64,000 nucleotides of DNA from Chloroflexaceae bacterium. Its GTDB lineage: Bacteria; Chloroflexota; Chloroflexia; Chloroflexales; Chloroflexaceae. The notes below the pieces were generated by a model. It worked only from the letters and a program-made list of their open reading frames with translations. It was not told the origin of the DNA and searched no databases. The number at the start of each line of letters is the position of its first letter. The stretch's first letter is position 1. Below, in pieces: positions 1 to 64,000 of this stretch. Made by a program: the position numbers and the translations under genes. Location: assembly GCA_012031225.1 (NCBI GenBank), contig JAAUTZ010000001.1, forward strand, positions 1 through 64,000, given 5' to 3'.

Positions 1-371
1 TCTCGATGTGGCCTTATGTCATCCCCACCAGCCTCACCATCTTCGACGCTGCGGCGCCGGAGTCGAGCCAGCGCTTCATGCTGGTCGGCGCGAGCGTGCT
101 GATCCCGCTGATCCTCGGCTACACCGCCTATGCCTACTGGGTGTTCCGCGGCAAGGTACGGACTGGCGAGGGCCTACCACTGATCGCCGCCCATCGCGCA
201 CCCCTGCCAATCCCCCACCACCCGCCCCGCGCCAGACGGCTTATACGGGGGCTACGCAGCAACTTGAAGCGAATGAGCTACCACCACACGGACCCGCGCA
301 TGCGCCCTCCGGCACTACCCGCCCGCGCCTTGCCAGCCCCCATCCCAACCAGTCCCCGCGTGAGTCGCTGA
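1..371 (+). CDS. cydB: Cytochrome bd ubiquinol oxidase subunit II, C-terminal fragment
   Basis: This is the 3' end of a gene that starts before the window. The visible residues WPYVIPTSLTIFDAAAPESS, the hydrophobic helix LVGASVLIPLILGYTAYAY and the closing WVFRGKVR match the last transmembrane segment and tail of CydB. CydB pairs with CydA in the membrane quinol oxidase that reduces oxygen with high affinity. CydB proteins normally end shortly after the RGKVR motif. Here the frame stays open for about 65 more Pro/Arg-rich residues to a TGA at 369-371, which overlaps the next ATG as TGATG. The tail is either a lineage-specific extension or a sign of a lost stop codon. The family call is firm; the exact end rests on the open frame only. 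Confidence 0.88.
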   Translation, partial: SMWPYVIPTSLTIFDAAAPESSQRFMLVGASVLIPLILGYTAYAYWVFRGKVRTGEGLPLIAAHRAPLPIPHHPPRARRLIRGLRSNLKRMSYHHTDPRMRPPALPARALPAPIPTSPRVSR

Positions 372-1951
372 TGGGCAACTCGCTAGATCGGCTCAATCAG
401 AATGCCCGCACGGGCGGCTTGCGCCCTTCGCAGACAGTGAATGAGCGCGTGCAGCGCGTCAGTCGGACACCCCCCCCGCCGCGCCGTACAATGCCCCCAC
501 CACCCGCGCAGAGGGATGCGCCGGAAGCCAACGAACCACCGCGTGCGCTAGCACGTAGGCGAGCGACGTATGCGGACAATGATGCAGACGTGGCCGCGTT
601 GCTGGCCCAAGAGCGACCACGGCCCGACTCACTGTTTATGATCCAAACGCCACCCTACGGCACACCGTCGGCGGCACAGCTTGCCCACCGCGAGGCAATG
701 GTGCAATCGCAGGGCAATATCACCCGCGCCGACCTGATTCCGGCGGTGCTGGATCGTCCGTACCTGCCGATCCCCGCGCTCGAAATGTTCGGCATCCCTG
801 ATCTGCGCCACTACCAACAGCGCGGGTGTTGGTTGCACCCGGCTCTGCTGTTGGTGGTTGCGCTGCTGCTGTTTGGGGTTGGTATGCTGCTCAACCCCAC
901 CGGACGTACCGTGATTAGTAGCTGGGGCAATACGGTCACGACTACGATGCAGCAGACGTTTAGGCCGAATGCCCCAACCGGCAGCACGCAGGGCAACCCG
1001 CCCGGCAACTACGTGCTGCGTGCGCCACCAAGCCTGCTGCCGCAACACATTGATGAAATCCTCACGTCGTATGGCTCACCCGCCGCAGGCACTGGGCAAG
1101 CGTGGTATAACGTAGGCCGCGAGTATGGCATTGATCCGGCATTCGCGGTTGCCTTCTTTGTGCATGAAAGCACGGCCGGCACTGCGCCCGGCTGGGCTGG
1201 CTGGAAGCCCGACGGCAGCAGCACGCACAATGTCGGCAATATTATTTGTGCCGGTTATCCGACCTGCTTTGGGCGGTTCCGCGATTATCCCACATGGGAG
1301 GCAGGTATCCGCGATTGGTATCGCTTGATTGACGTAGAGTACCTGAATGGGCGTGGGCATCAAACTGTCGCGGATATTATCCCCGTCTATGCACCTGCCT
1401 TTGAGAATAATGTCGCCCTCTATGTGAATACGGTGCATCAGCTCGTAGACACATGGCGGATCAATTATGGTCGCGGCAGCGGCATTCCGGCGAGTGTCCT
1501 GCGGCCCGCTGGCAATCCGCTCGGCGCAGCCAACACCGTGCTTACGCAGGGCTATGGGGTGGGCACGCACGCCCCCGCCAATGTGTGGGGCGCGATTGAC
1601 CTCGCCCTTGATGGGACGGGCGACGGGCTTGCCGATCCACATGGCACGCTCGGCAAGCCGGTGTATGCCACCCACAGCGGCAGCGTCAAAGTCACGCTGA
1701 ATTCGTATCCGGCGGGGAATCACGTCTGGGTCGTTAATGAGGAGTACCGCACCGGCTACGCGCACCTGCTGGAAGTGCTGGTGCAAACTGGACAGGAAGT
1801 GCGGCGCGGAACCCAAATCGGCACGATTGGCTCAACGGGGATGTCCTCTGGGCCGCACCTTGATTATCAGATCTGGCAGAAGCAGAACGGCAACTGGATC
1901 AATGTCAATCCGATGGAATACAGCCCACTAGGGGCTTTGAAAGCAGAGTAG
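371..1951 (+). CDS. Membrane-anchored lytic transglycosylase/glucosaminidase-like protein with M23-like C-terminal domain
   Basis: The 526-residue product starts at the ATG overlapping the cydB stop. Residues 1-150 are Pro/Arg-rich and disordered-looking; a single hydrophobic segment lies near 155-175 (HPALLLVVALLLFGVGMLL). Residues about 240-365 resemble a lysozyme-fold wall hydrolase: DPAFAVAFFVHEST would carry the catalytic Glu, followed by a HNVGNI motif. Residues about 390-520 resemble an M23/LytM metallopeptidase or lipoyl-like beta fold (GTLGKPVYATHSGSVKV, YAHL, STGMSSGPHLDYQIW). The usual M23 zinc motifs are not intact: HxGxD reads WGAID and HxH reads HLD. The C-terminal domain may therefore bind wall polymers rather than cut them. 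The frame is open upstream, but that stretch is cydB in another frame. Likely role: cell-wall remodelling outside the membrane. Confidence 0.75.
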   Translation: MGNSLDRLNQNARTGGLRPSQTVNERVQRVSRTPPPPRRTMPPPPAQRDAPEANEPPRALARRRATYADNDADVAALLAQERPRPDSLFMIQTPPYGTPSAAQLAHREAMVQSQGNITRADLIPAVLDRPYLPIPALEMFGIPDLRHYQQRGCWLHPALLLVVALLLFGVGMLLNPTGRTVISSWGNTVTTTMQQTFRPNAPTGSTQGNPPGNYVLRAPPSLLPQHIDEILTSYGSPAAGTGQAWYNVGREYGIDPAFAVAFFVHESTAGTAPGWAGWKPDGSSTHNVGNIICAGYPTCFGRFRDYPTWEAGIRDWYRLIDVEYLNGRGHQTVADIIPVYAPAFENNVALYVNTVHQLVDTWRINYGRGSGIPASVLRPAGNPLGAANTVLTQGYGVGTHAPANVWGAIDLALDGTGDGLADPHGTLGKPVYATHSGSVKVTLNSYPAGNHVWVVNEEYRTGYAHLLEVLVQTGQEVRRGTQIGTIGSTGMSSGPHLDYQIWQKQNGNWINVNPMEYSPLGALKAE

Positions 1952-2029
1952 CGCATGGATGAGTCCTCGCACGAGTTTGATCGCCACAAGAATGGACATC
2001 GTGAAGCATCCGCCGAACTGGAGGCAGCA

Positions 2030-2506
2030 ATGACAATGGACGAGAACCTGAATGGGTTACAGGCATTTGACCGGCTGGGTGAGTATCTCGAGGCGAACAA
2101 TTGGCATCCGCAACGCCTACCGGACAAGTACGTCTACCGCACCGTCTTTCGCGGAACCAACGGCACGTTCGTCTGCTATGCCCAAATACGCACCGATGCT
2201 GAACAGTTTGTGTTTTATGTCCTCGCGCCCGTCAAAGTCCCCGAAAGCCAACATATGCTGGTGGGCGAGTACCTGACCCGTGCGAATTACGGGATGTACA
2301 TCGGCAACTTCGAGATGGACTTGAGCGATGGCGAGGTGCGCTACAAAAGCAGCTTCGACTTTGAGGATGTGGAGTTGAGCGATGAACTGATCCGCAACGC
2401 CCTATGGCCCGCTGTGCGGATGATGGACAAGTACCTGCCCGGCATGTTCAAGTGTATGTATGGCGGGATCAGTCCGGCGGATGCTATTGAGGAGATTGAG
2501 GGGTAA
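2030..2506 (+). CDS. YbjN domain protein
   Basis: The product is a soluble protein of about 158 residues. The central and C-terminal motifs VFYVLAPVKVPE, LTRANYGMYIGNFEMDLSDG, EVRYKSSFDFEDVELS and MMDKYLPGMF are typical of the YbjN family (also called sensory transduction regulators). These are type III secretion chaperone-like folds of unsettled function in bacteria and cyanobacteria. I chose the ATG at 2030 because GGAGG (2020-2024) stands 5 nt before it. An in-frame ATG at 1955 would add 25 residues but has no clear ribosome site. It follows the wall protein closely and could share its transcript. The family is secure; the start and the role are not. Confidence 0.82.
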   Translation: MTMDENLNGLQAFDRLGEYLEANNWHPQRLPDKYVYRTVFRGTNGTFVCYAQIRTDAEQFVFYVLAPVKVPESQHMLVGEYLTRANYGMYIGNFEMDLSDGEVRYKSSFDFEDVELSDELIRNALWPAVRMMDKYLPGMFKCMYGGISPADAIEEIEG

Positions 2507-2656
2507 GCCAAGCACCACGATCAGCGATAGTTTCTGCACCGCCCTGTAAGCATGCAACCATCCGCGCCTTTCGCACGTCACAGCAGCAGGTTCACGTCAG
2601 CGCAAGGAATAGGGATCTCGTTTTGCCAGCAGCACTGGAACAGGAGTGGTCGAGCG

Positions 2657-3118
2657 ATGATGCAACCGCGTTTATACCGTAGCCGTACCCAGCGTATGAT
2701 TGCGGGGATCTGCGGCGGGCTAGCTGAATACCTCGTGGTTGATCCCATTATGGTGCGGATGGTCTTTGGAGGACTATTGCTGCTGAATTGGCTGATCCTG
2801 CCGCTCTATCTCGTGCTATGGCTGATCACGCCGCTTGCGCCAATCACGCCAATCACGCCGATCACGCCCGCTGCGCCGCATACCCCGCCCGCACCTGAAC
2901 CAACCCTGCCGCGCACCACCCGCACTCCTTCGCCCCCCAATCCGCCCCTTGTTGCCCATCACGAGCGTCGCCGCAACTGGCGCACACTCGGCTACGTATT
3001 GGTAGGTAGCGGTGGGCTGATCGTCATTGAGCAGCTTGGCAGTGCCGCCGTGACCGGATTAGCTCCGTTGCTGTTGGTGGTGAGTGGGGTGATACTTGTG
3101 TTGCGGCAGCGTTTGTAG
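2657..3118 (+). CDS. PspC domain membrane protein
   Basis: The N-terminal 60 residues (LYRSRTQRMIAGICGGLAEY, VDPIMVRMVF, then a helix LLLLNWLILPLYLVLWL) are a classic PspC domain, a small membrane module named after phage-shock protein C. A low-complexity linker rich in Pro and Thr follows (three copies of PITPITP-like sequence near residue 60). The protein ends with two more hydrophobic segments. The open frame reaches back to 2552, but AGGAG at 2642-2646 lies 10 nt before the ATG at 2657 (a second ATG is at 2660), so that start is preferred. The expected role is envelope-stress sensing; no other psp genes are visible nearby. Confidence 0.85.
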   Translation: MMQPRLYRSRTQRMIAGICGGLAEYLVVDPIMVRMVFGGLLLLNWLILPLYLVLWLITPLAPITPITPITPAAPHTPPAPEPTLPRTTRTPSPPNPPLVAHHERRRNWRTLGYVLVGSGGLIVIEQLGSAAVTGLAPLLLVVSGVILVLRQRL

Positions 3119-3182
3119 CCCCCAGCAACCGTTCATAATCACCGAGTAGCATTGTGATAACGCACACAGAAGCGATAAACAA

Positions 3183-3211
3183 TTGACGCACTACCGCCTT
3201 CGTGCTATGAT
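3183..3211 (+). promoter_or_regulatory. Sigma70-type promoter of the methyltransferase gene
   Basis: TTGACG (3183-3188) and TATGAT (3206-3211) are 17 bp apart, and TGC directly precedes the -10, an extended -10 element. Transcription would start near 3218, about 24 nt before the ATG at 3242, which has GAGGAG upstream. Confidence 0.7.
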
Positions 3212-3241
3212 CGTAAAAGGGTAGTGACAATCTGAGGAGCT

Positions 3242-4006
3242 ATGAGTTCCTACGCGGTCCAGCTGGCGGCACACCAGCAAAAGTATACCCAAGCGATTGC
3301 CCAAGCCCGCCATACTGGGGCGCAGGGCTTTACAGCATGGTTCAACCGCGAGGCCGCCCAAGATGCTACTCAAGCAATGGTGCGCGGCTTCTGGGATTTC
3401 GGGATGCACATTCTCACCCCGCCCGTGTGCGCCCACTTGGATCGCCCGGAGCGGCGCAGCGCACTCGAAATCGGCTACGGCGGGGGTCGTCTGCTGTATG
3501 CCGCAAGTCACTTCTTCGGCTGGGTACACGGGGTAGATATTCACGCTGAGGCGGGCTATGTTGCCCAACAGTTGCGGGCGGCGGGGCGGCACAACTTCCA
3601 GCTCTACCGCACGCCGGGCGATGTATTGCCTATTGCGGATGCAAGTGTGGATTTGGTCTACTCGTTTATTGTGTTGCAGCATCTGCCGCGCTACACCGTT
3701 CTGGTGCGCTACCTCCACGAGACCCGGCGGTGCTTGCGGGCAGGCGGGGTTGCGCAGCTCTACTTCGGGCGATTCGGGCGGCTGCACGCCCTGCATCAAG
3801 TGCGCTGGTGGTGGCGCGGCTACCGCGAAGTACCGCACGCCACCGCCAACCAGATCAGTTTGGTGGTGCGGGTTGGGGTAATGCGCCGGCTGTGTGCCAC
3901 GCTAGGGCTACAGGTGCTCGCCCACGGCTCATCCTACTATCGGGTGCCCGATGGCTACCCTACCCAGCGCGGCGGGCAGAGCTATGTCACCCTGTATAGG
4001 GGCTAA
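3242..4006 (+). CDS. Class I SAM-dependent methyltransferase
   Basis: The 254-residue soluble protein has a Rossmann methyltransferase core. Motif I is ALEIGYGGGRLLYAA (about residues 75-89), the acidic end of strand 2 is VHGVDI, motif II/III is DASVDLVYSFIVLQHL, and a post-motif LRAGGVAQLY follows. It resembles the Methyltransf_11/25 group. The substrate cannot be read from sequence. A helical N-terminal region of about 70 residues precedes the core. The ATG has GAGGAG at a good distance and a strong promoter. Downstream genes (acylphosphatase, flippase-like protein) follow closely on the same strand and may be co-transcribed. Confidence 0.85.
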   Translation: MSSYAVQLAAHQQKYTQAIAQARHTGAQGFTAWFNREAAQDATQAMVRGFWDFGMHILTPPVCAHLDRPERRSALEIGYGGGRLLYAASHFFGWVHGVDIHAEAGYVAQQLRAAGRHNFQLYRTPGDVLPIADASVDLVYSFIVLQHLPRYTVLVRYLHETRRCLRAGGVAQLYFGRFGRLHALHQVRWWWRGYREVPHATANQISLVVRVGVMRRLCATLGLQVLAHGSSYYRVPDGYPTQRGGQSYVTLYRG

Positions 4007-4052
4007 CGAGGCTAATGCTTCAAGAGCAAGCGAGAGTAGAAAGAAACACGTT

Positions 4053-4339
4053 ATGACGCTTGACCATATCTGTGCGCGGCTTCTCATCTCAGGCAAAGTG
4101 CAGGGCGTAGGCTTTCGCATTGCGCTACGCGATCAGGCGCGGCAGGTGGGGGTCGTGGGGTGGGTGCGGAACACCCCCGATGGGTACGTCGAAGCCTATC
4201 TCGAAGGCGGCAACGCAGCGGTACGGCGCATCATTAGTTGGTGTTATGGGGGGCCCCACAGGCACAGGTCGAGCGCGTGCAGGTGCAGTGGCAAGAACCA
4301 GAACGAACGCTCACCGATTTTATGATCGAGTATACCTGA
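4053..4339 (+). pseudogene. acyP: Acylphosphatase, interrupted by a one-base frameshift
   Basis: The first 65 or so residues are clear acylphosphatase: LLISGKVQGVGFR holds the phosphate-binding loop and catalytic Arg, and VGWVRNTPDGYVEAYLEG holds the catalytic Asn. The frame is lost in the run of six G at about 4250-4255. After it, the frame that encodes the expected C-terminus (GAPQAQVERVQVQW, then ERTLTDFMIEYT) continues to TGA at 4337-4339. One extra G would restore a 95-residue protein of normal family length. As written, the frame would instead continue into an unrelated tail ending at 4325. Either the gene is a recent pseudogene or one base is missing in the assembly. It sits 4 bp before the next gene. 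Confidence 0.82.
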
Positions 4340-4343
4340 GCCT

Positions 4344-5438
4344 ATGCAATTTGTGCGAAAACATTGGCGTGTCTTGACCAGCGGCTTGATCAGCGTCGGT
4401 ATTCTGATCCTCGCTTTCGTTAATCGGGCGTGGCTAGCAGAGGCATTTCTGGTCGTTGCCGATGCCAATCGCACATGGCTGGTGTTCGCGTTGGTGGTCA
4501 TCTTGATGAGCTACCTGATCAGCGCACAGGTGCTAGCTTTGACGCTGCACTCAATCGGCTACCGCTTGGGCTTTTTGCGCACATGGGCAACTGGGCTAGT
4601 GGCGATCATCATTAGCCAATCCGTGCCTGCGGGCGGTGTGGGCAGCTACGCCTTCCTGCTGGGTGTATTCCGGCGGCGGGGCATCCCTCCCGTAGAGTCG
4701 GCACTGGCGGCCTCAATGGAGAGCCTCAGCTACGTCTCAGCTATGCTCCTGATCTTCGCCTTCAGCCTGCTCTACCTCACGCTGCACGGGCTGGCTACCG
4801 GCGGTGCCAGCTATATTGCGGCTCTAGTTGCCCTCACCCTGATCGGCTCGGCAGCATACGTGCTAACCCGTAGCCAAGCTGAACTCGAACGCTGGCTGCA
4901 CACGCTCAACAGTGGCTTGGGCGATACGCTTCAGCACCGGCTCGGAGCCAACTGGATCGAGCGCGGGGTGCGCCGCCTCGTCACCAGCCGCCAGATGCTG
5001 ACCAGCCGCCGCCGCGATCTCGTGCATTTGGTGGTGATCCAGATCATCGGGCTGAGTGGGCACGCACTGGCGATGCTGCTCGTACTCCGCAGCTTGGGCA
5101 CCCATACCAGCTTTGCCATTGTGCTGACGGCATTCGGGATTGCCCTGATTACCAGCACCTTCAATGTGCTGCCCGGCGGCGGCGGCACCGTCGAGGCGGC
5201 AATTGTCGCCGTGCTTCTCCAGCTTGGTGTCGGTAGTGCGGCGGTTGCCGCCGCGATCATCTTTCGCCTGTTCAATTTCTGGCTGCTCACGCCCGTTGCC
5301 GCTGGCTGCTACTACTGGCTGATGCACGAACCCCCTGAAGAACCTATCGTCCTTGAGCAATCCCTGCCGCTGCGCCCGCCCTCAGATGTGATGATGCCCG
5401 CTACACCGAATCCACCGAGCGCATCTGAAACAGAATAG
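4344..5438 (+). CDS. Lysylphosphatidylglycerol synthase TM region/UPF0104-type flippase-like membrane protein
   Basis: The 364-residue integral membrane protein has about eight hydrophobic helices. Family hallmarks include SQSVPAGGVGSYAFLLGVFRR (about residues 92-112), LPGGGGTVEAAIVAVLL (about 275-291) and a basic loop between them. This is the AglD/YbhN/LPG-synthase membrane family, whose members move or modify lipids and lipid-linked sugars; the soluble aminoacyl-transferase domain of MprF is absent. The start ATG follows the acylphosphatase stop by 4 bp, so translational coupling is plausible. The last 35 residues are cytoplasmic, Pro-rich and look disordered. A flippase-type role is inferred from the family. 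Confidence 0.82.
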   Translation: MQFVRKHWRVLTSGLISVGILILAFVNRAWLAEAFLVVADANRTWLVFALVVILMSYLISAQVLALTLHSIGYRLGFLRTWATGLVAIIISQSVPAGGVGSYAFLLGVFRRRGIPPVESALAASMESLSYVSAMLLIFAFSLLYLTLHGLATGGASYIAALVALTLIGSAAYVLTRSQAELERWLHTLNSGLGDTLQHRLGANWIERGVRRLVTSRQMLTSRRRDLVHLVVIQIIGLSGHALAMLLVLRSLGTHTSFAIVLTAFGIALITSTFNVLPGGGGTVEAAIVAVLLQLGVGSAAVAAAIIFRLFNFWLLTPVAAGCYYWLMHEPPEEPIVLEQSLPLRPPSDVMMPATPNPPSASETE

Positions 5439-5544
5439 CCGCACTGATGGTGGGATGGTGGGATAGTAGGATCGTGGGCACAGCCCCTGATCCCGCACAC
5501 CTGCCCCCTACTCCCAACCATTCGCACAGGTATTGTTCACTTTA

Positions 5545-5617
5545 TGCAAATCCTTTGCACTGGTTGACATTTTAGGGTGATAGTCTTACAATGGATGTAG
5601 TATGTATTCTGTACTAC
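5545..5617 (+). promoter_or_regulatory. Near-consensus promoter of the acsF operon with two flanking inverted repeats
   Basis: TTGACA (5564-5569) and TACAAT (5587-5592) are 17 bp apart, close to the sigma70 ideal. A perfect inverted repeat TGCAAA-TCC-TTTGCA (5545-5559) ends 4 bp before the -35, where an activator could sit. A second one, GTAGTA-N9-TACTAC (5597-5617), covers the expected transcription start near 5599, a usual place for a repressor. The following 5' leader runs to the ATG at 5714. Confidence 0.72.
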
Positions 5618-5713
5618 ACCACTGCTGCTTGCTACCCTCTTTTGGCAGTGAACCAGAGGACAGGGGTAGCCCCTCCACACCAGCGCGTGTGCAACCGAGA
5701 AGGAGCCACAAGG

Positions 5714-6049
5714 ATGCAACGAGTATTGGGAGCCAGCCTACTAGCCGGTGCAGCAACAGCGGCATTGTGGCATTGGTATACCCGCGAGACAATGCTACAA
5801 GGCACGGCTACCGTGCATTTGCAGAGCGAACACGAGCATTTTCATTTACACGTTGATTTGCCGTCGGCAATGGAGATTGAGCCGGGCGATACCTTGATTA
5901 TTGAAACGATGCCCGAAGTCGTGGGCGAAACACGCGGCGAGATCACCTACACCAGCCCAGTGCAACTCCACAAAGCGAGCTGGCTGCGCCGGAATTTGGT
6001 CAAGAGTAGTAGCCTCGTTGAGATTAGCGAATTGGTAGATCACCCCTAA
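5714..6049 (+). CDS. Small conserved-looking protein upstream of acsF, unknown function
   Basis: I do not recognise this family. The 111-residue product begins with a short hydrophobic stretch (VLGASLLAGAATAALWHWY), which could be a membrane anchor or uncleaved signal. A His-rich beta-like segment follows (HLQSEHEHFHLHVDLP), then a compact region with PGDTLIIETMPEVVG and a basic patch (KASWLRRNLVKSSS). AAGGAG at 5699-5704 is well placed before the ATG. It is the first gene after a strong promoter and ends 18 bp before acsF, so the two are almost certainly co-transcribed. Its function may serve the cyclase step or iron handling, but that is a guess from position and the His cluster. Confidence 0.72.
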   Translation: MQRVLGASLLAGAATAALWHWYTRETMLQGTATVHLQSEHEHFHLHVDLPSAMEIEPGDTLIIETMPEVVGETRGEITYTSPVQLHKASWLRRNLVKSSSLVEISELVDHP

Positions 6050-6067
6050 ACTGAGGAGTTAACGATT

Positions 6068-7144
6068 ATGGAAGTGATGCCTGATCTGAGTAGCACCACC
6101 CGCCACGCACTGCAAGAGGCGGTGTTGCAGCCACGTTTCTATACAACCGATTTCGATGCCGTAGATCAGCTCCGCATTTCGCACATGCAGGATGAATTTG
6201 CGTGGATGATGAATGAATTTGAGCGTGACTACAACCGTAACCACTTCGTCCGCAATGATGAGTTCCTCACCGATTTCGACGATATGCCCGAACGCCAAGC
6301 CTTCATCGAGTTTCTGGAGCGCAGCTGCACCGCCGAATTCAGCGGCTGCCTGCTGTACGCCGAGATGTACAAGCACCTGCACGATCCGATCCTCCGCGCA
6401 ACGTTTAAGTATATGAGCCGCGACGAAGGCCGCCACGCCGGTTTCCTGAACAAGACGATGGCTGATCTAAATGTGGCTCTGAACCTGCATGTGTTGCAAA
6501 CGCGCAAGCAGTACACCCACTTCAAACCCAAATTTATCTTTTATGCTACGTACCTGTCCGAGAAGATCGGCTATGCCCGCTACATCACAATCTATCGCCA
6601 CCTAGAGCGCAATCCGCAGTATACAATCCACCCCATCTTCAAGTGGTTTGAGGAGTGGTGCAACGATGAGTATCGGCACGGTGAGTTCTTCGCGCTGCTG
6701 ATGCGGAGCCAGCCAGAGCTATTGCAGGGCGGCAACGTGCGCTGGATTCGCTTCTTCCTACTGGCGGTGTATGCTACGATGTACCTGAACGATGCCAGCC
6801 GCGCCAGCTTCTACGCCGCAATGGGGCTAAATTGGCGCGCCTATGATCAGAAGGTGATCCGCCTGTGCAACGAGATTGTGACGCAGGTGTTCCCTGTCTC
6901 GCTGCCGATTGACAACCCGCAGTTCTACCGCAATCTGGATGCGTGTGTTGCCTACAATAGCCAGATCGCGGCTCTCGCCGGGCGCACCGATCCGCTCGCC
7001 CAAGCCCAGAAAACACGCCTGCGGGCAGCGATTGCCACGCGCCTGTACGCAACCTACCAACTCACGCCCGTACCGACCACCGCCGCCAACATCTGGAAAG
7101 GCTTGCCCAACTTTACCGTCTACCGCGCTTCAACCGCCGCGTAG
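6068..7144 (+). CDS. acsF: Mg-protoporphyrin IX monomethyl ester (oxidative) cyclase
   Basis: The 358-residue product matches AcsF over its whole length. AcsF forms the isocyclic (E) ring of bacteriochlorophyll, using molecular oxygen to turn Mg-protoporphyrin monomethyl ester into protochlorophyllide. It is a diiron ferritin-like enzyme: the ligand motifs ERSCTAEFSGCLLYAEM (Glu near 90), DEGRH (Glu120, His123) and NDEYRHGE in the second half are all present. GAGGAG lies before the ATG. In this lineage AcsF works alongside the oxygen-independent BchE under oxic or low-oxygen conditions; bchE is not in the window. It is co-transcribed with the small gene at 5714, and the 3' end runs into an inverted repeat array. 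Very sure of the identity. Confidence 0.95.
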   Translation: MEVMPDLSSTTRHALQEAVLQPRFYTTDFDAVDQLRISHMQDEFAWMMNEFERDYNRNHFVRNDEFLTDFDDMPERQAFIEFLERSCTAEFSGCLLYAEMYKHLHDPILRATFKYMSRDEGRHAGFLNKTMADLNVALNLHVLQTRKQYTHFKPKFIFYATYLSEKIGYARYITIYRHLERNPQYTIHPIFKWFEEWCNDEYRHGEFFALLMRSQPELLQGGNVRWIRFFLLAVYATMYLNDASRASFYAAMGLNWRAYDQKVIRLCNEIVTQVFPVSLPIDNPQFYRNLDACVAYNSQIAALAGRTDPLAQAQKTRLRAAIATRLYATYQLTPVPTTAANIWKGLPNFTVYRASTAA

Positions 7145-7269
7145 CAAGGTGTCAGGTATCAGGTGCGAGGTATCAGGTGTAGCCCATACGCACAGCGTAT
7201 CCCCGCCGCAGATTTTCTTATACTTGATACCTGACACCTCACACCTGACACCTCACGCCTGACACCTTG
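7145..7269. repeat. Inverted array of AGGTGTCAGGT-type units
   Basis: Left arm 7145-7180 repeats (A)GGTGTCAGG / AGGTATCAGG units. Right arm 7226-7269 repeats the complement (CCTGACACCT). The outer ends CAAGGTGTCAGG (7145-7156) and CCTGACACCTTG (7258-7269) are exact complements. The array fills the gap between convergent acsF and the hydrolase gene, so it may act as a two-way terminator. Similar arrays occur at 12168, 35996 and 45192. Confidence 0.85.
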
Positions 7270-7275
7270 CAAGGG

Positions 7276-8185
7276 CTAGGCGTTTTGCAGGAAGGTGCGG
7301 AACCACAGATTCGTTCGATCCCACGCATCACGGGCTGCTGCCGGATTGTAGCTCGCCCGCTCGTCGTTGAAGAAGGCGTGCCCCGCACCCGGATAGATCT
7401 TGATCTCGTGCGAGATACCCGCCGCCACAAAGCCCTGCTCCATCGCCTGCACGGCCTCGGTTGGGATGCCCTGATCATCCGCCCCAAACAAGCCCAGTGT
7501 CGGCACCGCCATGCGTGCGGCATCCCCAACTTCGAGCGGGCGACCATAGAAAGCAACCGACGCGCCAATCATGTCGGACTTGTTCAGGGCTGTTTGCAGA
7601 GCCAAGCCGCCGCCCATGCAGAAGCCCACCACGCCGACCTTCTCGCCAATCACGTAATCCTGCGCCAGCAAGAACTCAGCCGCCTGCCCAATCTCCTGCA
7701 CGGCCTGCATCATATCCAATTCCATCACCAGCTTGCGGGCTTCATCCGGCTCGGTGGTGGATACGCCATTGTACAGATCAGGCGCGAGGGCGACGAAGCC
7801 CTGATCGGCGAAGCGGCGCGTCACATCGCGGATGTGGTCGTTCAAGCCCCCACCACTCCTGAATCACAATCACGGCATTCCGTCCGGTGTTGTCCATCGA
7901 GCGGGCAAGGTAGCCCATCAACGCATCACCTTCACCGTAGCGGACATTCGCATCCATAACGCCGACCCCTTCACCCATCCCCATCGGGCGGGACGGTTGT
8001 GGCTCGGCGGCCGGAGCCACAACCGGCGGCGGCACGGGAGTCGTCGGTGCAACCCCGCACGCCGCGAGCAGGCTTGCTGCCGCTGCACTGCCTACCACCA
8101 GTGAAGCCCGTTGCAGAAACTCGCGGCGGCTAAGGTAGCCACATTGAAATGAACGCACCAACTGCATCACATACACTCGATCCAT
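7276..8185 (-). pseudogene. Tat-lipoprotein dienelactone hydrolase family enzyme, frameshifted
   Basis: Two overlapping frames together encode one protein of about 300 residues. The upstream frame starts MDRVYV at 8185. It has a twin-arginine signal with SRREFLQRASLV and a lipobox LAACG, then reaches [10 protein letters not shown]. The downstream frame continues with [16 protein letters not shown] and holds the hydrolase core: nucleophile elbow GFCMGGG, Asp in FGADDQG and His in PGAGHAFF, the Cys-Asp-His triad of the family. The two join if one G is removed from the run of five at about 7846-7852 (W-W-G-L then N-D-H-I). The enzyme would be exported folded and lipid-anchored; its substrate is unknown. 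It may be a true pseudogene or an assembly error. Confidence 0.85.
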
Positions 8186-8235
8186 GTGAACGATAACCCT
8201 TTCTATCCAACTCAGGTTTTTGTTTCTTGCGTGTT

Positions 8236-8254
8236 GGTACATTGTCAATGTACC
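8236..8254. promoter_or_regulatory. 19-bp perfect palindrome upstream of the hydrolase gene
   Basis: GGTACATTGTCAATGTACC is a perfect palindrome around one central base. It lies 51 bp before the minus-strand start at 8185 and just downstream of a minus-strand TATGAT (complement of 8262-8267), so it would cover the transcription start. A repressor operator is the likely reading; an RNA hairpin in the leader is the alternative. Confidence 0.55.
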
Positions 8255-8401
8255 CTTATGTATCATACCCCGATTCTGAATGGTGCATCGCCAGCAACCA
8301 CCGTTTCTCTGCATGCTCTCATATCTTAGCCGCCACGCTCCCCCGTCCCGTGTACGTAGGGTCATTCCGTTTGCGCTATAATAGCGGCGAGTGTGATCTA
8401 C

Positions 8402-8461
8402 AAGGAGTACCTGATGCCCCCGATACTGGAAGCGATCTTATACCCCTCGTGGAGCGTATGA
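8402..8461 (+). CDS. Putative 15-residue leader peptide coupled to the flippase gene
   Basis: AAGGAG (8402-8407) stands 6 nt before an ATG at 8414 that opens a 15-codon frame (MPPILEAILYPSWSV). Its TGA (8459-8461) overlaps the flippase ATG at 8458 as ATGA. The flippase start itself has only a poor ribosome site (GGAG 3 nt away), so ribosomes may reach it by termination and restart. A TATAAT at 8377-8382 could serve as the -10. The span given includes the ribosome site; the peptide itself is 8414-8461. Confidence 0.45.
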   Translation, partial: KEYLMPPILEAILYPSWSV

Positions 8462-10017
8462 CCACGCCTACCCGCACCAGCCCATCCAATGATCGCAGCA
8501 CCCTCTCGCAGCGGGCAGTGCGCGGCGGGCTGTGGGTGGTTGCTAGCTCATACTGGATGGTGCTGATCGGCTTTCTGGCCAATATCGCCCTCACCCGCAT
8601 CATCAACGACGCAGTAGTATTTGGCACATTCGCCGGAGCCATGTTCTTTGTCGAGCTGCTGCGCCTGCAAAACAAGCTCGGCTTAAACTATGCCTACATC
8701 AACTACCGCCCCGACCCGCACGATCCCGCCGCCACCAGCACCGCCCGTGCTACCTACATTGGGCTAGAGCTAGCGGCAATCGCGGGCGGGTTGCTACTGG
8801 CGAGCAGTGGGCTGGTGCTGCTGCACTGGCTTGGCTACGGCACATGGGTGGCAGGCGGCGATCAGGTGCTGCTCGTTGCGCTGGTCCTCTCGCTCGCCGC
8901 CGCGCTCGATGGGTTTGCCAATGTGTGGCGCGTGCTGCTCGAAAAAGAACTCCACTTCACAGGGGTGAGCATCGTCAATATGCTGGTTGCACCGCTTGCC
9001 TACGCCGTTGGCATTGCGCTCGCCCTACGCGGAACCGGCGTAGCCAGCCTGATCGGGTTCGTGTATGTGCAGTATGTGTTGCAACTAGCGGGCGTGCTGT
9101 GGCTGGCGTGGCGGGCTGGGCTGCTCACGGGGCGCGTGCGCTGGCAGCTCGACCGCCCGCTCGCCGCCCATTTCCTGCGCTACGGCGGCATCGTCGGGCT
9201 GGGCCTGCTGGCAACCATGCTGCTCACGCAACTGGACAACTTCTACATTATGACGTTTGTTGGGATCAGTGTGTTGGGCTTCTATGATCGGGCGTACCGC
9301 ACGGCGCAGTGGCCTAGCACGCTGCTTGCCGCGCTCACCGCCCGCATTGCGCTGTATACCTACGCCCATTTGCAGGATGACATGATCCGCTTGCAGAAAA
9401 GTGTGGCAATGGTGATCTGGCTGATTGTGATGCTGGCAATGCCGCTCGCCCTCGCGATCTTCCTTGCCGCCGCCGATATTATCGTGCTGCTGTATGGGCC
9501 AGATTGGCTGCCCGCCGCGATCTTCCTTCGCATCCTCGTGCTGTTTGCGGTGATCCGCCCGCTGTGGGAGAACGCGAGCAACCTATTTGTGGCTATCGGC
9601 AAGCCGCGCCTGCCCCTGATCTTTATGACCGTACAAGTCGCAGTGCTCGCAATCGCGGGGCTGCCCCTTACGCTCTGGTTTGGCGCACTGGGCACAACTG
9701 GCGCAGTCGGGCTGGCGTTTGCCATCGGCATGCTGCTGATCTACCGCGACATTCTGCGCGAGGTGCAGATCAGCATGGTGCGCGAATTAGCGGTGCCGCT
9801 ACTGGTCACGCTCCTCACGGTGGGCGGCTACCTCCTGCTCACACGCATCCCCGCCCTTGCCGAGCTTGCCGTGTGGTGGCGGGTGGTGTGGAAGCTGGGC
9901 TACACCTTCGTTGCCTTCTACGTGCTCCTGTTTGCCATCCAGCCCCACGCCATGCGCGAACGGATCCGCCTCATCTGGGCGGCAGCGCGACGCACGCCCA
10001 ACACGGCTACTGACTGA
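8458..10017 (+). CDS. Polysaccharide/lipid-linked oligosaccharide flippase (MOP superfamily, Wzx-like)
   Basis: The 519-residue membrane protein has about 14 hydrophobic helices and begins RAVRGGLWVVASSYWMVLIGFLANIALTRII, cut here as a helix pair typical of the polysaccharide biosynthesis family. The charged motif LLTQLDNFYIMTFVGISVLG followed by GFYDRAYR (about residues 255-285) is characteristic of Wzx/RfbX-type flippases. These move undecaprenyl-linked sugar units across the membrane. I chose the ATG at 8458 since the first helix follows after about 25 residues; the frame is open further up. Its 3' end overlaps the convergent EamA gene by 11 bp. No polymerase or other glycan genes are adjacent, so the substrate stays unknown. 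Confidence 0.82.
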   Translation: MTTPTRTSPSNDRSTLSQRAVRGGLWVVASSYWMVLIGFLANIALTRIINDAVVFGTFAGAMFFVELLRLQNKLGLNYAYINYRPDPHDPAATSTARATYIGLELAAIAGGLLLASSGLVLLHWLGYGTWVAGGDQVLLVALVLSLAAALDGFANVWRVLLEKELHFTGVSIVNMLVAPLAYAVGIALALRGTGVASLIGFVYVQYVLQLAGVLWLAWRAGLLTGRVRWQLDRPLAAHFLRYGGIVGLGLLATMLLTQLDNFYIMTFVGISVLGFYDRAYRTAQWPSTLLAALTARIALYTYAHLQDDMIRLQKSVAMVIWLIVMLAMPLALAIFLAAADIIVLLYGPDWLPAAIFLRILVLFAVIRPLWENASNLFVAIGKPRLPLIFMTVQVAVLAIAGLPLTLWFGALGTTGAVGLAFAIGMLLIYRDILREVQISMVRELAVPLLVTLLTVGGYLLLTRIPALAELAVWWRVVWKLGYTFVAFYVLLFAIQPHAMRERIRLIWAAARRTPNTATD

Positions 10018-10861
10018 TGAGGATCACGCCGATCAAAATGATCGTTACCCCTGCCCACTGGATCCAGCTCAGGCGTTCACGGAAGAACAGCCACGCCAGC
10101 AGAATCGTCACGGGGCTAGCCAGCGAGGAGACCGGCCCCACAATCGCCGCATCCGCCATTGTTATGCCGATATTGTAGGCGAGAAAGCCGATTGAGTTGA
10201 GCATGGAGACGGCAATGATGCGCCACCACAGCCCCCGCGAGGGGCGAATGAAGGGCCGGCGACGTACAAACAGCAGCCCAATCGCTAGCAGCATATCGGT
10301 GATTTTGCCGGTCATTACCGGCAGGAGTACGCCGGTATCGGCAATCACGAGATCAATCGCCCATAGATAGATGCCGAAACTGAGCATTGCGCCGAGTGCC
10401 GCCGGAATGCCGCGCAGTGAAAGCTGGGTTGTATCTGTGCGATCAGGCGGGATCATCGAAACGAGCATCACCCCGAACACGGTGATCAGTGCGCCGCCAA
10501 TCGCAATCTGCGTGGGCTGTTCGCCACTGAACAGCACCGCCAACGCGAGCGTAATCACACCGTAGCTGGAGACAATCGGGGCAACCAGTGAAACCGTCCC
10601 GACCATGTAGGCGCGGTAAATGAAGAATGCCCCAGCAGAGTTGAAGACACTGATCCCAAACAGCCATGCCCACGTAGGCAGAGCAAGCTGCGGCAGATCG
10701 CCAACCAGTGCCAGCACCACGCCGAAGCTGAGGATGCCAATGACTTGGAGATAGACAATCGTGAGGGTAACGCCGAGTGTTCGCACGGCTCGCGCCGCCA
10801 CAAAATCGGACACACCCCACCCAAGGGCTGCACCCAGACCATACAGAATGCCGCCGATCAT
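10007..10861 (-). CDS. EamA/DMT family permease
   Basis: The 284-residue protein has ten hydrophobic helices formed by two EamA repeats. The first runs GLGAALGWGVSDFVAARAVR to VALIxVFGVMLV-like sequence near residue 135; the second runs from LRGIPAALGAMLSFGIYLWA to the end (VTIILIGVILISQ). The pre-helix-10 motif LLAWLFFRERLSWIQWAG is typical of drug/metabolite transporters. The substrate cannot be told from sequence. AAGGAG precedes the ATG by 11 nt. An inverted repeat GTATCA-N8-TGATAC lies at 10899-10918, upstream of the start, and could be its control site. Confidence 0.85.
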   Translation of the reverse strand: MIGGILYGLGAALGWGVSDFVAARAVRTLGVTLTIVYLQVIGILSFGVVLALVGDLPQLALPTWAWLFGISVFNSAGAFFIYRAYMVGTVSLVAPIVSSYGVITLALAVLFSGEQPTQIAIGGALITVFGVMLVSMIPPDRTDTTQLSLRGIPAALGAMLSFGIYLWAIDLVIADTGVLLPVMTGKITDMLLAIGLLFVRRRPFIRPSRGLWWRIIAVSMLNSIGFLAYNIGITMADAAIVGPVSSLASPVTILLAWLFFRERLSWIQWAGVTIILIGVILISQ

Positions 10862-10898
10862 TGCGGGTGATGCTCCTTGACTCCAGCCCTATGTGTAG

Positions 10899-10918
10899 GT
10901 ATCACCAATGTATGATAC
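10899..10918. promoter_or_regulatory. Inverted repeat upstream of the EamA permease gene
   Basis: GTATCA-N8-TGATAC, a 20-bp imperfect palindrome, lies 38-57 bp before the minus-strand start at 10861. It could be an operator. The evidence is the symmetry and the position only. Confidence 0.35.
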
Positions 10919-10985
10919 ACCAGAACAGCTCGGCGGGGATCCGTCGCAGGGCGGAGATAGGAGCCGGACATCCTGCTCGCGGGCC

Positions 10986-12155
10986 CTACGCGCCCGGTCG
11001 GAGGCGTTGCACTACATCCGCTAGCACGGCCAGTGTGCGCTCGATCTGGGCGGCAGTGGTAGCTCTGCCGACGGTCAGGCGCACCGAAGCACTCGCCTCG
11101 TCAGGTGGTAAGCCCATCGCCAACAGCACATGCGACGGATCGAGCGAGCCACTAGTACACGCACTGCCACTGCTCGCACATACGCCATGCTGATCGAGCA
11201 GCAACAGGATGCTCTCGGCATCTACGCCCGCAAAGCCGAGATTGGCATTGTTGGGCAGGCGGTGCGTGGCGTGCCCATTCAGCCACGTATCCGGGACACG
11301 CTGCAATACCCCCTGTATCAGCTGGTCGCGCCGTGCCGTGCAGTGCTGGGCATAGGCATCTCGCTGCTGCTCGGCTCGTTCGAGGGCCACCGCCATCCCA
11401 ACAATTGCAGGCGTATTCTCAGTGCCTGCCCGCCGCCGCCGCTCTTGCCCGCCGCCATTGATCTGCGGTAGGAGCGGCGTGCCGCGCCGAATGTAGAGCA
11501 AGCCGATCCCTTTCGGCCCATAGAATTTGTGCGCGGCGAGGGTCAGCAAATCTACATTCAGCAGGTCGGGCTGGATCGGCAGCAAGCCCACAGCCTGCAC
11601 CGCATCGGTGTGGCAGGGGATGCCGCGTTCACGGCACAGCGCACCGATCTCGGCTATCGGCTGGATCACCCCAGTTTCGTTATTCGCATACATCACCGAG
11701 ACGAGCACCGTATCGGGACGCAGTGCTGCCTGCACATCAGCTACACTGACCCGCCCGGCGCGGTCTACGGGCAGCAAGGTCACCTCGAAACCAAAGTGTT
11801 GCAAATACTCCAGCGCATCAAGCACGGCATGATGCTCAATCGCCGTCGAGATGATATGTTGCCCCTTGCCACGCTGGTGCTGGGCCAGAGCCACGCCCTT
11901 GATTGCAAGGTTATCTGATTCGGAGCCACCACCGGTGATGATGATCTCGCGCTGGCTACAGCCGAGTACGGCACACAGCATCATACGCACATCATCTATC
12001 GCCTGCAACGCCTTCCGCCCGATCTGGTGAATGCTGGAAGGGTTGCCGGGGTAGTCCGTGAAGTAGGGCTGCATCGCCGCAAACACCGCCGGATCAAGGG
12101 CAGTGGTGGCGGCGTGGTCAAGGTAGATTACGTCGGATGGGCTAGCTTGATCCAT
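10986..12155 (-). CDS. Cysteine desulfurase (NifS/IscS type)
   Basis: The 389-residue PLP enzyme takes sulfur from cysteine for Fe-S clusters, thiolated tRNA and cofactors. Hallmarks are YLDHAATTALDP at the start, NNETGVIQPIAEIG, HTDAVQAVG, the PLP lysine in LAAHKFYGPKG (about residue 205) and the persulfide cysteine in CASSGSACTSG (about residue 330). The ending SVRLTVGR is typical. The short loop form fits group I desulfurases. No iscU, sufU or mnmA gene is next to it here, so its partner is unknown. A repeat array separates it from the MFS gene. Confidence 0.93.
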   Translation of the reverse strand: MDQASPSDVIYLDHAATTALDPAVFAAMQPYFTDYPGNPSSIHQIGRKALQAIDDVRMMLCAVLGCSQREIIITGGGSESDNLAIKGVALAQHQRGKGQHIISTAIEHHAVLDALEYLQHFGFEVTLLPVDRAGRVSVADVQAALRPDTVLVSVMYANNETGVIQPIAEIGALCRERGIPCHTDAVQAVGLLPIQPDLLNVDLLTLAAHKFYGPKGIGLLYIRRGTPLLPQINGGGQERRRRAGTENTPAIVGMAVALERAEQQRDAYAQHCTARRDQLIQGVLQRVPDTWLNGHATHRLPNNANLGFAGVDAESILLLLDQHGVCASSGSACTSGSLDPSHVLLAMGLPPDEASASVRLTVGRATTAAQIERTLAVLADVVQRLRPGA

Positions 12156-12167
12156 GCGAGTGCCTTT

Positions 12168-12217
12168 GTCAGGTGTCAGGTGTCAGGTGTCAGGTTTCAG
12201 GTGGCGGGTGTCAGGTA
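12168..12217. repeat. Short direct array of GTCAGGT units
   Basis: Five to six head-to-tail copies of (T)GTCAGG(T) lie between the desulfurase start and the MFS stop on the minus strand. This site has only one arm, unlike the inverted arrays at 7145, 35996 and 45192, so it is a half copy of the same family. Confidence 0.8.
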
Positions 12218-12231
12218 ATGGATACTAGGGC

Positions 12232-13671
12232 TTAGACTGCCGCCGAAGCCGAGCTAGTGGTGCGCCGATGGTGCAGCCAGCCGCCGATAGACAGCAGCAG
12301 CGCGAAGGTAATTAAGCCGACTGCAACCAGAAAGGTATCGTGCAGAGCGAGCAACTGCGCGTTGATCGAGGCCGTGGTTGCACCGCCTGCGAGCGATTGG
12401 CCTTCATAGAATATGACCCGGCTTGCCCATAGCGCACCCATCACAGCAATCCCAACGGTCTGCCCCATCGTGCGGGTAATCGCTAGCAAGCTCGAAATCA
12501 CGCCGCGCTGGTGAGCCGGAGCCGCCGCCATGATGCTGCTGTTGTTGGGCGATTGGAAGATCCCCATGCCGATCCCAATTGGGGCAAGGCTGAGCAGGAA
12601 GATCGGCACTGTCGTATTCGCATCAAAGTCGCTCATCAGCACATAGCCCAGCAGCAACACCGCCAGCCCGATGATCGAGATGCCGCGTGTGCCATAGCGA
12701 TCCGAGAGGCCCCCCGCAATCGGAGCCATAATGCCAAGTGTAATCGGGACGATGGCTTGGATCAAGCCAACTTCACGCGGCGAGAAGCCAAGCATATTCT
12801 CAAGGTAGAAGGGGATCAGCAGAAAGATTGCGCCGATCAGCATAAACGTGATGAAACCATTGGCAACGTTGATGCTCAAGTCTGGATTCTGGAACAGGCG
12901 CAGATTGATCAGCGGTTGTTCGATCCGTAGCTGCACCCCTACAAACATACTCAGGCTGACCCCGGCGACAACCAGCAAGCCTAGCACCCGCGCATCTGTG
13001 AAGCCTAGCTGCTGCGTAAAGCTCAGCGCAAGGAGCAGCGTGAGCAAGCCCACAAACAGCAAGCCCGACCCCACGTAATCAAAGCGTTGCCCGCCGGGTG
13101 CGGGCGGATTGGGCAGCACCCGCGCCGCAACATACGTACCGATCAAGCCGATGGGCACGTTCACATAGAAGATCCAGTGCCACGAGAAATACTGGATAAT
13201 CAATCCGCCTAGCACAGGCCCTGAAACAAACCCAATTGATACGGCCATGCCCGCAAAGCCGAGCGCTTTGCCCCGTTCGCTCGGCGGGAACGCATCAATC
13301 AAAAGGGCTGGCCCCAGCGCGAGGATCATCGCTGCGCCGACGGCTTGGATCACGCGGAAGCCGATTAGCCACCAGACGGTAGGGGCGATGCCGCAGAGCA
13401 TCGAGCCAATGATAAAGACGACGAAGCCGAGCGTGTAGATGCGCTTTTTGCCGAGAATATCAGCGACGCGCCCAACCGAAAGAAGCAACGTGGTAAGTGT
13501 GAGCAGGTACACCAGCACCACCCACTGCACCGCCGTGAAGCTCGTATTCAGATCGGTGACAAGCGTGGGCAGCGCCAGATTGACGATGCTGCCATCTATC
13601 GTAGCCAGAAAAATGCCCATTGCAATCGCGCCCATCACATACCATTTGCGTGTGTAATCAACCTCTGGCAT
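12232..13671 (-). CDS. MFS multidrug exporter, DHA2 (EmrB/QacA) family, 14 TM
   Basis: The 479-residue protein has 14 predicted helices. Motifs for the family are GIFLATIDGSIVNLALPTL in helix 1, the loop GRVADILGKKRIYTLGF (motif A) and LGGLIIQYFSWHWIFYVNVPIG (motif C region and the DHA2 RWIFLINVP-type signature). It should be a proton-driven drug/metabolite exporter. AGGAGA precedes the ATG. TTGGGT and TATACT (complement of 13737-13742 and 13715-13720), 16 bp apart, offer a promoter, and the HlyD gene upstream ends in its own terminator. So it is likely a separate unit despite its position next to a fusion protein that could in principle partner an EmrB-like pump. Confidence 0.9.
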   Translation of the reverse strand: MPEVDYTRKWYVMGAIAMGIFLATIDGSIVNLALPTLVTDLNTSFTAVQWVVLVYLLTLTTLLLSVGRVADILGKKRIYTLGFVVFIIGSMLCGIAPTVWWLIGFRVIQAVGAAMILALGPALLIDAFPPSERGKALGFAGMAVSIGFVSGPVLGGLIIQYFSWHWIFYVNVPIGLIGTYVAARVLPNPPAPGGQRFDYVGSGLLFVGLLTLLLALSFTQQLGFTDARVLGLLVVAGVSLSMFVGVQLRIEQPLINLRLFQNPDLSINVANGFITFMLIGAIFLLIPFYLENMLGFSPREVGLIQAIVPITLGIMAPIAGGLSDRYGTRGISIIGLAVLLLGYVLMSDFDANTTVPIFLLSLAPIGIGMGIFQSPNNSSIMAAAPAHQRGVISSLLAITRTMGQTVGIAVMGALWASRVIFYEGQSLAGGATTASINAQLLALHDTFLVAVGLITFALLLSIGGWLHHRRTTSSASAAV

Positions 13672-13748
13672 GCCTTCTCCTTGCGGTAGCGGGCAACGCT
13701 GCGCTGCCCTTATCAGTATACACCTGTTTTCGAGGCACCCAAAACGAA

Positions 13749-13780
13749 CCGCCTCACTGTCCTACGGAAGGGTGAGGCGG
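13749..13780 (-). terminator. Intrinsic terminator after the HlyD-type gene
   Basis: A perfect 9-bp stem (CCGCCTCAC / GTGAGGCGG) with a 14-nt loop is followed on the minus strand by TTCGTTTT. It lies 32 bp after the HlyD stop and ends that transcript before the MFS gene. Confidence 0.8.
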
Positions 13781-13811
13781 CAGTCCAGAAGCGGTGCGGG
13801 TCGTTGTTGCG

Positions 13812-15695
13812 TTAGGGGCGCGGAGTGGCGGTAGGGATTGGTTCGCCAATCTGCTCCGTATCGCTGCCACTAGGGATTGGCGTGGGGGACGCACTGAACG
13901 GATCGGATGGCTCAATCGAGACCGTCGCCGTCATGCGCCAGCGCAGGCGGTCATCCCATTCAGTCGGGCGGACTGTCACGCGGTAGACAATATCGCCCTG
14001 CCGTAGCTCACCCAGTTCACGGATTTCGCTGACCACGCCCGGCAACACGAGATCAGGGATCGCATCAAAGGTAATCTCGGCTTTGTCGCCCACCCGCACC
14101 CGCACAATCCCCAACTCGGTCAAATCGGTTGTTTCGACTTTCCACGCCGACAGATCGGCAATTGAGCCAAGCGCAGTATTGGCCACCACCCGCTCACCGA
14201 CTTTGGTATCAAAGTTGACCATCATGCCACTCATCGGTGCAAGCAAGGTTGCCTGATCCAAATTGAGTTCGGCTTGGCTCAGCGCAACTTGAGCCTGCTC
14301 AATGCGTGCTTCCCGATCCTTGATGTCCGGCTCACGCGGGGGCGACTGCACATTCCCCAGCTCGGCGCGGGCCCGTTCCACATCGGCGGCACTCGCGGCA
14401 ACACTCGCATTCGCCGTCTCGACATTGGCGGCAGCGGCGGCAACACTTGCTTCAGCGGCGGCGATCTGGCCCGCCCGTTGTGCGCCAAACAGCCGATCTA
14501 GGTTGGCTTGGGCACGGGCAATGCGCGCATTCGCAGCGGCAACTTGATCAGGCTTGGCCGGCTTCAGCGCATCGGCAAGGCGAGCTTCGGCATCGTTCAG
14601 GCGCGCACGGGCAACTTCCACGTCGGCAGGGCGGGGCTGGACGAGCAGGTTGTCCAGCTGAGCGCGGGCTTGGGCAATACTCGCCTCGCCCACCTGCACA
14701 CCCGTGATCTCGGCTTGCTGGGCGGCTTCAAATTCTACCCGGGCCTGCTCCAGTTGGGCTTCGGCATCTTGCACGCGGCGCAGAGCCTGTTCCTCTTGGT
14801 TCTTCAGGTCGCGCCAGCGTTGCTGATCAATATCGTTCAGTTCGCGCTCGATCTCACGCACATCCCAATACACGCTGCTATACTCATCTTGGCGATTACG
14901 TAGCTCGTTGGCGCGAATATCCATTGTGGCTTGGGTGCGGGTCTTTTCTGCCGAGAGCCGGTTGCGGTCAGCTTCCAAGCGCACCTCGGCTTCATTCAGG
15001 CGGGCTTGGGCTAGTTGAATATCTTCCGGCTTAGATCCTTCGAGGGTTTCATTCAGGCGGGCCCGGGCCTCATCCACAGCCGCCTGCGCGGTCTGGATCT
15101 GCACGGCATCTTCGCCATCGAGCAGATCCGCGAGCGCGGCTTGGGCCTCGTTCAGTTCGGCTTCAGCGGCGACAATGTCAGCGGCAGTTACATCCCCCTG
15201 CCGGCTGAGCAGGTTGCCTTGGGCTTGGGCCACATCGGCTTGGAAACGGGCAATATCAGCTTCGCGTTGGGCAAGGTTGGCTTGGGCATTGGCCAGCCGT
15301 GCCGCCGATGCGTCAATCTCGTCTTGGGTTGCCCCGGCGAGCAGCAACTCATACGCCGCCCGTGTCACCGCAAGATCGGCGGTGCGTTGCTGCACCACTA
15401 GCTCCAGTTCGCGGGTATCGAGGCGGGCGATTACATCCCCTGCCTGAACCATATCGCCTTCGCTTACCAGCACTTCAGCAACCGTGCCATTCGACTCAAA
15501 GGCAATATCCACAAAGGCTTCGGGCACAACTTCAGCTTCGGCAATAACCCGTTCACTCGCGGTGATCGGGGGCAACAGTTCCAGTTGCTCCTGTTCCTGC
15601 TGCGCCGTATCTGGCTGAGCGCCACGCCCGAAGAAGAGGAAGCCGAGTGCTGCGATCACCGCCACCCCAATCAATCCGAAAATCCATGCACGCAT
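13812..15695 (-). CDS. HlyD/RND-type periplasmic adaptor (membrane fusion) protein with long coiled coil
   Basis: The 627-residue protein starts with one membrane helix (WIFGLIGVAVIAALGFLFFG). The lipoyl-like half-motif VPEAFVDIAFESNGTVAEVLVSEGD, cut here to its start VPEAFVDIAF, and DVIARLDTREL lie near residues 60-110. About 330 residues of Ala/Glu/Arg-rich heptads follow, a very long coiled coil. The second lipoyl half (LLAPMSGMMVNFDTKVGERV) and a beta-barrel domain close the protein; the tail is Pro/Ser-rich. Adaptors of this type link inner-membrane ABC or MFS transporters to the outer envelope. The upstream ABC ATPase (51 bp away) is the natural partner. The coil is longer than in typical MacA-like adaptors. 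Confidence 0.85.
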   Translation of the reverse strand: MRAWIFGLIGVAVIAALGFLFFGRGAQPDTAQQEQEQLELLPPITASERVIAEAEVVPEAFVDIAFESNGTVAEVLVSEGDMVQAGDVIARLDTRELELVVQQRTADLAVTRAAYELLLAGATQDEIDASAARLANAQANLAQREADIARFQADVAQAQGNLLSRQGDVTAADIVAAEAELNEAQAALADLLDGEDAVQIQTAQAAVDEARARLNETLEGSKPEDIQLAQARLNEAEVRLEADRNRLSAEKTRTQATMDIRANELRNRQDEYSSVYWDVREIERELNDIDQQRWRDLKNQEEQALRRVQDAEAQLEQARVEFEAAQQAEITGVQVGEASIAQARAQLDNLLVQPRPADVEVARARLNDAEARLADALKPAKPDQVAAANARIARAQANLDRLFGAQRAGQIAAAEASVAAAAANVETANASVAASAADVERARAELGNVQSPPREPDIKDREARIEQAQVALSQAELNLDQATLLAPMSGMMVNFDTKVGERVVANTALGSIADLSAWKVETTDLTELGIVRVRVGDKAEITFDAIPDLVLPGVVSEIRELGELRQGDIVYRVTVRPTEWDDRLRWRMTATVSIEPSDPFSASPTPIPSGSDTEQIGEPIPTATPRP

Positions 15696-15745
15696 AGAGT
15701 ACCTCTCTCAATGTTGGCTACCGTTGTGTTCCTACGTATGCTGAT

Positions 15746-16966
15746 CTACTCAATCTCAACCGATTCTGGAGCAGGTGTGGTCACTTTGGGCGTACCATTG
15801 CCACTGCTACGATCAGCCCCATTCACAAGGGTGCGCTGATCGCGTTCGAGGCGGGCTTGGCGCATGCGCTCCAACACAACTTGGGTCTGATCCGATTCTT
15901 GCAACAGGATTGAGAAGCCTTCCCGATCCAGCGTTGCCACTTCCACCTCACCATCGGGGTACGCTCGCGCACTCGCCGTCCGCGAGTCACCATTGAGCAA
16001 GCCGATCTCACCGAAATACTGCCCTTCAGTGAGCCGATCTACGTGGATCTCTTGCCCATCCGGGTGCGGCAAGAAGATGTCCACCGCGCCGCGTGTAATG
16101 ATATAGAAGCGATCTGCGGTATCGCCCTGCGAGACAATCGTTGCATTCGGCTCATGCAATTCACGCTTGAGCTGGCGGGCAACACGAGTCATCTGATCTA
16201 CGCCAAGATGGGGCAGGGCGTGGGAGACGTATTGGTTGGTGACTTCACCATCCACGACGATCACAGCGCGGCTGGCACGGCGGGCAAGGTCATTATCGTG
16301 GGTCACCATCACAATCGTCTTGCCCTGCTTAATCAGATCCTCAAACAACACAAAAACGGCATTGGCCGTCTTCGAGTCGAGGCTACCCGTCGGCTCATCA
16401 GCCACAAGGATCGGTGGGTCATTCGCTAGCGCACGGGCAATCGCTACCCGCTGGGCCTGCCCCCCCGAAACGGCGGACGGCAGCTTGTAGGCGTGTTCGC
16501 TCATCTCAACCTGTTCAAGCAGATGCAGGGCCCGCTTAGGACGTTCGGATGGACTGAACATGTTGGCAAAGTCCATCGGCAACATCACATTCTCGATCAG
16601 GGTCAAGGTGGGTAAAAGCTGGAAGAATTGGAAGATGATCCCCAAATTCTTGCCGCGCCATACGGCCATTTGCCCCTCACTGAAGGTGTGAATAGCAGCA
16701 TCGCCCACTAGCACCTCGCCCGAAGTGGGGCGATCAATGCCAGTCAGCATATTGATCAGGGTAGATTTGCCGCTGCCAGACTTGCCAATGATCGCTACAA
16801 ATTCGCCGCGATCAATCTGCAAATCTACATTCTTCAGCACCGTAAACGATCCGGCAGCAGTCTCATAGGTTTTGATAACGCGGCGCAGTTCGATCAGGTG
16901 GGTATTGCCAAATTTGTAGCCGCCGTTACTGGGCTGCTGCTTGCCGCCAAAGATGCGTTTCCACAT
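15746..16966 (-). CDS. LolD/MacB-type ABC ATPase fused to a cyclic-nucleotide-binding domain
   Basis: Residues about 22-245 form an ABC ATPase: Walker [10 protein letters not shown] at 61-68, the LolD/MacB-type sequence [14 protein letters not shown], signature [17 protein letters not shown], Walker [13 protein letters not shown] and switch His in VTHDNDLA. Residues about 265-395 form a CAP-like cyclic-nucleotide-binding domain with [19 protein letters not shown] and a phosphate cassette [18 protein letters not shown] that keeps the binding Glu and Arg. Cyclic nucleotide binding may therefore control transport. No FtsX-like permease gene flanks it; only the HlyD-type gene follows. GGGAGC precedes the ATG, and TTACCG-N17-TACAAT (complement of 17057-17062 and 17034-17039) is a plausible promoter. 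Confidence 0.9.
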
Positions 16967-17033
16967 AGGTTGCTCCCGATTATCGCAATGCTGCGATCTT
17001 GCGATGCCTGTGATAGTGTATCGCTCATTGATT

Positions 17034-17062
17034 ATTGTAGCAAACTATACCCATTTCGGTAA
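17034..17062 (-). promoter_or_regulatory. Promoter of the ABC ATPase-HlyD operon
   Basis: Reading the minus strand, TTACCG and TACAAT are 17 bp apart, about 70 bp before the ATPase start at 16966. The rest of the gap 16967-17249 shows no gene. Confidence 0.5.
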
Positions 17063-17249
17063 GTGGTAGCAGCGTTGGGTTGTAGCTACAGGACGCACGC
17101 TGGGCGCGTGATGTTGCGGGTACGGGCGATGCACGGACGTGGGTGTACCCCTATATCATAGTGTACTATAGCTGGCACTGTTTGAGATCAACCATGCGAG
17201 GTATATTGAGGGATCAGGTGAAGCCGCCCAACACCCATCTGCCCCCGCT

Positions 17250-18404
17250 TCACCCGCTCGCTAGGATACGCTCCAAGACGGCTTCGAGCTGGGCGCAGTG
17301 CTGCTGCCACGAGTAGTGCGCTACCACCCGCTCACGGGCCTGTCGCCCCATCTGGCGCGACCGCTGCACATCATTGAGGACGCGCCGCAACGCAGCTACC
17401 AAGTCAGGGAGATCACCCTCACGGAACAAGGCTCCCTCCTGCCCCTCGCGGATGATCGTATTGAGGGGGTGCAGATCGGTGGTGACAACAGGGAGGCTCG
17501 CCGCCATATACTCAAAGACTTTGAGCGGCGACCAGAAGAAGCCCGCTGCACGGAGAGCGGGGTGGGTGGCGGTGGTGAAGGGCGCAATGCCTACGCTGGC
17601 TTGTTGCAGCACGGTAGGCACCGCTTCATACGGAATTGCACCCGTGAAGTGAAAGGCATGCGCCTGCGCTGCGGCGAGCTGCTCGGCATGGGCCCGCTCA
17701 GGGCCATCGCCCACCAGCACAAACTGCACTGCTACGCCCTGTTCGAGCAGCAGCAAGCCCGCCCGCACCACATCAAGGACACCGTGCCAGTGGCGGAACG
17801 AGCCGAGAAAGACCACCTGCGGCGGGCTGACGGGCTTGGGCGGCAGGAAGCGATCAACATCTGCGCCCCACGTCAGCTCGGTGATTTTGTGGCGCGGCAC
17901 GCTCGGTGGCACGGTGGTATGCAGCGGGGTGACAATCTGGGTGGCGGCGTGGCATTGGGCTTCAGCCCATCGCCGTAGGGGGCTACCGAGCGCATCATCG
18001 AGGCGGCGTTTAACGACCGCAGGCGGGTCTACGATCAAGGCATTCACTTCAAGCAGGGCGGGGATGCCGAGCTGCTGCGCGGCGATCAAGCCGCCCCCAG
18101 CAAAGTTGTAGTAGCGTTCCATAATCACATCGGGTTGGATCGCCCGAGCGAGGCGCAGGATCAGCGGTGCGCCCAGCAGAGCCAGCCCACGCGGGAGTTG
18201 CTGCCAGTGCAACAGGAAGCCCGCATGCGGCTGCGAGACGGGGCGCACGAGGCTGGCTAGCTCGAACTGCCCAGTGCTGCGGGCGGCCAGCAGATGCACC
18301 TGATGCTTGCGCCGCGCCAACCCACAGGCGACCTCGAAAGCGTGGGTTGAGCCGCCCAGCGTGCCCGGCACAGGGATGCCACTCGCAACATACAGGATCC
18401 GCAC
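17250..18404 (-). CDS. Glycosyltransferase family 4 (GT-B)
   Basis: The 384-residue protein has a two-domain GT-B layout: an N-terminal glycine-rich loop (VASGIPVPGTLGGSTHAFEVA) and a C-terminal donor-binding half with VVFLGSFRHWHGVLDVV, FVLVGDGPERAHAE and the acid-rich PLKVFEYMAASLPVVTTD motif typical of GT4. It should add a sugar from a nucleotide donor to a glycan or lipid at the cytoplasmic face. The start is GTG, 6 bp after the stop of the secreted repeat protein gene, so the two are translationally coupled. A GGTGAAGC / GCTTCACC inverted repeat (17217-17254) overlaps the stop codon and may help end transcription. Confidence 0.88.
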   Translation of the reverse strand: MRILYVASGIPVPGTLGGSTHAFEVACGLARRKHQVHLLAARSTGQFELASLVRPVSQPHAGFLLHWQQLPRGLALLGAPLILRLARAIQPDVIMERYYNFAGGGLIAAQQLGIPALLEVNALIVDPPAVVKRRLDDALGSPLRRWAEAQCHAATQIVTPLHTTVPPSVPRHKITELTWGADVDRFLPPKPVSPPQVVFLGSFRHWHGVLDVVRAGLLLLEQGVAVQFVLVGDGPERAHAEQLAAAQAHAFHFTGAIPYEAVPTVLQQASVGIAPFTTATHPALRAAGFFWSPLKVFEYMAASLPVVTTDLHPLNTIIREGQEGALFREGDLPDLVAALRRVLNDVQRSRQMGRQARERVVAHYSWQQHCAQLEAVLERILASG

Positions 18405-18410
18405 GCCGGA

Positions 18411-19397
18411 TCAGTTCTCGCCGGTGCCCGGCAGCACCTCGACCAGTGCCAGCGCAACGAGCAGACTATTGCGCCCGAAGGCAGTGATCTGATGCCGTCC
18501 AGCGGGGAAGCGGGTTGCCTCAAGCGTGAGACTGAAGCCGAAGTTGCCATCCTGATCGGTGCGGACTTCTTGCAGTTGCACCACCACCCCATCATTGAGG
18601 GTCATCCAGACACTCACGCGCTCATCAGCGGCGTAGTTCTGCCCTTCGATGCGGATCGTCTCAGCTTGGCGCACCTGCGACGGATTGACGAACAGGACGG
18701 GCAGATCGAAGATGGGCAGTTGCCCGCGCGTCAGGAAGAAATCTACGATACCCGTGAGCTGGCTGCGATTGCCGAAGGCGGTGAGTTGGTAGGCTCCTTC
18801 GGGGTAGGCACTGTCGAGCGTGAGGGTGAAACGGAAGTTACCATCCCGATCCGCAATCACAAAGCCCTGATCCTCAATCGTCTGGGTGGGCAAGTTGATC
18901 CATAGCGAGATGCGTTCGCGGGCCTCAAAGCCCCTGCCAATGAAGATGAACTCGTCGCCCTGTTCCAGCACGCTGGATGACTCCAGCGTCACGCTGACGC
19001 TCGTATCGGGCGGCACGCCCTCGCCGAGCGTCAACTCAAACAGGGCGGTGGCGCGTGCGCCGCTCAGGTTGCCGCGTGCGCTGAAGGCATATTGCCCCTG
19101 TGGGCGAGTCGCAGCCATGCGGTACTCAAGCACCAGATCGCCCGTCAGTGAGGCTTTGTAATCACCGATAGTTTCTGTCGCAAAGTTCGGCAGGGTGAGC
19201 CAGAGGGTGATGCTTTCTTCAGGTTGGAAGCCGGCCAGCGTCAATGTCACGCTGCTATTCTGCGGGGCAACTTCGGGCTGCACCGTGAGCGACGCGCTCG
19301 CTTGGGCGTGGGTCGGCTGGATTGGCCGTGAGCCAAGCAATAGGGCAAGGATCAAGAGTGGGATCAATCCGGCAGCGGTATATGGCAGATAACGCAT
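18411..19397 (-). CDS. Secreted protein with three Ig/IPT-like repeats
   Basis: The 328-residue product has a signal peptide (YTAAGLIPLLILALLLGSR, cleavage near THA-QA). Three repeats of about 100 residues follow, each with a pattern of a short VxPxxxxxxxxxxxxxGF start, then E-x-I-x-L-W and a closing AYQLTAFGN-like strand (residues about 33, 135 and 235). These look like all-beta Ig or IPT/TIG-like domains, as in the six-repeat protein at 45321. AAGGAG before the ATG at 19397 decides the start over an earlier in-frame ATG. It is co-transcribed with the glycosyltransferase. Role unknown; a surface or periplasmic glycoprotein is possible from the pairing. Confidence 0.78.
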   Translation of the reverse strand: MRYLPYTAAGLIPLLILALLLGSRPIQPTHAQASASLTVQPEVAPQNSSVTLTLAGFQPEESITLWLTLPNFATETIGDYKASLTGDLVLEYRMAATRPQGQYAFSARGNLSGARATALFELTLGEGVPPDTSVSVTLESSSVLEQGDEFIFIGRGFEARERISLWINLPTQTIEDQGFVIADRDGNFRFTLTLDSAYPEGAYQLTAFGNRSQLTGIVDFFLTRGQLPIFDLPVLFVNPSQVRQAETIRIEGQNYAADERVSVWMTLNDGVVVQLQEVRTDQDGNFGFSLTLEATRFPAGRHQITAFGRNSLLVALALVEVLPGTGEN

Positions 19398-19582
19398 GAG
19401 GTCACTCCTTGATGATGGATGGATGTTGGGCATGGCCCGACTGGGCGCAGCGCATCCCAAACAGTATATCTTTCGCGCTCGGAGCTATGATACCACTGCA
19501 CAGCGGTGCGTCAAGCGGGGAGCGAGGTGGGAGCACGGCGGCGGGGACAGGATCAATGCCGTCTCGTACTGGCCCAGCTCTG

Positions 19583-19900
19583 CTAGACGATTGGCTCAGC
19601 CCCCACCGCTGCCGCAGGGCGGGCGGCAATGACGGGCAGATCCGGCTCGACAAGCTGCTCAACCAGATCAAGAATGCGCTGTCCGGTATCGCTCACATGC
19701 GCGAGGAGCGCAAGCTGGTGTTCGCTGAGCGGTTGCCCCGGCGCAGGGCGCAGGGCGCGATCTATGCCCACCATAAAACATAGCTCCTGCCGGATGCGCT
19801 CACTCAACAAGGCAAGGCGTTGCTGCTCGGCGGCGTGTTGATATGCCAGCTGCTGCTCCAACTCAGCGACGTGCTGCCGCAGGTGATGTAGTTCAACCAT
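19583..19900 (-). CDS. Small coiled-coil protein, unknown function
   Basis: I do not recognise this family. The 105-residue protein is largely helical: a heptad-rich N-terminal half (HHLRQHVAELEQQLAYQHAAEQ) shortened here for length, a middle helix LSERIRQELCFMVGI, and a C-terminal helix ILDLVEQLVEPDLPV with an Ala/Pro tail. AGGAAA before the ATG at 19900 supports this start. It is the last gene of the minus-strand run that begins with the kinase at 25895, so it may belong to the phospho-signalling operon, though 113 bp separate it from its neighbour. Confidence 0.6.
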   Translation of the reverse strand: MVELHHLRQHVAELEQQLAYQHAAEQQRLALLSERIRQELCFMVGIDRALRPAPGQPLSEHQLALLAHVSDTGQRILDLVEQLVEPDLPVIAARPAAAVGAEPIV

Positions 19901-20013
19901 GATGTTTTCCTGTTCTAGGTTGTGCCCTGATGATGTTGTCACGACAAATTACCCCATGCATTGCCATACCCTCGCGCACCGCATCAGCCTGTAGCGCGTG
20001 CCCAGCCCCATGC

Positions 20014-20259
20014 TCATGTGCGGAAGAAGTCAATCACGCTCCCGCGTTCTTCTTCCGACGGCATCAACTCCAAGAAGGTGATCCGATGCCACGGATAGAT
20101 CACCGCCTGTACGCCGGGTGCAATCCCCGCCACGTCTTTACCATCCCGCTTGCGGAGGTTGCTGACTTTAATAAACAGATCGCCCGGTTGCGGATCGTTA
20201 TCAATCTCGCCAACCACCGGATCTTCGCCAGATAAGTGCAAGATAACTTTTCGGGCCAT
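20014..20259 (-). CDS. Small beta-rich protein, possibly Sm-like fold, unknown function
   Basis: The 81-residue product begins MARKVILHLSGEDPVVGEID, with a strong ribosome site (AAAGGAG, 8 nt). The pattern of short strands, a Gly-Glu turn, DLFIKVSNLRKRDG and the closing VIYPWHRITFLEL resembles a small beta-barrel of the Sm/Hfq kind, where a late strand often reads ITxLE. That resemblance is weak and by eye. It follows the zinc-ribbon FHA gene by 72 bp on the same strand and is probably in its operon. Lysine/arginine content is moderate, so RNA binding is possible but not shown. Confidence 0.68.
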   Translation of the reverse strand: MARKVILHLSGEDPVVGEIDNDPQPGDLFIKVSNLRKRDGKDVAGIAPGVQAVIYPWHRITFLELMPSEEERGSVIDFFRT

Positions 20260-20331
20260 ACGGATTACTCCTTTCACAGCTTGAGCGATAGGACGCGGCG
20301 GTAGGCGGGCTGACCCTACGGCCTGCGTGGG

Positions 20332-20829
20332 TTATGGGTGGATCTCAACCCGCAGGAGCAGCGTCCCAAATTTCAGTTCATCCCCATGATGCAACGTCAA
20401 TGGTTGTTGCGGGTGTACCCGCTGATTATTCACGAAGGTTCCATTCGCACTTTCGAGGTCTTCAACGGTACAGTTGCTCTCAGAAACCGCGATCATGGCG
20501 TGGCGACGCGAAACGCCCGCATCATAGCCACCGTAGTTGCCGAGATCAATGTCGGGAATGATGCCGCGTTTCTGATCGGTTCGGCCTACTAGCAAGATTG
20601 TATTCGGTTCGAGCTGCAAGCGTCGCCCATCATGCACCAACACCAGACTCATGCCGGTTGGGTTGTAGGCGGGGGGCGCGGCGGCAGAGGAAGGAACTGT
20701 TTTATCCGGCTCATCCAGCGTTGTCGTCGTCTCTTGCCGACGCTGCCGCCCGATCAGGCTAGCCCCACAATCGGTACAAAAGATTGCCCCATCCATTTGT
20801 TGTGCGTCGCAGTTCCAACAGCGTTGCAT
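20332..20829 (-). CDS. Zinc-ribbon FHA domain protein
   Basis: The 165-residue protein starts with a four-cysteine zinc ribbon (CWNCDAQQMDGAIFCTDCG, residues 4-22). A variable linker follows, then an FHA domain (about residues 65-160) with the phosphothreonine-binding landmarks: GR in LLVGRTD, SRRH in GVSRRHAMI and NGT in SANGTFVNNQ. FHA domains bind phosphothreonine peptides, choosing mainly by the residue three places after the Thr. It sits in an operon with a Ser/Thr kinase, PP2C phosphatase and VWA protein, so it is the likely reader of kinase marks. Stop of the VWA gene is 40 bp upstream. Confidence 0.92.
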   Translation of the reverse strand: MQRCWNCDAQQMDGAIFCTDCGASLIGRQRRQETTTTLDEPDKTVPSSAAAPPAYNPTGMSLVLVHDGRRLQLEPNTILLVGRTDQKRGIIPDIDLGNYGGYDAGVSRRHAMIAVSESNCTVEDLESANGTFVNNQRVHPQQPLTLHHGDELKFGTLLLRVEIHP

Positions 20830-20869
20830 AGTTCTATCTCAATTTATCTGTGGCTCATCGCATCGTGCA

Positions 20870-22126
20870 TTACGATTTGCCCATCAAGCCGCGTGTGCCA
20901 TACTTAATCCGCTTGCGGCCTTCGGCTGTAGTTACCCCCGATTGCAGCATCAAGGTTGCTTCTTCTTCCACCGTGCGGGCCAGCTCAGTCTCACCGGCCT
21001 CAAACAAGCGTGTGCCAGCCATCCGCAGGCGGGCCGTCGCTTCTTCAATATCGCCCGCTTCCATCGCTTGCCATGCCCGCGACTGGAGCCGATACGCCAC
21101 GACTCGTTCAAGCCATTGCTTCACGTTGGGGTTGATCTGATCGTGCTTAGCGGCTTCTTGGGGCGAGCGCACAGGCACTTGGATCGTGGTTGCCGCAACT
21201 TGCTGTTGAGCATTGTCATCGGGCACGGTGTAACGAATGGCGATCTGGAGCACGGGATGATCGCCAACCGGCAGCGGTGGCACAACCATCTCGATCAGAA
21301 AGGCTTGTGTATCGCCACTTGGCCAGTCGCCGAGATTGCCGGTCCACGTTTGGGTCTGCTCCTCAATGATGCTGATCGGGGCAATGAAGGGGCGCACCCG
21401 ATCCAGTGCCCGCAGCATGCCATCGCCGCGCAGCTTGGCATACAGCTTGACACTCTGCGCGAAGGTGGCGTGCATACGCTGCAACTCTTCGGCAAACATC
21501 TGCGTGACTTCTTTGGCAGAGGTGATGTAATGTGCGCGGCTATTCTCGTGGGCGGCCATTGTTTCGAGCAGATCTTCATTCCACTCGCTGCCCATCCCAA
21601 GAACCGTCATGCCGATGCGCCGCTCTTGGGCCCGCCGCGCAATCTGGACACAGCGGCTTTCGTCGCCGTAGGTGCGCCCATCCGTGAGCAGCATAATCCG
21701 GCTAATGCCGCGGGTCATCCCAATCCGGCGGACTTCTTGCACGGCCATCGCTAGCCCGGTTGCCATTTCGGTGCCGCCTGCTGCTTCAATACCACTGACC
21801 TTGAGTTTGAGGTTGGCTTTGTCGGTGACCCGCTGGGCCGGAATCACAATGTCGGCGCGGTCATTAAAGGTCACAAGCGCGAAGTAGTCTTCGCTGGACA
21901 TATGATCAATGATGCGGTGGGTGGCATCTTTGACTTGATTGAGGCGTTCGCCGCGCATGGAGGAGCTACGGTCTACTACGAGGCATAGGCAGAGCGGGAG
22001 CTTAGAATCGGTACGGACAACCGCTTGGGGGTTCGCTTCGAGCAACGCATAGATCAATTGCGGCTCAGTGCTTGTCGGCAGCACCGGGCGGCTGATACTC
22101 CATTGCAGATGAATATCAGATTTCAT
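20870..22126 (-). CDS. VWA domain protein of the phospho-signalling operon
   Basis: The 418-residue soluble protein has a von Willebrand A domain at about 45-225. The metal-binding MIDAS site is intact: DRSSS (residues 52-56, DxSxS), Thr in GGTEMATG and Asp in MLLTDGRTYG. The C-terminal part has a beta region and a helical region (LERVVAYRLQSRAWQAMEAG), often called the VIT/VWA-C arrangement. The frame is open upstream to 22570, but that stretch is the phosphatase gene in another frame. The true ATG at 22126 overlaps the phosphatase TGA as ATGA, so the two are translated together. In related systems such VWA proteins are scaffold partners of a kinase-phosphatase pair. Confidence 0.92.
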   Translation of the reverse strand: MKSDIHLQWSISRPVLPTSTEPQLIYALLEANPQAVVRTDSKLPLCLCLVVDRSSSMRGERLNQVKDATHRIIDHMSSEDYFALVTFNDRADIVIPAQRVTDKANLKLKVSGIEAAGGTEMATGLAMAVQEVRRIGMTRGISRIMLLTDGRTYGDESRCVQIARRAQERRIGMTVLGMGSEWNEDLLETMAAHENSRAHYITSAKEVTQMFAEELQRMHATFAQSVKLYAKLRGDGMLRALDRVRPFIAPISIIEEQTQTWTGNLGDWPSGDTQAFLIEMVVPPLPVGDHPVLQIAIRYTVPDDNAQQQVAATTIQVPVRSPQEAAKHDQINPNVKQWLERVVAYRLQSRAWQAMEAGDIEEATARLRMAGTRLFEAGETELARTVEEEATLMLQSGVTTAEGRKRIKYGTRGLMGKS

Positions 22127-23562
22127 AGCGTTACTCTTTCTGCGATTGGGAACGTAACCACAAGAGCCGTAATATTGTCTTCGCCGCCGGCAAGGTTGGC
22201 ACGGGCAATCAGTTCGTGGCAGGTATCTTGAGGCCAGATGGTGTGCTGCATAACGTGGGTAAGCTGGGCATCCGTGAGCATGCCCCACAGCCCGTCGCTG
22301 CACAGCAGCAGGTGCGATGCCGTGCCAATCGGTTGGTACACAAAGTCCACCACGACATCGGGCTGCTGCCCAATAGCGCGATAGAGTTGATTGCGCTGCG
22401 GGTGCGTGTGGGCCTGTTCGGGGGTGATCTGCCCCAATTCGACAAACCGCGCAACCATCGAGTGATCGGTGGTAATCTGTTGCAACTGCCCATGCTCCAA
22501 TAGGTACGCCCGTGAGTCGCCGACGTGGGCGACATACAACGCCCGCCCCACCAATAGGGCGGCGGTACACGTTGTGCCCATATCGGTGCCGTGCTGTTGG
22601 GCGTGTTCCCAGATCACCTGATTGGCATACTGCACCGCTTCAATCATCAAGGTTTGCAGCACTGTGGTCGTGTTATCTTCCATCACGGGCAGCATAAATT
22701 GGCTGACCACCGACTCGGCGACGGCGTGAACGGCTAAGCGGCTGGCTAAGCCGCCCGCTTCGTGCCCGCCCATCCCATCTGCGACAACAAACAAGCCCAA
22801 AGGCAGATCGGCTCCTTCACGCGGCAAGCTGGAGAGCATGCCAAACCCGCTATCTTGATTCTCGCGCCGTTGCCGTCCGATGTCGCGCAGCACCGCAAAG
22901 GCTAGCCCCTGCTGGGTGGGTTGCACCTGCTCCAGCGGCGACAGCCGATCCGTATCCAATGGGGGGTCGCAGTCTGGGGCGGGGGGCACAACAGGCGGCA
23001 CCGGTGCGGCAGTGCGATAGTGGGTGAGCAGTTCATCATCGAACGTTTGCAGGCGATGTTCGTCAAGCGGGGCAGTATCGCTACCACGTTCGCGGGGCGT
23101 GGGCGGATCGGCGGGTGGGGCTTCCTCATTTACTTCAGGGGTGTGCTGGGTTGGCGAGGCAAGTCCGAGCAGTTCATCATCATCCGGCGCAGCATCAGGA
23201 GTATTATCCTGCTCAGCGGCCATATCAGCTAGGGCGAGTTGCAGGGCTTCATTGATGTCGGCTTCAGCTGCGGCAGCATCAGGTACACGTTGCAAAGCTC
23301 CATTGATGTCGGCTTCAGCTACGACAGCATCAGGTACAAGTTGCAAAGCTCCATTGATGTCGGCTTCAGCTGCGGCAGCATCAGGTGCAAGCAGCTGTGG
23401 GCCGAGCGGCGCGGTTGGCGCAGGGACAGGCTCCTGCGGCGATGGGGCAGCTGGCGCAGCAAGTGGCGTTGTTCCGCGTGTACCGGATGAATCAGGAGAT
23501 ACCGCCGGAACGATGGCTTGTTCTGTCTCTGAGCATTGCTGTTGGGACACACGCATCCCCAT
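22123..23562 (-). CDS. PP2C-type Ser/Thr protein phosphatase with repetitive N-terminal region
   Basis: The last 250 residues of this 479-residue protein are a PP2C phosphatase that removes phosphate from Ser/Thr with two metals. Motifs are DIGRQRRENQDS, VVADGMGGHEAGG, HVGDSRAYLL, TDHSMVARFVELG, CSDGLWGML and GGEDNITALVV, all with the metal-binding Asp residues. Residues 1-220 are acidic, Ala/Pro-rich and disordered-looking, and contain three tandem 17-residue repeats (PDAxxAEADINGALQ-like, near 54-104). It should oppose the kinase encoded 74 bp upstream. The start is uncertain because the ribosome site is weak and the N-terminus is low complexity. Confidence 0.93.
   Translation of the reverse strand: MGMRVSQQQCSETEQAIVPAVSPDSSGTRGTTPLAAPAAPSPQEPVPAPTAPLGPQLLAPDAAAAEADINGALQLVPDAVVAEADINGALQRVPDAAAAEADINEALQLALADMAAEQDNTPDAAPDDDELLGLASPTQHTPEVNEEAPPADPPTPRERGSDTAPLDEHRLQTFDDELLTHYRTAAPVPPVVPPAPDCDPPLDTDRLSPLEQVQPTQQGLAFAVLRDIGRQRRENQDSGFGMLSSLPREGADLPLGLFVVADGMGGHEAGGLASRLAVHAVAESVVSQFMLPVMEDNTTTVLQTLMIEAVQYANQVIWEHAQQHGTDMGTTCTAALLVGRALYVAHVGDSRAYLLEHGQLQQITTDHSMVARFVELGQITPEQAHTHPQRNQLYRAIGQQPDVVVDFVYQPIGTASHLLLCSDGLWGMLTDAQLTHVMQHTIWPQDTCHELIARANLAGGEDNITALVVTFPIAERVTL
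23251..23400. repeat. 51-bp tandem repeat, three copies, inside the phosphatase gene
   Basis: Copies begin at about 23251, 23302 and 23353, each opening ATTGATGTCGGCTTCAGCT on the plus strand. The 51-bp period keeps the reading frame and encodes a 17-residue acidic repeat. The copies differ at only a few bases, so the array is recent. Confidence 0.85.
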
Positions 23563-23636
23563 TTCTTGTATCGCATAGCTTACAAACTGACCGATCAGAT
23601 AGGCGTGGCGGTAGCCGCTTGCGCCTATCGCGTTCG

Positions 23637-25895
23637 CTATGCCCGTAGTGCATACACCTTATGATCGAGTGAGCCGATATACACCACATCGTTGTGGATG
23701 GCGGGCGTAGAGACTACCGGTGCACCTGTCGGGAAGACCCAGACCAAGCGTCCATCACTAGCATCTACCGCATACACATTGCCATCAATTGCACCAATGT
23801 AGATGCGCCCATTGTGGTGGCGCGGCGACGATGTAATCTGGCTGCCCGTTTCATACTTCCATGCCAAGCGGCCATTCTTCCGTTCGACACCATAGAGGTT
23901 GCCATCGGCACTCCCGACATACACGCGACTGCCAACCACAATCGGCGACGAGTTGACCGCATGGCCAGTGCGGAACCGCCACATGGCAAAGCCGCCTTCG
24001 GCATCCAGCGCGTAGAGGTTGTTGTCCGATGAGCCAACATAGATAGCTCCTTCGTGATAGATCGGGCTAGAGATGACCGGCTGCTGCGTGCGTTGTTTCC
24101 AGCGCACGCCGCCGTTTTTGGTTTCGATGCAGTAGACGAATCCATCACCACCGCCGATGTAGAGCGCATCGCCATTGATCCATGCCGTCGAGCGTGCGGG
24201 CGACCAGAAGCGATACTTCCAGAGCAATGAACCGCGTGCGCCATCGAGGGCATACAAGTGCAGATCATCGGAGGAGACAAACACCCGTCGCTCATGCACT
24301 CGCGGTGAAGAGCGGATCGGCTGCTCGGTGCGGAAGGTCCACAGCGGCTTGCCGGTGCGGGTATCCAAGCCATACACCTTGCCATCTTCGGAACCCGTAA
24401 TGACAATATTTTCCCACACATCGGCGGTAGAGGGGATGCCGCCTTCGGTAGCATACTTCCAGCGAAATTCGCCGCGCAACGCATCGAGGGCGTAGAGGTT
24501 GGTATCGTAGCAGCCGATGTAGAGCATATTGTCTTGGATGCGGGGCGAAGAACGCACTTCATCTTCGCAAGTAAATGACCAGACCAACTCGGTGCTTGGC
24601 GCACTGCCCCGGCTGCGTACTGATGCAGCGGCAGTACTAGCGGAACCGGCACTGCTCGCATATGGTGAACTATTCGCACCACCCCCTACACCAAGACTCA
24701 CGAACGCCTGCTTTAGATCTTCCGCCGTTACCCAACGTTTCGCCATATCATATTCGAGGGCTTTCTCAACAATCCCCGCAACATCGGCGGAGATGGCCGC
24801 ATTGAGATTGCGGATTGGGCGTTCGTGAAAGGTAAACGGCGTTTGCAGACGCGGATCATCATTGGTGAGGAGGTGATGCAGCGTTGCGCCGAGCGCGTAA
24901 ATATCGCTCTGGGCTTCAGCAATGCCACGATACTGTTCGGGTGGGGCATAGCCCTCAGTGCCAATCATCGTCCCTTTCACGCCGCCCCGTTCGAGCAGAC
25001 GGGCGATCCCGAAGTCAATCAGCACAATCCGCTCTTCGGGCGTAACGACAATGTTGGAAGGCTTCATATCCCGAAAGACAATCGGGTTCGGTTGCAGATT
25101 GTGGAGATACGAAAGCACGTCGCAAATCTGCACCGCCCAATGCACCACCCGCGCTTCGGCAATCGGCTTGCCCGCTTCCTGCAAGACCTGATCCAAGTCT
25201 TGCCCATTGATCAACTCCATCACGAGATAGACGCGCCCGTTCTCCTCAAAGAAGTCGGATACCTTCGGAATCGTGGGGTGGCTCAATGTAGCCAGCAAGC
25301 CCGCTTCACGCTCAAAAAGGCGCAGGTTGAGGGTGCGGGTCTGTGTATCTACGGCACTTTGGTACATCTCTTTGATCGCACAGACACGGGCTTCATTGCC
25401 GAACTTCAAGCGCGTATCGCGCCCACGATAGACCACACTCATGCCCCCGATACCGAGAATATTCTCGATCTGATAGCGTTGCTGGAGCATCGTGCCGGCT
25501 GCAAGGGTCTGCGCGAAGGCGGCTTTCCGCTTGCCCCCCTCATCATCATTGGCGGCGGCTTTGCGGGCAGGGGGCGGAGTGCCGTGGGCGGGCGGGGCTG
25601 GCTTCGTAGCGGGGGCGACAGGGGTGACATTTTTCGTCGCATCAGTAGCAGGCAGGGGTGCGTCACCACTCACATTTTTCGTCGCATCTTCTGGGAGCTG
25701 CGTTAACCCTGCACCGACATGCTTGGTTGTGCCGCCTGCAATACGCGGCAGCGAACCGCCCGGAGCGGGTGCAGCCGGGGGAATATTCTTGGTTGCGTCA
25801 TCTGGTATCTGGGCAGTCTCATCCGGCACAGCCTGCGGCGGCTCGGCTGCACCTTGTCCAAGGATCTTCGTGCCACCTTTTTTAATCAACGACAT
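23637..25895 (-). CDS. Ser/Thr protein kinase with C-terminal PQQ-type beta-propeller
   Basis: The 752-residue protein has three parts. Residues 1-130 are a disordered tail with five Thr-Lys-x-[I/L/V] motifs (Thr 9, 35, 57, 72, 87), four of them in DATKN/GTTKH contexts. Residues about 138-400 are a Hanks-type kinase: GIGGMSVVYRG, Lys175 in CAIKEM, catalytic loop FRDMKPSN (Asp277, with Phe where His is usual), DFG at 294-296, and GTEGYAPPEQY. A Ser/Ala-rich linker precedes residues 440-752, a beta-propeller of seven or so PQQ/Trp-docking repeats (YIGSxDxxxYALDAxxGxxxW). There is no membrane helix, so it acts in the cytosol. It is the first gene of the operon. Confidence 0.94.
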   Translation of the reverse strand: MSLIKKGGTKILGQGAAEPPQAVPDETAQIPDDATKNIPPAAPAPGGSLPRIAGGTTKHVGAGLTQLPEDATKNVSGDAPLPATDATKNVTPVAPATKPAPPAHGTPPPARKAAANDDEGGKRKAAFAQTLAAGTMLQQRYQIENILGIGGMSVVYRGRDTRLKFGNEARVCAIKEMYQSAVDTQTRTLNLRLFEREAGLLATLSHPTIPKVSDFFEENGRVYLVMELINGQDLDQVLQEAGKPIAEARVVHWAVQICDVLSYLHNLQPNPIVFRDMKPSNIVVTPEERIVLIDFGIARLLERGGVKGTMIGTEGYAPPEQYRGIAEAQSDIYALGATLHHLLTNDDPRLQTPFTFHERPIRNLNAAISADVAGIVEKALEYDMAKRWVTAEDLKQAFVSLGVGGGANSSPYASSAGSASTAAASVRSRGSAPSTELVWSFTCEDEVRSSPRIQDNMLYIGCYDTNLYALDALRGEFRWKYATEGGIPSTADVWENIVITGSEDGKVYGLDTRTGKPLWTFRTEQPIRSSPRVHERRVFVSSDDLHLYALDGARGSLLWKYRFWSPARSTAWINGDALYIGGGDGFVYCIETKNGGVRWKQRTQQPVISSPIYHEGAIYVGSSDNNLYALDAEGGFAMWRFRTGHAVNSSPIVVGSRVYVGSADGNLYGVERKNGRLAWKYETGSQITSSPRHHNGRIYIGAIDGNVYAVDASDGRLVWVFPTGAPVVSTPAIHNDVVYIGSLDHKVYALRA

Positions 25896-26030
25896 ATGCA
25901 GAATCCTACCCTACCGCACGTATTGATCACGGTTCCAGCAAGCGAGGTTAGCCCCTCGTTTGAGCTTGCCCACATCTGACCTTTCACGGGTGATCGCACA
26001 TAGCATGTAAAGCTCTGAGATCTTATACGT

Positions 26031-26059
26031 ATTATAGAGTGTATATGCTCTGGCGGCAA
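26031..26059 (-). promoter_or_regulatory. Promoter of the kinase-phosphatase operon
   Basis: On the minus strand, TTGCCG and TATAAT are 17 bp apart (complement of 26054-26059 and 26031-26036). Transcription would start near 26024, leaving a leader of about 130 nt to the kinase ATG at 25895. The leader can fold a short hairpin (CGAGG / CCTCG). Confidence 0.6.
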
Positions 26060-26085
26060 CCCCTGTCTACAGTCGAAATTGGCAA

Positions 26086-26108
26086 GGGGCAACCCAGTGC
26101 GCTGCCCC
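26086..26108 (-). terminator. Possible terminator hairpin after pnp
   Basis: GGGGCA and TGCCCC form a 6-bp stem with an 11-nt loop, 43 bp after the pnp stop on the minus strand. No clear T run follows, so this is a weak call. Confidence 0.3.
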
Positions 26109-26150
26109 TGTGTCTGGCTCAGTATCTCCGATTACCCCTCGTCACGCCGT

Positions 26151-28382
26151 TTAGGGTTCACGCCGGCGCGGACGCGGGCGGTCTGCACCACTGCGGGAAC
26201 TACTGCGCGGGGTATCGTCCCGTTTGCCGCCGTTCCCACCACTACTCCCACCGCTGCTTCCAGCCGATGAGCTTTCGCCTTCGAGCAGCGCACGCCGGCT
26301 CAAGCTAATCTTACCCTGCGCGTCAACGTCAGTCACAATGACGTTGATGTCATCGCCAATCTGGACAATTTCTTCAACGGTCTTGACCCGCCCGGATGCT
26401 AGTTCGCTGATATGCACCATGCCGTCTTTGCCCGGCAAGATGTTCACGAACGCCCCATAATTCATAATCCGCACAACCTTACCGAGAAAGATGTCGCCCA
26501 CTTTCGGGTCGCGGGTCAGCCCTTCAATCATCTCAACTGCGCGTTGCGCGGCGGATTCATCGGCGGTGGCAATGAACACCCGCCCATCTGGTTCCACATC
26601 AATCGTTGCGCCAGTCTCATCAATGATCGTGCGGATCGTTTTGCCGCCGGGGCCAATCAATGCGCCGATCTTGTCTACCGGAATTTGCAGCGTCACGATG
26701 CGTGGCGCATACGGTGAAAGTTCGGGGCGCGGGGTGGGCAGGACGGACTGCATCGCATCGAGGATGAATAGCCGCGCTTGGCGGGCTTGCTCAAACGCAA
26801 TCCGCATAATCTCAAACGTCACGCCGGTAGTCTTGATGTCTAGCTGTAGCCCCGTGATCCCCTCGGAGGTGCCCGCCACCTTGAAGTCCATATCACCGAG
26901 CGCATCCTCGATCCCTTGAATGTCGGTAAGAACCGTCCAGCGTCCGTTGTCATCTGTCACCAAGCCCATTGCAATGCCGGCGACATGGCGTTTGATCGGC
27001 ACGCCTGCATCCATCAGGCTCAGGCTGCTGCCACAGACGCTCGCCATCGAGCTGCTGCCATTGGAGCTGAGCACCTCGCTGACGAGGCGCATCGTGTAGG
27101 GAAAGTCGTTATCATCGGGCAGCACTGCATACAGGGCCCGCTCAGCCAGTGCGCCATGCCCAATGTCGCGGCGGCGAGGGCCACCAAGCCGTCGGGCTTC
27201 GCCCGTGCTAAAGGGTGGGAAGTTGTAGTGGTGCATGTAGGTCTTGGAAGTTTCCGTACCCAGATCATCGAGGCGTTGTTCTTCGCTCGGTGAGCCAAGC
27301 GTCGTGATTGTGAGGACTTGGGTCTGGCCACGGGCAAACAAGCCGCTGCCATGGACACGCGGGATCATCCCGACTTCCATGCTCAGGGGGCGAACCTCGG
27401 TGAGCGTGCGCCCATCTACGCGCTCGCCACGCTCCAAAATCGCATTGCGGACTTCGGCTTTGAGGAGCGTATCAAAAACTTTGCTCACCGCCGCTTGGCG
27501 GGTGGGTAGCTCTTCGGGCGGCTCATCGGCGGTGAAGTAGTGCAGCACATCGGCGTGCAGCACGTTTGTCTGCTCCTCGCGCTGCATCTTATTGGGATCG
27601 TTGATCGCGGCTCGTAGCCGCCCCCCAATGTAGCCAGCGACGGCTTCTTCGAGCGACGTATCGCTGGCAGGCGGCTCGAAGGGCAGCTTGGGCTTGCCAC
27701 ACTTGGCAACCAGTTCGCGTTGCAAAGCAACGAGCTGTTTGCAGACGGCGTGCCCCTGCTGAATGGCGGTGAGCATATCGGCTTCGGAGAGTTCGTTGGC
27801 TCCTGCTTCCACCATCAAGACGGCATCGTCGGTTCCTGCAACCAGCAGATCAAGGCCGCTTGTTTCGGTTTCGGACATCGAGGGGTTGACGGTCAGGGAG
27901 CCATTGAGGTGGCCCATCTGCACCGCCCCAACGGGTCCGGCAAAGGGGATCGAGCTGATCGAAAGCGCAGCGGATGCGCCGATGATTGCCAGCGCACCCG
28001 GATCGCAGGTGGTATCTATCGAGAAGGTCGTGACAATCACCTGCACTTCATTGCGATAACCTTTGGGAAAGAGCGGGCGCAGCGGGCGGTCAGTCAGGCG
28101 CGAAATCAGGATCGCCGTATTAGTGGGCTTCCCTTCACGCTTGAAGTAGTTGCCGGGGATCTTACCAGCGGCGTACATCTTCTCTTCATAATCTACGGTG
28201 AGCGGGAAGAAATCAGCACCTTCACGCGCTTCACGGGCGGCAACCACCGTTGCCAGCAACACCGTATCACCATAGCGGACAGTGACCGCTCCGTCGGCTT
28301 GCTCGGCGAACTTGCCCGATTCAAGGGTAAGTGTGCGTCCGGCAATCTCGGCACTTACCGTGTAAACTTCACGATTGGTCAT
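26151..28382 (-). CDS. pnp: Polyribonucleotide nucleotidyltransferase (PNPase)
   Basis: The 743-residue protein degrades RNA 3' to 5' using phosphate, as a homotrimer. Two RNase PH-like domains (about residues 10-225 and 315-540) carry FFPLTVDYEEKMYAAGKIPG and the second-domain motifs FPPFSTGEARRLGGPRRRDI and VCGSSLSLMDAGVPIK. A KH domain follows (GPGGKTIRTIIDETGATI) and then an S1 domain (LGKVVRIMNYGAFVNILPG, VHISELASGRV). The last 45 residues are Gly/Ser then Arg-rich, a flexible tail. It lies downstream of rpsO, the conserved bacterial order. A hairpin between the two genes may set its expression. Confidence 0.97.
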   Translation of the reverse strand: MTNREVYTVSAEIAGRTLTLESGKFAEQADGAVTVRYGDTVLLATVVAAREAREGADFFPLTVDYEEKMYAAGKIPGNYFKREGKPTNTAILISRLTDRPLRPLFPKGYRNEVQVIVTTFSIDTTCDPGALAIIGASAALSISSIPFAGPVGAVQMGHLNGSLTVNPSMSETETSGLDLLVAGTDDAVLMVEAGANELSEADMLTAIQQGHAVCKQLVALQRELVAKCGKPKLPFEPPASDTSLEEAVAGYIGGRLRAAINDPNKMQREEQTNVLHADVLHYFTADEPPEELPTRQAAVSKVFDTLLKAEVRNAILERGERVDGRTLTEVRPLSMEVGMIPRVHGSGLFARGQTQVLTITTLGSPSEEQRLDDLGTETSKTYMHHYNFPPFSTGEARRLGGPRRRDIGHGALAERALYAVLPDDNDFPYTMRLVSEVLSSNGSSSMASVCGSSLSLMDAGVPIKRHVAGIAMGLVTDDNGRWTVLTDIQGIEDALGDMDFKVAGTSEGITGLQLDIKTTGVTFEIMRIAFEQARQARLFILDAMQSVLPTPRPELSPYAPRIVTLQIPVDKIGALIGPGGKTIRTIIDETGATIDVEPDGRVFIATADESAAQRAVEMIEGLTRDPKVGDIFLGKVVRIMNYGAFVNILPGKDGMVHISELASGRVKTVEEIVQIGDDINVIVTDVDAQGKISLSRRALLEGESSSAGSSGGSSGGNGGKRDDTPRSSSRSGADRPRPRRREP

Positions 28383-28500
28383 ACCTACCTTTCCTTATCC
28401 TTCTGTCTGTTGTCTGTCTTTGGGGAAATAGCTGTGGGTGAGCTGTGCTGGCTGTATGTGGAGCAGGGTTCGTGGCTGCACCGAGTACGCAGGTGCGGAA

Positions 28501-28540
28501 AACAATAAAGCACCAGTAGGTTGAGTTGGGCTGGTGCTTT
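28501..28540 (-). terminator. Hairpin between rpsO and pnp
   Basis: A perfect 10-bp stem (AAAGCACCAG / CTGGTGCTTT at 28507-28516 and 28531-28540) has a 14-nt loop and is followed on the minus strand by ATTGTTTT. It reads as an intrinsic terminator or attenuator after rpsO. In many bacteria this gap also holds a processing hairpin for pnp control. Confidence 0.7.
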
Positions 28541-28590
28541 GTTGCATTTACGCATCCCGTGTAGCCTACGTGCCATGCTCGGCAAGCCGC

Positions 28591-28860
28591 TTAACGCCGC
28601 AACCCAAGTTGCTCAATAACGGCGAGATACCGCGCTTTGTCCTTATCGCGCAGGTATGTCAGCAGCCGTCGCCGCCGCCCAACGAGCTTCAGCAAGCCAC
28701 GCCGCGAGCTAAAGTCGTGAATGTGAATACGCATATGGGCAATCAAACCGTTAATTCGTTCGGTGAGCAAGGCAATCTGCACTTCGGCTGAGCCAGTATC
28801 AGTCGCGTGGGTCTGATACTTTTCGACAATCGTATCTTTAACATCCTGATCAAGCGCCAT
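28591..28860 (-). CDS. rpsO: 30S ribosomal protein S15
   Basis: The 89-residue protein matches S15 end to end: the helix [16 protein letters not shown], the rRNA-binding stretch [20 protein letters not shown] and [21 protein letters not shown]15 binds 16S rRNA early in small-subunit assembly. It is the usual length and precedes pnp, as in most bacteria. Confidence 0.97.
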
Positions 28861-29012
28861 CGGGTTGGGTTCCTCCTCATGCTAACATTATCCGAATCGC
28901 GCACGGGCTGGCGCGTTAGCCCGGCGTTTGGTGCGAAAATTACACCATTTGCCAGTATACCACATCTTGCCCAATTGTGGCAGTGGTGGGCTGAGGCGGG
29001 TAGCGGGCCACG

Positions 29013-29040
29013 TTGGCACACCCCTGAACTCGTGTATAAT
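29013..29040 (+). promoter_or_regulatory. Promoter of the first glutamine synthetase gene
   Basis: TTGGCA (29013-29018) and TATAAT (29035-29040) are 16 bp apart. Transcription should start near 29047, giving a leader of about 55 nt to the ATG at 29102. Confidence 0.7.
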
Positions 29041-29101
29041 ACTGTGCAGATATTCGCGGAAGTTCAGGTGCAAAGATTGCACGGATTGCAAGGATGGCGG
29101 T

Positions 29102-30439
29102 ATGAACGACACCCAGAAGGCAGAGTTGCTCGCACAGGTTGCCAACCAACAGGTCCATTTCATCAATCTCCAATTTGTGGATATTCTCGGCATGATTAAG
29201 ACCGTGATGATCCCCGTTGAGGAGTTTGAGCGTGCGCTTCAGTACGGGGTCTGGTTTGATGGCTCCTCAATTGAGGGCTTTGCGCGGGTTGCCGAGAGCG
29301 ATATGTACCTCGTGCCCGACCCCGCCACCTTCCAGCCCATCCCGTGGGATACTGACCCAGAGAGCCGCACCGCCCGCATCATTTGCCATGTGTATACGCC
29401 ACACGGCAAGCCCTTCGCGGGCGATCCCCGTTATGTGCTGACGCGCATGTTGCAGCAGGCCGTGGATCTGGGCTACAACTACACCGTAGGCCCTGAGTTG
29501 GAGTTCTTCCTGTTCAAGGGCGAGAGCCTGCGCCTGCCGCGCCCGATCCCCCACGACGATGCGAGCTACTTCGATGTCTCTACCGATCAAGCGGTGGATG
29601 TGCGCCGCTCGATGGTGCAGGCCCTCAAAGCATTCGGCGTATCGGTGGATGCGAGCCACCACGAAGTCGCGGCTGGGCAGCACGAGATTGATCTCTCCTA
29701 CAGCGATGCGATGCGAGCCGCCGATAACACCATGACGTGCCGGATGACGATCAAGGCGGTGGCCCAGCAGTATGGCTTGTATGCCTCGTTTATGCCCAAG
29801 CCGGTGGCAGGTGTGAATGGCAATGGCATGCACATCCATCAGAACCTCACCGATATTGCCACCGGTGCGAATGTGTTTCACGATCCGGCGGATGCCTACG
29901 GGCTATCGAAAACCGCCCGTCAGTTCATTGCGGGCTTGTTGGCCCACGCCAAAGGCATGACGGCAATCCTTGCCCCGCTCGTCAATTCGTACAAGCGGCT
30001 CGTGCCCGGCTATGAAGCTCCCGTGTACCTGAGCTGGGGCCATACCAATCGCTCGGCATTGATCCGGGTGCCCCGCACAAGCATTGGGCGCGGGCACGCC
30101 ACACGGGTGGAGATGCGCTGCCCCGATCCCTCGTGCAACCCCTACCTCGCCTTGGCGGTGATGCTGGCCGCTGGGCTGGATGGGATCAAGCGCGAACTGC
30201 CGCTCGGTGAAGCCGCAGAGGAGGATCTGTTCCACGTTGATCCGCGTGCGCTCGGCTTGGAAGCCCTGCCCACCTCGCTCGGTGAGGCGTTGCAAGCCCT
30301 GCAAGAAGACGATGTTGTGCAGGCCGCTCTAGGCCCCCACGTCTACGAGCGGTTTCTGGATGCCAAGCTGCAAGAGTGGCACGACTACAGTAGCTTCATC
30401 TCGCAGTGGGAGATTGAACGGTATCTGTCTATTTTCTAG
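29102..30439 (+). CDS. glnA: Glutamine synthetase type I, short (GSI-alpha-like) form
   Basis: The 445-residue enzyme joins ammonia to glutamate using ATP. Motifs are FDGSSIEGFARVAESDM, GPELEFFLF (metal Glu), DLSYSDAMRAADN, NGNGMHIHQNL, NSYKRLVPGYEAPVYLSWG and RVEMRCPDPSCNPYLA. It lacks the insertions and the adenylylation-loop Tyr seen in the second synthetase downstream, so it fits the GSI-alpha type, usually controlled by feedback and regulators rather than by adenylylation. AAGGA before the ATG at 29102 fixes the start. Together with the gene at 30646 it forms a tandem pair of different subtypes. Confidence 0.93.
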   Translation: MNDTQKAELLAQVANQQVHFINLQFVDILGMIKTVMIPVEEFERALQYGVWFDGSSIEGFARVAESDMYLVPDPATFQPIPWDTDPESRTARIICHVYTPHGKPFAGDPRYVLTRMLQQAVDLGYNYTVGPELEFFLFKGESLRLPRPIPHDDASYFDVSTDQAVDVRRSMVQALKAFGVSVDASHHEVAAGQHEIDLSYSDAMRAADNTMTCRMTIKAVAQQYGLYASFMPKPVAGVNGNGMHIHQNLTDIATGANVFHDPADAYGLSKTARQFIAGLLAHAKGMTAILAPLVNSYKRLVPGYEAPVYLSWGHTNRSALIRVPRTSIGRGHATRVEMRCPDPSCNPYLALAVMLAAGLDGIKRELPLGEAAEEDLFHVDPRALGLEALPTSLGEALQALQEDDVVQAALGPHVYERFLDAKLQEWHDYSSFISQWEIERYLSIF

Positions 30440-30472
30440 GCGGCGCGGCATAGAGCTGGCTTTGGGCAAAGC

Positions 30473-30501
30473 ATCCAAAGTTGATCGGGTGTTCTTTGGA
30501 T
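30473..30501. promoter_or_regulatory. Inverted repeat between the two glutamine synthetase genes
   Basis: ATCCAAAG (30473-30480) and CTTTGGAT (30494-30501) are exact complements with a 13-nt loop. No T run follows, so an operator or a leader hairpin controlling the second gene is as likely as a terminator. Confidence 0.45.
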
Positions 30502-30645
30502 AGTCGCACTGTAGGCACACGCCCAATAATCGCGTACCATGAAGCATAGTGCCTATTTCCACAGGTGTTTTCTGTTACAACAAATCAGTTTCCAATGGCG
30601 GAACCTTGCTGTGTTCTGTAGTCTGAATACTCAGGAGAGAGACGT

Positions 30646-32061
30646 ATGTTTTCAAGTCCTAAAGAAGTGTTGGAGTACATCAAAACCAATGACATCAAAA
30701 TGGTGGATGTGCGTTTCATTGATTTGCCCGGCACGCAGCAGCACTTTACGGTGCCTGCCGCAATGTTCGATGAAGGTGCGTTTGAAGATGGGCTAGGCTT
30801 CGACGGTTCGTCGGTACGTGGCTTCCAAACGATTGATCAGAGCGACATGATTGTTTTCCCCGATCCAAGTTCGGCTTTTGTTGACCCGACCCTCGAAGTG
30901 CCGACACTGGCTATTCTGGGCGACATCAGCGATCCGATTACGCTGCAACCCTATTCCCGCGACCCGCGCAACATTGCCCGCAAAGCCGAAGCCTTCCTGA
31001 AGTCGAGCGGCATTGCCGACACCTGCTTTATGGGCCCAGAAGCTGAATTCTTCCTCTTCACCGATGTGCGTTACACGTCCGAGACGAACACGGCCATGTT
31101 CGCGGTGGATAGCCCCGAAGCATGGTGGAACAGCCCCACCGCTGGCGGCGGGATCCAGATCCCGCCCAAGCGCGGCTACTTCCCCTTGCCCCCCGCTGAT
31201 ACCCTGCAAGATGTTCGCAGCCATATCGTGTTGGCGATGATGTCCATCGGGATGAAGGTTGAGCTGCACCACCACGAAGTGGCTACCGCCGGGCAGTGTG
31301 AAATTGACCTGCGCTTCGATACGCTCCTCAAGATGGCCGACACCTTGATGAACTACAAGTACCTCGTCAAAGCGGTGGCGCGTGATATGGGCTATATTGC
31401 GACCTTTATGCCCAAGCCGCTCTTTGGCGATAACGGTAGTGGCATGCACACCCACCAGAGCTTGTGGAAAGAGGGTACGCCCCTGTTCTTCGATGACAAG
31501 GGTGGCTACGCCAACCTGTCCGATATGGCCCGCTACTACATCGGGGGCTTGCTGGCCCACGCGCCCGCACTGCTGGCCTTCGCCGCCCCAACGACCAATT
31601 CGTACCGCCGCCTCGTGCCCGGCTTTGAGGCTCCCGTCAACCTCGTCTATTCACAGCGCAACCGCTCCGCAGCCTGCCGGATCCCGGCCTACTCGAACAG
31701 CCCCAAAGCCAAGCGGGTTGAGTTCCGCTGCCCCGATCCATCCGCCAACCCGTACCTCGCCTTCTCGGCCATGCTCATGGCTGGGCTGGATGGGATCATC
31801 AACAAGATCGAGCCGGGCGATCCGGTGGACGTGGACTTGTACGAACTGTCGCCGGAAGAGCTGGTTCACATCAAGTCGGTGCCGGGTTCACTCACCGAGT
31901 CGCTCGACGCGCTCGAAGCCGATAGCGAGTTCCTGATGCGCGGCGATGTATTCACCCCAGACGTGATTGAGTCCTATGTCAACTACAAGCGCACGGAAGA
32001 AGTGATCCCCGTACAGATGCGCCCGACCCCGCACGAGTACAAGCTGTACTTCGACATCTAG
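30646..32061 (+). CDS. glnA: Glutamine synthetase type I, long (GSI-beta-like) form
   Basis: The 471-residue enzyme has the full GSI fold: FDGSSVRGFQTIDQSDM, GPEAEFFLFTDV, HHHEVATAGQCEIDLRF, NGSGMHTHQSLW, TNSYRRLVPGFEAPVNL and FRCPDPSANPYLAF. The sequence VDLYELSPEE matches the adenylylation loop (Y in NLYDLPPEE of enterobacterial GlnA), so covalent control by an adenylyltransferase is possible. Length and features fit GSI-beta. GGAGAGA precedes the ATG. It is probably the main housekeeping ammonium-assimilating enzyme, while the upstream short paralogue may serve another condition; that division is inferred. Confidence 0.94.
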   Translation: MFSSPKEVLEYIKTNDIKMVDVRFIDLPGTQQHFTVPAAMFDEGAFEDGLGFDGSSVRGFQTIDQSDMIVFPDPSSAFVDPTLEVPTLAILGDISDPITLQPYSRDPRNIARKAEAFLKSSGIADTCFMGPEAEFFLFTDVRYTSETNTAMFAVDSPEAWWNSPTAGGGIQIPPKRGYFPLPPADTLQDVRSHIVLAMMSIGMKVELHHHEVATAGQCEIDLRFDTLLKMADTLMNYKYLVKAVARDMGYIATFMPKPLFGDNGSGMHTHQSLWKEGTPLFFDDKGGYANLSDMARYYIGGLLAHAPALLAFAAPTTNSYRRLVPGFEAPVNLVYSQRNRSAACRIPAYSNSPKAKRVEFRCPDPSANPYLAFSAMLMAGLDGIINKIEPGDPVDVDLYELSPEELVHIKSVPGSLTESLDALEADSEFLMRGDVFTPDVIESYVNYKRTEEVIPVQMRPTPHEYKLYFDI

Positions 32062-32096
32062 GCCCTACCCAGCTTATGTTGAGTGTTGGGATGAAT

Positions 32097-32124
32097 ACGC
32101 GTTCAGCAAGGGCTGAAGCCGCGT
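32097..32124 (+). terminator. Terminator-like hairpin after the second glutamine synthetase gene
   Basis: ACGCG-TTCAGC pairs with GCTGAA-(GC)-CGCGT around an AAGG loop, 35 bp after the stop. The following AGGTTT is only weakly T-rich. Confidence 0.45.
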
Positions 32125-32161
32125 AGGTTTGCCCATCACCACCTGCCCCTAGCAACCGCCC

Positions 32162-32992
32162 CTACCACCTGCCCCGCTTTAGCCAGCGCAACACCGCATC
32201 GAAGGTCTGATCTATACCGCGCCGCCCACGCAGCAGCACCGCGAATTGGTGCAGATCGCCCGCGACCACCTGCTCGCGTAGCGCATCCAGATTGGCGGTG
32301 AGCGTAGCCGCCACCTGATCCGTCAAAGCGGGCACACGGGGCGGCTGTTCAGGCGTGAGCCGTTGCACTGGGCCAACCCGCAAAAACAGCTCTGGGCGTT
32401 GTTCGCCGCGAAACTCGTAGCGTGCAGTGATGGGCAGCAGCTGCACCGCCTGCCCCTGCGCGAGAACCTGCTGGGCAATGCGGGCAAGCCCGGTGTACAC
32501 CCGCAACGGGCGTTGATCGTTGGGGAGGATGCGCCCCTGCGGAAACAGGAACAAAGCGCGTCCGTTGCGGCTTGCTAGCACATGGCTAATATAGCGCAAC
32601 GAGCGGCTCGCTTCGTGGCGGTCGCTGCGATGCACTGAGAATGCGCCCATCCACGTAAAGAAGCGGTAGCGGCGAAGCTGTTGTTCTTCCATCATGCCAT
32701 AGCTGTCAAAGCGTCGCCCTAAGATCTCGTAATCAATCAAAGCCGTCAGGTACAGATCCCACCACGCCGAATGGTTCAGGTAGATCAGCAACGCGCCTGC
32801 ACCCGGCTGGGGCAGTGGGCCACAATGCTGCACCCACACCCGCGCAAAATGGGCGTGCAGGGCGGGCTTCATCAGGGTATAGTAGATCAGCCAATTACCA
32901 AGCCGGTTCTTGGCGGCAGGGATACGCGGCAGAATAGCGGCTTCAGGCGGCGTAGGCGGCTTAATGGAAGGCATCCGGCGGGGGCAACGCAT
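32162..32992 (-). CDS. PlsC-like phospholipid acyltransferase
   Basis: The protein of about 276 residues has acyltransferase motif I NHSAWWD (HX4D), motif II near MGAFSVHRSDR, and motif III LFLFPQGRILPN, as in the PlsC/LPLAT family that adds a fatty acyl chain to lysophosphatidate or related lipids at the membrane. The HX4D form and the FPQG (rather than FPEG) motif suggest a variant subgroup, perhaps acting on glycolipids. Start is uncertain: ATG at 32992 or, with less overlap, at 32974; both overlap the stop of the upstream gene (32961), so the two genes are coupled. Confidence 0.83.
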   Translation of the reverse strand: MRCPRRMPSIKPPTPPEAAILPRIPAAKNRLGNWLIYYTLMKPALHAHFARVWVQHCGPLPQPGAGALLIYLNHSAWWDLYLTALIDYEILGRRFDSYGMMEEQQLRRYRFFTWMGAFSVHRSDRHEASRSLRYISHVLASRNGRALFLFPQGRILPNDQRPLRVYTGLARIAQQVLAQGQAVQLLPITARYEFRGEQRPELFLRVGPVQRLTPEQPPRVPALTDQVAATLTANLDALREQVVAGDLHQFAVLLRGRRGIDQTFDAVLRWLKRGRW

Positions 32993-33563
32993 CTGGGTAG
33001 TGGTTGCGGATCAGGCTGTAGGCGGTGCGGGCTTTGTCTGCGAGCAATGCCTGCAACACCTGCGCCGTGTCACGGTCGGTCGTATCCGTGGCAACGTGGT
33101 GGCTCGCCACAACGTGGATCCCCACCGCCGCGCAGAAGGTGTGCAGGGGATGCTGCGCGGGATCAAGCTGCTGCACCAGATGGGCGTGGTCCGGGTTTGC
33201 CAGCGAGATAAGCACCGCCCACTTGTCGCGCAGGGCGGCGGCGGGGAGCGTGCGGGCCCGTTCGAGCAGATGCTGCATGCGGGCGGGAACGCTCACCGCG
33301 TCAGTCACGGGGTGAAAGAAGATCGGTGAAACAATCAGGAGTAGCTCGGCATCGTGCAAATCGGCCAGCACCTCATCCAGCAGCTTATCGCGGGTAGGGT
33401 GGGGCAGGTCGCGGGAACCATTCAGGCGCAGCACATCGCCCAGATACGCGGCGCGTTTGACCGGCGGCAATGCCACCAACATTGCCCCTAGCAGAGCCGG
33501 AGCCGGGCTGCTGGCGGCGGCAGTCCCACAGATGCCGAGTGTGAAGATGTAGCCATCGTGCAT
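32961..33563 (-). CDS. Flavodoxin-like fold protein (NADPH-dependent FMN reductase-like), unknown function
   Basis: The 200-residue product has the alternating strand-helix pattern of a flavodoxin-like fold: GYIFTLGICGTAAASSPAPALLG at the start where FMN phosphate would bind, a central DAELLLIVSPIFFHPVTDAV and WAVLISLANPDHAHLVQQ. The pattern 'SPIFFHPVTD' recalls the SPxYxGxxxxxxK loop of FMN reductases. A redox or quinone-related role is possible, but key FMN contacts cannot be confirmed by eye. AAGGAAA before the ATG is good. Its stop overlaps the start of the acyltransferase gene. Confidence 0.65.
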   Translation of the reverse strand: MHDGYIFTLGICGTAAASSPAPALLGAMLVALPPVKRAAYLGDVLRLNGSRDLPHPTRDKLLDEVLADLHDAELLLIVSPIFFHPVTDAVSVPARMQHLLERARTLPAAALRDKWAVLISLANPDHAHLVQQLDPAQHPLHTFCAAVGIHVVASHHVATDTTDRDTAQVLQALLADKARTAYSLIRNHYPDALPPPDAFH

Positions 33564-33609
33564 ACGTTTCCTTCCTCGCCCCTGCCCCTGTACGCCGTGT
33601 CACCTGCCC

Positions 33610-34863
33610 CTAATCATGCATACACTGTTGCGCCTCTGCCAAGACCTGCTGCTCAACCCAACCCGGCGTAATCTGCTCAGTCAAGAGCGTGACAAACCGT
33701 TCGGGGCGGTTGCCGATCCACTGCTTGAGCAGATCATAGCCGCTCGTGTAGGTGAAGATGTAGGTTCGCCAGAGCGGGTGGCGAATGAAGCGCAGGCGTT
33801 GGCGGGCTTCATCCAGCGTACCCGCCCCGTAGCGCAAGAGATAGGCAAGCACATCCGCTTCGCTGGCTCCGCGCTCGTGCAGCAGCAGCGCGGCATTGCT
33901 GCCCAAAGCTCGCAGGTGGCGGCGGGCGGTGCCGATCTGGCGTAGCTCGGCTTGGGCGGCAGGAGACAGGTGAATGCCCGCAAGTGGGTACAGCTCTGTC
34001 GCTGCCCATGCCACGCTATCGCCCCCAGAGCTACCATCGTTGCCGAAGATCATCTCGGCGGCGAGGGTGGCAATCCCTTCCGCGATCACACACTCCGGCG
34101 TATTGATCAGCTGGATCGCGTGTTCGCCCCAGCCCTGCGTGTGGTACAGGTGGTGTTCCTTCAGGGCGTGTTCGGTGTGGTGGCCGGGATAGGCTTCGTG
34201 GCACACCAGATCAAGCAGGCTAGTGGCATAGATCGGCAGATCGGTGTTGATCTCAACGCGAGATTGGGCATTGCCGAGATACCAGTTGTAGCCACTCCAC
34301 GGCTTATCGTTGACCAACACAAACTGCACCCCCTCGCCCTCCGGCAGGTCGAGCAGGGCAGCGGTGCGGGTGCAGGCTTCGTAGGCGATCCGCTCGATCA
34401 ACCGCATCGCCACATCGGACGCAATGATGAACTGGCTGCGCCACGCTGCGTAGCGGGTACTGAGGCTGGCATCCGGCGTAGGGCGCGGCAGCAGTGCGTC
34501 GAGTTGGGCATTGGCTTCCTCAAACAGCGCCTCATCTACGAAGTGCGGCTCAATGTCAAAGCAGGTGCGGACTTCCTCAGGGTAGGTAAGTACATCGCCC
34601 GCTTGCTTGCGGGCAAGCCCGATCAGGGCCCGCAGTTGGGCTTCTAGGTAGGCTCTGCGCCGGGCGGGGTAGTCGCTCTGGCGCAGTTCGCAATGCAGGG
34701 CGACTAGCTCATCAGCAATCGCTTCCGCCGGACGCAACGGCTGGGCGAGGACGCTCGCACGTAGTTCGGGCGCACCGATGTAGGCATCCACCAGCCCTTC
34801 GATCTGGCGATCCAGTTCGAGGGCAAGCGTCAAGTAGCGGGTACTGATTGGATCGGTGTTCAT
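33610..34863 (-). CDS. DUF885-related metallopeptidase-like protein
   Basis: The 417-residue soluble protein is mainly helical. The motif CHEAYPGHHTEH (about residues 230-241) matches the HExxPGHH zinc-type motif of the DUF885 family, which is related to gluzincin-like peptidases. The downstream ECVIAEGIATLAAEM supplies a further conserved Glu. DUF885 proteins are often 500-600 residues, so this is a short version. The ATG at 34863 overlaps the dus stop as ATGA, so translation is coupled to dus. Substrate unknown; a peptidase function follows only from the metal motif. Confidence 0.75.
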   Translation of the reverse strand: MNTDPISTRYLTLALELDRQIEGLVDAYIGAPELRASVLAQPLRPAEAIADELVALHCELRQSDYPARRRAYLEAQLRALIGLARKQAGDVLTYPEEVRTCFDIEPHFVDEALFEEANAQLDALLPRPTPDASLSTRYAAWRSQFIIASDVAMRLIERIAYEACTRTAALLDLPEGEGVQFVLVNDKPWSGYNWYLGNAQSRVEINTDLPIYATSLLDLVCHEAYPGHHTEHALKEHHLYHTQGWGEHAIQLINTPECVIAEGIATLAAEMIFGNDGSSGGDSVAWAATELYPLAGIHLSPAAQAELRQIGTARRHLRALGSNAALLLHERGASEADVLAYLLRYGAGTLDEARQRLRFIRHPLWRTYIFTYTSGYDLLKQWIGNRPERFVTLLTEQITPGWVEQQVLAEAQQCMHD

Positions 34864-35915
34864 GCCGCCACCAATTCGGGGTGAGGAGCGCAAGGCAGAT
34901 CGGCTTGGGCGGCGTAGGGTGCAAAGTAATCGCTGATGATCTGGCGAGCGGTACTGACCTCACGGCTGCGCTGCACATTGGCTCGCATCTCGGCACTGTA
35001 GGGCAAGCCGAGCGCAAGCTGCCCGATCAGCTGCTTGAGCTTGTTCAGCGCAAGCTGTTCAGGCATATCGTGGCTGCACATCTCGATGTAGCGCAACAGC
35101 AAGTCGCACTTATCGGCGGGGGTCGGTTGGAAGACCGGCCCGCCTCGCCGAAGCTGGCTGATCTGCAAGAAGATCCACGGATTGGACATTGCCGCCCGCC
35201 CGATCATCACGCCGTCTACGCCAGCCGTGTGCAGCCGCTCCAGCGCATCGTGGGCATCGCGCACATCGCCACTACCGATCACCGGTATGCTGACGGCCTG
35301 CTTCACAGCGGCGATCCGGCTCCAGTCGGCATGGCCTGTGTAGCGTTGTTCGCGGGTGCGCGGGTGCAGGGCAATTGCAGCGATCCCGCACGCCTCCGCA
35401 ATCTTGGCCGTATCAAGGTAGTTCAAACTGTCCTCATCCCAGCCCGCCCGAAACTTCAGCGTGACGGGAATGCTGACCGCTTGTTTGACGGCCCGTAGCA
35501 CCCGCTCCAGCTTCGGCAGATCGCGCAGCAACGATGCGCCGTGCCCGCCCCCTGTGACTTTGGGCGAGGGGCAGCCGCAGTTGATGTCGAGAATATCCGC
35601 ACCGAGCTGCTCAACAGTTGCGGCAGCACGGGCGACGGCTTCTGGCTCGTTGCCGCTCAGTTGCATTGTGAGGGGGCGTTCTTCGGGCAGGAAATCGAGC
35701 AGGTGATGCCGCTTGAGGGCTTTCGGGCTGATGCTGTTGGCGTTGGTCATTTCGGTGGAGACCAGCCCACAGCCACCCATGCCCAAGATCATGCGGCGGA
35801 AGGTGCTATCGGTTACGCCGGCCATCGGAGCCAGAATGATATTTGGGCGCACCATAATATGTTCAATCTGGTAGCTCGCGGGCAAGGCTTCGATTTGAGT
35901 CCGGTTCAAGGTCAT
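34860..35915 (-). CDS. dus: tRNA-dihydrouridine synthase
   Basis: The 351-residue flavoenzyme reduces uridines in the tRNA D-loop with NADPH and FMN. The TIM-barrel shows LAPMAGVTDSTFRRM at the start, QLSGNEPEAVARAA, the catalytic cysteine in DINCGCPSPKVTGGGHGASLL (shortened: NCGCPSPKV), VTLKFRAGWDED, and the FMN-phosphate loop VIGSGDV and GVMIGRAAMSNPWIF. The last 70 residues are the helical tRNA-binding domain. A minus-strand extended -10 (TGCTATAAT) lies about 50 bp before the ATG. It is followed in overlap by the DUF885-like gene. Confidence 0.95.
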   Translation of the reverse strand: MTLNRTQIEALPASYQIEHIMVRPNIILAPMAGVTDSTFRRMILGMGGCGLVSTEMTNANSISPKALKRHHLLDFLPEERPLTMQLSGNEPEAVARAAATVEQLGADILDINCGCPSPKVTGGGHGASLLRDLPKLERVLRAVKQAVSIPVTLKFRAGWDEDSLNYLDTAKIAEACGIAAIALHPRTREQRYTGHADWSRIAAVKQAVSIPVIGSGDVRDAHDALERLHTAGVDGVMIGRAAMSNPWIFLQISQLRRGGPVFQPTPADKCDLLLRYIEMCSHDMPEQLALNKLKQLIGQLALGLPYSAEMRANVQRSREVSTARQIISDYFAPYAAQADLPCAPHPELVAA

Positions 35916-35958
35916 ACGTTTCTATCTATCCACTAGGCAGTACACTATATCTGCGCAT

Positions 35959-35990
35959 ATTATAGCATGGTAAGCTCGACTAACATGCTA
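35959..35990 (-). promoter_or_regulatory. Extended -10 promoter and inverted repeat upstream of dus
   Basis: On the minus strand TGC-TATAAT (complement of 35959-35967) forms an extended -10. TAGCATG (35963-35969) and CATGCTA (35984-35990) are a perfect 7-bp inverted repeat covering the spacer, a possible operator. Confidence 0.5.
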
Positions 35991-35995
35991 CGCTA

Positions 35996-36258
35996 GGTGG
36001 CAGGTTTCAGGTCACAGGTTTCAGGTCACAGGCTTCAGGTCACAGGTTTCAGGTCACAGGTTTCAGGTCACAGGGAAGGCACACCGCGCAAACCACGAAG
36101 ACCACCTATCCCCTCGCACCTACCTTCTAGAACCTGTCGTCAATTCGCATCTGTACTTGCCTATTCTTCGTGTTCTTCGTGTTCTTCGTGGTATGCCCGC
36201 CATGTTCTCCCTAGCACCTAACACCTGTCACCTGTCACCTGCCACCTGAGACCTGCCA
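35996..36258. repeat. Large inverted array with TTCAGGTCACAGG tandem units
   Basis: This region fills the gap between dus and the B12-binding-type gene, which otherwise shows no gene. The left arm (35996-36074) has five 14-bp units of the TTCAGGTCACAGGT kind. The right arm (36212-36258) has complementary CACCTGTCACCTG units. Between them, ACCACGAAGA (near 36093) faces TCTTCGTGGT (near 36183) after a short TTCGTGTTC tandem (36167-36190), so an inner second inverted pair is nested inside the outer one. Confidence 0.85.
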
Positions 36259-36269
36259 CGCTGCCACCC

Positions 36270-37217
36270 TCACGCCACAGGCGTAGCTGCGCCGAACACC
36301 ACCGCCTCACCTACCCCCGCTAGTTCGGGGAACAGCTGCGGGTGGAACAGGTGCGCCAGCAGCTCTAGCCCCTCGACCACACGCGGGCCGGGCCGGCTAA
36401 AGAAGGCGTTGCCATCCACCGCATACACGCGCCCCGCCTGCACCGCCGGTAGCCCATCCCAGCCCGGCCGCTGCGGCAGCGTCACCGCCGCTTCGGCGAG
36501 GGTGCGCTCCACATCGAAGCCGCAGCAAGTCAGCACAATCACCTCTGGCGCACGGCGGCAAACTTCGTCCCACGCCATACGCGGCGAGACCTGCCCCGCC
36601 TGTCCTAGCACCGGTTCCCCCCCCGCCAGCGTGACCATTTCGGGAACCCAGTGACCGGGCCCAAAGATCGGGTCGAGCCACTCGAAGCAGGCCACCCGCG
36701 CACGCGCCACCTGTGCCTGTGCCACCCGCTCGGCGACATGCTGCACGCGCTGGCGCAACGATGCCGTCAATGCGTGCGCCTGCGCCTGTGTCGCCGTCGC
36801 TGCACCGACTATCTCAATCGTCTCGAAGATCCCTTCCAGTGTCGTTGGCTCAAGCGAGAGGATGCGCGGCAGATCGCCCACCGCCCCCAGATCACGCACC
36901 GCCCGTTGCACCTGATCGAAGGCCACCGCGCACACCTCGCACAAGGCTTGGGTCAGGATCAGGTTGGGCTGGAGCGTGGCGAGCAAGTCGTCATCGAGGG
37001 CGTAGATCGAGAGCTGATCGCGCACCTGCGCCGTCACCAGTGTATCAATCTCGGCGGAGGTTAGCCCAGTATGGGGCATGCTGCTGCGGGTGATGATCGG
37101 TTTGTCCAATACCGCTAGCGGGTAATCACACTCGTGCGTCACCGCTACGAGCGCATCGCTCAAGCCGAGCGCACAGACAATCTCGGTGGTGCTAGGGAGC
37201 AGAGAAACAATTCGCAT
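36270..37217 (-). CDS. BtuF-like cobalamin-binding family protein without signal peptide
   Basis: The 315-residue product has the class III periplasmic-binding fold with a single long linker helix. The start IVSLLPSTTEIVCALGL and the stretch VTHECDYP are typical of the BtuF/cobalamin-binding group, as are WLDPIFGPGHWVPEMVTLAGG and YAVDGNAFFSRPGPRVVEG. It starts directly with the first strand, so there is no export signal and no lipobox. Cytosolic proteins of this kind are common in bacteria and are of unsettled role. No B12 transporter genes flank it, and I saw no cobalamin riboswitch upstream. Divergent from argD. Confidence 0.82.
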   Translation of the reverse strand: MRIVSLLPSTTEIVCALGLSDALVAVTHECDYPLAVLDKPIITRSSMPHTGLTSAEIDTLVTAQVRDQLSIYALDDDLLATLQPNLILTQALCEVCAVAFDQVQRAVRDLGAVGDLPRILSLEPTTLEGIFETIEIVGAATATQAQAHALTASLRQRVQHVAERVAQAQVARARVACFEWLDPIFGPGHWVPEMVTLAGGEPVLGQAGQVSPRMAWDEVCRRAPEVIVLTCCGFDVERTLAEAAVTLPQRPGWDGLPAVQAGRVYAVDGNAFFSRPGPRVVEGLELLAHLFHPQLFPELAGVGEAVVFGAATPVA

Positions 37218-37349
37218 CAGGGTATGCCTTTCTCAGAGTAGGTTTTATGCTTACAGTTGCTCTAGGTAGTATACCAGCGTTGCTGGCGGTGCGGGAGACT
37301 GGTTTCGTCTCAGGCCTCGCGCAAGCATAACCGTAGTATCGCTCTGCTA

Positions 37350-37358
37350 TGCTATAAT
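37350..37358 (+). promoter_or_regulatory. Extended -10 promoter of argD
   Basis: TGC-TATAAT at 37350-37358 is an extended -10; no good -35 is visible. Transcription would start near 37365, about 43 nt before the ATG at 37408. Confidence 0.6.
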
Positions 37359-37407
37359 ACTCAGCAATTCAGATCACGATTGGCAATGCTGGAAAGGATA
37401 GCCACAG

Positions 37408-38613
37408 ATGACGATCAGCGATACAGGGCCTGCGACAACGACGGTGCAGGATGAGCAAGCGTATATTTTGCAAACCTACATCCGCCCCGATTTTGTGCTG
37501 GAGCGTGGCGAGGGCGTGTACCTCTATGATACTGAAGGGCGGCAATACCTCGACTTTGTGGCGGGCATTGCCGTGAATGCGCTCGGCTATGGCGATGCCG
37601 AAGTCGCCCAGATTGTCGCGGAGCAGGCCACCCGCCTGATCCACGTCTCCAATCTGTATCACACGGCCCCCGCAACCAGCCTTGCCAAGCAACTGCTCGC
37701 CACTGCACCATATTTCAATCGGGTCTACTTTAGCAACAGTGGCACCGAAGCGATTGAAGCCTGCATCAAGTTCAGCCGCAAGTTTGCGCGGACATTCTAC
37801 GGCGAAGGCAAAACGACTATCGTAGCCTTTGATGGCTCGTTTCACGGGCGCACGATGGGATCCGTTGCACTGACGGCAACTGACAAGTATCGCCTGCCGT
37901 TTATGCCGGTGATGCCCGACGTGCGTTTTGCGCGGTACAACGATCTGGATAGCATTGCCGAAGCAATCACGGCTGAGGTGTGTGCCGTTGTGATCGAGCC
38001 AGTGCAGGGCGAAGGTGGCTTGCGGGTGGCTAGCCCAGCGTTTTTGCAAGCCGTGCGCGACCTCTGCGATCAGCACCGGGCCCTGCTCGTGGTGGATGAA
38101 ATCCAGTGTGGCATGGGGCGCACCGGTACGCTGTGGGCCCACCAACACGCGCAGCTCCGCCCCGATCTGATGGCGATTGCCAAGCCGCTCGCCGGGGGCA
38201 TGCCGATTGGGGCGGTGCTGCTCAACCAATGTGTGGCGGATGCGATCCAGCCCGGCGATCACGGCACAACCTTCGGCGGCAACCCATTCGTCACCGCAGT
38301 GGCGCAGGCGGTGTTGCGCCGCATCAGCGATCCGGCGTTCCTCAGCCATGTAGGCGCGGTGAGCAACTACCTTGATGAGAGCCTGCACGATCTCGCCACC
38401 GACTACCCCGAACGCATCCTAGAGCTGCGCGGGTGCGGCTTGATGCGCGGGATCAAGATCAACGGAGCCGCCGCAGAGGTACGCATGCGCGGGCACGATG
38501 TCGGGCTATTGGTGGCAACGGCGGGCGCGGATGTCATTCGCCTGCTGCCGCCCCTCATTATCACGCCGCAACACGTAGATGAAGCCCTCGCCAAGCTGCG
38601 CCAAATCTTGTAG
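37408..38613 (+). CDS. argD: Acetylornithine/succinyldiaminopimelate-type aminotransferase
   Basis: The 401-residue class III PLP aminotransferase fits ArgD, which makes N-acetylornithine in arginine synthesis. Motifs include YDTEGRQYLDFVAGIAVNALG, FSNSGTEAIEACIKFSRK (PLP phosphate loop), FHGRTMGSVALT, IEPVQGEGG, LVVDEIQCGMGRTG, the PLP lysine in MAIAKPLAGGMPIGA and TFGGNPF. No other arg genes are adjacent; purA follows with its own promoter. Family assignment is firm; the exact substrate (acetylornithine or another omega-amine) is inferred from the overall pattern. Confidence 0.9.
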   Translation: MTISDTGPATTTVQDEQAYILQTYIRPDFVLERGEGVYLYDTEGRQYLDFVAGIAVNALGYGDAEVAQIVAEQATRLIHVSNLYHTAPATSLAKQLLATAPYFNRVYFSNSGTEAIEACIKFSRKFARTFYGEGKTTIVAFDGSFHGRTMGSVALTATDKYRLPFMPVMPDVRFARYNDLDSIAEAITAEVCAVVIEPVQGEGGLRVASPAFLQAVRDLCDQHRALLVVDEIQCGMGRTGTLWAHQHAQLRPDLMAIAKPLAGGMPIGAVLLNQCVADAIQPGDHGTTFGGNPFVTAVAQAVLRRISDPAFLSHVGAVSNYLDESLHDLATDYPERILELRGCGLMRGIKINGAAAEVRMRGHDVGLLVATAGADVIRLLPPLIITPQHVDEALAKLRQIL

Positions 38614-38646
38614 CTCTGCCACGCCATGCAGAGAATCGGGTATAAT
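38614..38646 (+). promoter_or_regulatory. argD-purA gap: terminator-like hairpin and purA -10
   Basis: CTCTGC (38614-38619) and GCAGAG (38628-38633) form a 6-bp hairpin directly after the argD stop. TATAAT follows at 38641-38646 and could be the purA -10, giving a leader of about 125 nt. No -35 stands out. Confidence 0.4.
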
Positions 38647-38696
38647 ACAAGGCGCAGATCATCCTGATGCCAACGTGCCAATGTGCCGATGGATGA

Positions 38697-40076
<1,380 letters not shown>

Positions 40077-40082
40077 CGGAGA

Positions 40083-41994
40083 TCACACCCGCCGCCCGAA
40101 TTGCCGCTCTAGCTGGCCCGGCGTGAGCAGCACCATCGTCGGGCGGCCATGCGGGCAGGTGCGCGGGCTAACGCAGCGTTCTAGGGCCAGCAGCAGCTCG
40201 CGCATCTCCTCCACACTCAGCACGCGCCCGGCCCGCACCGACGTATGGCAGGCGAGCGTCGTCAGCATGGCTTCACGCCAGTCATCGGGCGTGCTGCCGC
40301 CTTGCCCGTTGAGGTAATCGGCAATCTCAAGGAGGGCCTGCTGTGCTTCCTCTAGAGCCAGCGTTGGCGGAGCCGCCCGCAAGCGCACCATGCCTTCGCC
40401 CCACGCATCCAAGCTGAAGCCCCACTCGCCTAGTTGTTCGCCCGCGTGCAGCAGGAGTTCGGCAGCGGCAGGTGGTAGCGCGACCGTGATCGGCATCAGC
40501 AGTTCCTGCGACTCGATGCGGCCCTGCCCCCGCTGCTGCATAAGCCGTTCGTAGGTGATCCGTTCGTGCGCGGCGTGCTGGTCAATCAAGTACATGCCCT
40601 CCGGCGACTCAGCCACGATGTAGGTCAGTCCGACTTGCCCGATCACGCGCAGCGGCGGCAGATGTGACAGCTGGGCCGGATTGGGGTGTGGCTCAGGCGC
40701 GGGTAGCGCGGCGGCGAGAGCCGCGCTTGGGGTTGGCCCATCCACATCCGCTGCTCCTGCGTGGGCTGGCGATGCGGCTAGCTCAGGCGCGAGGGGTGCG
40801 GCTTCCGGCTCAGGCCCAAGCGGCAGAGCCGGCGGCGGCGCACCCACACTCCCACCGGCTCTGAGCCGTCCAAACCGGATCGCCCACACCCCACGCCGAA
40901 CTCGGCGGCGCAGGCGGGGGGGGCGCAGGGCGCACCTCAAACCGGCGGGGCAGTTCGCTAGCGTTAGCGCCATCGCCCCACGTCACCACCCCCGTACCCG
41001 CAACGAGCGCATCCCGCACGGCCCGCCCGATCACGCTCATCACCCGCTGCTGGTCGCGGAACTTGACTTCGGCTTTGGTTGGGTGAATGTTCACATCTAC
41101 CGCCGCCGGATGCACGTCTACTGCTAGCACCACAATCGGGTGGCGGCCTTTCATCAGCATCGTGTGGTAGGCTTCGCTCACCACCGCCGCGAGTGCGCCG
41201 CGGGCCTGCACCACCCGCTGATTGACGATCAGGTGCATGGCGGTGCGTGCGCTACGGGTCACGCTCGGCGGCGAGATCAGCCCGCGCACCTGCACCGCAT
41301 CTATCTCTGCGCCGTATTCCGCATGCACGGGCAAAAGCTGGCGAGCCGTCTCTAGCCCGTAGATGTCTACCACCACATCCCGCAGATCGCCGCTGCCGTT
41401 CGTCTGCAATGCAAGCCGCCCATCGAGCAGGAGCGTGAAGCGGACGTGCGGGTAGGCCAGCGCGGTATGCTGCACCACCTGCGTGATTGCAACCATCTCG
41501 GTAGACTCGGAGCGCAGGTAGTCGCGGCGCACGGGCGTATTGTAGAACAGGTTGCGGACGGTGATGCTGGTGCCCGGCGAGCAACCGCGCGTCAGCCGTT
41601 CTTGGATCGTGCCGCCCGCGATGCGTAGCTCGGTGCCGACTTCCTCAGCGGCCGTGCGGGTAATGCAGATGATCTGGGCGACGCTGGCGATGCTCGGCAA
41701 GGCCTCGCCGCGAAAGCCGAGCGTCTGCAACGCCCACAGATCGCTGGTGTGGGCGAGCTTGCTGGTGGCGTGCCGCTCAAAGGCTAGCTCAACCTCATCG
41801 GCGGCAATCCCGCTCCCGTCATCCTGCACCCGCAACTCGCGGATGCCGCCGCCGCGAGCATCAACGGTGATCCGGGTTGCGCCTGCATCGAGGGCGTTAT
41901 CGAGCAACTCTTTCACCACCGATGCTGGGCGTTCCACCACTTCTCCGGCGGCAATCTGGGCGGCAACCGTGGGCGACAAAATCTGGATTGGCAC
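40083..41994 (-). pseudogene. mutL: DNA mismatch repair protein MutL, split by a frameshift in the linker
   Basis: Two frames cover one gene. The first (start 41994) has the GHKL ATPase: ILSPTVAAQIAAGEVVERP, VKELLDNALDAGA, DDGSGIAADE, HATSKL and GFRGEALPSIASV, followed by the transducer domain (DVNIHPTKAEVKF). It ends at 40810. The second frame ends at 40083 and holds the C-terminal dimerisation/endonuclease domain: DQHAAHERITYE (the DQHAx2Ex4E metal motif), ACHTSVRAG, CPHGRPT and a final QFGRR. They overlap in a Pro/Ala-rich linker (40810-40973) containing a run of eight G at 40916-40923. Joined, the protein would be about 636 residues, normal for MutL. A real break would separate ATPase from nuclease; a base-call error is equally possible. 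Confidence 0.88.
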
Positions 41995-42073
41995 AGGCGT
42001 GATCTCCTCCGAACATCAGCAACAGCACATGCTTGTGATTATACCATCACCGAGCACCTGCCCCTCGCCCGCC

Positions 42074-45000
42074 CTACACGACTGCCCACACGCTGCCTAA
42101 AGGGGTGCGCGTGATCTCGATCCGAGCGGGGAAGCGGTCTTTCAGATCGTCAATGTGGGTGATGACAAGAATGCGCTTGAAGTCATCTTGCACGCTGCTG
42201 ATCGCCTCGATGAAGCGTTCGCGCCCCTCCGTATCAAGTGCGCCAAAGCCTTCATCAATAATCAGCAGCTCCAACCGTGACCCTGCCCGCCCCGCCAGCA
42301 TCCGTGAGAGCGCGACCCGGATCGCAAAGTTGATCCGCATCGCCTCACCGCCACTAAAGGCATCGTAGCTGCGTGTTCCCAGTGCATCGGCAATCTTGAT
42401 GTCGAGCGTCTCACTCACATTGCCCTGCTTGGTGGTGCGCTGCATCTCAAAGCTAATGTGCATCTGATTGCCGGTCATGCGCCCTAGCAGGCGATTGGCT
42501 TCGCGCTCAATTTCGGGGATCGCCGTCTCAATCAGCAGGGCTTGCACCCCCTGCTTGCCAAAGGCTTTGCCGAGTTCCTCAAAGAGGCTCTGGCGGTGTG
42601 CTTTAGCATCCCGTTCGGTGGTGCGCTGTTGAACTTCGCGGGCCGCCTGTTCAGCCCGCTCACGTAGCCCGCGTAGCTCGATCAGGGCGGTAGTCGCAGC
42701 ATCGCGGGCGGTGCGTTGCTGGCTCAGGGCAGCAGTCGCGGCTTGCACCTGCTGCGCGAGGGTGGGCAAGGCGTGCAGGCGAGCGGCATACTCACTGCTG
42801 CGGGTGCGCTGTTCGTTGATTTGGGCGGCGATGCGGGCGATCAATTCGTGCTGGGTAGCAAGTGCTTCGCGGGTACTGCTCAGGCGTTGCGTGGCGAGCC
42901 GCAGTTCGGTTTCGCGCTGCTCCCACTGCACGAGGCGTTGCACAGCGGTGCGGGCGGCAGTGTGCTGATCGGGGCTGTAGCCCAATGCCTCTAGTTGGGC
43001 TTCAACGGCACGCCCCTGCTGGCGCACATCATGGGCGAAGTCGCCCGTGTCTATCCGGGCTTGCAGCGCATCACGTTGGGCCTCTAGCGCAGGCAGGGCG
43101 GCAAGCGCGGCGTGGATCTGCTGGGTGCGCTGGTGGGCGGTGTGCTGTTCCGCCTGTAGCCGACTCTGGTCAGCAAGCTGGGCTTCAAAGTCGGTCAGCT
43201 GCTGATCGAGGGCGTGCTGGCGTTGCTCGATCTGCTCGATAGCCGGGTGCGGATCAAGCAGAGCACCGAGCAGCGTGTTTAGCTCTGCGCCGAGTCTTGC
43301 CAATGCGGTGCGCGTTTCTGGGGCAAAGGTCATGTCGGCTAGCTCTGCCGCAAGCTGGGCAAGGGTCGTCTGCAAGGCGGCGTGTTCGGACTGGGCCTGT
43401 GCGTGGCGGGTTTGGCGGTCGTGGAGGGTGGGCAAGCGGGCAGCGGCTTGGCGGGCGTGATCGAGTGTCCGTTCAGTGTCGCTCAGTTCCGCGCGCAACG
43501 CCGCCAGTTCTTGATCGAGCTGGGTGATCTGAGTTTGTGCGGCGGCCTGCTCTGCCGCCAAACGCGCCAATTCAGTCGCATAGTGTTGTTGAATGTTGTG
43601 CATCCCCGCCGCACCGAGTTCGCTCTGGCACAGCGGGCAGGTGGTGGTCTCGGCTGCGTGCAGGCTGCGTTGGCGTTGCTGGTGCTGCTTGGTGAGCATG
43701 TCGTACTGCTTCAATTGGGCGTGCTGCTCGGCGAGCGTGCGGCTCAGGTGCGTTTCGCGTTGCCGCAGATCGGCAAGGTGCGGCGCAAGTTCCGTGCTGC
43801 GCTGGTGTTGGGCTTGGGCGTGCTGAAGCTCTTGTTCAAGCTGGGCATAGGTGGCTAGCTCCTGCCCAAGGCGATGCAGATCGCGCTGGGCTGTTGCCTG
43901 TTGCTGTTCCAATTCGCGTTGGGCCCGCGCCAGCTCGGTGCGGTGCTGGTCATACTGGCGCAGTAGCGGGCGGGCGCGGTGGAGTTGTTCCGCAATGGTG
44001 TTGCGCTCGGCGCGGCACGCAGCGCGGGCGGTTGTCAGGTCGGCAAGGGTGGCAAGCTGGGCCTCACGCTGGGCAATCTGCTGGGCAAGGATGGGCAGTT
44101 CAGCGCGCTGGGCATACAAGCCAGCGAGCGGATGCTGTTCCTGTTCGTACTGCGACTTGAGCTGGCGCAGGGCATCTTTGAGCTGATCTTGCAGTTCGCG
44201 GCGCACCTCGCGCAAGGCATCATACTGCGGCTGAAGGGTATCGAGATGGGCGAGCGTGGCACGGGCGGCGGCAAGCTCGGCAAGCCCGGCGCGGATCGTT
44301 GGCTCCTGTGCAAGGATGGTTTCATCGGCGGCGATGCGCTGTTCAAGCTCGGCAACCTTGTGCTGATACTCCTGCTGGGTACGCTCCTGCGCGGCAATCT
44401 CGGTGAGCAGGTCGCGCTGCTGCTGTTGGATTTGGTGCAGGGTGTGGTATTGCCCTTCGAGATCACGTAGGGCGGCTTCGCTGGTGAGCAGGGCGGCTTC
44501 AAGTTCGTGCAGGTGGGTGGCTGCCGCCGTTGCTGCTTGTACATATTCGGGCAATTTATCTGCATCGTGCTGGCGTTCGCTAATCAAGTTCGTGAGGACA
44601 AGCACCGTGCTGTCGAGTTCGCGGGCGTTGTCCCGGGCGGCTTTGGCGAGGTCATCGTAGATTGCTAGCTCTAGCATCTCGCCAAGTACGGCTTTGCGTT
44701 CGCCGGGCGTTTTGCGGGTGAACTCATCGGCGCGGCCTTGCATCAAGAACGAGGTATTGATAAAGGTGTCGTAGCCCATGCCCAACGTGCGGATAATGGC
44801 GCGGTTCGTTTCGCCAATCGTGTCCTCGCCAATCGCCTTCCAGTGCCCATCGCGCCAAAGCTGGAAATCTACGCTGCTGCGCCCGGCACCGGTCTTGCCA
44901 CTGCGGGTGGTGCGCCCCCGTTCGCGGCGGCGGGCAACCCGATACTGCTGATCGTTGAGGCGAAAACCAAACTCGACGCGCATCTCGGTTGCGCCTTGTG

Positions 45001-45187
45001 CGATCAGCTCATCGTCGCTAGTGCGGGCACTGCCCCACACGGCCCATGTGATTGCGTCGAGCAACGCCGATTTCCCGGCACCGTTCTCGCCAGAAAGACA
45101 GGCAACGTGCAAGCCATCGAAGCTGAGGCGGCGGGCTTCCCCCCGATAGCACATGAAGTTTTCGAGTTCGAGATAATCTGGGATCAT
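42074..45187 (-). CDS. sbcC: SbcC/Rad50-type DNA repair ATPase
   Basis: The 1037-residue SMC-like ATPase has Walker A CLSGENGAGKSALLDAITW near residue 30, a long antiparallel coiled coil rich in Gln, Ala and Arg, the zinc hook CPLC near residue 520, signature AFSGGEAMRINFAIR and Walker B LLIIDEGFGALD near the end. With its nuclease partner SbcD/Mre11 it cuts hairpins and DNA ends. No sbcD gene is adjacent: upstream lies a repeat array, downstream mutL. The gene is in the same orientation as mutL, with 79 bp between them. Its substrate class (hairpins) is notable because this window has several large inverted arrays. Confidence 0.92.
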   Translation of the reverse strand: MIPDYLELENFMCYRGEARRLSFDGLHVACLSGENGAGKSALLDAITWAVWGSARTSDDELIAQGATEMRVEFGFRLNDQQYRVARRRERGRTTRSGKTGAGRSSVDFQLWRDGHWKAIGEDTIGETNRAIIRTLGMGYDTFINTSFLMQGRADEFTRKTPGERKAVLGEMLELAIYDDLAKAARDNARELDSTVLVLTNLISERQHDADKLPEYVQAATAAATHLHELEAALLTSEAALRDLEGQYHTLHQIQQQQRDLLTEIAAQERTQQEYQHKVAELEQRIAADETILAQEPTIRAGLAELAAARATLAHLDTLQPQYDALREVRRELQDQLKDALRQLKSQYEQEQHPLAGLYAQRAELPILAQQIAQREAQLATLADLTTARAACRAERNTIAEQLHRARPLLRQYDQHRTELARAQRELEQQQATAQRDLHRLGQELATYAQLEQELQHAQAQHQRSTELAPHLADLRQRETHLSRTLAEQHAQLKQYDMLTKQHQQRQRSLHAAETTTCPLCQSELGAAGMHNIQQHYATELARLAAEQAAAQTQITQLDQELAALRAELSDTERTLDHARQAAARLPTLHDRQTRHAQAQSEHAALQTTLAQLAAELADMTFAPETRTALARLGAELNTLLGALLDPHPAIEQIEQRQHALDQQLTDFEAQLADQSRLQAEQHTAHQRTQQIHAALAALPALEAQRDALQARIDTGDFAHDVRQQGRAVEAQLEALGYSPDQHTAARTAVQRLVQWEQRETELRLATQRLSSTREALATQHELIARIAAQINEQRTRSSEYAARLHALPTLAQQVQAATAALSQQRTARDAATTALIELRGLRERAEQAAREVQQRTTERDAKAHRQSLFEELGKAFGKQGVQALLIETAIPEIEREANRLLGRMTGNQMHISFEMQRTTKQGNVSETLDIKIADALGTRSYDAFSGGEAMRINFAIRVALSRMLAGRAGSRLELLIIDEGFGALDTEGRERFIEAISSVQDDFKRILVITHIDDLKDRFPARIEITRTPLGSVWAVV

Positions 45188-45191
45188 AGCG

Positions 45192-45308
45192 CAGGTGTCA
45201 GGTTACAGGTGTCAGGTTACAGGTGTCGGGTGTCAGGTTACAGGTGTCAGGTGTCAGGTGTCGGGTGTCGGGGCGGCGTGTTGCCACAACCCTAGCACCT
45301 GACACCTC
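45192..45308. repeat. Array of AGGTGTCAGG/GGTTACAGG units upstream of sbcC
   Basis: Eight or so head-to-tail units (CAGGTGTCAGGTTA, then GTGTCGGGTGTC variants) lie at 45192-45271. A short complementary arm CACCTGACACCT follows at 45296-45307. The array lies between the sbcC start and the stop of the secreted repeat gene. Confidence 0.82.
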
Positions 45309-45320
45309 TAATCGTCTCTG

Positions 45321-47285
45321 CTATTCGATGGTGAAGTAGATCACCGTCGTAATATCCTCATCCACTGTCTGCGGCTTGGATGTCCGCAGGGTCAAGTGCC
45401 ACACGCCGCGCTGGAGCGATACCGTATCGGGCGATTGCCACACGACCGTCACGCGCCCGTTGCGGTCTACGCCGGACTCGTCCGCCTCAAGCACTTCGGG
45501 ATCGCCAACGCGCACGATTGTCCCATCGGGGCGGGTGAGCCAATAGCCGACGCGCCGGCCACGCGGGTAGCCATCGGCGGTGAAGGTGAAGGTGGTGCCC
45601 GGCTGCCCCTGTTCGGGAGTAACGCTAGCACGGGCGGGGGTCTCGGTGGTGGTGAAGATGTTGAAGCCAATCGTGCGTGTTACGCGGCTGTCGCGCCCTT
45701 CCACCACCGTCTGCCAGCGTCCGGCACGGATGTAGCGCGGAGCCTTCCACTGCCACGTCAAGCTCCCGAAGCGGTTGGTCTTGAGGTCGGTAACGGCGAA
45801 ATTCGGATCGTTGCGCCCGACGGTGCGCCCATCAGGATCAATGAAGTAAATATCCACAAACTCATGCACGTTGAAGCCATCGGCATAGAAGGTAAACTCC
45901 ACGCCGGGCGAGCCATCTTCGGGCACAACTGGCGACGGCGATGCGCCTTCGGGGCGGTTGGGATCGGTGATGGTGAGCGGGATCTGCACGTAGTAGGGGC
46001 TAGATAGCCGCCCCTGCACGATGATCTGGTATGCGCCGGGCAGCATGCGCTGCGGAGCCTGCCACGTCCACGCGATGCGCCCCTCGCGGTCGGCGCGGAG
46101 TTCCGCTCCTTCGGCGATCACGCGGTTCTGCCCATCGCGGGCGGGTTGCCCCGCAGCCGTTGCGAGCCAGAAGTACGCCCGTTCCTCTGCGAGGAAGCCT
46201 TCCGCATTCAGCGTGAAGGTGGTGCCAGCGAGACCTGCGCTCGGAAAGGCTTGGCCGGGCGGCAAGCTGGTGCTAGGGCTGATTGGGTTATCGCCCTCGA
46301 CCACAAAGGCGATCTCTTGGTAGCCGCGAGTCTGGGTGCCATTGGTGCGGAACCGCCACACCCCCGCAGGCGTAGCGGGGGGCGACTCCCACTGCCACGT
46401 TAGCACACCATTGACATCGGCGGTGAGCCATTCGCCTGCATCTTGGCTGACAAGATCCGGGCGGATCAGCCAGTTGCCGACAATCTCGTTGCGGGCAAAG
46501 CCACCAACGGTGAAGCTGAACACAGTGCCCGGTAGCCCACTGGTTGGCTCGACAAAGAGGGGCGGCGGCGGCGGCAGATCTATCGGCTCAGTCGGATTAT
46601 CAATGCGGAAGGTCATATCCAGCGTGTAGCCCGTGCTGATGCCAAGCGCACGAAACACCCACGTCCCCGGCTCGGCATCCAGTGGCGCAGTCCACAAGCG
46701 GAAAATCTGCCCATCAGGATCTACCGATTGCCCTTGCTCTACATCGCGCACCGTGCCGTCGGGCTGGATAAACCACGAGCCGACCTGCTCACTAGGCGCA
46801 AAGCCTGTGCTCCGCCCAACAAAGGTGAAGGTGGTGCCGGGCACACCGGAACGCGGCTCAACAAAAAACGATGTCTGGGGCGTACCAGTCTGCGTCCCTT
46901 CAACGGTGAAAGGAATGCGGATGATCGTGCGCGAGCGGGAGCCGCGTGCAATCGCTAGCCAGTTGCCGCCGGGCGCATCATCCGGCGATTGCCAGACCCA
47001 GCTTGCGTTGCCATCGGGATCGGAGAAGATGCGGTTAGACGCAACATCGGTACCGAGCGAGCGCGTGCGGCCGCGCGGGTCTTCGAGCCACGCCTCAATC
47101 TGTTCACTAGAACCGAGTCCTTCTGCGGCAAAGCTGAACAGCGTTCCGGCTGCCCCGGCTGCGGGGCTGACGCTGCCACTTGCGGCCCGAACGGGGAGCG
47201 TGGGCAACCCCGCCAGCAGCAGGGCTACCAGCAGCAGCAGCCTGATTGCGGGAGGGGCGATGCGATCTTGATGATAGCGATTCAT
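45321..47285 (-). CDS. Secreted protein with six Ig/IPT-like repeats
   Basis: The 654-residue product has a signal peptide (RLLLLVALLLAGLPTLPVRA) and six repeats of about 100 residues. Each opens with a P-x-x-G-x-P/A-G-T-x-F-x-F pattern, then GF-x-x-x-E-x-V-x-x-W and x-PDG-x (for example GVPGTTFTFVGRSTGFAPSE and GQPGTTFTFTADGYPRGRRV), and ends in a Trp-rich strand (WVWQSPDDAPGGNW, WQWKAPRYIRAGRW). This is an all-beta Ig or IPT-like fold, related by pattern to the protein at 18411. AAGGATGG before the ATG at 47285 fixes the start. No anchor is visible, so it is likely secreted or held by other wall proteins. Function unknown. Confidence 0.78.
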   Translation of the reverse strand: MNRYHQDRIAPPAIRLLLLVALLLAGLPTLPVRAASGSVSPAAGAAGTLFSFAAEGLGSSEQIEAWLEDPRGRTRSLGTDVASNRIFSDPDGNASWVWQSPDDAPGGNWLAIARGSRSRTIIRIPFTVEGTQTGTPQTSFFVEPRSGVPGTTFTFVGRSTGFAPSEQVGSWFIQPDGTVRDVEQGQSVDPDGQIFRLWTAPLDAEPGTWVFRALGISTGYTLDMTFRIDNPTEPIDLPPPPPLFVEPTSGLPGTVFSFTVGGFARNEIVGNWLIRPDLVSQDAGEWLTADVNGVLTWQWESPPATPAGVWRFRTNGTQTRGYQEIAFVVEGDNPISPSTSLPPGQAFPSAGLAGTTFTLNAEGFLAEERAYFWLATAAGQPARDGQNRVIAEGAELRADREGRIAWTWQAPQRMLPGAYQIIVQGRLSSPYYVQIPLTITDPNRPEGASPSPVVPEDGSPGVEFTFYADGFNVHEFVDIYFIDPDGRTVGRNDPNFAVTDLKTNRFGSLTWQWKAPRYIRAGRWQTVVEGRDSRVTRTIGFNIFTTTETPARASVTPEQGQPGTTFTFTADGYPRGRRVGYWLTRPDGTIVRVGDPEVLEADESGVDRNGRVTVVWQSPDTVSLQRGVWHLTLRTSKPQTVDEDITTVIYFTIE

Positions 47286-47644
47286 ATGTCCATCCTTAAC
47301 GTGTGGGTGCTGGGCTAGGCGAGCTATGCCGACAATGCGGTGCGGAGCCGGCCCCATAACCCCCGCTAGCTACCACTTAATCCGTAGGCATCAGCTGTAG
47401 CACCTGTGCTATACTGAATCTATTCAGAGCATACCATATCGGCGGGCGACGTGCATCATGCCAGTGGCGTAGATCACCCTCTCCCTCCATGACGCACTGC
47501 CGCTAGCTCAGGTTGCATTCAGGCGGCTGTCATTCGCGTGTCAGGCATGCGAGGCGCAAACACGGGAACGAAATCGGTGCTGTTTGCGTATTACCTAACG
47601 GATAGACCAAACTACTCCGGCATAGGCCGGAGTGCAGATACCTT
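47286..47644 (+). promoter_or_regulatory. Divergent gap with extended -10 and leader hairpin of the META lipoprotein gene
   Basis: No gene is visible here. TGC-TATACT (47407-47415) is an extended -10 facing right. ACTCCGGC-ATAG-GCCGGAGT (47614-47633) is a perfect 8-bp hairpin just before the start codon region; it buries a GGAG (47629-47632) that would otherwise serve the ATG at 47645, leaving GAGGAG (47647-47652) free for the ATG at 47666. Confidence 0.5.
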
Positions 47645-49969
47645 ATGAGGAGTAACCCTACTACGATGCGAATGATGCTTGTAACCCTAACGATGCTACT
47701 CGCTATCGGGACGCTGGCCGCGTGTGGAACCACGCCACCGCCCGCTACGCCCGATGCTGCGCCGGTAGCTGGTGGCCCGGAGCGGACGATCTTCGTTGCC
47801 GCCGAGACTGCGCCTTGCACAGGCGTAGCCCCGATGGACTGCCTCCAGATCAAAGAGAGCCGCGACGCAGAGTGGCAGCTCTACTACGATCAGATTGAAG
47901 GCTTTGCCTACGAACCCGGCTTTGAATACGAGCTACAGGTGCGTGAGGAGACAATTGAGAACCCGCCTGCGGATGGCTCATCGCGCAAGCTGATCTTGAT
48001 TGCTGTTGTCAATCGCACCCCCGTCGGCAATGGAACCGCCGCCAACATCCCCGCCGATCTGCTCGGCAAGCAGTGGGTGCTAGAGAGCTTTGGTGCGGCA
48101 GATGCCCAACAGCCGTTGCTTGAGGGCACCGCGATCACGCTAGGCTTTGACGAAGAGGGCGGGCGCATCACTGGCTCGGCGGGCTGCAACAACTACTTTG
48201 CGGGGGTGAGCTTCGCGGGCGATGCGTTGAGCATCTCCGCCCCCGGCGCAACCCAGAAGCTCTGCCCGGATGTCGAGGGCATTATGGAGCAGGAGTACGC
48301 CTACCTGCAACTGCTCGAACAGGTTACAGGCTTCACGCTCGAAGAGCGCAGCCTGACCTTGAGCGCAGGCGATACGGTGCTGCTGTTCCGCTCAGGCCCC
48401 CCCAGCACAGGCGCACGCGAGGAGACCCCCGCCCCCCCCGCCAACCCACTCGCGGGCACAGAATGGACCCTCGTCGAGATTACTGTCGGTGAGGTGGTGA
48501 CCCCTGCGCTGCCTGATGCCCCCGCGAGCATCAGCTTCGATCCTGAGGGCGAAGCAGGCCGCTATGCAGGCACGGGCGGCTGCAACCGCTTGGCGGGCAG
48601 CTACAGCGTGAATGGCGATAGCATCAGCTTCGAGGCGGGCATTTCAACCCTGATCGCCTGCCCAGAGCCGATTATGGCGCAGGAGTTGCAAGTGACAGAG
48701 GCCCTGCTGGCAGCAACCCGCTTTGAAGTGGTGGATGATCGTTTGACCATCTTCTTTGCCGGTGCAGATGGCAATCTGAATACACTGCTGTTCAGCCGGG
48801 CCAGTGCGAATGATGCCAACCCAATCCCGAACACGATCCCGCCGACGAGTGGCGACCAACTGCCGCCGCTAGCTGGGGTGGCGTGGAACCTGATCGCCTT
48901 TGTGGAGGATGGCACAGAAACCCCCGCATTGCCCGATGCCCCGGCCAACATCACCTTCGATGGAGCAGGCCGCTACAGTGGCACCGGCGGCTGCAACCGT
49001 TTGGCGGGCGGATATAGCATGAGTGGTGATGCGATTACGTTTGATATGGGCTTGTCTACGATGATGGCGTGCCCAGAGCCGATTATGGATCAGGAGCTGC
49101 GCTTCAACCAATCGCTCAACGATGCCACGCGCTTCGTCGCTGATGCCAGCACCCTGACGATCTTCTTTACGACGGCAAGCGGCGGCGAGGGCGAGCTGCG
49201 CTTTGCGGCGGACAGTACCAGCACCACCCCCGCACCAAGCGGCGAGCAGAGCCTCACCGATGCAACGTGGCGGCTAGTCTCGCTGAATCAGGGCGGCGTA
49301 GCCGTGCCCGTCTTGGCAGATACCACCCCTGAGATCACCTTTGAAGCAGATGGCAGTGTGGCTGGTTCGGGCGGCTGTAACCGCTTCTTTGGCGGCTACA
49401 CACTCGATGGCAATGCGCTCACATTCGAGGCACTGGGCAGCACGGAGATGGCGTGCGAGCCAGAGATTCTGGATCAAGAGACAGCGATGTTGACGCTGTT
49501 GGGCGCAGTCACCAATTATGAGCGGGCGGAAGATGTACTCCTGCTCAACACAGACACTGGCGATACATTAGTCTTTGAACGGCAAGCGGAGGATACGATG
49601 GGCACGAATGAATTGACAGGCACGGCATGGAAACTGACCACGCTGGTCAGCGCAGGCACGGCGACCAGTGCCATCGTGAATGCGGAGATTGGGCGCGAGG
49701 CTGGCTTCCAGTTCCTGCCCGAAGGTCGGGTTTCGGGCAGCGGCGGCTGCAATGTAATCAACGCGGGCTTCACCCTCGCTGGCAACACGATCAGCTTTGG
49801 GCCTGCGATGAGTACCATGATGGCCTGCGCCGAAGATGTGATGCAGCAGGAATTTGCCTTTACGCAAGCCCTCGAACAGATCGAGACCTTCACGCTTGAG
49901 GGCGATACGTTGACGCTCAGCTCGGCCGATCAGCAGACCCAGCTGATCTTCGAGCGCGTCGCCGAATAG
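47645..49969 (+). CDS. Lipoprotein with DUF4377-like domain and five META (HslJ-like) domains
   Basis: The 774-residue product starts with a lipoprotein signal (LVTLTMLLAIGTLAACG). Residues about 45-130 resemble DUF4377 (TIFVAAETAPCTG, CLQIKESRDAEWQLYY, YELQV). Five META domains follow at about 145, 270, 410, 535 and 655. Each has the opening LxGTxWxL, GRxxGxGGCNxxxGxY and a later MACPEPIMxQE motif whose two cysteines could form a disulfide. META proteins such as HslJ are linked to heat and novobiocin resistance in Escherichia coli. Five copies in one chain is unusual. An in-frame ATG at 47666 is an equally good start. A terminator follows at 50049. Confidence 0.87.
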   Translation: MRSNPTTMRMMLVTLTMLLAIGTLAACGTTPPPATPDAAPVAGGPERTIFVAAETAPCTGVAPMDCLQIKESRDAEWQLYYDQIEGFAYEPGFEYELQVREETIENPPADGSSRKLILIAVVNRTPVGNGTAANIPADLLGKQWVLESFGAADAQQPLLEGTAITLGFDEEGGRITGSAGCNNYFAGVSFAGDALSISAPGATQKLCPDVEGIMEQEYAYLQLLEQVTGFTLEERSLTLSAGDTVLLFRSGPPSTGAREETPAPPANPLAGTEWTLVEITVGEVVTPALPDAPASISFDPEGEAGRYAGTGGCNRLAGSYSVNGDSISFEAGISTLIACPEPIMAQELQVTEALLAATRFEVVDDRLTIFFAGADGNLNTLLFSRASANDANPIPNTIPPTSGDQLPPLAGVAWNLIAFVEDGTETPALPDAPANITFDGAGRYSGTGGCNRLAGGYSMSGDAITFDMGLSTMMACPEPIMDQELRFNQSLNDATRFVADASTLTIFFTTASGGEGELRFAADSTSTTPAPSGEQSLTDATWRLVSLNQGGVAVPVLADTTPEITFEADGSVAGSGGCNRFFGGYTLDGNALTFEALGSTEMACEPEILDQETAMLTLLGAVTNYERAEDVLLLNTDTGDTLVFERQAEDTMGTNELTGTAWKLTTLVSAGTATSAIVNAEIGREAGFQFLPEGRVSGSGGCNVINAGFTLAGNTISFGPAMSTMMACAEDVMQQEFAFTQALEQIETFTLEGDTLTLSSADQQTQLIFERVAE

Positions 49970-50048
49970 GGATCGCGCACCCGCGCTGTTCTGCGCGAGC
50001 ATAACGATCAGGATCAGTGCGGGGGCGGACAACCGCCCAGTGCAGCTA

Positions 50049-50074
50049 GGGCATTCCACACGGGATGCCCTTTT
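50049..50074 (+). terminator. Intrinsic terminator of the META lipoprotein gene
   Basis: GGGCATTCC pairs with GGGATGCCC (one G-T pair) around ACAC and is followed by TTTT. It lies about 80 bp after the stop. Confidence 0.8.
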
Positions 50075-50211
50075 GCGATTTAGCGCAGCGGCGATTGGGA
50101 CGGCTGTCTAAATCGGTACGTACCACCTCGCTGCACGGGGACCGCCGGTAGTCTGAATCGGACGTATACTAGAGACATACAGCCTATGCTACGTAGTGAA
50201 AGGATTGACCT

Positions 50212-50700
50212 ATGCTGAACCCGACCTACCGGGCCCTCGTGTTGGATCAGCTTGCCCGCTTTCGGGGCACGCTCGGCTACATCATCAGCCACACCGACCC
50301 AGATGCGCTACGCCGTTACCGCGATGGCGGCGATGGCTGGACGGTGCAGGAGGTGATGGGGCACTTGCTCGATTTTGAGCAGGTCTTTCTTCAGCGGATG
50401 CAGGTGGTTGTGGAGACTGATAACCCCGAACTGCCCTTCCCCGATCCCGACCAGTTGGTGCTTGCAGGTGATTACAACCACCGTGATGTACAAACGGTTT
50501 ATCAGCAGTGGCACACCTACCGCACCCAGCTGCACAGCTTCCTCAGTGCCCGCGCCGAAAGCGACTGGGCCCGCCCGGCACGCCACCCCAAACGCGGCAC
50601 AATCACGCTAGAGGAGCAACTGCTTGTGACCGCGTGGCACGATCTCAACCATTTAGAACAAATCACGCATATTCTCGCCGAGCGGCGCGAAGCCGCCTAG
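50212..50700 (+). CDS. DinB family protein
   Basis: The 162-residue protein is a four-helix DinB/YfiT-like metal-binding fold. The metal histidines are at the usual places: His51 in VMGHLLDFEQ and His143/His147 in WHDLNHLEQI. DinB-like proteins are thiol-dependent transferases or stress proteins in many bacteria; the substrate here is unknown. AAAGGA precedes the ATG. It stands alone between the META lipoprotein and the GAF protein. Confidence 0.9.
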   Translation: MLNPTYRALVLDQLARFRGTLGYIISHTDPDALRRYRDGGDGWTVQEVMGHLLDFEQVFLQRMQVVVETDNPELPFPDPDQLVLAGDYNHRDVQTVYQQWHTYRTQLHSFLSARAESDWARPARHPKRGTITLEEQLLVTAWHDLNHLEQITHILAERREAA

Positions 50701-51020
50701 CGCAAGGACGCTGGCACCATGCCGCATAGGATTCGTGGGGCGCAAAGGCGGTTCGCCCAATGCTACGTAATCGTAGTATAATTTAGTTAAGGAAAGATTA
50801 CAAAATACATACGAACTCCTGCAATCACTCGATTGCTAGCAAGATTGCACGCGCATAACCACATAGCACAGCTCTTCTTTCGCACTGGCGACACCAAGCA
50901 TGGCATTGGTGCGCCAAATACGTAGCGTTTACAGGACGAGGTTTGGCACGGAGCGCAACAACCGAAAGCAGACCACCATAACGGATATAAGCCCTGATAA
51001 TGATCGAAGGAGCAACAAGC
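50701..51020 (+). other. Gap upstream of the repetitive GAF protein
   Basis: No gene is visible. The AT-rich centre has TATAAT at 50777-50782, a possible -10 with no clear -35. AAGGAG (51007-51012) is the ribosome site for the ATG at 51021. Nothing else stands out. Confidence 0.5.
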
Positions 51021-54000
51021 ATGAGTGGTGCAGATGGGGAAGAGTTGAAATCTGGCTCAACAGTGAAGACCGCTTTTACTGAAGTACGGACTGAGTTGGA
51101 TGTGCAGGACAGTTCCTACGTGGCTGTGGTTAAGATTGTTGAAGCGGAACTAGTAGGGCCTACGGCTGAGGTTGACCTGCCAGCCGTAGCAGTAGCCGCC
51201 GAGCCAGTATCAGTGAGGATAGCCGCCGACCTCGACGCGGTACTCGCCGATCTGGATGCCGATGTGGATGTGCAATCGCCCGACTTCCTCACCGGCTTGC
51301 GGGCCCGCCTCGCCGAACTGAAGGGCAAGCTCGCGCTACCATCGCTGCCCACCGGCGATGCGGATGGGTCACTGGGCACGGCAGGTATCGCTGCGACGGG
51401 CGCAGGCGCGGGGCTTGCCGCAGGGCTGACCTTGCCCACGCTCTCCAGTGGCGAGCTTGACCTCACCGCCCTCCCGCCTGAAGTGGAAACCCAACTCGCT
51501 ACGCGCTACGAGCGGTCCCGCCTGAACGCCGATCTCGATGCGTTTGATGCCCGCTTTGCCGATACGCTCCACGGGCTAGACCCGGATCACGAGTTCCGCA
51601 CCGAGTACGCCGCACTGCGATCAGCACTGACCACGCCCGATGCCGATCTCGATGCCAACGCACTGATTGGCTGGCGGGCCCGCCTCGCCGAACTAAAGGG
51701 CAAGCTGGCGCTACCATCGCTCCCCACCGGCGATGCGGGTATCGCCGCCGCCGACCTCGACGCGGTACTCGCCGATCTGGATGCCGATGTGGAGACTCAA
51801 TCGCCCGACTTCCTCACCGGCTTGCGGGCCCGCCTCGCTGAACTGAAGGGCAAGCTGGCGCTACCGTCACTGCCCACTGGCGATGCGGATGGGTCGCTCG
51901 GCACGGCGGGTATCGCTGCCACAGGCGCGGGGCTAGCCGCCGGGCTAACCCTGCCCACGCTCTCCAGTGGCGAGCTTGACCTCACCGCCCTCCCGCCCGA
52001 AGTGGAAACCCAACTCGCTACGCGCTACGAGCGGTACCGCCTGAACGCTGATCTCGATGCGTTTGATGCCCGCTTTGCTGATACGCTCCACGAGCTAGAC
52101 CCGGATCACGAGTTCCGCACCGAGTATGCGGCATTGCGGGCGACACTGACCACGCCCGATACCGATCTCGATGCCGACGCACTGATTGGCTGGCGGGCCC
52201 GCCTCGCCGCTTTGCGCGAGCAGCTCGCAATCAAGCTCGCGCTACCATCACTGCCCACTGGCGATGCGGGTATCGCCGCCGCCGTCCCAAGCAGTGCCGT
52301 GCCCGAAGCCGCCGCCGACCTCGACGCGGTACTCACCGATCTGGATACCGACGTGGATGTGCAATCGCCCGACTTCCTCACCGGCTTGCGGGCCCGCCTC
52401 GCCGAACTGAAGGGCAAACTGCATCTACCGTCGCTGCCCACAGGCGATGCGGATGGGTCGCTCGGCACGGCGGGTATCGCCGCGACAGGCGCAGGCGTGG
52501 GGCTTGCCGCTGGGCTGACCTTGCCCACCCTGCCCAGTGGCGAGCTTGACCTCACTGCCCTCCCGCCTGAAGTCGAAACCCAACTCGCTACGCGCTACGA
52601 GCGGTCCCGCCTGAACGCCGATCTCGATGCGTTTGATGCCCGCTTTGCCGATGCGCTCCACGGGCTAGACCCGGATCACGAGTTCCGCACCGAGTACGCC
52701 GCACTGCGAGCGACACTGACCACGCCCGATGCCGATCTCGATGCCGACGCACTGATTGGCTGGCGGGCCCGCCTCGCGGCTTTGCGCGAGCAGCTCGCAA
52801 TCAAGCTGGCGCTACCATCGCTCCCCACTGGCGATGCAGGTATCGCCGCCGCCGCCCCAAGCATTGCTGTGCCCGAAGCCGCCGCCGACCTTGACGCGGT
52901 ACTCGCCGATCTGGATGCCGATGTGGAGACTCAATCGCCCGACTTCCTCACCGGCTTGCGGGCCCGCCTCGCCGAACTGAAGGGCAAGCTCGCGCTACCG
53001 TCACTGCCCACAGGCGATGCGGACGGGTCGCTCGGCACGGCGGGTATCGCCGCGACAGGCGCAGGCGTGGGGCTAGCCGCCGGACTGACCTTGCCCACGC
53101 TCCCCAGTGGCGAGCTTGACCTCACTGCCCTCCCGCCTGAAGTGGAAACCCAACTCGCTACATACTACGATAGTCTACGGCTCGAAATTGAGCTAGCCGA
53201 ATTGGAAGAACGCTTCAGCACACCGCTTGCCACCGATCCCGCCCTGTACGCCACCTTCACCACCCTCAAGACAAATGTCGGCGGTAATCCTGACCCGCTT
53301 GCCCTGCCTGATCTGCGGGCGCGGCTGGCAGCATTGCGTGAGCAGATGATCCGCTTTACGCTAGCCACCCCTGCCGCCGCCCCGCTAACGAATATGCAGA
53401 TCGAAGCTGAGCGGCTACGCCTCGAACTGCACAACATCGAGTCCACCTACGGCCTGCTGCTGCCCGAAAAAATGCCCCTGATGGCAGAGTATGCCGAGCT
53501 ACAGCAAGCGTTGGCTTACGACGTAGAGCGGCCCGAAGAGATCACCATACTTTGGCGGCGGTTGGTCACACTGCGCGACCAACTGGCAATCCTGAGCGTC
53601 AACACGAATCGCCCTAGCGATACCGCACCAAGCCCGGCGGCAGTTGCCCCGTTCACAGCCGCACGGCGCACGATTGACCCCGACACCCAAGCCGATCTGG
53701 TGATGCTGCGGGATGAGATGATCCTCGCCGCCACCGACCCGTTCCAACAGCGTGTGATGCAGCAGATGTTCTCGCTCTCCCGCGATAACCACGACTGGCT
53801 GTGGCACGTTACGCTCACGATGACAACTGCCGCCTATGGCTATGGCTTCAACCGCGCCGCGATCTTCCTCAACGAGAACACCGACGGCACGTATCTGCGC
53901 GGCATTCTAGGGATTGGCAACTTCGATTATGCTGACGCGCTCGGTGCGTGGGGCGATAAGCCGGCCCTCGACTTTGACACCTACATTACTTACCTGCGCG

Positions 54001-54353
54001 AAGATAAGCTAGAGCATACGCCGGTTGAGCTTGCTACCCGTGCCATGATTATCGCACTCGGCAAAACCGATGATGCCTTCACCTACGTGATGGAACACGG
54101 CGCACGCACGATTGTTCCGGTTGAAGATGTGGATGCCCGCCTGCCGCTCAACTTCATCGAACACTTTGGGCACACGCGCTACGTGCTGTTGCCGGTGCGT
54201 ACCCGTAGCCACCAACTAGGGGTGCTTGTCGCGGATAACTACCAGACCAACCACCCGATAGCGGATGATGCGCTCGATGGCTTGCAACGCCTGCTCAATC
54301 GGGCGGCGTTGATCTATCTGTATGGCACACTCGAGTCAACCGATATGGCATAA
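51021..54353 (+). CDS. Large repetitive protein with C-terminal GAF domain
   Basis: The 1110-residue product has three regions. Residues 1-69 are an acidic lead. Residues 70-714 are four near-identical units starting DLDAVLADLDADV at residues 70, 245, 433 and 623 (the fourth is partial). Each has a short helical piece (FLTGLRARLAELKGKLALPS), a Gly/Ala linker (GIAATGAGAGLAAGL) and a longer helical module (YERSRLNADLDAFDARFAD ... EYAALR ... WRARLAALREQLA). Residues 715-880 contain two older, diverged copies of that helical module. Residues about 895-1105 form a GAF-like sensor domain (AYGYGFNRAAIFLNEN, RTIVPVEDVDAR, VLLPVRTRSHQLGVLVADN). No membrane segment or output domain is seen. The start follows AAGGAG at 51007-51012. 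Confidence 0.88.
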   Translation: MSGADGEELKSGSTVKTAFTEVRTELDVQDSSYVAVVKIVEAELVGPTAEVDLPAVAVAAEPVSVRIAADLDAVLADLDADVDVQSPDFLTGLRARLAELKGKLALPSLPTGDADGSLGTAGIAATGAGAGLAAGLTLPTLSSGELDLTALPPEVETQLATRYERSRLNADLDAFDARFADTLHGLDPDHEFRTEYAALRSALTTPDADLDANALIGWRARLAELKGKLALPSLPTGDAGIAAADLDAVLADLDADVETQSPDFLTGLRARLAELKGKLALPSLPTGDADGSLGTAGIAATGAGLAAGLTLPTLSSGELDLTALPPEVETQLATRYERYRLNADLDAFDARFADTLHELDPDHEFRTEYAALRATLTTPDTDLDADALIGWRARLAALREQLAIKLALPSLPTGDAGIAAAVPSSAVPEAAADLDAVLTDLDTDVDVQSPDFLTGLRARLAELKGKLHLPSLPTGDADGSLGTAGIAATGAGVGLAAGLTLPTLPSGELDLTALPPEVETQLATRYERSRLNADLDAFDARFADALHGLDPDHEFRTEYAALRATLTTPDADLDADALIGWRARLAALREQLAIKLALPSLPTGDAGIAAAAPSIAVPEAAADLDAVLADLDADVETQSPDFLTGLRARLAELKGKLALPSLPTGDADGSLGTAGIAATGAGVGLAAGLTLPTLPSGELDLTALPPEVETQLATYYDSLRLEIELAELEERFSTPLATDPALYATFTTLKTNVGGNPDPLALPDLRARLAALREQMIRFTLATPAAAPLTNMQIEAERLRLELHNIESTYGLLLPEKMPLMAEYAELQQALAYDVERPEEITILWRRLVTLRDQLAILSVNTNRPSDTAPSPAAVAPFTAARRTIDPDTQADLVMLRDEMILAATDPFQQRVMQQMFSLSRDNHDWLWHVTLTMTTAAYGYGFNRAAIFLNENTDGTYLRGILGIGNFDYADALGAWGDKPALDFDTYITYLREDKLEHTPVELATRAMIIALGKTDDAFTYVMEHGARTIVPVEDVDARLPLNFIEHFGHTRYVLLPVRTRSHQLGVLVADNYQTNHPIADDALDGLQRLLNRAALIYLYGTLESTDMA
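51228..53160 (+). repeat. Long tandem coding repeats of 525-570 bp
   Basis: Equivalent GAC codons of the unit fall at 51228, 51753, 52317 and 52887, giving periods of 525, 564 and 570 bp. Unit 1 is shorter because its second half has LAELKGKLALP in place of LAALREQLAIKLALP and lacks the linker ending PEA. Copies agree at most bases over long stretches, so expansion is recent. The fourth copy ends where the sequence turns from ATRYERSR to ATYYDSLR, near 53160. Confidence 0.9.
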
Positions 54354-54458
54354 TCGCGTGACGCTCGTGGAGCTGTCTCATACGCGGCGGGTACAGATTA
54401 GCCCTGATCTTATGCCCGCTCGCGTGTCTCTCCGATGTGAAGAAAGGATGTGAGCGGT

Positions 54459-55103
54459 ATGCCTGTTTCCTTGTGGTTGCGCCTACGTGGCAAGCGTGCC
54501 CCGCTGCTGGTGTTGCTTTGGGCGTGGTTGCTGGCTGCCTGCGCTAGCCCCCCGCTCACCCCAACAATCACCTCCCCTAGCCCGGCTGCAACCTTCCCCG
54601 TTGGGGCTATACCGGTGCAAGGCACAGGGACGGCCGGCACAGCAGTAGAGGTGCTGGTGAATGGGAGTGTGGCGGGTACGGCTACCGTGAGCGAGCAGGG
54701 CGCGTGGCTGGTGAACATCAGCTTCGATACGCCCGCGGTGCGCCAGATCAGTGCGCGTATTCGTGATGCTGATGGGCGGGTTGGGATCGAGACCGAGCCA
54801 TTTCAAGTCACTGTCACTGCACCGGTGCGCCCTGCCGTGCAGTCGCCTACGCTGGAAGTGCCCGCCGATCCGGTGGCGGGCGAGATTGTGCTACGCGGAA
54901 CATCCGAAACCATGAGTATGGTTGTGGTGATCATCAACGAGAGTCCGATGGGAGCCTACACCTTGTCGGGCACGGAACGCGAATGGAGCATTCCGGTCAC
55001 GCTCGCGGCGGGCGAGTATCGCGTGCGGGTGCTCGCAATGGAGCCGAACACGCTTAGTGTATTTGCCGAGTCACCGTCGGTCACGCTACTCGTGCGCGAG
55101 TAG
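54459..55103 (+). CDS. Lipoprotein with two Ig-like domains
   Basis: The 214-residue product has a lipoprotein signal (LLVLLWAWLLAACAS) and then two beta-sandwich-like parts: residues about 35-120 (TSPSPAATFPVGAIPVQGTG, AVEVLVNGSVAGTATV) like a bacterial Ig 'Big' domain, and residues about 125-214 (GEIVLRGTSETMSMVVVIIN, LAAGEYRVRVLA). It should sit on the outside of the membrane. AAAGGA 10 nt before the ATG at 54459 supports this start over a GTG at 54450. Function unknown; it stands between the GAF protein and the ABC exporter pair. Confidence 0.75.
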   Translation: MPVSLWLRLRGKRAPLLVLLWAWLLAACASPPLTPTITSPSPAATFPVGAIPVQGTGTAGTAVEVLVNGSVAGTATVSEQGAWLVNISFDTPAVRQISARIRDADGRVGIETEPFQVTVTAPVRPAVQSPTLEVPADPVAGEIVLRGTSETMSMVVVIINESPMGAYTLSGTEREWSIPVTLAAGEYRVRVLAMEPNTLSVFAESPSVTLLVRE

Positions 55104-55244
55104 TCGGCTACGGTGAGGCATCCCCCACCCCTCGTTTCCCCGCCATAACTCAGCCCTAAGTACGATAGAGTTGCGCCGTGATGCTGCTATACTGGAACAA
55201 GTGGCTCACACGGAGTCGCTTCACTATGGCATTCACGAAGGGGG

Positions 55245-57038
55245 ATGGGGATGCAACAGACGCTCAACCAGACGAGTAGCCGCCGCGAATTTACGGTTGC
55301 CGATGAGTACCAGTATGATCGCCGCTCGCCAGTGCGCTGGATCATTTCGCACATCATGCGCTATCCGTTGCTATCCGTCATCGCAATTGCCAGCAACATC
55401 CTTTCCAATGCCTCAATTGCATATGGCGCAGTCCTGATTGGGCAGGGCTTCGATCTGATCAATCAGCCCGGCATCACCAGTGCCGATCTGCGTAGCCTTG
55501 CGCTACAGGTGTTCATCTTCTTTGCGGGCTTGGGTGTGTTTGGGGTGAGTGGCGCATTCGCCTATGAATTTATCGCCCAGTGGGTGGAGCGCAATACCCG
55601 CGAGGAGATGTTTATTAGCTTGCTTGGCAAGAGCCAGACCTTTCACAATCGGCAGCGGGTGGGCGATATTATGGCTCGGGCCACCAACGATGTGCAGCAG
55701 CTCAACATCATGATCAATCCCGGCATCGGGCTGATCTCGGATGCGCTGTTCAGCATCATCGTGCCGATCATTGCGATTGGGTTGCTCAATGTCCAACTGC
55801 TGCTCGTGCCGATCCTGTTCTTGATCGTCTTCTCCTTTGCGCTGCGTTCGTATGCGATCCAGCTCGGCCCAGTCTCTGGGCAGCTGCGCGAGCAGTTTGG
55901 CGTGATGAATGCGGGCCTTGCCGAAGCAATTTCTGGCATCGAGGTGGTCAAAGCCTACGGGCAGGAGCAGTCTGAACAACGCCGCTTCCTCGATAATGCC
56001 CGCCGCTACCGAGATCTGTTTGTGGTGCAGGGGCGGGTGCAAGCGCAGTATCTGCCGGTGCTGTTGTTTGGGGTTGCGCTCGGCTTGGGCTTTGGGCACG
56101 CGCTGTTGCTATTTCGCGCTGGCGTGCTGACACAGGGCGACGTGGTGGCGTTTATGGGGCTGATGTTCCTGCTGCTGTTCCCTACCTTCATTTCGCTCTT
56201 TGCATTTGTGCTGGTGCAGCTTGGGGCGGCAAGTGCCGAGCGGATATTGAGCATCATCAATACCGAAACCGAGCTAGACGAAAATGCGGCGGGGGTGAGC
56301 CAGCCAATGCACGGTGAGCTGGTCTTCGAGAACGTGACCTTCAGCTATGGCGATGGCAGTGGTGCGCCTGTGCTCCGGAATATCTCCTTCCGCGCCAATG
56401 CGGGCGAGACGGTGGCGATTGTGGGGCAGACCGGCTCTGGCAAGTCTACCCTCACGCGCTTGGTCAACCGCACCTACGATACCACCGAAGGGCGCGTGCT
56501 GATAGATGGAATGGATGTGCGCGACTGGAGCCTGCAAGCCCTGCGTTCGCAAATCTCGACGATTGAGCAGGACATCTTCCTGTTCTCGCGCACGATTGGC
56601 GAAAACATCGCCTTCGGTGTGCCGGATACAACGCAGGCCCAGATTGAGCAAGCTGCCCGCGACGCGCAAGCCGATACGTTTATCCGCAGCTTTCCCGATG
56701 GCTACGATACAATGGTGGGTGAACGCGGCGTGACCCTCTCCGGTGGGCAACGCCAACGCCTTGCGATTGCACGGGCATTCCTGACTGATCCGCGCATCCT
56801 GATCCTTGATGACTCGACCAGCGCAATTGATAGTGCCACTGAGGATGAGATTCAGCAGGCGATGCGGCGCATTCTGCACGGGCGCACCACGCTGCTGATT
56901 ACGCACCGCCTCTCGCAGATTCGCTGGGCTGATCGGATTCTGGTGATCCAGCGCGGCGAATTGGTGGCACAGGGCACGCACGACGAACTGATGACAAGCA
57001 GTGCCGATTATCGGCGCATCTTTGCCCGCTACGAATAG
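55245..57038 (+). CDS. ABC exporter half-transporter (subunit 1, degenerate catalytic site)
   Basis: The 597-residue protein has an N-terminal type IV exporter membrane domain with six helices (about residues 35-320) and a C-terminal ATPase. Walker A is GQTGSGKSTL, the Q-loop region ISTIEQDIFLFSRTIGENI, signature LSGGQRQR and Walker B ILILDDSTSAID. The residue after Walker B is Asp rather than the catalytic Glu, as in one half of heterodimeric exporters. The H-loop His (ITHRLS) is kept. It pairs with the next gene, 21 bp downstream. Two ATGs (55245, 55251) are possible starts. Substrate unknown; drugs, lipids or peptides are typical. Confidence 0.92.
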   Translation: MGMQQTLNQTSSRREFTVADEYQYDRRSPVRWIISHIMRYPLLSVIAIASNILSNASIAYGAVLIGQGFDLINQPGITSADLRSLALQVFIFFAGLGVFGVSGAFAYEFIAQWVERNTREEMFISLLGKSQTFHNRQRVGDIMARATNDVQQLNIMINPGIGLISDALFSIIVPIIAIGLLNVQLLLVPILFLIVFSFALRSYAIQLGPVSGQLREQFGVMNAGLAEAISGIEVVKAYGQEQSEQRRFLDNARRYRDLFVVQGRVQAQYLPVLLFGVALGLGFGHALLLFRAGVLTQGDVVAFMGLMFLLLFPTFISLFAFVLVQLGAASAERILSIINTETELDENAAGVSQPMHGELVFENVTFSYGDGSGAPVLRNISFRANAGETVAIVGQTGSGKSTLTRLVNRTYDTTEGRVLIDGMDVRDWSLQALRSQISTIEQDIFLFSRTIGENIAFGVPDTTQAQIEQAARDAQADTFIRSFPDGYDTMVGERGVTLSGGQRQRLAIARAFLTDPRILILDDSTSAIDSATEDEIQQAMRRILHGRTTLLITHRLSQIRWADRILVIQRGELVAQGTHDELMTSSADYRRIFARYE

Positions 57039-57059
57039 CAACACAGGAGGTACTCCCAG

Positions 57060-58871
57060 ATGGGTTTTGTCATTGATGGCCTTGATGCAGAGGAGTATGA
57101 CCGTTCCTATAGCGATAGGGCGTTGATCCGGCGCATCACCGACTACTTCAAGCCGCATCGCGGGCGCATGCTGCTGATCTTGCTGATGGTGGTGTTGCAG
57201 TCGGCGGTGCAGACGTTGCTGCCGTTGGCAATCGCAAACGGGATCAACACGTTGGCCGCCATCCCCACGCTCACCCAGATTGGAATGTTGACTGGGGCGG
57301 TGGTGCTGATCGGCGTACTCGGTTGGATCTTCAACTATGTGCGCCAGTATCAATCGGCGGTTGCGGTGGGCGATGTTGTGCTAGCTCTACGCGAAGATGC
57401 CTTCGATTCTGTGATGCAGCGTGATATGTCGTTCTACGATAAGTACCAATCGGGCAAGGTCGTGAGCCGGGTTACGTCAGATACGCAGGACTTCTCGAAT
57501 GTGGTCACGCTGACGATCAACCTTGCGAGCGAGCTACTCGTGGTCGTTGCGGTGCTCGTGGTACTGTTTGCGATCAACCCCACCCTCGCCCTAATTACGA
57601 TGCTGGTGCTGCCCGGCTTTGCGCTTGCCGCGCTGGTCTTTCGCAAGGCGGCGCGTTGGGCAACCCGCCGCGCCCAACGGATGACCGCCCAACTCAATGC
57701 GACGGTGCGCGAGGCAATCAGTGGGATTGGCGTTGCCAAGAGCTTCCGCCAAGAGTCAGCCATCTATGTTGATTTCATGGACGTTAACAAGCTGACGTTC
57801 CGCATCAAGATGCAACAGGGCTTGGTATTCAGCACGATCTTTCCCGCGCTCGATATTGTCGCTGCGATTGGGACGGGCGTGGTGGTCTACTTTGGGGGCT
57901 TGCAGGTGCTCAGTGGGGCGGCAACGGCGGGAACGTGGTATCTCTTTCTGCGGAGCTTGCAGATATTCTACATTCCGGTCACGAGTATCGCTTCCTTCTG
58001 GAGTCAGTTTCAGCAGGGCTTGGCGGCAAGTGAGCGCGTGTTTGCCTTAATTGACGCGGAGTCGAATGTGATCCAGACCGCCAACGAGCCAGTGGATCAC
58101 CTGCACGGCGCGATCAACTTTCGGCGCGTAGATTTTGCCTATACGCCGGAGGTGCCGGTGCTACAGGGCTTCACGCTCGATGTTCCGGCGGGGCAGAAGC
58201 TCGCGGTGGTGGGGCATACAGGCGCGGGCAAATCGAGCCTGATCAAGCTGATTACGCGCTTCTATGAGTTTCAGGGCGGCACGTTGCTGGTAGATGGGCG
58301 GGATATTCGCCGCCTCGATCTGAGCCAATACCGCCCCCAAATTGGCCTCGTGCCGCAATCGCCGTTTCTCTTTTCGGGCACGGTGGCGGATAACATCCGC
58401 TATGGGCGGCAGACAGCCAGCGATGCGGAGGTGGACGCGGCGGCGCGGGCGATTGGAGGGGCGTGGCTGGATGACCTGCCGGAAGGCTTGCAGACCGACG
58501 TGGGCGAACGCGGGGCCCGCCTCTCGCTAGGGCAACGCCAGCTGGTGGCCTTGGCGCGGGTGCTGCTGCAAAATCCGTGCGTCTTCATTCTAGATGAAGC
58601 GACGGCAAGTATTGACCCCTTCACTGAGGCGCAGATACAGGATGGGCTAGACGTGGTGATGCAAGGACGCACCAGCATCGTGATTGCCCACCGCCTCTCG
58701 ACGGTACGTAATGCGGATCGGATCATTGTGATGCAAGCGGGAACAATCATCGAAGAAGGCACGCACGATACGCTGCTGCTACAGGGTGGGCACTATGCCG
58801 AGCTGTATACGACGTACTTCCGCCACCAGTCTATCGAGTACATCGAGCAGGTCGGAGCGTGGAGCGGCTAA
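57060..58871 (+). CDS. ABC exporter half-transporter (subunit 2, canonical Walker B)
   Basis: The 603-residue partner has six membrane helices (about residues 35-330) and an ATPase with Walker A GHTGAGKSSL, Q-loop IGLVPQSPFLFSGTVADNI, signature LSLGQRQL and Walker B FILDEATASID with catalytic Glu. The altered signature (LSLGQ) would face the site made by the Walker A and Walker B of subunit 1, and so gives one weak and one full ATP site, the usual design of heterodimeric exporters such as TM287/288. AGGAGG lies before the ATG. It is translated right after subunit 1 and surely forms one transporter with it. Confidence 0.93.
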   Translation: MGFVIDGLDAEEYDRSYSDRALIRRITDYFKPHRGRMLLILLMVVLQSAVQTLLPLAIANGINTLAAIPTLTQIGMLTGAVVLIGVLGWIFNYVRQYQSAVAVGDVVLALREDAFDSVMQRDMSFYDKYQSGKVVSRVTSDTQDFSNVVTLTINLASELLVVVAVLVVLFAINPTLALITMLVLPGFALAALVFRKAARWATRRAQRMTAQLNATVREAISGIGVAKSFRQESAIYVDFMDVNKLTFRIKMQQGLVFSTIFPALDIVAAIGTGVVVYFGGLQVLSGAATAGTWYLFLRSLQIFYIPVTSIASFWSQFQQGLAASERVFALIDAESNVIQTANEPVDHLHGAINFRRVDFAYTPEVPVLQGFTLDVPAGQKLAVVGHTGAGKSSLIKLITRFYEFQGGTLLVDGRDIRRLDLSQYRPQIGLVPQSPFLFSGTVADNIRYGRQTASDAEVDAAARAIGGAWLDDLPEGLQTDVGERGARLSLGQRQLVALARVLLQNPCVFILDEATASIDPFTEAQIQDGLDVVMQGRTSIVIAHRLSTVRNADRIIVMQAGTIIEEGTHDTLLLQGGHYAELYTTYFRHQSIEYIEQVGAWSG

Positions 58872-59057
58872 CGTGGCGATAGGGCGCATGTGTTAGCTTC
58901 GGGCTGTGGCAGAGCCGTGTCGGTGACACGGCTTTGCTATCGCCGCCAGATTGCCCAGATTGCCCAGATTGCATGGTGACATTTAGCGCAGGAAGTAGTA
59001 TACTGTGCGTAAAGTTAAACATTCAGATATTTTATATCGAGAGTATCTCGAAGGTGG

Positions 59058-61118
59058 ATGAGAATGATTGTTACAACCGACATTTTGCCGGGCCAAGCCG
59101 CCCCGCTCGGTGCGACAGTCTATCCCGATGGCGTGAACTTTAGCCTCTATTCGTTCAATGCTACAGCGGTAGAACTGTTGCTGTTTGACTCGCCAGAGGC
59201 GAGCATCCCCGCCCGGATCATTGTGTTGAACCCAGAGGCACACCACACGGTCTATTATTGGCACATCTTCATTCGCGGGCTGAAAGCCGGGCAGCTGTAT
59301 GCCTACCGCGTCTTTGGGCCCTTCCGGCCTGAGTTGGGCTTGCGGTTCGATGGCTCGAAGGTGCTGATTGATCCCTACACCCGCGCCGTGATGTACAACG
59401 GCAACTATGACCGCGAAGCCGCCCGACGACCCGGCGACAACGGCTTGCAGGCGATGAAGAGCGTGGTGGTGGATAATAGCACCTACGATTGGGAAGGCGA
59501 TACGCCGATCAAGGAGCAGTTTTCGAGCCTGACCATCTATGAGATGCATGTGCGCGGCTTCACCTACCACCCTAGCTCTGGCATTGCACCGCCCAAACGC
59601 GGCACGTATGCCGGGCTGATCGAGAAGATCCCCTACCTGAAGGAACTCGGCGTGACGGCGGTGGAGTTGATGCCAGTGCAGCAGTTCGATCCGCAAGATG
59701 CGCCCCCACCAATGCCTAACTATTGGGGCTATCAACCGATAGCTTTCTTTGCGCCGCACCGCGACTTCAGCTCGCGCCGCGACGTACTCGGCCCAGTAGA
59801 CGAGTTCCGCGATATGGTCAAAGCCCTGCACCGGGCCGGCATCAGCGTGATCCTTGATGTCGTCTTCAACCATACCGCAGAGGGCAACCACATCGGGCCT
59901 ACCTTGTCGTTTCGGGGGATTGACAACCCGACCTACTATATGCTCGAACCGGATCGCCAGCACTACGCCAACTATAGCGGCACCGGCAACACGTTCAACG
60001 GCAACCAGACGGTGGTGCGCCGCCTGATTATCGAGTGCCTGCGCTATTGGGTGCAAGAGATGCACATAGATGGCTTCCGCTTCGATCTGGCTTCGGTGCT
60101 ATCCCGCGACGAGAATGGCAACCTGCTGCAAGACCCGCCGATCCTGTGGGAGATTGAAACCGATCCCGTGCTAGCCCACACCAAGATCATTGCGGAGGCG
60201 TGGGATGCCGCCGGGCTGTACCAAGTCGGCTCGTTTATTGGCAACCGTTGGGCCGAGTGGAACGGCAAATACCGCGATGACGTGCGCCGCTTTGTGCGGA
60301 GTGATGCGGGCTTGGTGGGTAGCCTCTCATCATATGTTAGTGGTAGCCCCAACATCTACACCCAAGCCGAGCGGGATCCGCGCCGCAGCATCAATTTCAT
60401 CACCGCCCACGATGGCTTCACCCTCAACGATCTGGTCTCCTACAATGAGAAGCACAACGAAGCCAACGGCGAAGCGAACCGCGATGGAGCCAACGAAAAT
60501 TTTAGTTGGAACTGTGGGGTCGAAGGTCCATCCACGGACCCCGCAGTGGAAGCCCTGCGCGAACGCCAAATCCGCAATTTACTGACGATCTTGATGACTT
60601 CGCAGGGCACCCCGATGCTGGTGATGGGCGACGAAGTACGGCGCACCCAGCTCGGTAATAACAACGCCTATTGCCAAGATAATGCGATTAGTTGGTTTGA
60701 TTGGACCTTGGTGGAGCAACACGCGGGCTTGTTGCGCTTCGTGCAGGAGTTGCTCGCATTCCATCAGGAGTATCAGGTCTTTCGGGCGCGGCGGTTCTGG
60801 ACGGAGCCGGGCGGCCCCGAAATCTCGTGGCATGGGGTTCATCTAGGGCAGCCCGATTGGAGCGACTACTCGCGGAGCCTTGCCTATGAATTGACCTACC
60901 CCGCCGCCAATGAGCATCTGCATGTGATGCTGAATGCCTTCTGGGAACCGCTCTGCTTCGACATGCTGTATGCCCCACAAGGCAAACACTGGCTGCGGAT
61001 CGTAGACACGTCGCTACCGACACCGCTTGATATTCAACGTGAGGGCGTGACCCTGCACCAGACGCAGCGCGGCTATCTGGTGCAGCCACGCTCGGCTGTC
61101 ATCTTGAAACTAAAGTAG
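59058..61118 (+). CDS. glgX: Glycogen debranching enzyme (isoamylase type)
   Basis: The 686-residue GH13 enzyme cleaves alpha-1,6 branches in glycogen. Residues about 12-110 are the CBM48-like N-terminal domain (PLGATVYPDGVNFSLYS). The catalytic barrel has VILDVVFNHTAEG, the nucleophile Asp in DGFRFDLASVL, the acid Glu in IIAEAWDAAG and the third Asp in TAHDGFTLNDL. The segment NEKHNEANGEANRDGANENFSWN (shortened: NEANGEANRDG) is characteristic of GlgX/TreX debranching enzymes. A beta-sandwich closes the chain. In-frame ATGs at 59058 and 59064 are both possible. No other glg gene is adjacent. Confidence 0.95.
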   Translation: MRMIVTTDILPGQAAPLGATVYPDGVNFSLYSFNATAVELLLFDSPEASIPARIIVLNPEAHHTVYYWHIFIRGLKAGQLYAYRVFGPFRPELGLRFDGSKVLIDPYTRAVMYNGNYDREAARRPGDNGLQAMKSVVVDNSTYDWEGDTPIKEQFSSLTIYEMHVRGFTYHPSSGIAPPKRGTYAGLIEKIPYLKELGVTAVELMPVQQFDPQDAPPPMPNYWGYQPIAFFAPHRDFSSRRDVLGPVDEFRDMVKALHRAGISVILDVVFNHTAEGNHIGPTLSFRGIDNPTYYMLEPDRQHYANYSGTGNTFNGNQTVVRRLIIECLRYWVQEMHIDGFRFDLASVLSRDENGNLLQDPPILWEIETDPVLAHTKIIAEAWDAAGLYQVGSFIGNRWAEWNGKYRDDVRRFVRSDAGLVGSLSSYVSGSPNIYTQAERDPRRSINFITAHDGFTLNDLVSYNEKHNEANGEANRDGANENFSWNCGVEGPSTDPAVEALRERQIRNLLTILMTSQGTPMLVMGDEVRRTQLGNNNAYCQDNAISWFDWTLVEQHAGLLRFVQELLAFHQEYQVFRARRFWTEPGGPEISWHGVHLGQPDWSDYSRSLAYELTYPAANEHLHVMLNAFWEPLCFDMLYAPQGKHWLRIVDTSLPTPLDIQREGVTLHQTQRGYLVQPRSAVILKLK

Positions 61119-61132
61119 GGGCGGGGCGGTTG

Positions 61133-61141
61133 TGCTATAAT
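61133..61141 (+). promoter_or_regulatory. Extended -10 promoter of cvpA-mutS2
   Basis: TGC-TATAAT at 61133-61141, 31 nt before the cvpA ATG at 61172. It starts 14 bp after the glgX stop. No -35 is needed or seen. Confidence 0.6.
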
Positions 61142-61171
61142 GGAAGTCGGTATTCGACAGACCAAGCAAGA

Positions 61172-61741
61172 ATGGCACAGCGCATGAATGTGATGGACAT
61201 CATCCTCATCGGGATATTGTTTGGCGGCTTGCTCGTGGGCTTCTCGCAGGGCATGGTTCGCGCTGCAATTATGATTGCGGCATTCTACCTGAGTGTGGTG
61301 CTGGCCAGCCTCTACTTTCCGTTGATGGGGCTGTGGGTGCAGGGCACGTTCGGTTCGCCACCGCTTGTGGCTCAATATCTCGGCTTTATCATTGTGGTGG
61401 TCATCGCCTTCGCCGCGCTCACCTTTGCGGGCGTGTACACCCTGCGTTATGTCGAAATCGGGGGTCGCTTTGCCTTGCTCGATAAGCTGATTGGAGCGTT
61501 TCTAGGGCTGACTCTGGCAACCTTGATTGGCGGCTTTCTCGCCATGCTGCTATGGAACCTGATGGTCATTCGGGATGGGCGCAGCCTCAATCTGCCGCTG
61601 TTTCAATGGCTCGGTGGGCAAGTCTTCTCATCCGTCTTAATTGGCTTGTTTGCCAACAACATTCTGCCCGTTGCGTATGAGTTCGCCCGCCCGCTGTTGC
61701 CCGCAAGTGCCCAAATCTTGCTCGATCCGATCACCCGCTAA
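61172..61741 (+). CDS. CvpA family membrane protein
   Basis: The 189-residue protein has four hydrophobic helices. The first two (MDIILIGILFGGLLVGFSQG, then MIAAFYLSVVLAS) with the Gly-rich LLVGFSQGMVRAA loop fit CvpA, named for colicin V production in E. coli and linked to envelope tolerance. It ends in a short cytosolic tail. In many Firmicutes and relatives a cvpA-like gene precedes mutS2, as here (4 bp between the stop and the mutS2 ATG), so this order supports the call. In-frame ATGs at 61172 and 61184 are candidates. Confidence 0.85.
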   Translation: MAQRMNVMDIILIGILFGGLLVGFSQGMVRAAIMIAAFYLSVVLASLYFPLMGLWVQGTFGSPPLVAQYLGFIIVVVIAFAALTFAGVYTLRYVEIGGRFALLDKLIGAFLGLTLATLIGGFLAMLLWNLMVIRDGRSLNLPLFQWLGGQVFSSVLIGLFANNILPVAYEFARPLLPASAQILLDPITR

Positions 61742-61745
61742 CTCC

Positions 61746-64000
61746 ATGAGTATTGCCACCGCAACCCTCGACACGCTCGAATTTCCGCGTATCCGTGAGC
61801 AGCTTGCCCGCTACACCGCATTCACTGGCTCGCGTGAGCTTGCGCTCACCCTGACCCCTGACACCGATCCGCAGCGCGTGGCGTGGCGGCTACGCCTGAC
61901 CCGCGAAGCCCGCCGCTTGCTGGCGGAGTATCCCGATGCAACCATTGGTGGGATCCGCGATATTCGCCCAGCCATGCAGATCGCGGGGCGTGGGGGGATG
62001 TTGGATGGCCCAACCCTGCTGCTGGTGCTGAATACGCTGCGTGCGCTAGGCCTCCTGCGGCGGCTGATGCTACGCCTGAGTCCAGAAACCTACCACATCC
62101 TGCCTGAGATTGGCGCGGCATTGGTAGAGCTGCCCGCGCTAGAGGAAACGCTAGGGCGATCTATCGGCGATGACGGCAGCATCCTCGACAGGGCCAGTAC
62201 AGCCCTGTCGCGCATCCGCACCAACATCCGCACCTACACCAACCGCCTGCAAGAGCGGATGCACAGCTATATCACCTCCAGCACCTACACTACCGTGCTG
62301 CAAGAGCCAATCGTCACCGTGCGGAATGGGCGATATGTCGTGCCCGTCAAGGCGGCCCACCGCCGTTCGCTGCCGGGCTTGGTGCATGACCAATCGGCGA
62401 GTGGTGCGACGCTCTACATTGAGCCACTCGCGGTAGTGGATCTGAACAACGATCTGCGCGAGGCCCAAATGGCAGAGGAGCATGAGATCAAGCGCATCTT
62501 AGCCGCCCTCTCCGATCAGGTCGGGCGCGAGGCAGATGCACTGATTGCTGCAATCGAAGCCGTTGCCTTGATTGACCTTGCGCTTGCCCAAGCCAAATAC
62601 GCCGATGTCCTACGGGCTGTCGAGCCAACCCTGACGGATTTCGCCGCTCAGCCCACCGCGCCCGCCCCGTCATCCGCCACGTCCACCACCCCTACCGACC
62701 GTCTGACCACCGCCGGACGTGACACGGCCCCGCTCCTGCTGACGGCGGCCCGCCACCCCCTGCTCGACCCAACGCAGGTCGTGCCGATTGATCTCTGGCT
62801 CGGCGATCCGTTTCGCCTGCTGCTGATTACTGGACCCAATACCGGTGGCAAAACTGTAGCCCTCAAGACCGCCGGACTATTGGCTTTAATGGCCCAGTCC
62901 GGCTTGCATGTGCCCGCAACTGAGCCGGTGCGCCTGCCCGTGTTGCAGGCAATCTTTGCCGACATTGGCGACGAGCAGAGCATTGAGCAGAGCCTCAGCA
63001 CCTTCTCGGCGCACATGACCAACATCATCCGCATTCTAGCCGAGCTAGACACCCTCGCCCCCTGTGTCCCTACCGCTGCCGCTGGAATACCGGCACTGGT
63101 GCTGCTGGATGAACTGGGCGCAGGGACTGATCCAGTCGAGGGGGCTGCGCTGGCCCGGGCGATTGCCACGCGCCTGCTGGAGCGCGGCTGCCTTGCTGTT
63201 GCCACCTCGCACTATGCCGAACTGAAAGCCTTCGCCCACAATACGCCCGGCGTGCAGAATGCCTCAGTCGAATTTGATCTAGAAACCCTCTCGCCCACCT
63301 ACCAACTGACGATAGGGCTGCCGGGCCGCTCCAATGCGCTGGCAATTGCAGCGCGGCTAGGGCTGGAGCCGGAATTGGTTGAGCTGGCCCGCGGCACGCT
63401 GGTGCAAGAAGCCGCGCGGGTTGAAGATTTGCTCGCCGATATTCGGGCCGAACGCGAAGCCCTTGGACAGGATCGAGAGCGGGCGGCGGCGTTGCGCGAG
63501 GATGCCGCAAAGTACCGTGACCGCCTCGCCACTGCGCTGCACGAATTTGAGGATGCCCGCCAAGTCCGCCTTGATGAACTGGAACGCCAGATCGAGCAGG
63601 AGCTACGCGAGATGCAGCAGCACCTGCGCCGCCAGCGCGGGGACTCGCGGAGCAGCGAACTGGCTCGCCAGTGGGCCGCCCAAGCTGAGCAGTATGCCCA
63701 AGCGATGCAACAGCGCGTGCAGGCAACCGGCACTGCACCTGATGCAGCGAGCCAACTGGCGCAGCTATCGCCGCTGGGAGAACAGCTCCCGCGCCCGCTT
63801 CAAATCGGTGATAGTGTGCTGGTGCGTTCGGTGGGCTTAGTCGGCGAAATTCTTACGATTGACCAAGATGAACAGGAAGCAGATGTGCAGATGGGCGGTT
63901 TCCGCATGCGGGTGGGGCTGAATGAACTGCGCCGCGATACGGGCAAAACCCCGCCCGCCCGCCGCCGCCCGCCGCCGGAACCCGTGAGCATCAGTATTCC
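61746..64000 (+). CDS. mutS2: Endonuclease MutS2, 5' part (continues past the window)
   Basis: An open frame from the ATG at 61746 runs without a stop to the end of the window (751 codons). The opening TLDTLEFPRIREQLARYT, the core motif YVVPVKAAHRRSLPG and GATLYIEP match MutS2. The ATPase has Walker A ITGPNTGGKT (near residue 363), STFSAHMTNI, Walker B VLLDELGAGTDP and TSHYAELKAFA. A coiled-coil-rich region and a KOW-like region (PLQIGDSVLVRSVGLVGEI) follow; the C-terminal Smr nuclease domain would lie beyond the end. MutS2 suppresses recombination and rescues stalled ribosomes in some bacteria. About 30 residues of Ala/Thr/Pro-rich sequence (near 300-330) are inserted before the ATPase. Confidence 0.93.
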   Translation, partial: MSIATATLDTLEFPRIREQLARYTAFTGSRELALTLTPDTDPQRVAWRLRLTREARRLLAEYPDATIGGIRDIRPAMQIAGRGGMLDGPTLLLVLNTLRALGLLRRLMLRLSPETYHILPEIGAALVELPALEETLGRSIGDDGSILDRASTALSRIRTNIRTYTNRLQERMHSYITSSTYTTVLQEPIVTVRNGRYVVPVKAAHRRSLPGLVHDQSASGATLYIEPLAVVDLNNDLREAQMAEEHEIKRILAALSDQVGREADALIAAIEAVALIDLALAQAKYADVLRAVEPTLTDFAAQPTAPAPSSATSTTPTDRLTTAGRDTAPLLLTAARHPLLDPTQVVPIDLWLGDPFRLLLITGPNTGGKTVALKTAGLLALMAQSGLHVPATEPVRLPVLQAIFADIGDEQSIEQSLSTFSAHMTNIIRILAELDTLAPCVPTAAAGIPALVLLDELGAGTDPVEGAALARAIATRLLERGCLAVATSHYAELKAFAHNTPGVQNASVEFDLETLSPTYQLTIGLPGRSNALAIAARLGLEPELVELARGTLVQEAARVEDLLADIRAEREALGQDRERAAALREDAAKYRDRLATALHEFEDARQVRLDELERQIEQELREMQQHLRRQRGDSRSSELARQWAAQAEQYAQAMQQRVQATGTAPDAASQLAQLSPLGEQLPRPLQIGDSVLVRSVGLVGEILTIDQDEQEADVQMGGFRMRVGLNELRRDTGKTPPARRRPPPEPVSISI

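Follow-up and report, generated by a model that had tools for sequence, protein, structure and literature searches.

A five-gene operon conserved in Chloroflexota that probably encodes a phosphothreonine switch related to archaeal ArnA–ArnB

ArnA–ArnB has been studied in the archaeal Sulfolobales as a regulator of the archaellum and DNA damage. TerY-P is a kinase–phosphatase–VWA triad that goes with Ter (TerD) proteins and has a TerY-type VWA protein with a TerY-C domain. In the archaellum switch of Sulfolobus, ArnA–ArnB works with the kinases ArnC and ArnD and the phosphatase PP2A, which opposes the switch. Threonines in the C-terminal bundle of ArnB are phosphorylated by ArnC and then bound by the FHA domain of ArnA, whose zinc finger binds ArnB irrespective of phosphorylation (PMC6509490, PMC12852372). 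PknG autophosphorylates its disordered N-terminal tail and thereby recruits the FHA proteins GarA/OdhI (PMC8546545). A propeller of PQQ repeats on a Ser/Thr kinase is also already known, from AfsK and other PQQ-repeat kinases (PMC1262709). Here we describe five adjacent genes that probably encode one cytosolic phosphothreonine switch, vertically inherited in Chloroflexota and related to archaeal ArnA–ArnB.

The genes lie on the minus strand of the window, by which we mean the whole 64,000-nucleotide stretch of DNA that was analysed. The source of the window is a draft genome of 4.2 Mb. The ORF list, Pfam and NCBIfam together give the following order from 25895 to 20014, with one promoter-like site ahead of it:

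26031..26059, minus strand: TTGCCG-17-TATAAT, a promoter-like site ahead of the kinase gene (consensus scan alone, 10/12 matches)
23637..25895, minus strand: Ser/Thr kinase with a C-terminal eight-repeat PQQ/BamB-type propeller, the proposed writer (752 aa; PF00069 3.3e-39, PF13570 2.1e-70, PF13360 1.9e-53)
22123..23562, minus strand: PP2C-type Ser/Thr phosphatase with a long N-terminal tail, the proposed eraser (479 aa; NF033484, PF00481 3e-16)
20870..22126, minus strand: ArnB-like VWA protein in which the MIDAS is intact and beta strands as well as C-terminal helices are predicted (418 aa; PF00092 6.5e-23)
20332..20829, minus strand: zinc-ribbon and FHA protein, ArnA-like, the proposed reader (165 aa; PF00498 6e-18)
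20014..20259, minus strand: P81, an unnamed family and constant partner of kinase and FHA genes, weakly predicted to be an Sm/LSm-like small barrel (81 aa)

The single minus-strand run of writer, eraser, VWA protein and reader that the initial annotation described is present, with all six listed ORFs on the minus strand at the positions given, and the ATGA overlap that it noted between the PP2C and VWA reading frames is genuine; the other intergenic gaps in the operon are 40–75 bases. The site at 26059–26031 is the sole promoter-like site that the consensus scan finds just upstream of the kinase, and a second lies at 19514, ahead of the next gene. A scan of the coding strand finds no terminator-like sites between the operon genes. 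These promoter and terminator scans are weak evidence, because the numbers of sites are not above those in shuffles. The start of P81 is most likely the ATG at 20259 and not the listed 20277, since AAAGGAG precedes this ATG and relatives start there. The second genome of the genus is a MAG, 'uncultured Chloroflexales bacterium' (same-genus locus L069), and comparison of the two genomes indicates that all five genes evolve like real proteins.

The catalytic and binding residues of the encoded proteins are intact. In the kinase, the Pkinase domain (141–396) is followed by PQQ/BamB-type repeats up to residue 751, and no transmembrane segment is seen. The propeller may sense a ligand or partner, as the initial annotation suggested. 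K175, FRD 274–276 (an HRD with F in place of H) and DFG 294–296 are invariant among 70 relatives. The NCBIfam AfsK model scores 184.5 bits against the kinase, far under its cut-off of 1300. The phosphatase reaches the NCBIfam cut-off for Stp1/IreP PP2C enzymes (NF033484; 234.7 bits vs 230), and its aspartates 237, 262, 349, 366, 423 and 462 are conserved at 98–100% in relatives. The same level of conservation applies to G82, R83, S107, R108, H110 and N129 of the FHA protein and to its cysteines C4, C7, C18 and C21. In the VWA protein, the MIDAS residues D52, S54, S56, T119 and D149 are conserved in relatives.

We assembled 94 neighbourhoods around P81 homologues, which with the window make 95, and ran a profile of each of the five operon proteins over them. 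The complete five-gene order on one strand is found in 51 of the 95 neighbourhoods of this P81-anchored, Chloroflexota-wide sample, which argues that the operon is not due to chance. At 17 loci only the kinase and P81 are present, with P81 directly after the kinase; nine have FHA and P81 without a neighbouring kinase, ten have P81 alone, and the remainder are intermediate, several of them at contig ends. The kinase tree follows taxonomy, and the operon is therefore read as vertically inherited. All two-gene kinases fall in one clade (100/98), and the two-gene loci are most simply explained by one loss of PP2C, VWA and FHA. The operon is real, ancient and coherent, and the gene order proposed in the initial annotation is kept across many families. 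That annotation had, however, counted six genes as one phospho-signalling operon. The five from kinase to P81 do form a unit, whereas the sixth is outside it, because it is restricted to the genus and its product is DHp-like but without the histidine.

This sixth gene encodes a 119-aa protein listed from 19942 to 19583 on the minus strand, with a start more likely at the ATG at 19900, since the homologue in genome G011 aligns only from residue 16. Outside this genus, with its two genomes, it does not adjoin the operon, and the G011 relative is located elsewhere. The protein aligns with the DHp dimerisation hairpin of histidine kinases and lacks the phospho-accepting histidine of SHELRTP, so its suggested place in the system is given up.

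The same distribution bears on a role as an anti-phage defence module that uses the kinase. The kinase domain does match the PADLOC PD-T4-6 models, but these are generic kinase-domain matches, and the VWA, FHA and P81 proteins have none. A single-copy, vertical, phylum-wide distribution is moreover unlike that of defence islands, and we regard this role as highly improbable.

P81 has no sequence relative in Pfam or the PDB that we could find, and no homologue was found in plasmids. A profile search finds it in single copy in 131 of 400 Chloroflexota genomes. It is under purifying selection: when the two same-genus genomes are compared, 22 of its codon differences are synonymous and 3 non-synonymous. 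Its conserved positions include H8, E12, P23, N34, R36, D39-G40-K41, P56-W57, R59, E64 and R80. The model has five strands (pLDDT 64.5), and the top 50 Foldseek hits are essentially all Sm/LSm proteins, at a TM of about 0.5 and E of 0.04 and worse. The fold is thus weakly predicted to be an Sm/LSm-like barrel, and binding of RNA by P81 is speculation. The suggestion that the 20014 protein is a new part of the system is supported. The proposed operon also withstands the refuting condition of a non-conserved order that the initial annotation set, as the same order recurs in many families. P81 is a constant member of the sampled loci by construction, because the loci were found through it, and genome-wide co-occurrence therefore provides the unbiased check. 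Across 150 genomes of the class, the kinase and P81 occur together in 91 (one of which, G131, counts at paralogue level only) and are both absent from 54, so that they agree in 145; three have P81 only and two the kinase only, and these exceptions are mostly fragmented assemblies.

Such close co-occurrence could mean that the core of the system is the kinase–P81 pair. PP2C, VWA and FHA would then be a modulatory insert, P81 either a regulatory subunit of the kinase or the main output, for example as an Sm-like nucleic-acid binder, and FHA docking would be secondary. The 17 loci reduced to the two genes point this way, as does the fact that P81 alone among the genes occurs in all arrangements, but the latter is built into the P81-based sampling. 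The FHA–P81 loci without a neighbouring kinase and those with P81 alone also argue that P81 is not strictly bound to the kinase, and we consider this arrangement possible but on balance unlikely. P81 represents a conserved family that has no name, and its gene is retained beside kinase or FHA genes where the operon has otherwise been lost.

The preferred reading, a single switch related to ArnA–ArnB, draws on the profile matches of the FHA and VWA proteins. When all PDB sequences are searched with the FHA family profile (31 proteins), the top hit is archaeal ArnA (5a8i, E 4.7e-16), followed by 8s05_C (5.9e-16), with an alignment of 3–169 of 176 that runs from the zinc ribbon through the FHA domain. 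The VWA family profile (35 proteins) matches ArnB in the ArnAB complex (8s05_A, E 2.3e-21), ArnE (8e-11), and also 4fx5 and animal VWA proteins. The match to ArnB spans the VWA domain, and the C-terminal half of the VWA protein used alone as a profile gives no match to ArnB. The Pfam ArnB_C model matches 3 of the 35 family members, with E 0.21 at best, and has no match in the source genome itself. By sequence, the relationship to ArnB is established for the VWA domain only, and on these profile matches the FHA/VWA pair of the operon is related to archaeal ArnA/ArnB.

Structure models add a tentative likeness in the C-terminal half. They were built on alignments of two sequences, the window and locus L069, and are weak for that reason. 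In the low-confidence model of the VWA protein, the C-terminus consists of four predicted helices (333–413, mostly pLDDT 70–78) that may resemble the ArnB bundle bearing the phosphothreonines (PMC6509490, PMC12852372). Foldseek with this poor model returns 4fx5 first and ArnB second, with full-length alignments and poor superposition.

The relationship to ArnA/ArnB also bears on the likeness to TerY-P that was initially proposed. The operon shares the same three protein classes with that triad, and kinase, PP2C and VWA are indeed encoded together on one strand. However, it has no Ter proteins: TerD (PF02342) has no match in the whole genome, whereas control genomes are positive. The VWA protein is ArnB-like and belongs to another family; TerY-C is not among the Pfam matches of the window protein, nor among the 25 families that occur most often in 35 relatives. 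The operon also has FHA and P81 as constant members. We therefore abandon this likeness, and a TerY-P type triad of tellurium or stress systems is scarcely credible here.

A threonine motif is shared by four proteins of the operon. Three candidate sites were marked in the window:

25626..25871, minus strand: N-terminal tail of the kinase, disordered, in which T-K-x-[I/L/V] occurs five times as proposed FHA docking sites (T9, T35, T57, T72, T87)
20885..20902, minus strand: C-terminal YGTRGL of the VWA protein, proposed phosphorylation and FHA docking site (T411 invariant in relatives)
20716..20733, minus strand: FHA linker sequence ETTTTL, a proposed second phosphosite or site of self-docking (Txx[ILM] enrichment)

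In 48 kinase tails from full operons, T[KRQH]x[ILMFV] is seen 97 times vs 10 expected, with a maximum of 21 in 1000 shuffles. Hydrophobic residues are less frequent than expected at +1, +2 and +4, and the motif with serine in place of threonine shows no enrichment. The number of T-x-x-[I/L/M] copies in the tail ranges from one to eight; 11 of the 48 tails lack the strict motif and 5 lack even Txx[ILM]. Txx[ILM] is likewise enriched in the first 25 residues of the FHA linker (53 seen vs 19.9 expected, maximum 32 in shuffles; 63 relatives) and in PP2C tails (37 vs 12.6, maximum 25 in shuffles). The shuffles ignore the kinship of the sequences, but the changes in copy number and flanks speak against simple descent. 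At the VWA C-terminus, [YF]xT[RQ]x[LMF] is kept in 56 of 56 relatives, with T411 at 100% (also invariant in alignment A3), R412 at 98% and L414 at 98%, so that the conservation of T411 equals that of the MIDAS. In 12 usable two-gene kinases the tail motif is seen 0 times; as only 1.2 are expected, this absence is weak alone. As the two-gene kinases all belong to a single clade, the joint disappearance of FHA/VWA and the tail motifs counts as one event. From this pattern we infer that the T-x-x-[I/L/M] threonines may be phosphorylation and FHA docking sites, with the reservation that it is disputed whether FHA ligands follow the pThr+3 rule (PMC4037201).

The same threonines might instead be structural, or general kinase recognition sites, with the FHA protein acting on unrelated substrates and the genes co-transcribed as separate parts. 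A predicted helix ends at T411, whose invariance could be structural there, the basic residue after the threonine may be a mere kinase preference, and the 12 FHA and about 22 kinase domain matches in the genome allow cross-talk. The hydrophobic preference in the kinase tails is, however, specific to +3, and one signature is common to four operon proteins. VWA paralogues beside FHA also keep the threonine, as in a second cluster of these genomes (PP2C-PP2C-kinase-VWA-FHA) whose VWA protein ends in YATRRL, whereas members of the VWA group that is not beside FHA sometimes lose it. Overall we find independent parts a doubtful explanation.

As one switch, the five proteins could work as follows. 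The propeller, and possibly also P81, would set the activity or location of the kinase. When active, the kinase would phosphorylate T-x-x-[I/L/M] sites in three places: its disordered tail, the C-terminal YGTRxL of the VWA protein and the FHA linker. The FHA protein, which its zinc ribbon would already hold loosely on the VWA protein in the manner of ArnA and ArnB, would then dock its FHA domain on the phosphorylated VWA protein and kinase tail to give a tight complex. PP2C would reverse phosphorylation and docking, and P81 and/or the VWA MIDAS may carry the signal onward from the complex. The operon offers precise testable residues for this mechanism, namely T411 of the VWA protein, T35, T57, T72 and T87 of the kinase tail and R83 and S107 of the FHA protein. 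An extended version, in which the propeller kinase would control RNA or DNA binding phylum-wide through the FHA/VWA complex, making this a bacterial Arn-type switch with Sm-like, nucleic-acid-binding P81 as its output, is quite improbable at present.

In the literature searched, which took in few subscription journals, we found no description of the five-gene operon. Each component belongs to a known kind; what appears to be new within that literature is the way they are combined, the occurrence of an ArnA/ArnB-like pair in bacteria, the threonine motif common to the proteins, and P81. AfsK and the other PQQ-repeat kinases (PMC1262709) have a kinase domain followed by a PQQ-type propeller, as here, but both the operon and the kinase tail differ from those of AfsK. 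PpkA–PppA–Fha, the threonine phosphorylation pathway of type VI secretion, likewise unites a kinase, a PP2C, an FHA reader and a VWA domain; there, the VWA domain is fused to the kinase, the context is membrane and secretion, and P81 is not known to take part (PMC3953482, PMC5995506, PMC1262709). By analogy, PknG–GarA/OdhI of Actinobacteria offers a direct precedent for a kinase tail that recruits an FHA protein. The disordered N-terminal tail is common to both kinases, as may be the threonines that recruit the FHA protein, and the ETT motif beside the FHA domain is similar to the linker found here (ETTASL/ETTTTL). PknG, in contrast, has TPRs and no propeller, GarA has no zinc ribbon, and VWA, PP2C and P81 are missing from that system (PMC8546545).

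In both ArnA–ArnB and the Chloroflexota operon, a zinc-ribbon FHA protein is encoded alongside a VWA protein and is accompanied by a Hanks kinase and a phosphatase, and C-terminal threonines of the VWA protein are, in our proposal, the FHA targets. The Chloroflexota system differs in being bacterial, with its own kinase and phosphatase in the same operon. It has a propeller kinase vs the OB/TPR-like ArnC, PP2C vs PP2A, a single invariant T411 vs several bundle threonines in ArnB, and the extra protein P81, and ArnB_C is not recognised in it by sequence. Control of archaellum expression is the archaeal function of Arn and is not assumed for this operon. If the proposed switch is correct, ArnA–ArnB would be one case of a wider writer–eraser–reader module, which in Chloroflexota would take the form of a phylum-wide operon with a dedicated kinase and phosphatase.

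The operon kinase carries the catalytic motif FRD where HRD would be expected, and the same replacement is present in 70 of 70 of its relatives. Downstream of the operon lies a genus-restricted protein of 105-119 aa, which resembles a histidine-kinase dimerisation hairpin lacking the phospho-accepting histidine; one genome (G011, locus L072) has a relative of it at a different location.

24708-25475, minus: kinase stretch with FRD
19583-19942, minus: 105-119 aa protein

The gene at 18411-19406 (minus) has its own promoter-like site in front of it (19514-19487) and a glycosyltransferase gene after it; its product looks secreted and contains repeats of Ig-like PGS domains.

The 81-aa protein P81 also pairs with FHA proteins where no kinase adjoins, beside NAD kinase and RecN/SMC-like genes in families f49 and f46 (L185, L193, L178, L176) and beside PhoU-like genes in f23 (L165, L197, L198, L199). 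In f33, a divergent P81-like protein missing the FFR end (L170, L184, L187, L189, L192, L196, L200) lies beside or near topoisomerase I, often accompanied by ComM/YifB-like and Big_5-domain genes, and the family may here serve a different role that is older.

The window's own genome (G000) contains about 22 protein-kinase and 12 FHA-domain matches; cross-talk among its phospho-systems is therefore possible. A second cluster, PP2C-PP2C-kinase(zinc ribbon)-VWA-FHA, is paralogous to the operon, and its VWA proteins end in YATRRL.

L208:3586-11021: second cluster
L210:3864-11310: second cluster
L207:5889-11985: second cluster, no kinase seen at this locus
L203:6704-9411 (G000:C106): own-genome copy, with VWA-FHA the only cluster genes seen on this contig

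Follow-up and report, generated by a model that had tools for sequence, protein, structure and literature searches.

In the 64-kb stretch of DNA that we analysed (the window), one gene on the forward strand encodes a tandem array of long repeats followed by a region with a predicted GAF fold (Table 1). The gene consists of one open frame with two candidate start codons, of which ATG 51021, preceded by the sequence AAGGAG (51007–51012, eight bases 5′ of this ATG, read by eye), is the likelier one. The encoded protein is acidic (pI 4.37, computed charge about −85 at pH 7) and lacks cysteine. Read by eye, its sequence shows neither an apparent signal peptide nor an apparent membrane segment, and a comparison with Pfam yields no anchor domain. 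The gene adjoins a META gene (47645–49969) whose five META domains, accompanied by a single DUF4377 domain, represent a domain amplification of its own that is older and has diverged. Two genes in the same genome match the photosynthetic reaction-centre family, which makes it probable that the host, a member of the Chloroflexales, is phototrophic.

Table 1. Coordinates of the array gene and its parts in the window (residues are numbered from ATG 51000).
Feature	Position	Strand	Residues	Remarks
Array gene, longer reading	51000..54353	+	1–1117	1117 codons from ATG 51000; one open frame
Array gene, likelier start	51021..54353	+		1110 aa from ATG 51021
N-terminal region	51000..51224	+	1–75	mostly low-confidence prediction, pLDDT < 50
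Unit 1	51225..51749	+	76–250	175 aa, 525 bp; A hairpin, linker, B module with A-type C-terminal end
Unit 2	51750..52313	+	251–438	188 aa, 564 bp; from repeat search, alignment and self-BLAST
Unit 3	52314..52883	+	439–628	190 aa, 570 bp; from repeat search, alignment and self-BLAST
Unit 4, first half only	52884..53172	+	629 to ~724	A hairpin, linker, start of B
Module B4	53130..53393	+	711–798	diverged three-helix module
Module C	53394..53639	+	799–880	most diverged three-helix module
Predicted GAF domain	53748..54320	+	917–1107	pLDDT mostly 84–95; profile and fold matches

An initial annotation of this DNA had described four almost identical in-frame units in a GAF protein. We found three full units and only the first half of a fourth, which ends at about 53161–53172 and passes into a diverged module, B4. 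The repeat search placed the starts at 51222, 51747, 52311 and 52881, that is, at spacings of 525, 564 and 570, all of them multiples of three, and insertions and deletions between the units likewise keep the frame. Unit pairs are 89.3–93.3% identical with gaps (self-BLAST of the gene) and 91.1–93.6% identical over aligned codons. Near-identical coding repeats within one gene are thus confirmed; ‘almost identical’ stands here for a DNA identity of 89–94%, and the longest exact repeat in the array is 80 nt. Other direct repeats of at least 80 nt are just 91–138 nt long in a self-BLAST of the whole window. At a smaller scale, a 7-base unit, CAGGTNN or its complement, forms arrays at 12170–12204, 36001–36070, 36221–36255 and 45192–45261, and also at 7225–7267; they look intergenic. 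A PP2C-type phosphatase gene (22123–23562, − strand) has three in-frame repeats of 51 bp, about 90% similar to each other, at 23237–23391, where it encodes an Ala-rich N-terminal region; it adjoins a gene for a Ser/Thr kinase with a fused PQQ-type beta-propeller (23637–25895, − strand).

Conservation of codons had been proposed as well, and it holds: of the residues that are identical between the B modules of units 2 and 3 (B2 and B3), 86% are encoded by the same codon, whereas 500 within-gene shuffles of synonymous codons gave a mean of 39% and a maximum of 51%. This is far above the expectation from codon bias and therefore speaks for shared descent or conversion and not for convergence. Pairs of window units show dS values of 0.17–0.25 and dN values of 0.02–0.05. 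The resulting dN/dS of about 0.1–0.27 (near 0.2) indicates purifying selection on the array units, which would mean that the modules matter as protein. In the initial annotation purifying selection on each unit, combined with an identical copy number in all strains, had been listed as an observation that would count against its reading; the selection is found between the units, but it is no argument against a recent origin.

Each unit is composed of A, a short acidic two-helix hairpin, a Gly/Ala/Pro/Thr linker, and a three-helix module, B, which is about 80 residues long. Two older, diverged modules of the B type, B4 and C, lie downstream of half-unit 4. The first 12–14 residues of B4 overlap with the end of the half-unit; compared with B1–B3, B4 has a DNA identity of 52–54% and a dS of 1.4–1.9, and C shares 23% protein identity with B1. 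A profile built from the B, B4 and C modules recovers all of them and, in the window, also matches the A hairpins weakly (E 9.6e-5 to 6.5e-4), which indicates a resemblance between A and the final portion of B. In an AlphaFold model of the whole protein (mean pLDDT 61) helix pairs and triplets appear at the expected places with pLDDT values of about 42–89, while the linkers stay below 50, as for disorder; the Gly/Ala/Pro linkers between the modules are thus probably disordered. A separate model of the B2-A3-B3 block gave about 59–78 for the B helices, which is moderate confidence only. Searching the PDB with this repeat model using Foldseek, we obtained no match below E 1.4, and neither Pfam nor NCBIfam contains a family that the repeat matches over its curated cut-off. 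Sequence-profile matches to PDB entries (coiled-coil, designed-helix and other proteins) were weak, with a best E of 0.0011; we judged them to reflect composition and rejected a known PDB family as the identity of the repeat.

The Pfam GAF model matches the window protein with E = 0.019 and 15.9 bits and the protein of a sister species with 17.4 bits, both below the curated cut-off of 22.4. A profile built from 15 relatives hits 3oov, a solved GAF structure, at E 1.5e-5, and Foldseek returned 10 PDB matches at E ≤ 0.001 with GAF domains heading the list. These matches and the predicted model indicate that the C-terminal region adopts a divergent GAF fold, in line with the naming of the gene product as a GAF protein in the initial annotation. 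The predicted fold is like that of the sensor GAF structures 3oov, 3eea and 5w10, although identity to them is only about 10–14%. A cysteine is needed for covalent binding of a bilin and for cysteine-dependent methionine sulfoxide reductase activity; because the array protein lacks cysteine, neither function is likely for this GAF domain.

Outside the genus, relatives of the GAF domain are present in 12 of 61 genomes (14 of 61 if the two of the genus are counted). The closest of them are 26–42% identical and reside inside multi-GAF histidine kinases of Chloroflexales; for the 13 relatives outside the genus, reading frames are 1338–2199 aa long among the matches listed. Five of these 13 were scanned with Pfam, and all five contain several GAF domains and a HATPase domain, four of them also a receiver. 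The window protein is related to these kinases through its GAF domain but differs from them in its repeats and in the absence of a receiver, a kinase and any other output domain that is recognised; Pfam gives no HATPase or receiver match in it. In its own genome no large kinase with the GAF subtype of the array gene was found, only two weak matches besides the gene itself. We also considered excision of the GAF domain from a large kinase of the own genome. Among the proteins with the next-best GAF matches in the own and the sister genome, the large ones, of 1800 and 1856 aa, are just 20–29% identical to the two kinases that were compared, therefore no donor was identified.

The repeat is restricted to one genus within the class-level genomes searched. 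A search of 41 genomes of the family detected the N-terminal and repeat part in 2, and the module profile gave matches in 2 of the 82 genomes searched for the order and in 2 of 158 for the class, in each case in the own genome and in that of the sister species, which is the only other genome of the genus in these overlapping sets. Unit 3 has no relatives in viral contigs, and a viral origin of the repeat was rejected on this ground. An ABC exporter pair that lies close to the array gene (55245–58871) was found in eight of ten other genera that were queried; a ninth has ABC2 alone at a contig end and the tenth gave no match. At none of these nine loci is the repeat gene found beside the ABC genes, with contig ends limiting the view in three. 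The exporter pair is unusually conserved between the two species (dS 0.16–0.20 versus a neighbourhood median of 0.42), which may be due to strong codon selection or to recent exchange. A search of one literature library gave no paper on the array gene or on a Chloroflex GAF protein with tandem or internal repeats. The repeat thus belongs to no named family, while the kind of event is already known and ordinary.

The sister species carries an orthologue of 680 aa that is flanked alike, with a META gene upstream and an Ig-like gene and the ABC pair downstream. It consists of the N-terminus, one A, one B, B4, C and the GAF domain. Hence A blocks number four in the window and one in the sister, B1-type blocks three and one, and three-helix modules five and three; the variation in copy number that had been suggested for strains is therefore observed between species, in a comparison of one genome from each of two species. 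The sister gene has an internal duplication of its own, of 193 bp and 97.9% identity, which covers the end of a helix and the linker (3252–3444 and 3612–3804 of the sister locus), and its longest exact repeat is 106 nt. The edges of this duplication are unlike those of the window units. Own duplications with different edges in both species argue for recent repeat turnover in both lineages.

We compared synonymous distances within the array with those between the species. A blocks show dS values of 0.19–0.28 within the window and 0.41–0.57 between species, and for B1–B3 the values are 0.12–0.24 and 0.98–1.2, respectively. In both types of block the window units are nearer to each other than to the corresponding unit of the sister, as expected from the recent duplication or homogenisation that the initial annotation had proposed. 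Since distances within the array are smaller than those of the same blocks between species, the amplification or homogenisation probably postdates the species split. Between-species values were also obtained for the C-terminal 319 codons (dS 0.56) and for the neighbourhood; the neighbourhood median of 0.42 derives from the 32 of 43 ORF pairs in which dS exceeded 2 × dN (11 were dropped), includes the array gene and contains some pairs that are shadow frames. Lower between-species values were obtained for the two adjacent ABC genes (0.16 and 0.195) and for the N-terminal 74 codons of the array gene itself (0.19); if these are the better clock, the amplification may date from roughly the time of the split. 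A date after the split is the better reading, by a margin that is not wide on every clock. With two genomes, a gain of copies here cannot be separated from a loss of copies in the sister combined with homogenisation here.

The shorter length of unit 1, from which more than one internal class of units had been deduced, can be traced to the end of its B module, which is an A-type segment. Over its last 70 nt, B1 is 94% identical to A1 and 87–90% identical to the other A copies; in an ungapped comparison the equivalent ends of B2 and B3 reach just 66–67% with A1. At the B end unit 1 differs from units 2 and 3 at 10 and 11 positions in 57 nt, and units 2 and 3 differ from each other at 1 in 60. 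An exchange that joined the end of an A block to a B module therefore accounts for the shorter unit 1. In the region shared by all four copies (282 columns), 10 informative sites are split 6:3:1 among the three possible groupings, so that one tree is insufficient without recurrent change or recombination. The ongoing gene conversion suggested initially is in keeping with these conflicting patterns, but the clustering expected for conversion tracts did not appear: the order of the sites (10, of which four are adjacent) is no different from chance (permutation p = 0.52).

On balance we favour, with somewhat more confidence than doubt, the explanation that the protein is a soluble chain of modules tipped by a GAF domain, in which one block was amplified by in-frame unequal recombination and which serves as a scaffold or adaptor. 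We hold the evolutionary part of it with good confidence. In this reading the product is a soluble protein confined to the genus, a series of small acidic three-helix modules with flexible linkers and two-helix hairpins between them, and with a GAF tip of the subtype that is found inside large multi-GAF histidine kinases. In-frame unequal homologous recombination would have multiplied the [A-linker-B] block, initially present in about one copy, to three and a half copies in this lineage. Short segments common to the ends of A and B may have permitted half-unit exchange and so produced the shorter unit 1, and after the amplification purifying selection acting on the protein would have preserved the units.

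The strongest competitor, which we regard as rather unlikely, is an old multi-copy array that predates the species split, was shortened in the sister and was homogenised here by gene conversion (concerted evolution). Such a history would account for the conflicting 2:2 site patterns among the four copies, for the A-type segment at the end of B1 and for the 98% identity between the A-linker and B-linker segments of the sister. It sits less well with the between-species distances, which leave no window copy as a clear one-to-one partner of the sister's copy (the dS ranges given above apply to all copies), and with unit divergences that are roughly equal, as after a burst. Less probable again is a neutral, transient expansion of a spacer in front of the GAF domain that has no selected function: the restriction to one genus and the disorder-like confidence of the linkers agree with it, but helices and not linkers dominate the unit, and the dN/dS between units implies that replacement changes were removed after duplication. 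An array that is chimeric or miscounted is highly improbable, because, although the genome is a draft of 205 contigs and tandem repeats are known to mislead assemblers (PMC6868369), the units differ at 6–11% of sites with 5–10 singletons per copy in the four-copy region, exact repeats are short and the frame stays open throughout under selection. The units differ enough for their stated order to be credible; identical extra units could still be collapsed.

The functional part of our favoured explanation, recombinational amplification of a GAF-tipped module chain, is tentative. As no kinase, cyclase, DNA-binding, membrane or export part is recognised in the protein, a role as cytoplasmic scaffold or adaptor appears the most likely one. 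The GAF domain might sense a ligand or dimerise, the acidic helical modules might bind partner proteins, and the number of modules might set valency or reach.

In-frame changes of copy number are known from other coding repeats. Legionella pneumophila reportedly shows variation of intragenic tandem repeats of this kind, in other genes and with other repeats than those of the window array. A parallel is also given by the Periscope Proteins, bacterial surface proteins of variable length such as SasG, Rib and Sgo_0707; an article on them (PMC8201768) describes tandem, highly similar folded domains whose copy number varies among relatives, with recombination between similar units as the proposed cause. 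The same article states that near-identical large tandem domains are disfavoured in the majority of multidomain proteins, with bacterial surfaces providing the best-documented cases, and that Periscope Proteins form rods on the cell surface that have a wall anchor and a tip for binding host ligands (PMC8201768). The window protein is set apart from them as it has no apparent export or anchor feature (judged by eye), and it further differs in its probably disordered linkers and its GAF tip.

A probably cytoplasmic protein of the sensor type thus constitutes, with its single-copy counterpart from the sister species, a clean pair of a short and a long form for studying how such an array originates, and the array supplies an unnamed helical repeat to characterise. 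A bolder reading, which we consider improbable, is that the copy number of a cytoplasmic helical array with a ligand-sensing GAF domain acts as a heritable dial of valency or reach that is tuned by recombination. If true, the protein would be the soluble counterpart of the variable-length surface proteins, built with a module that is found only in this genus.
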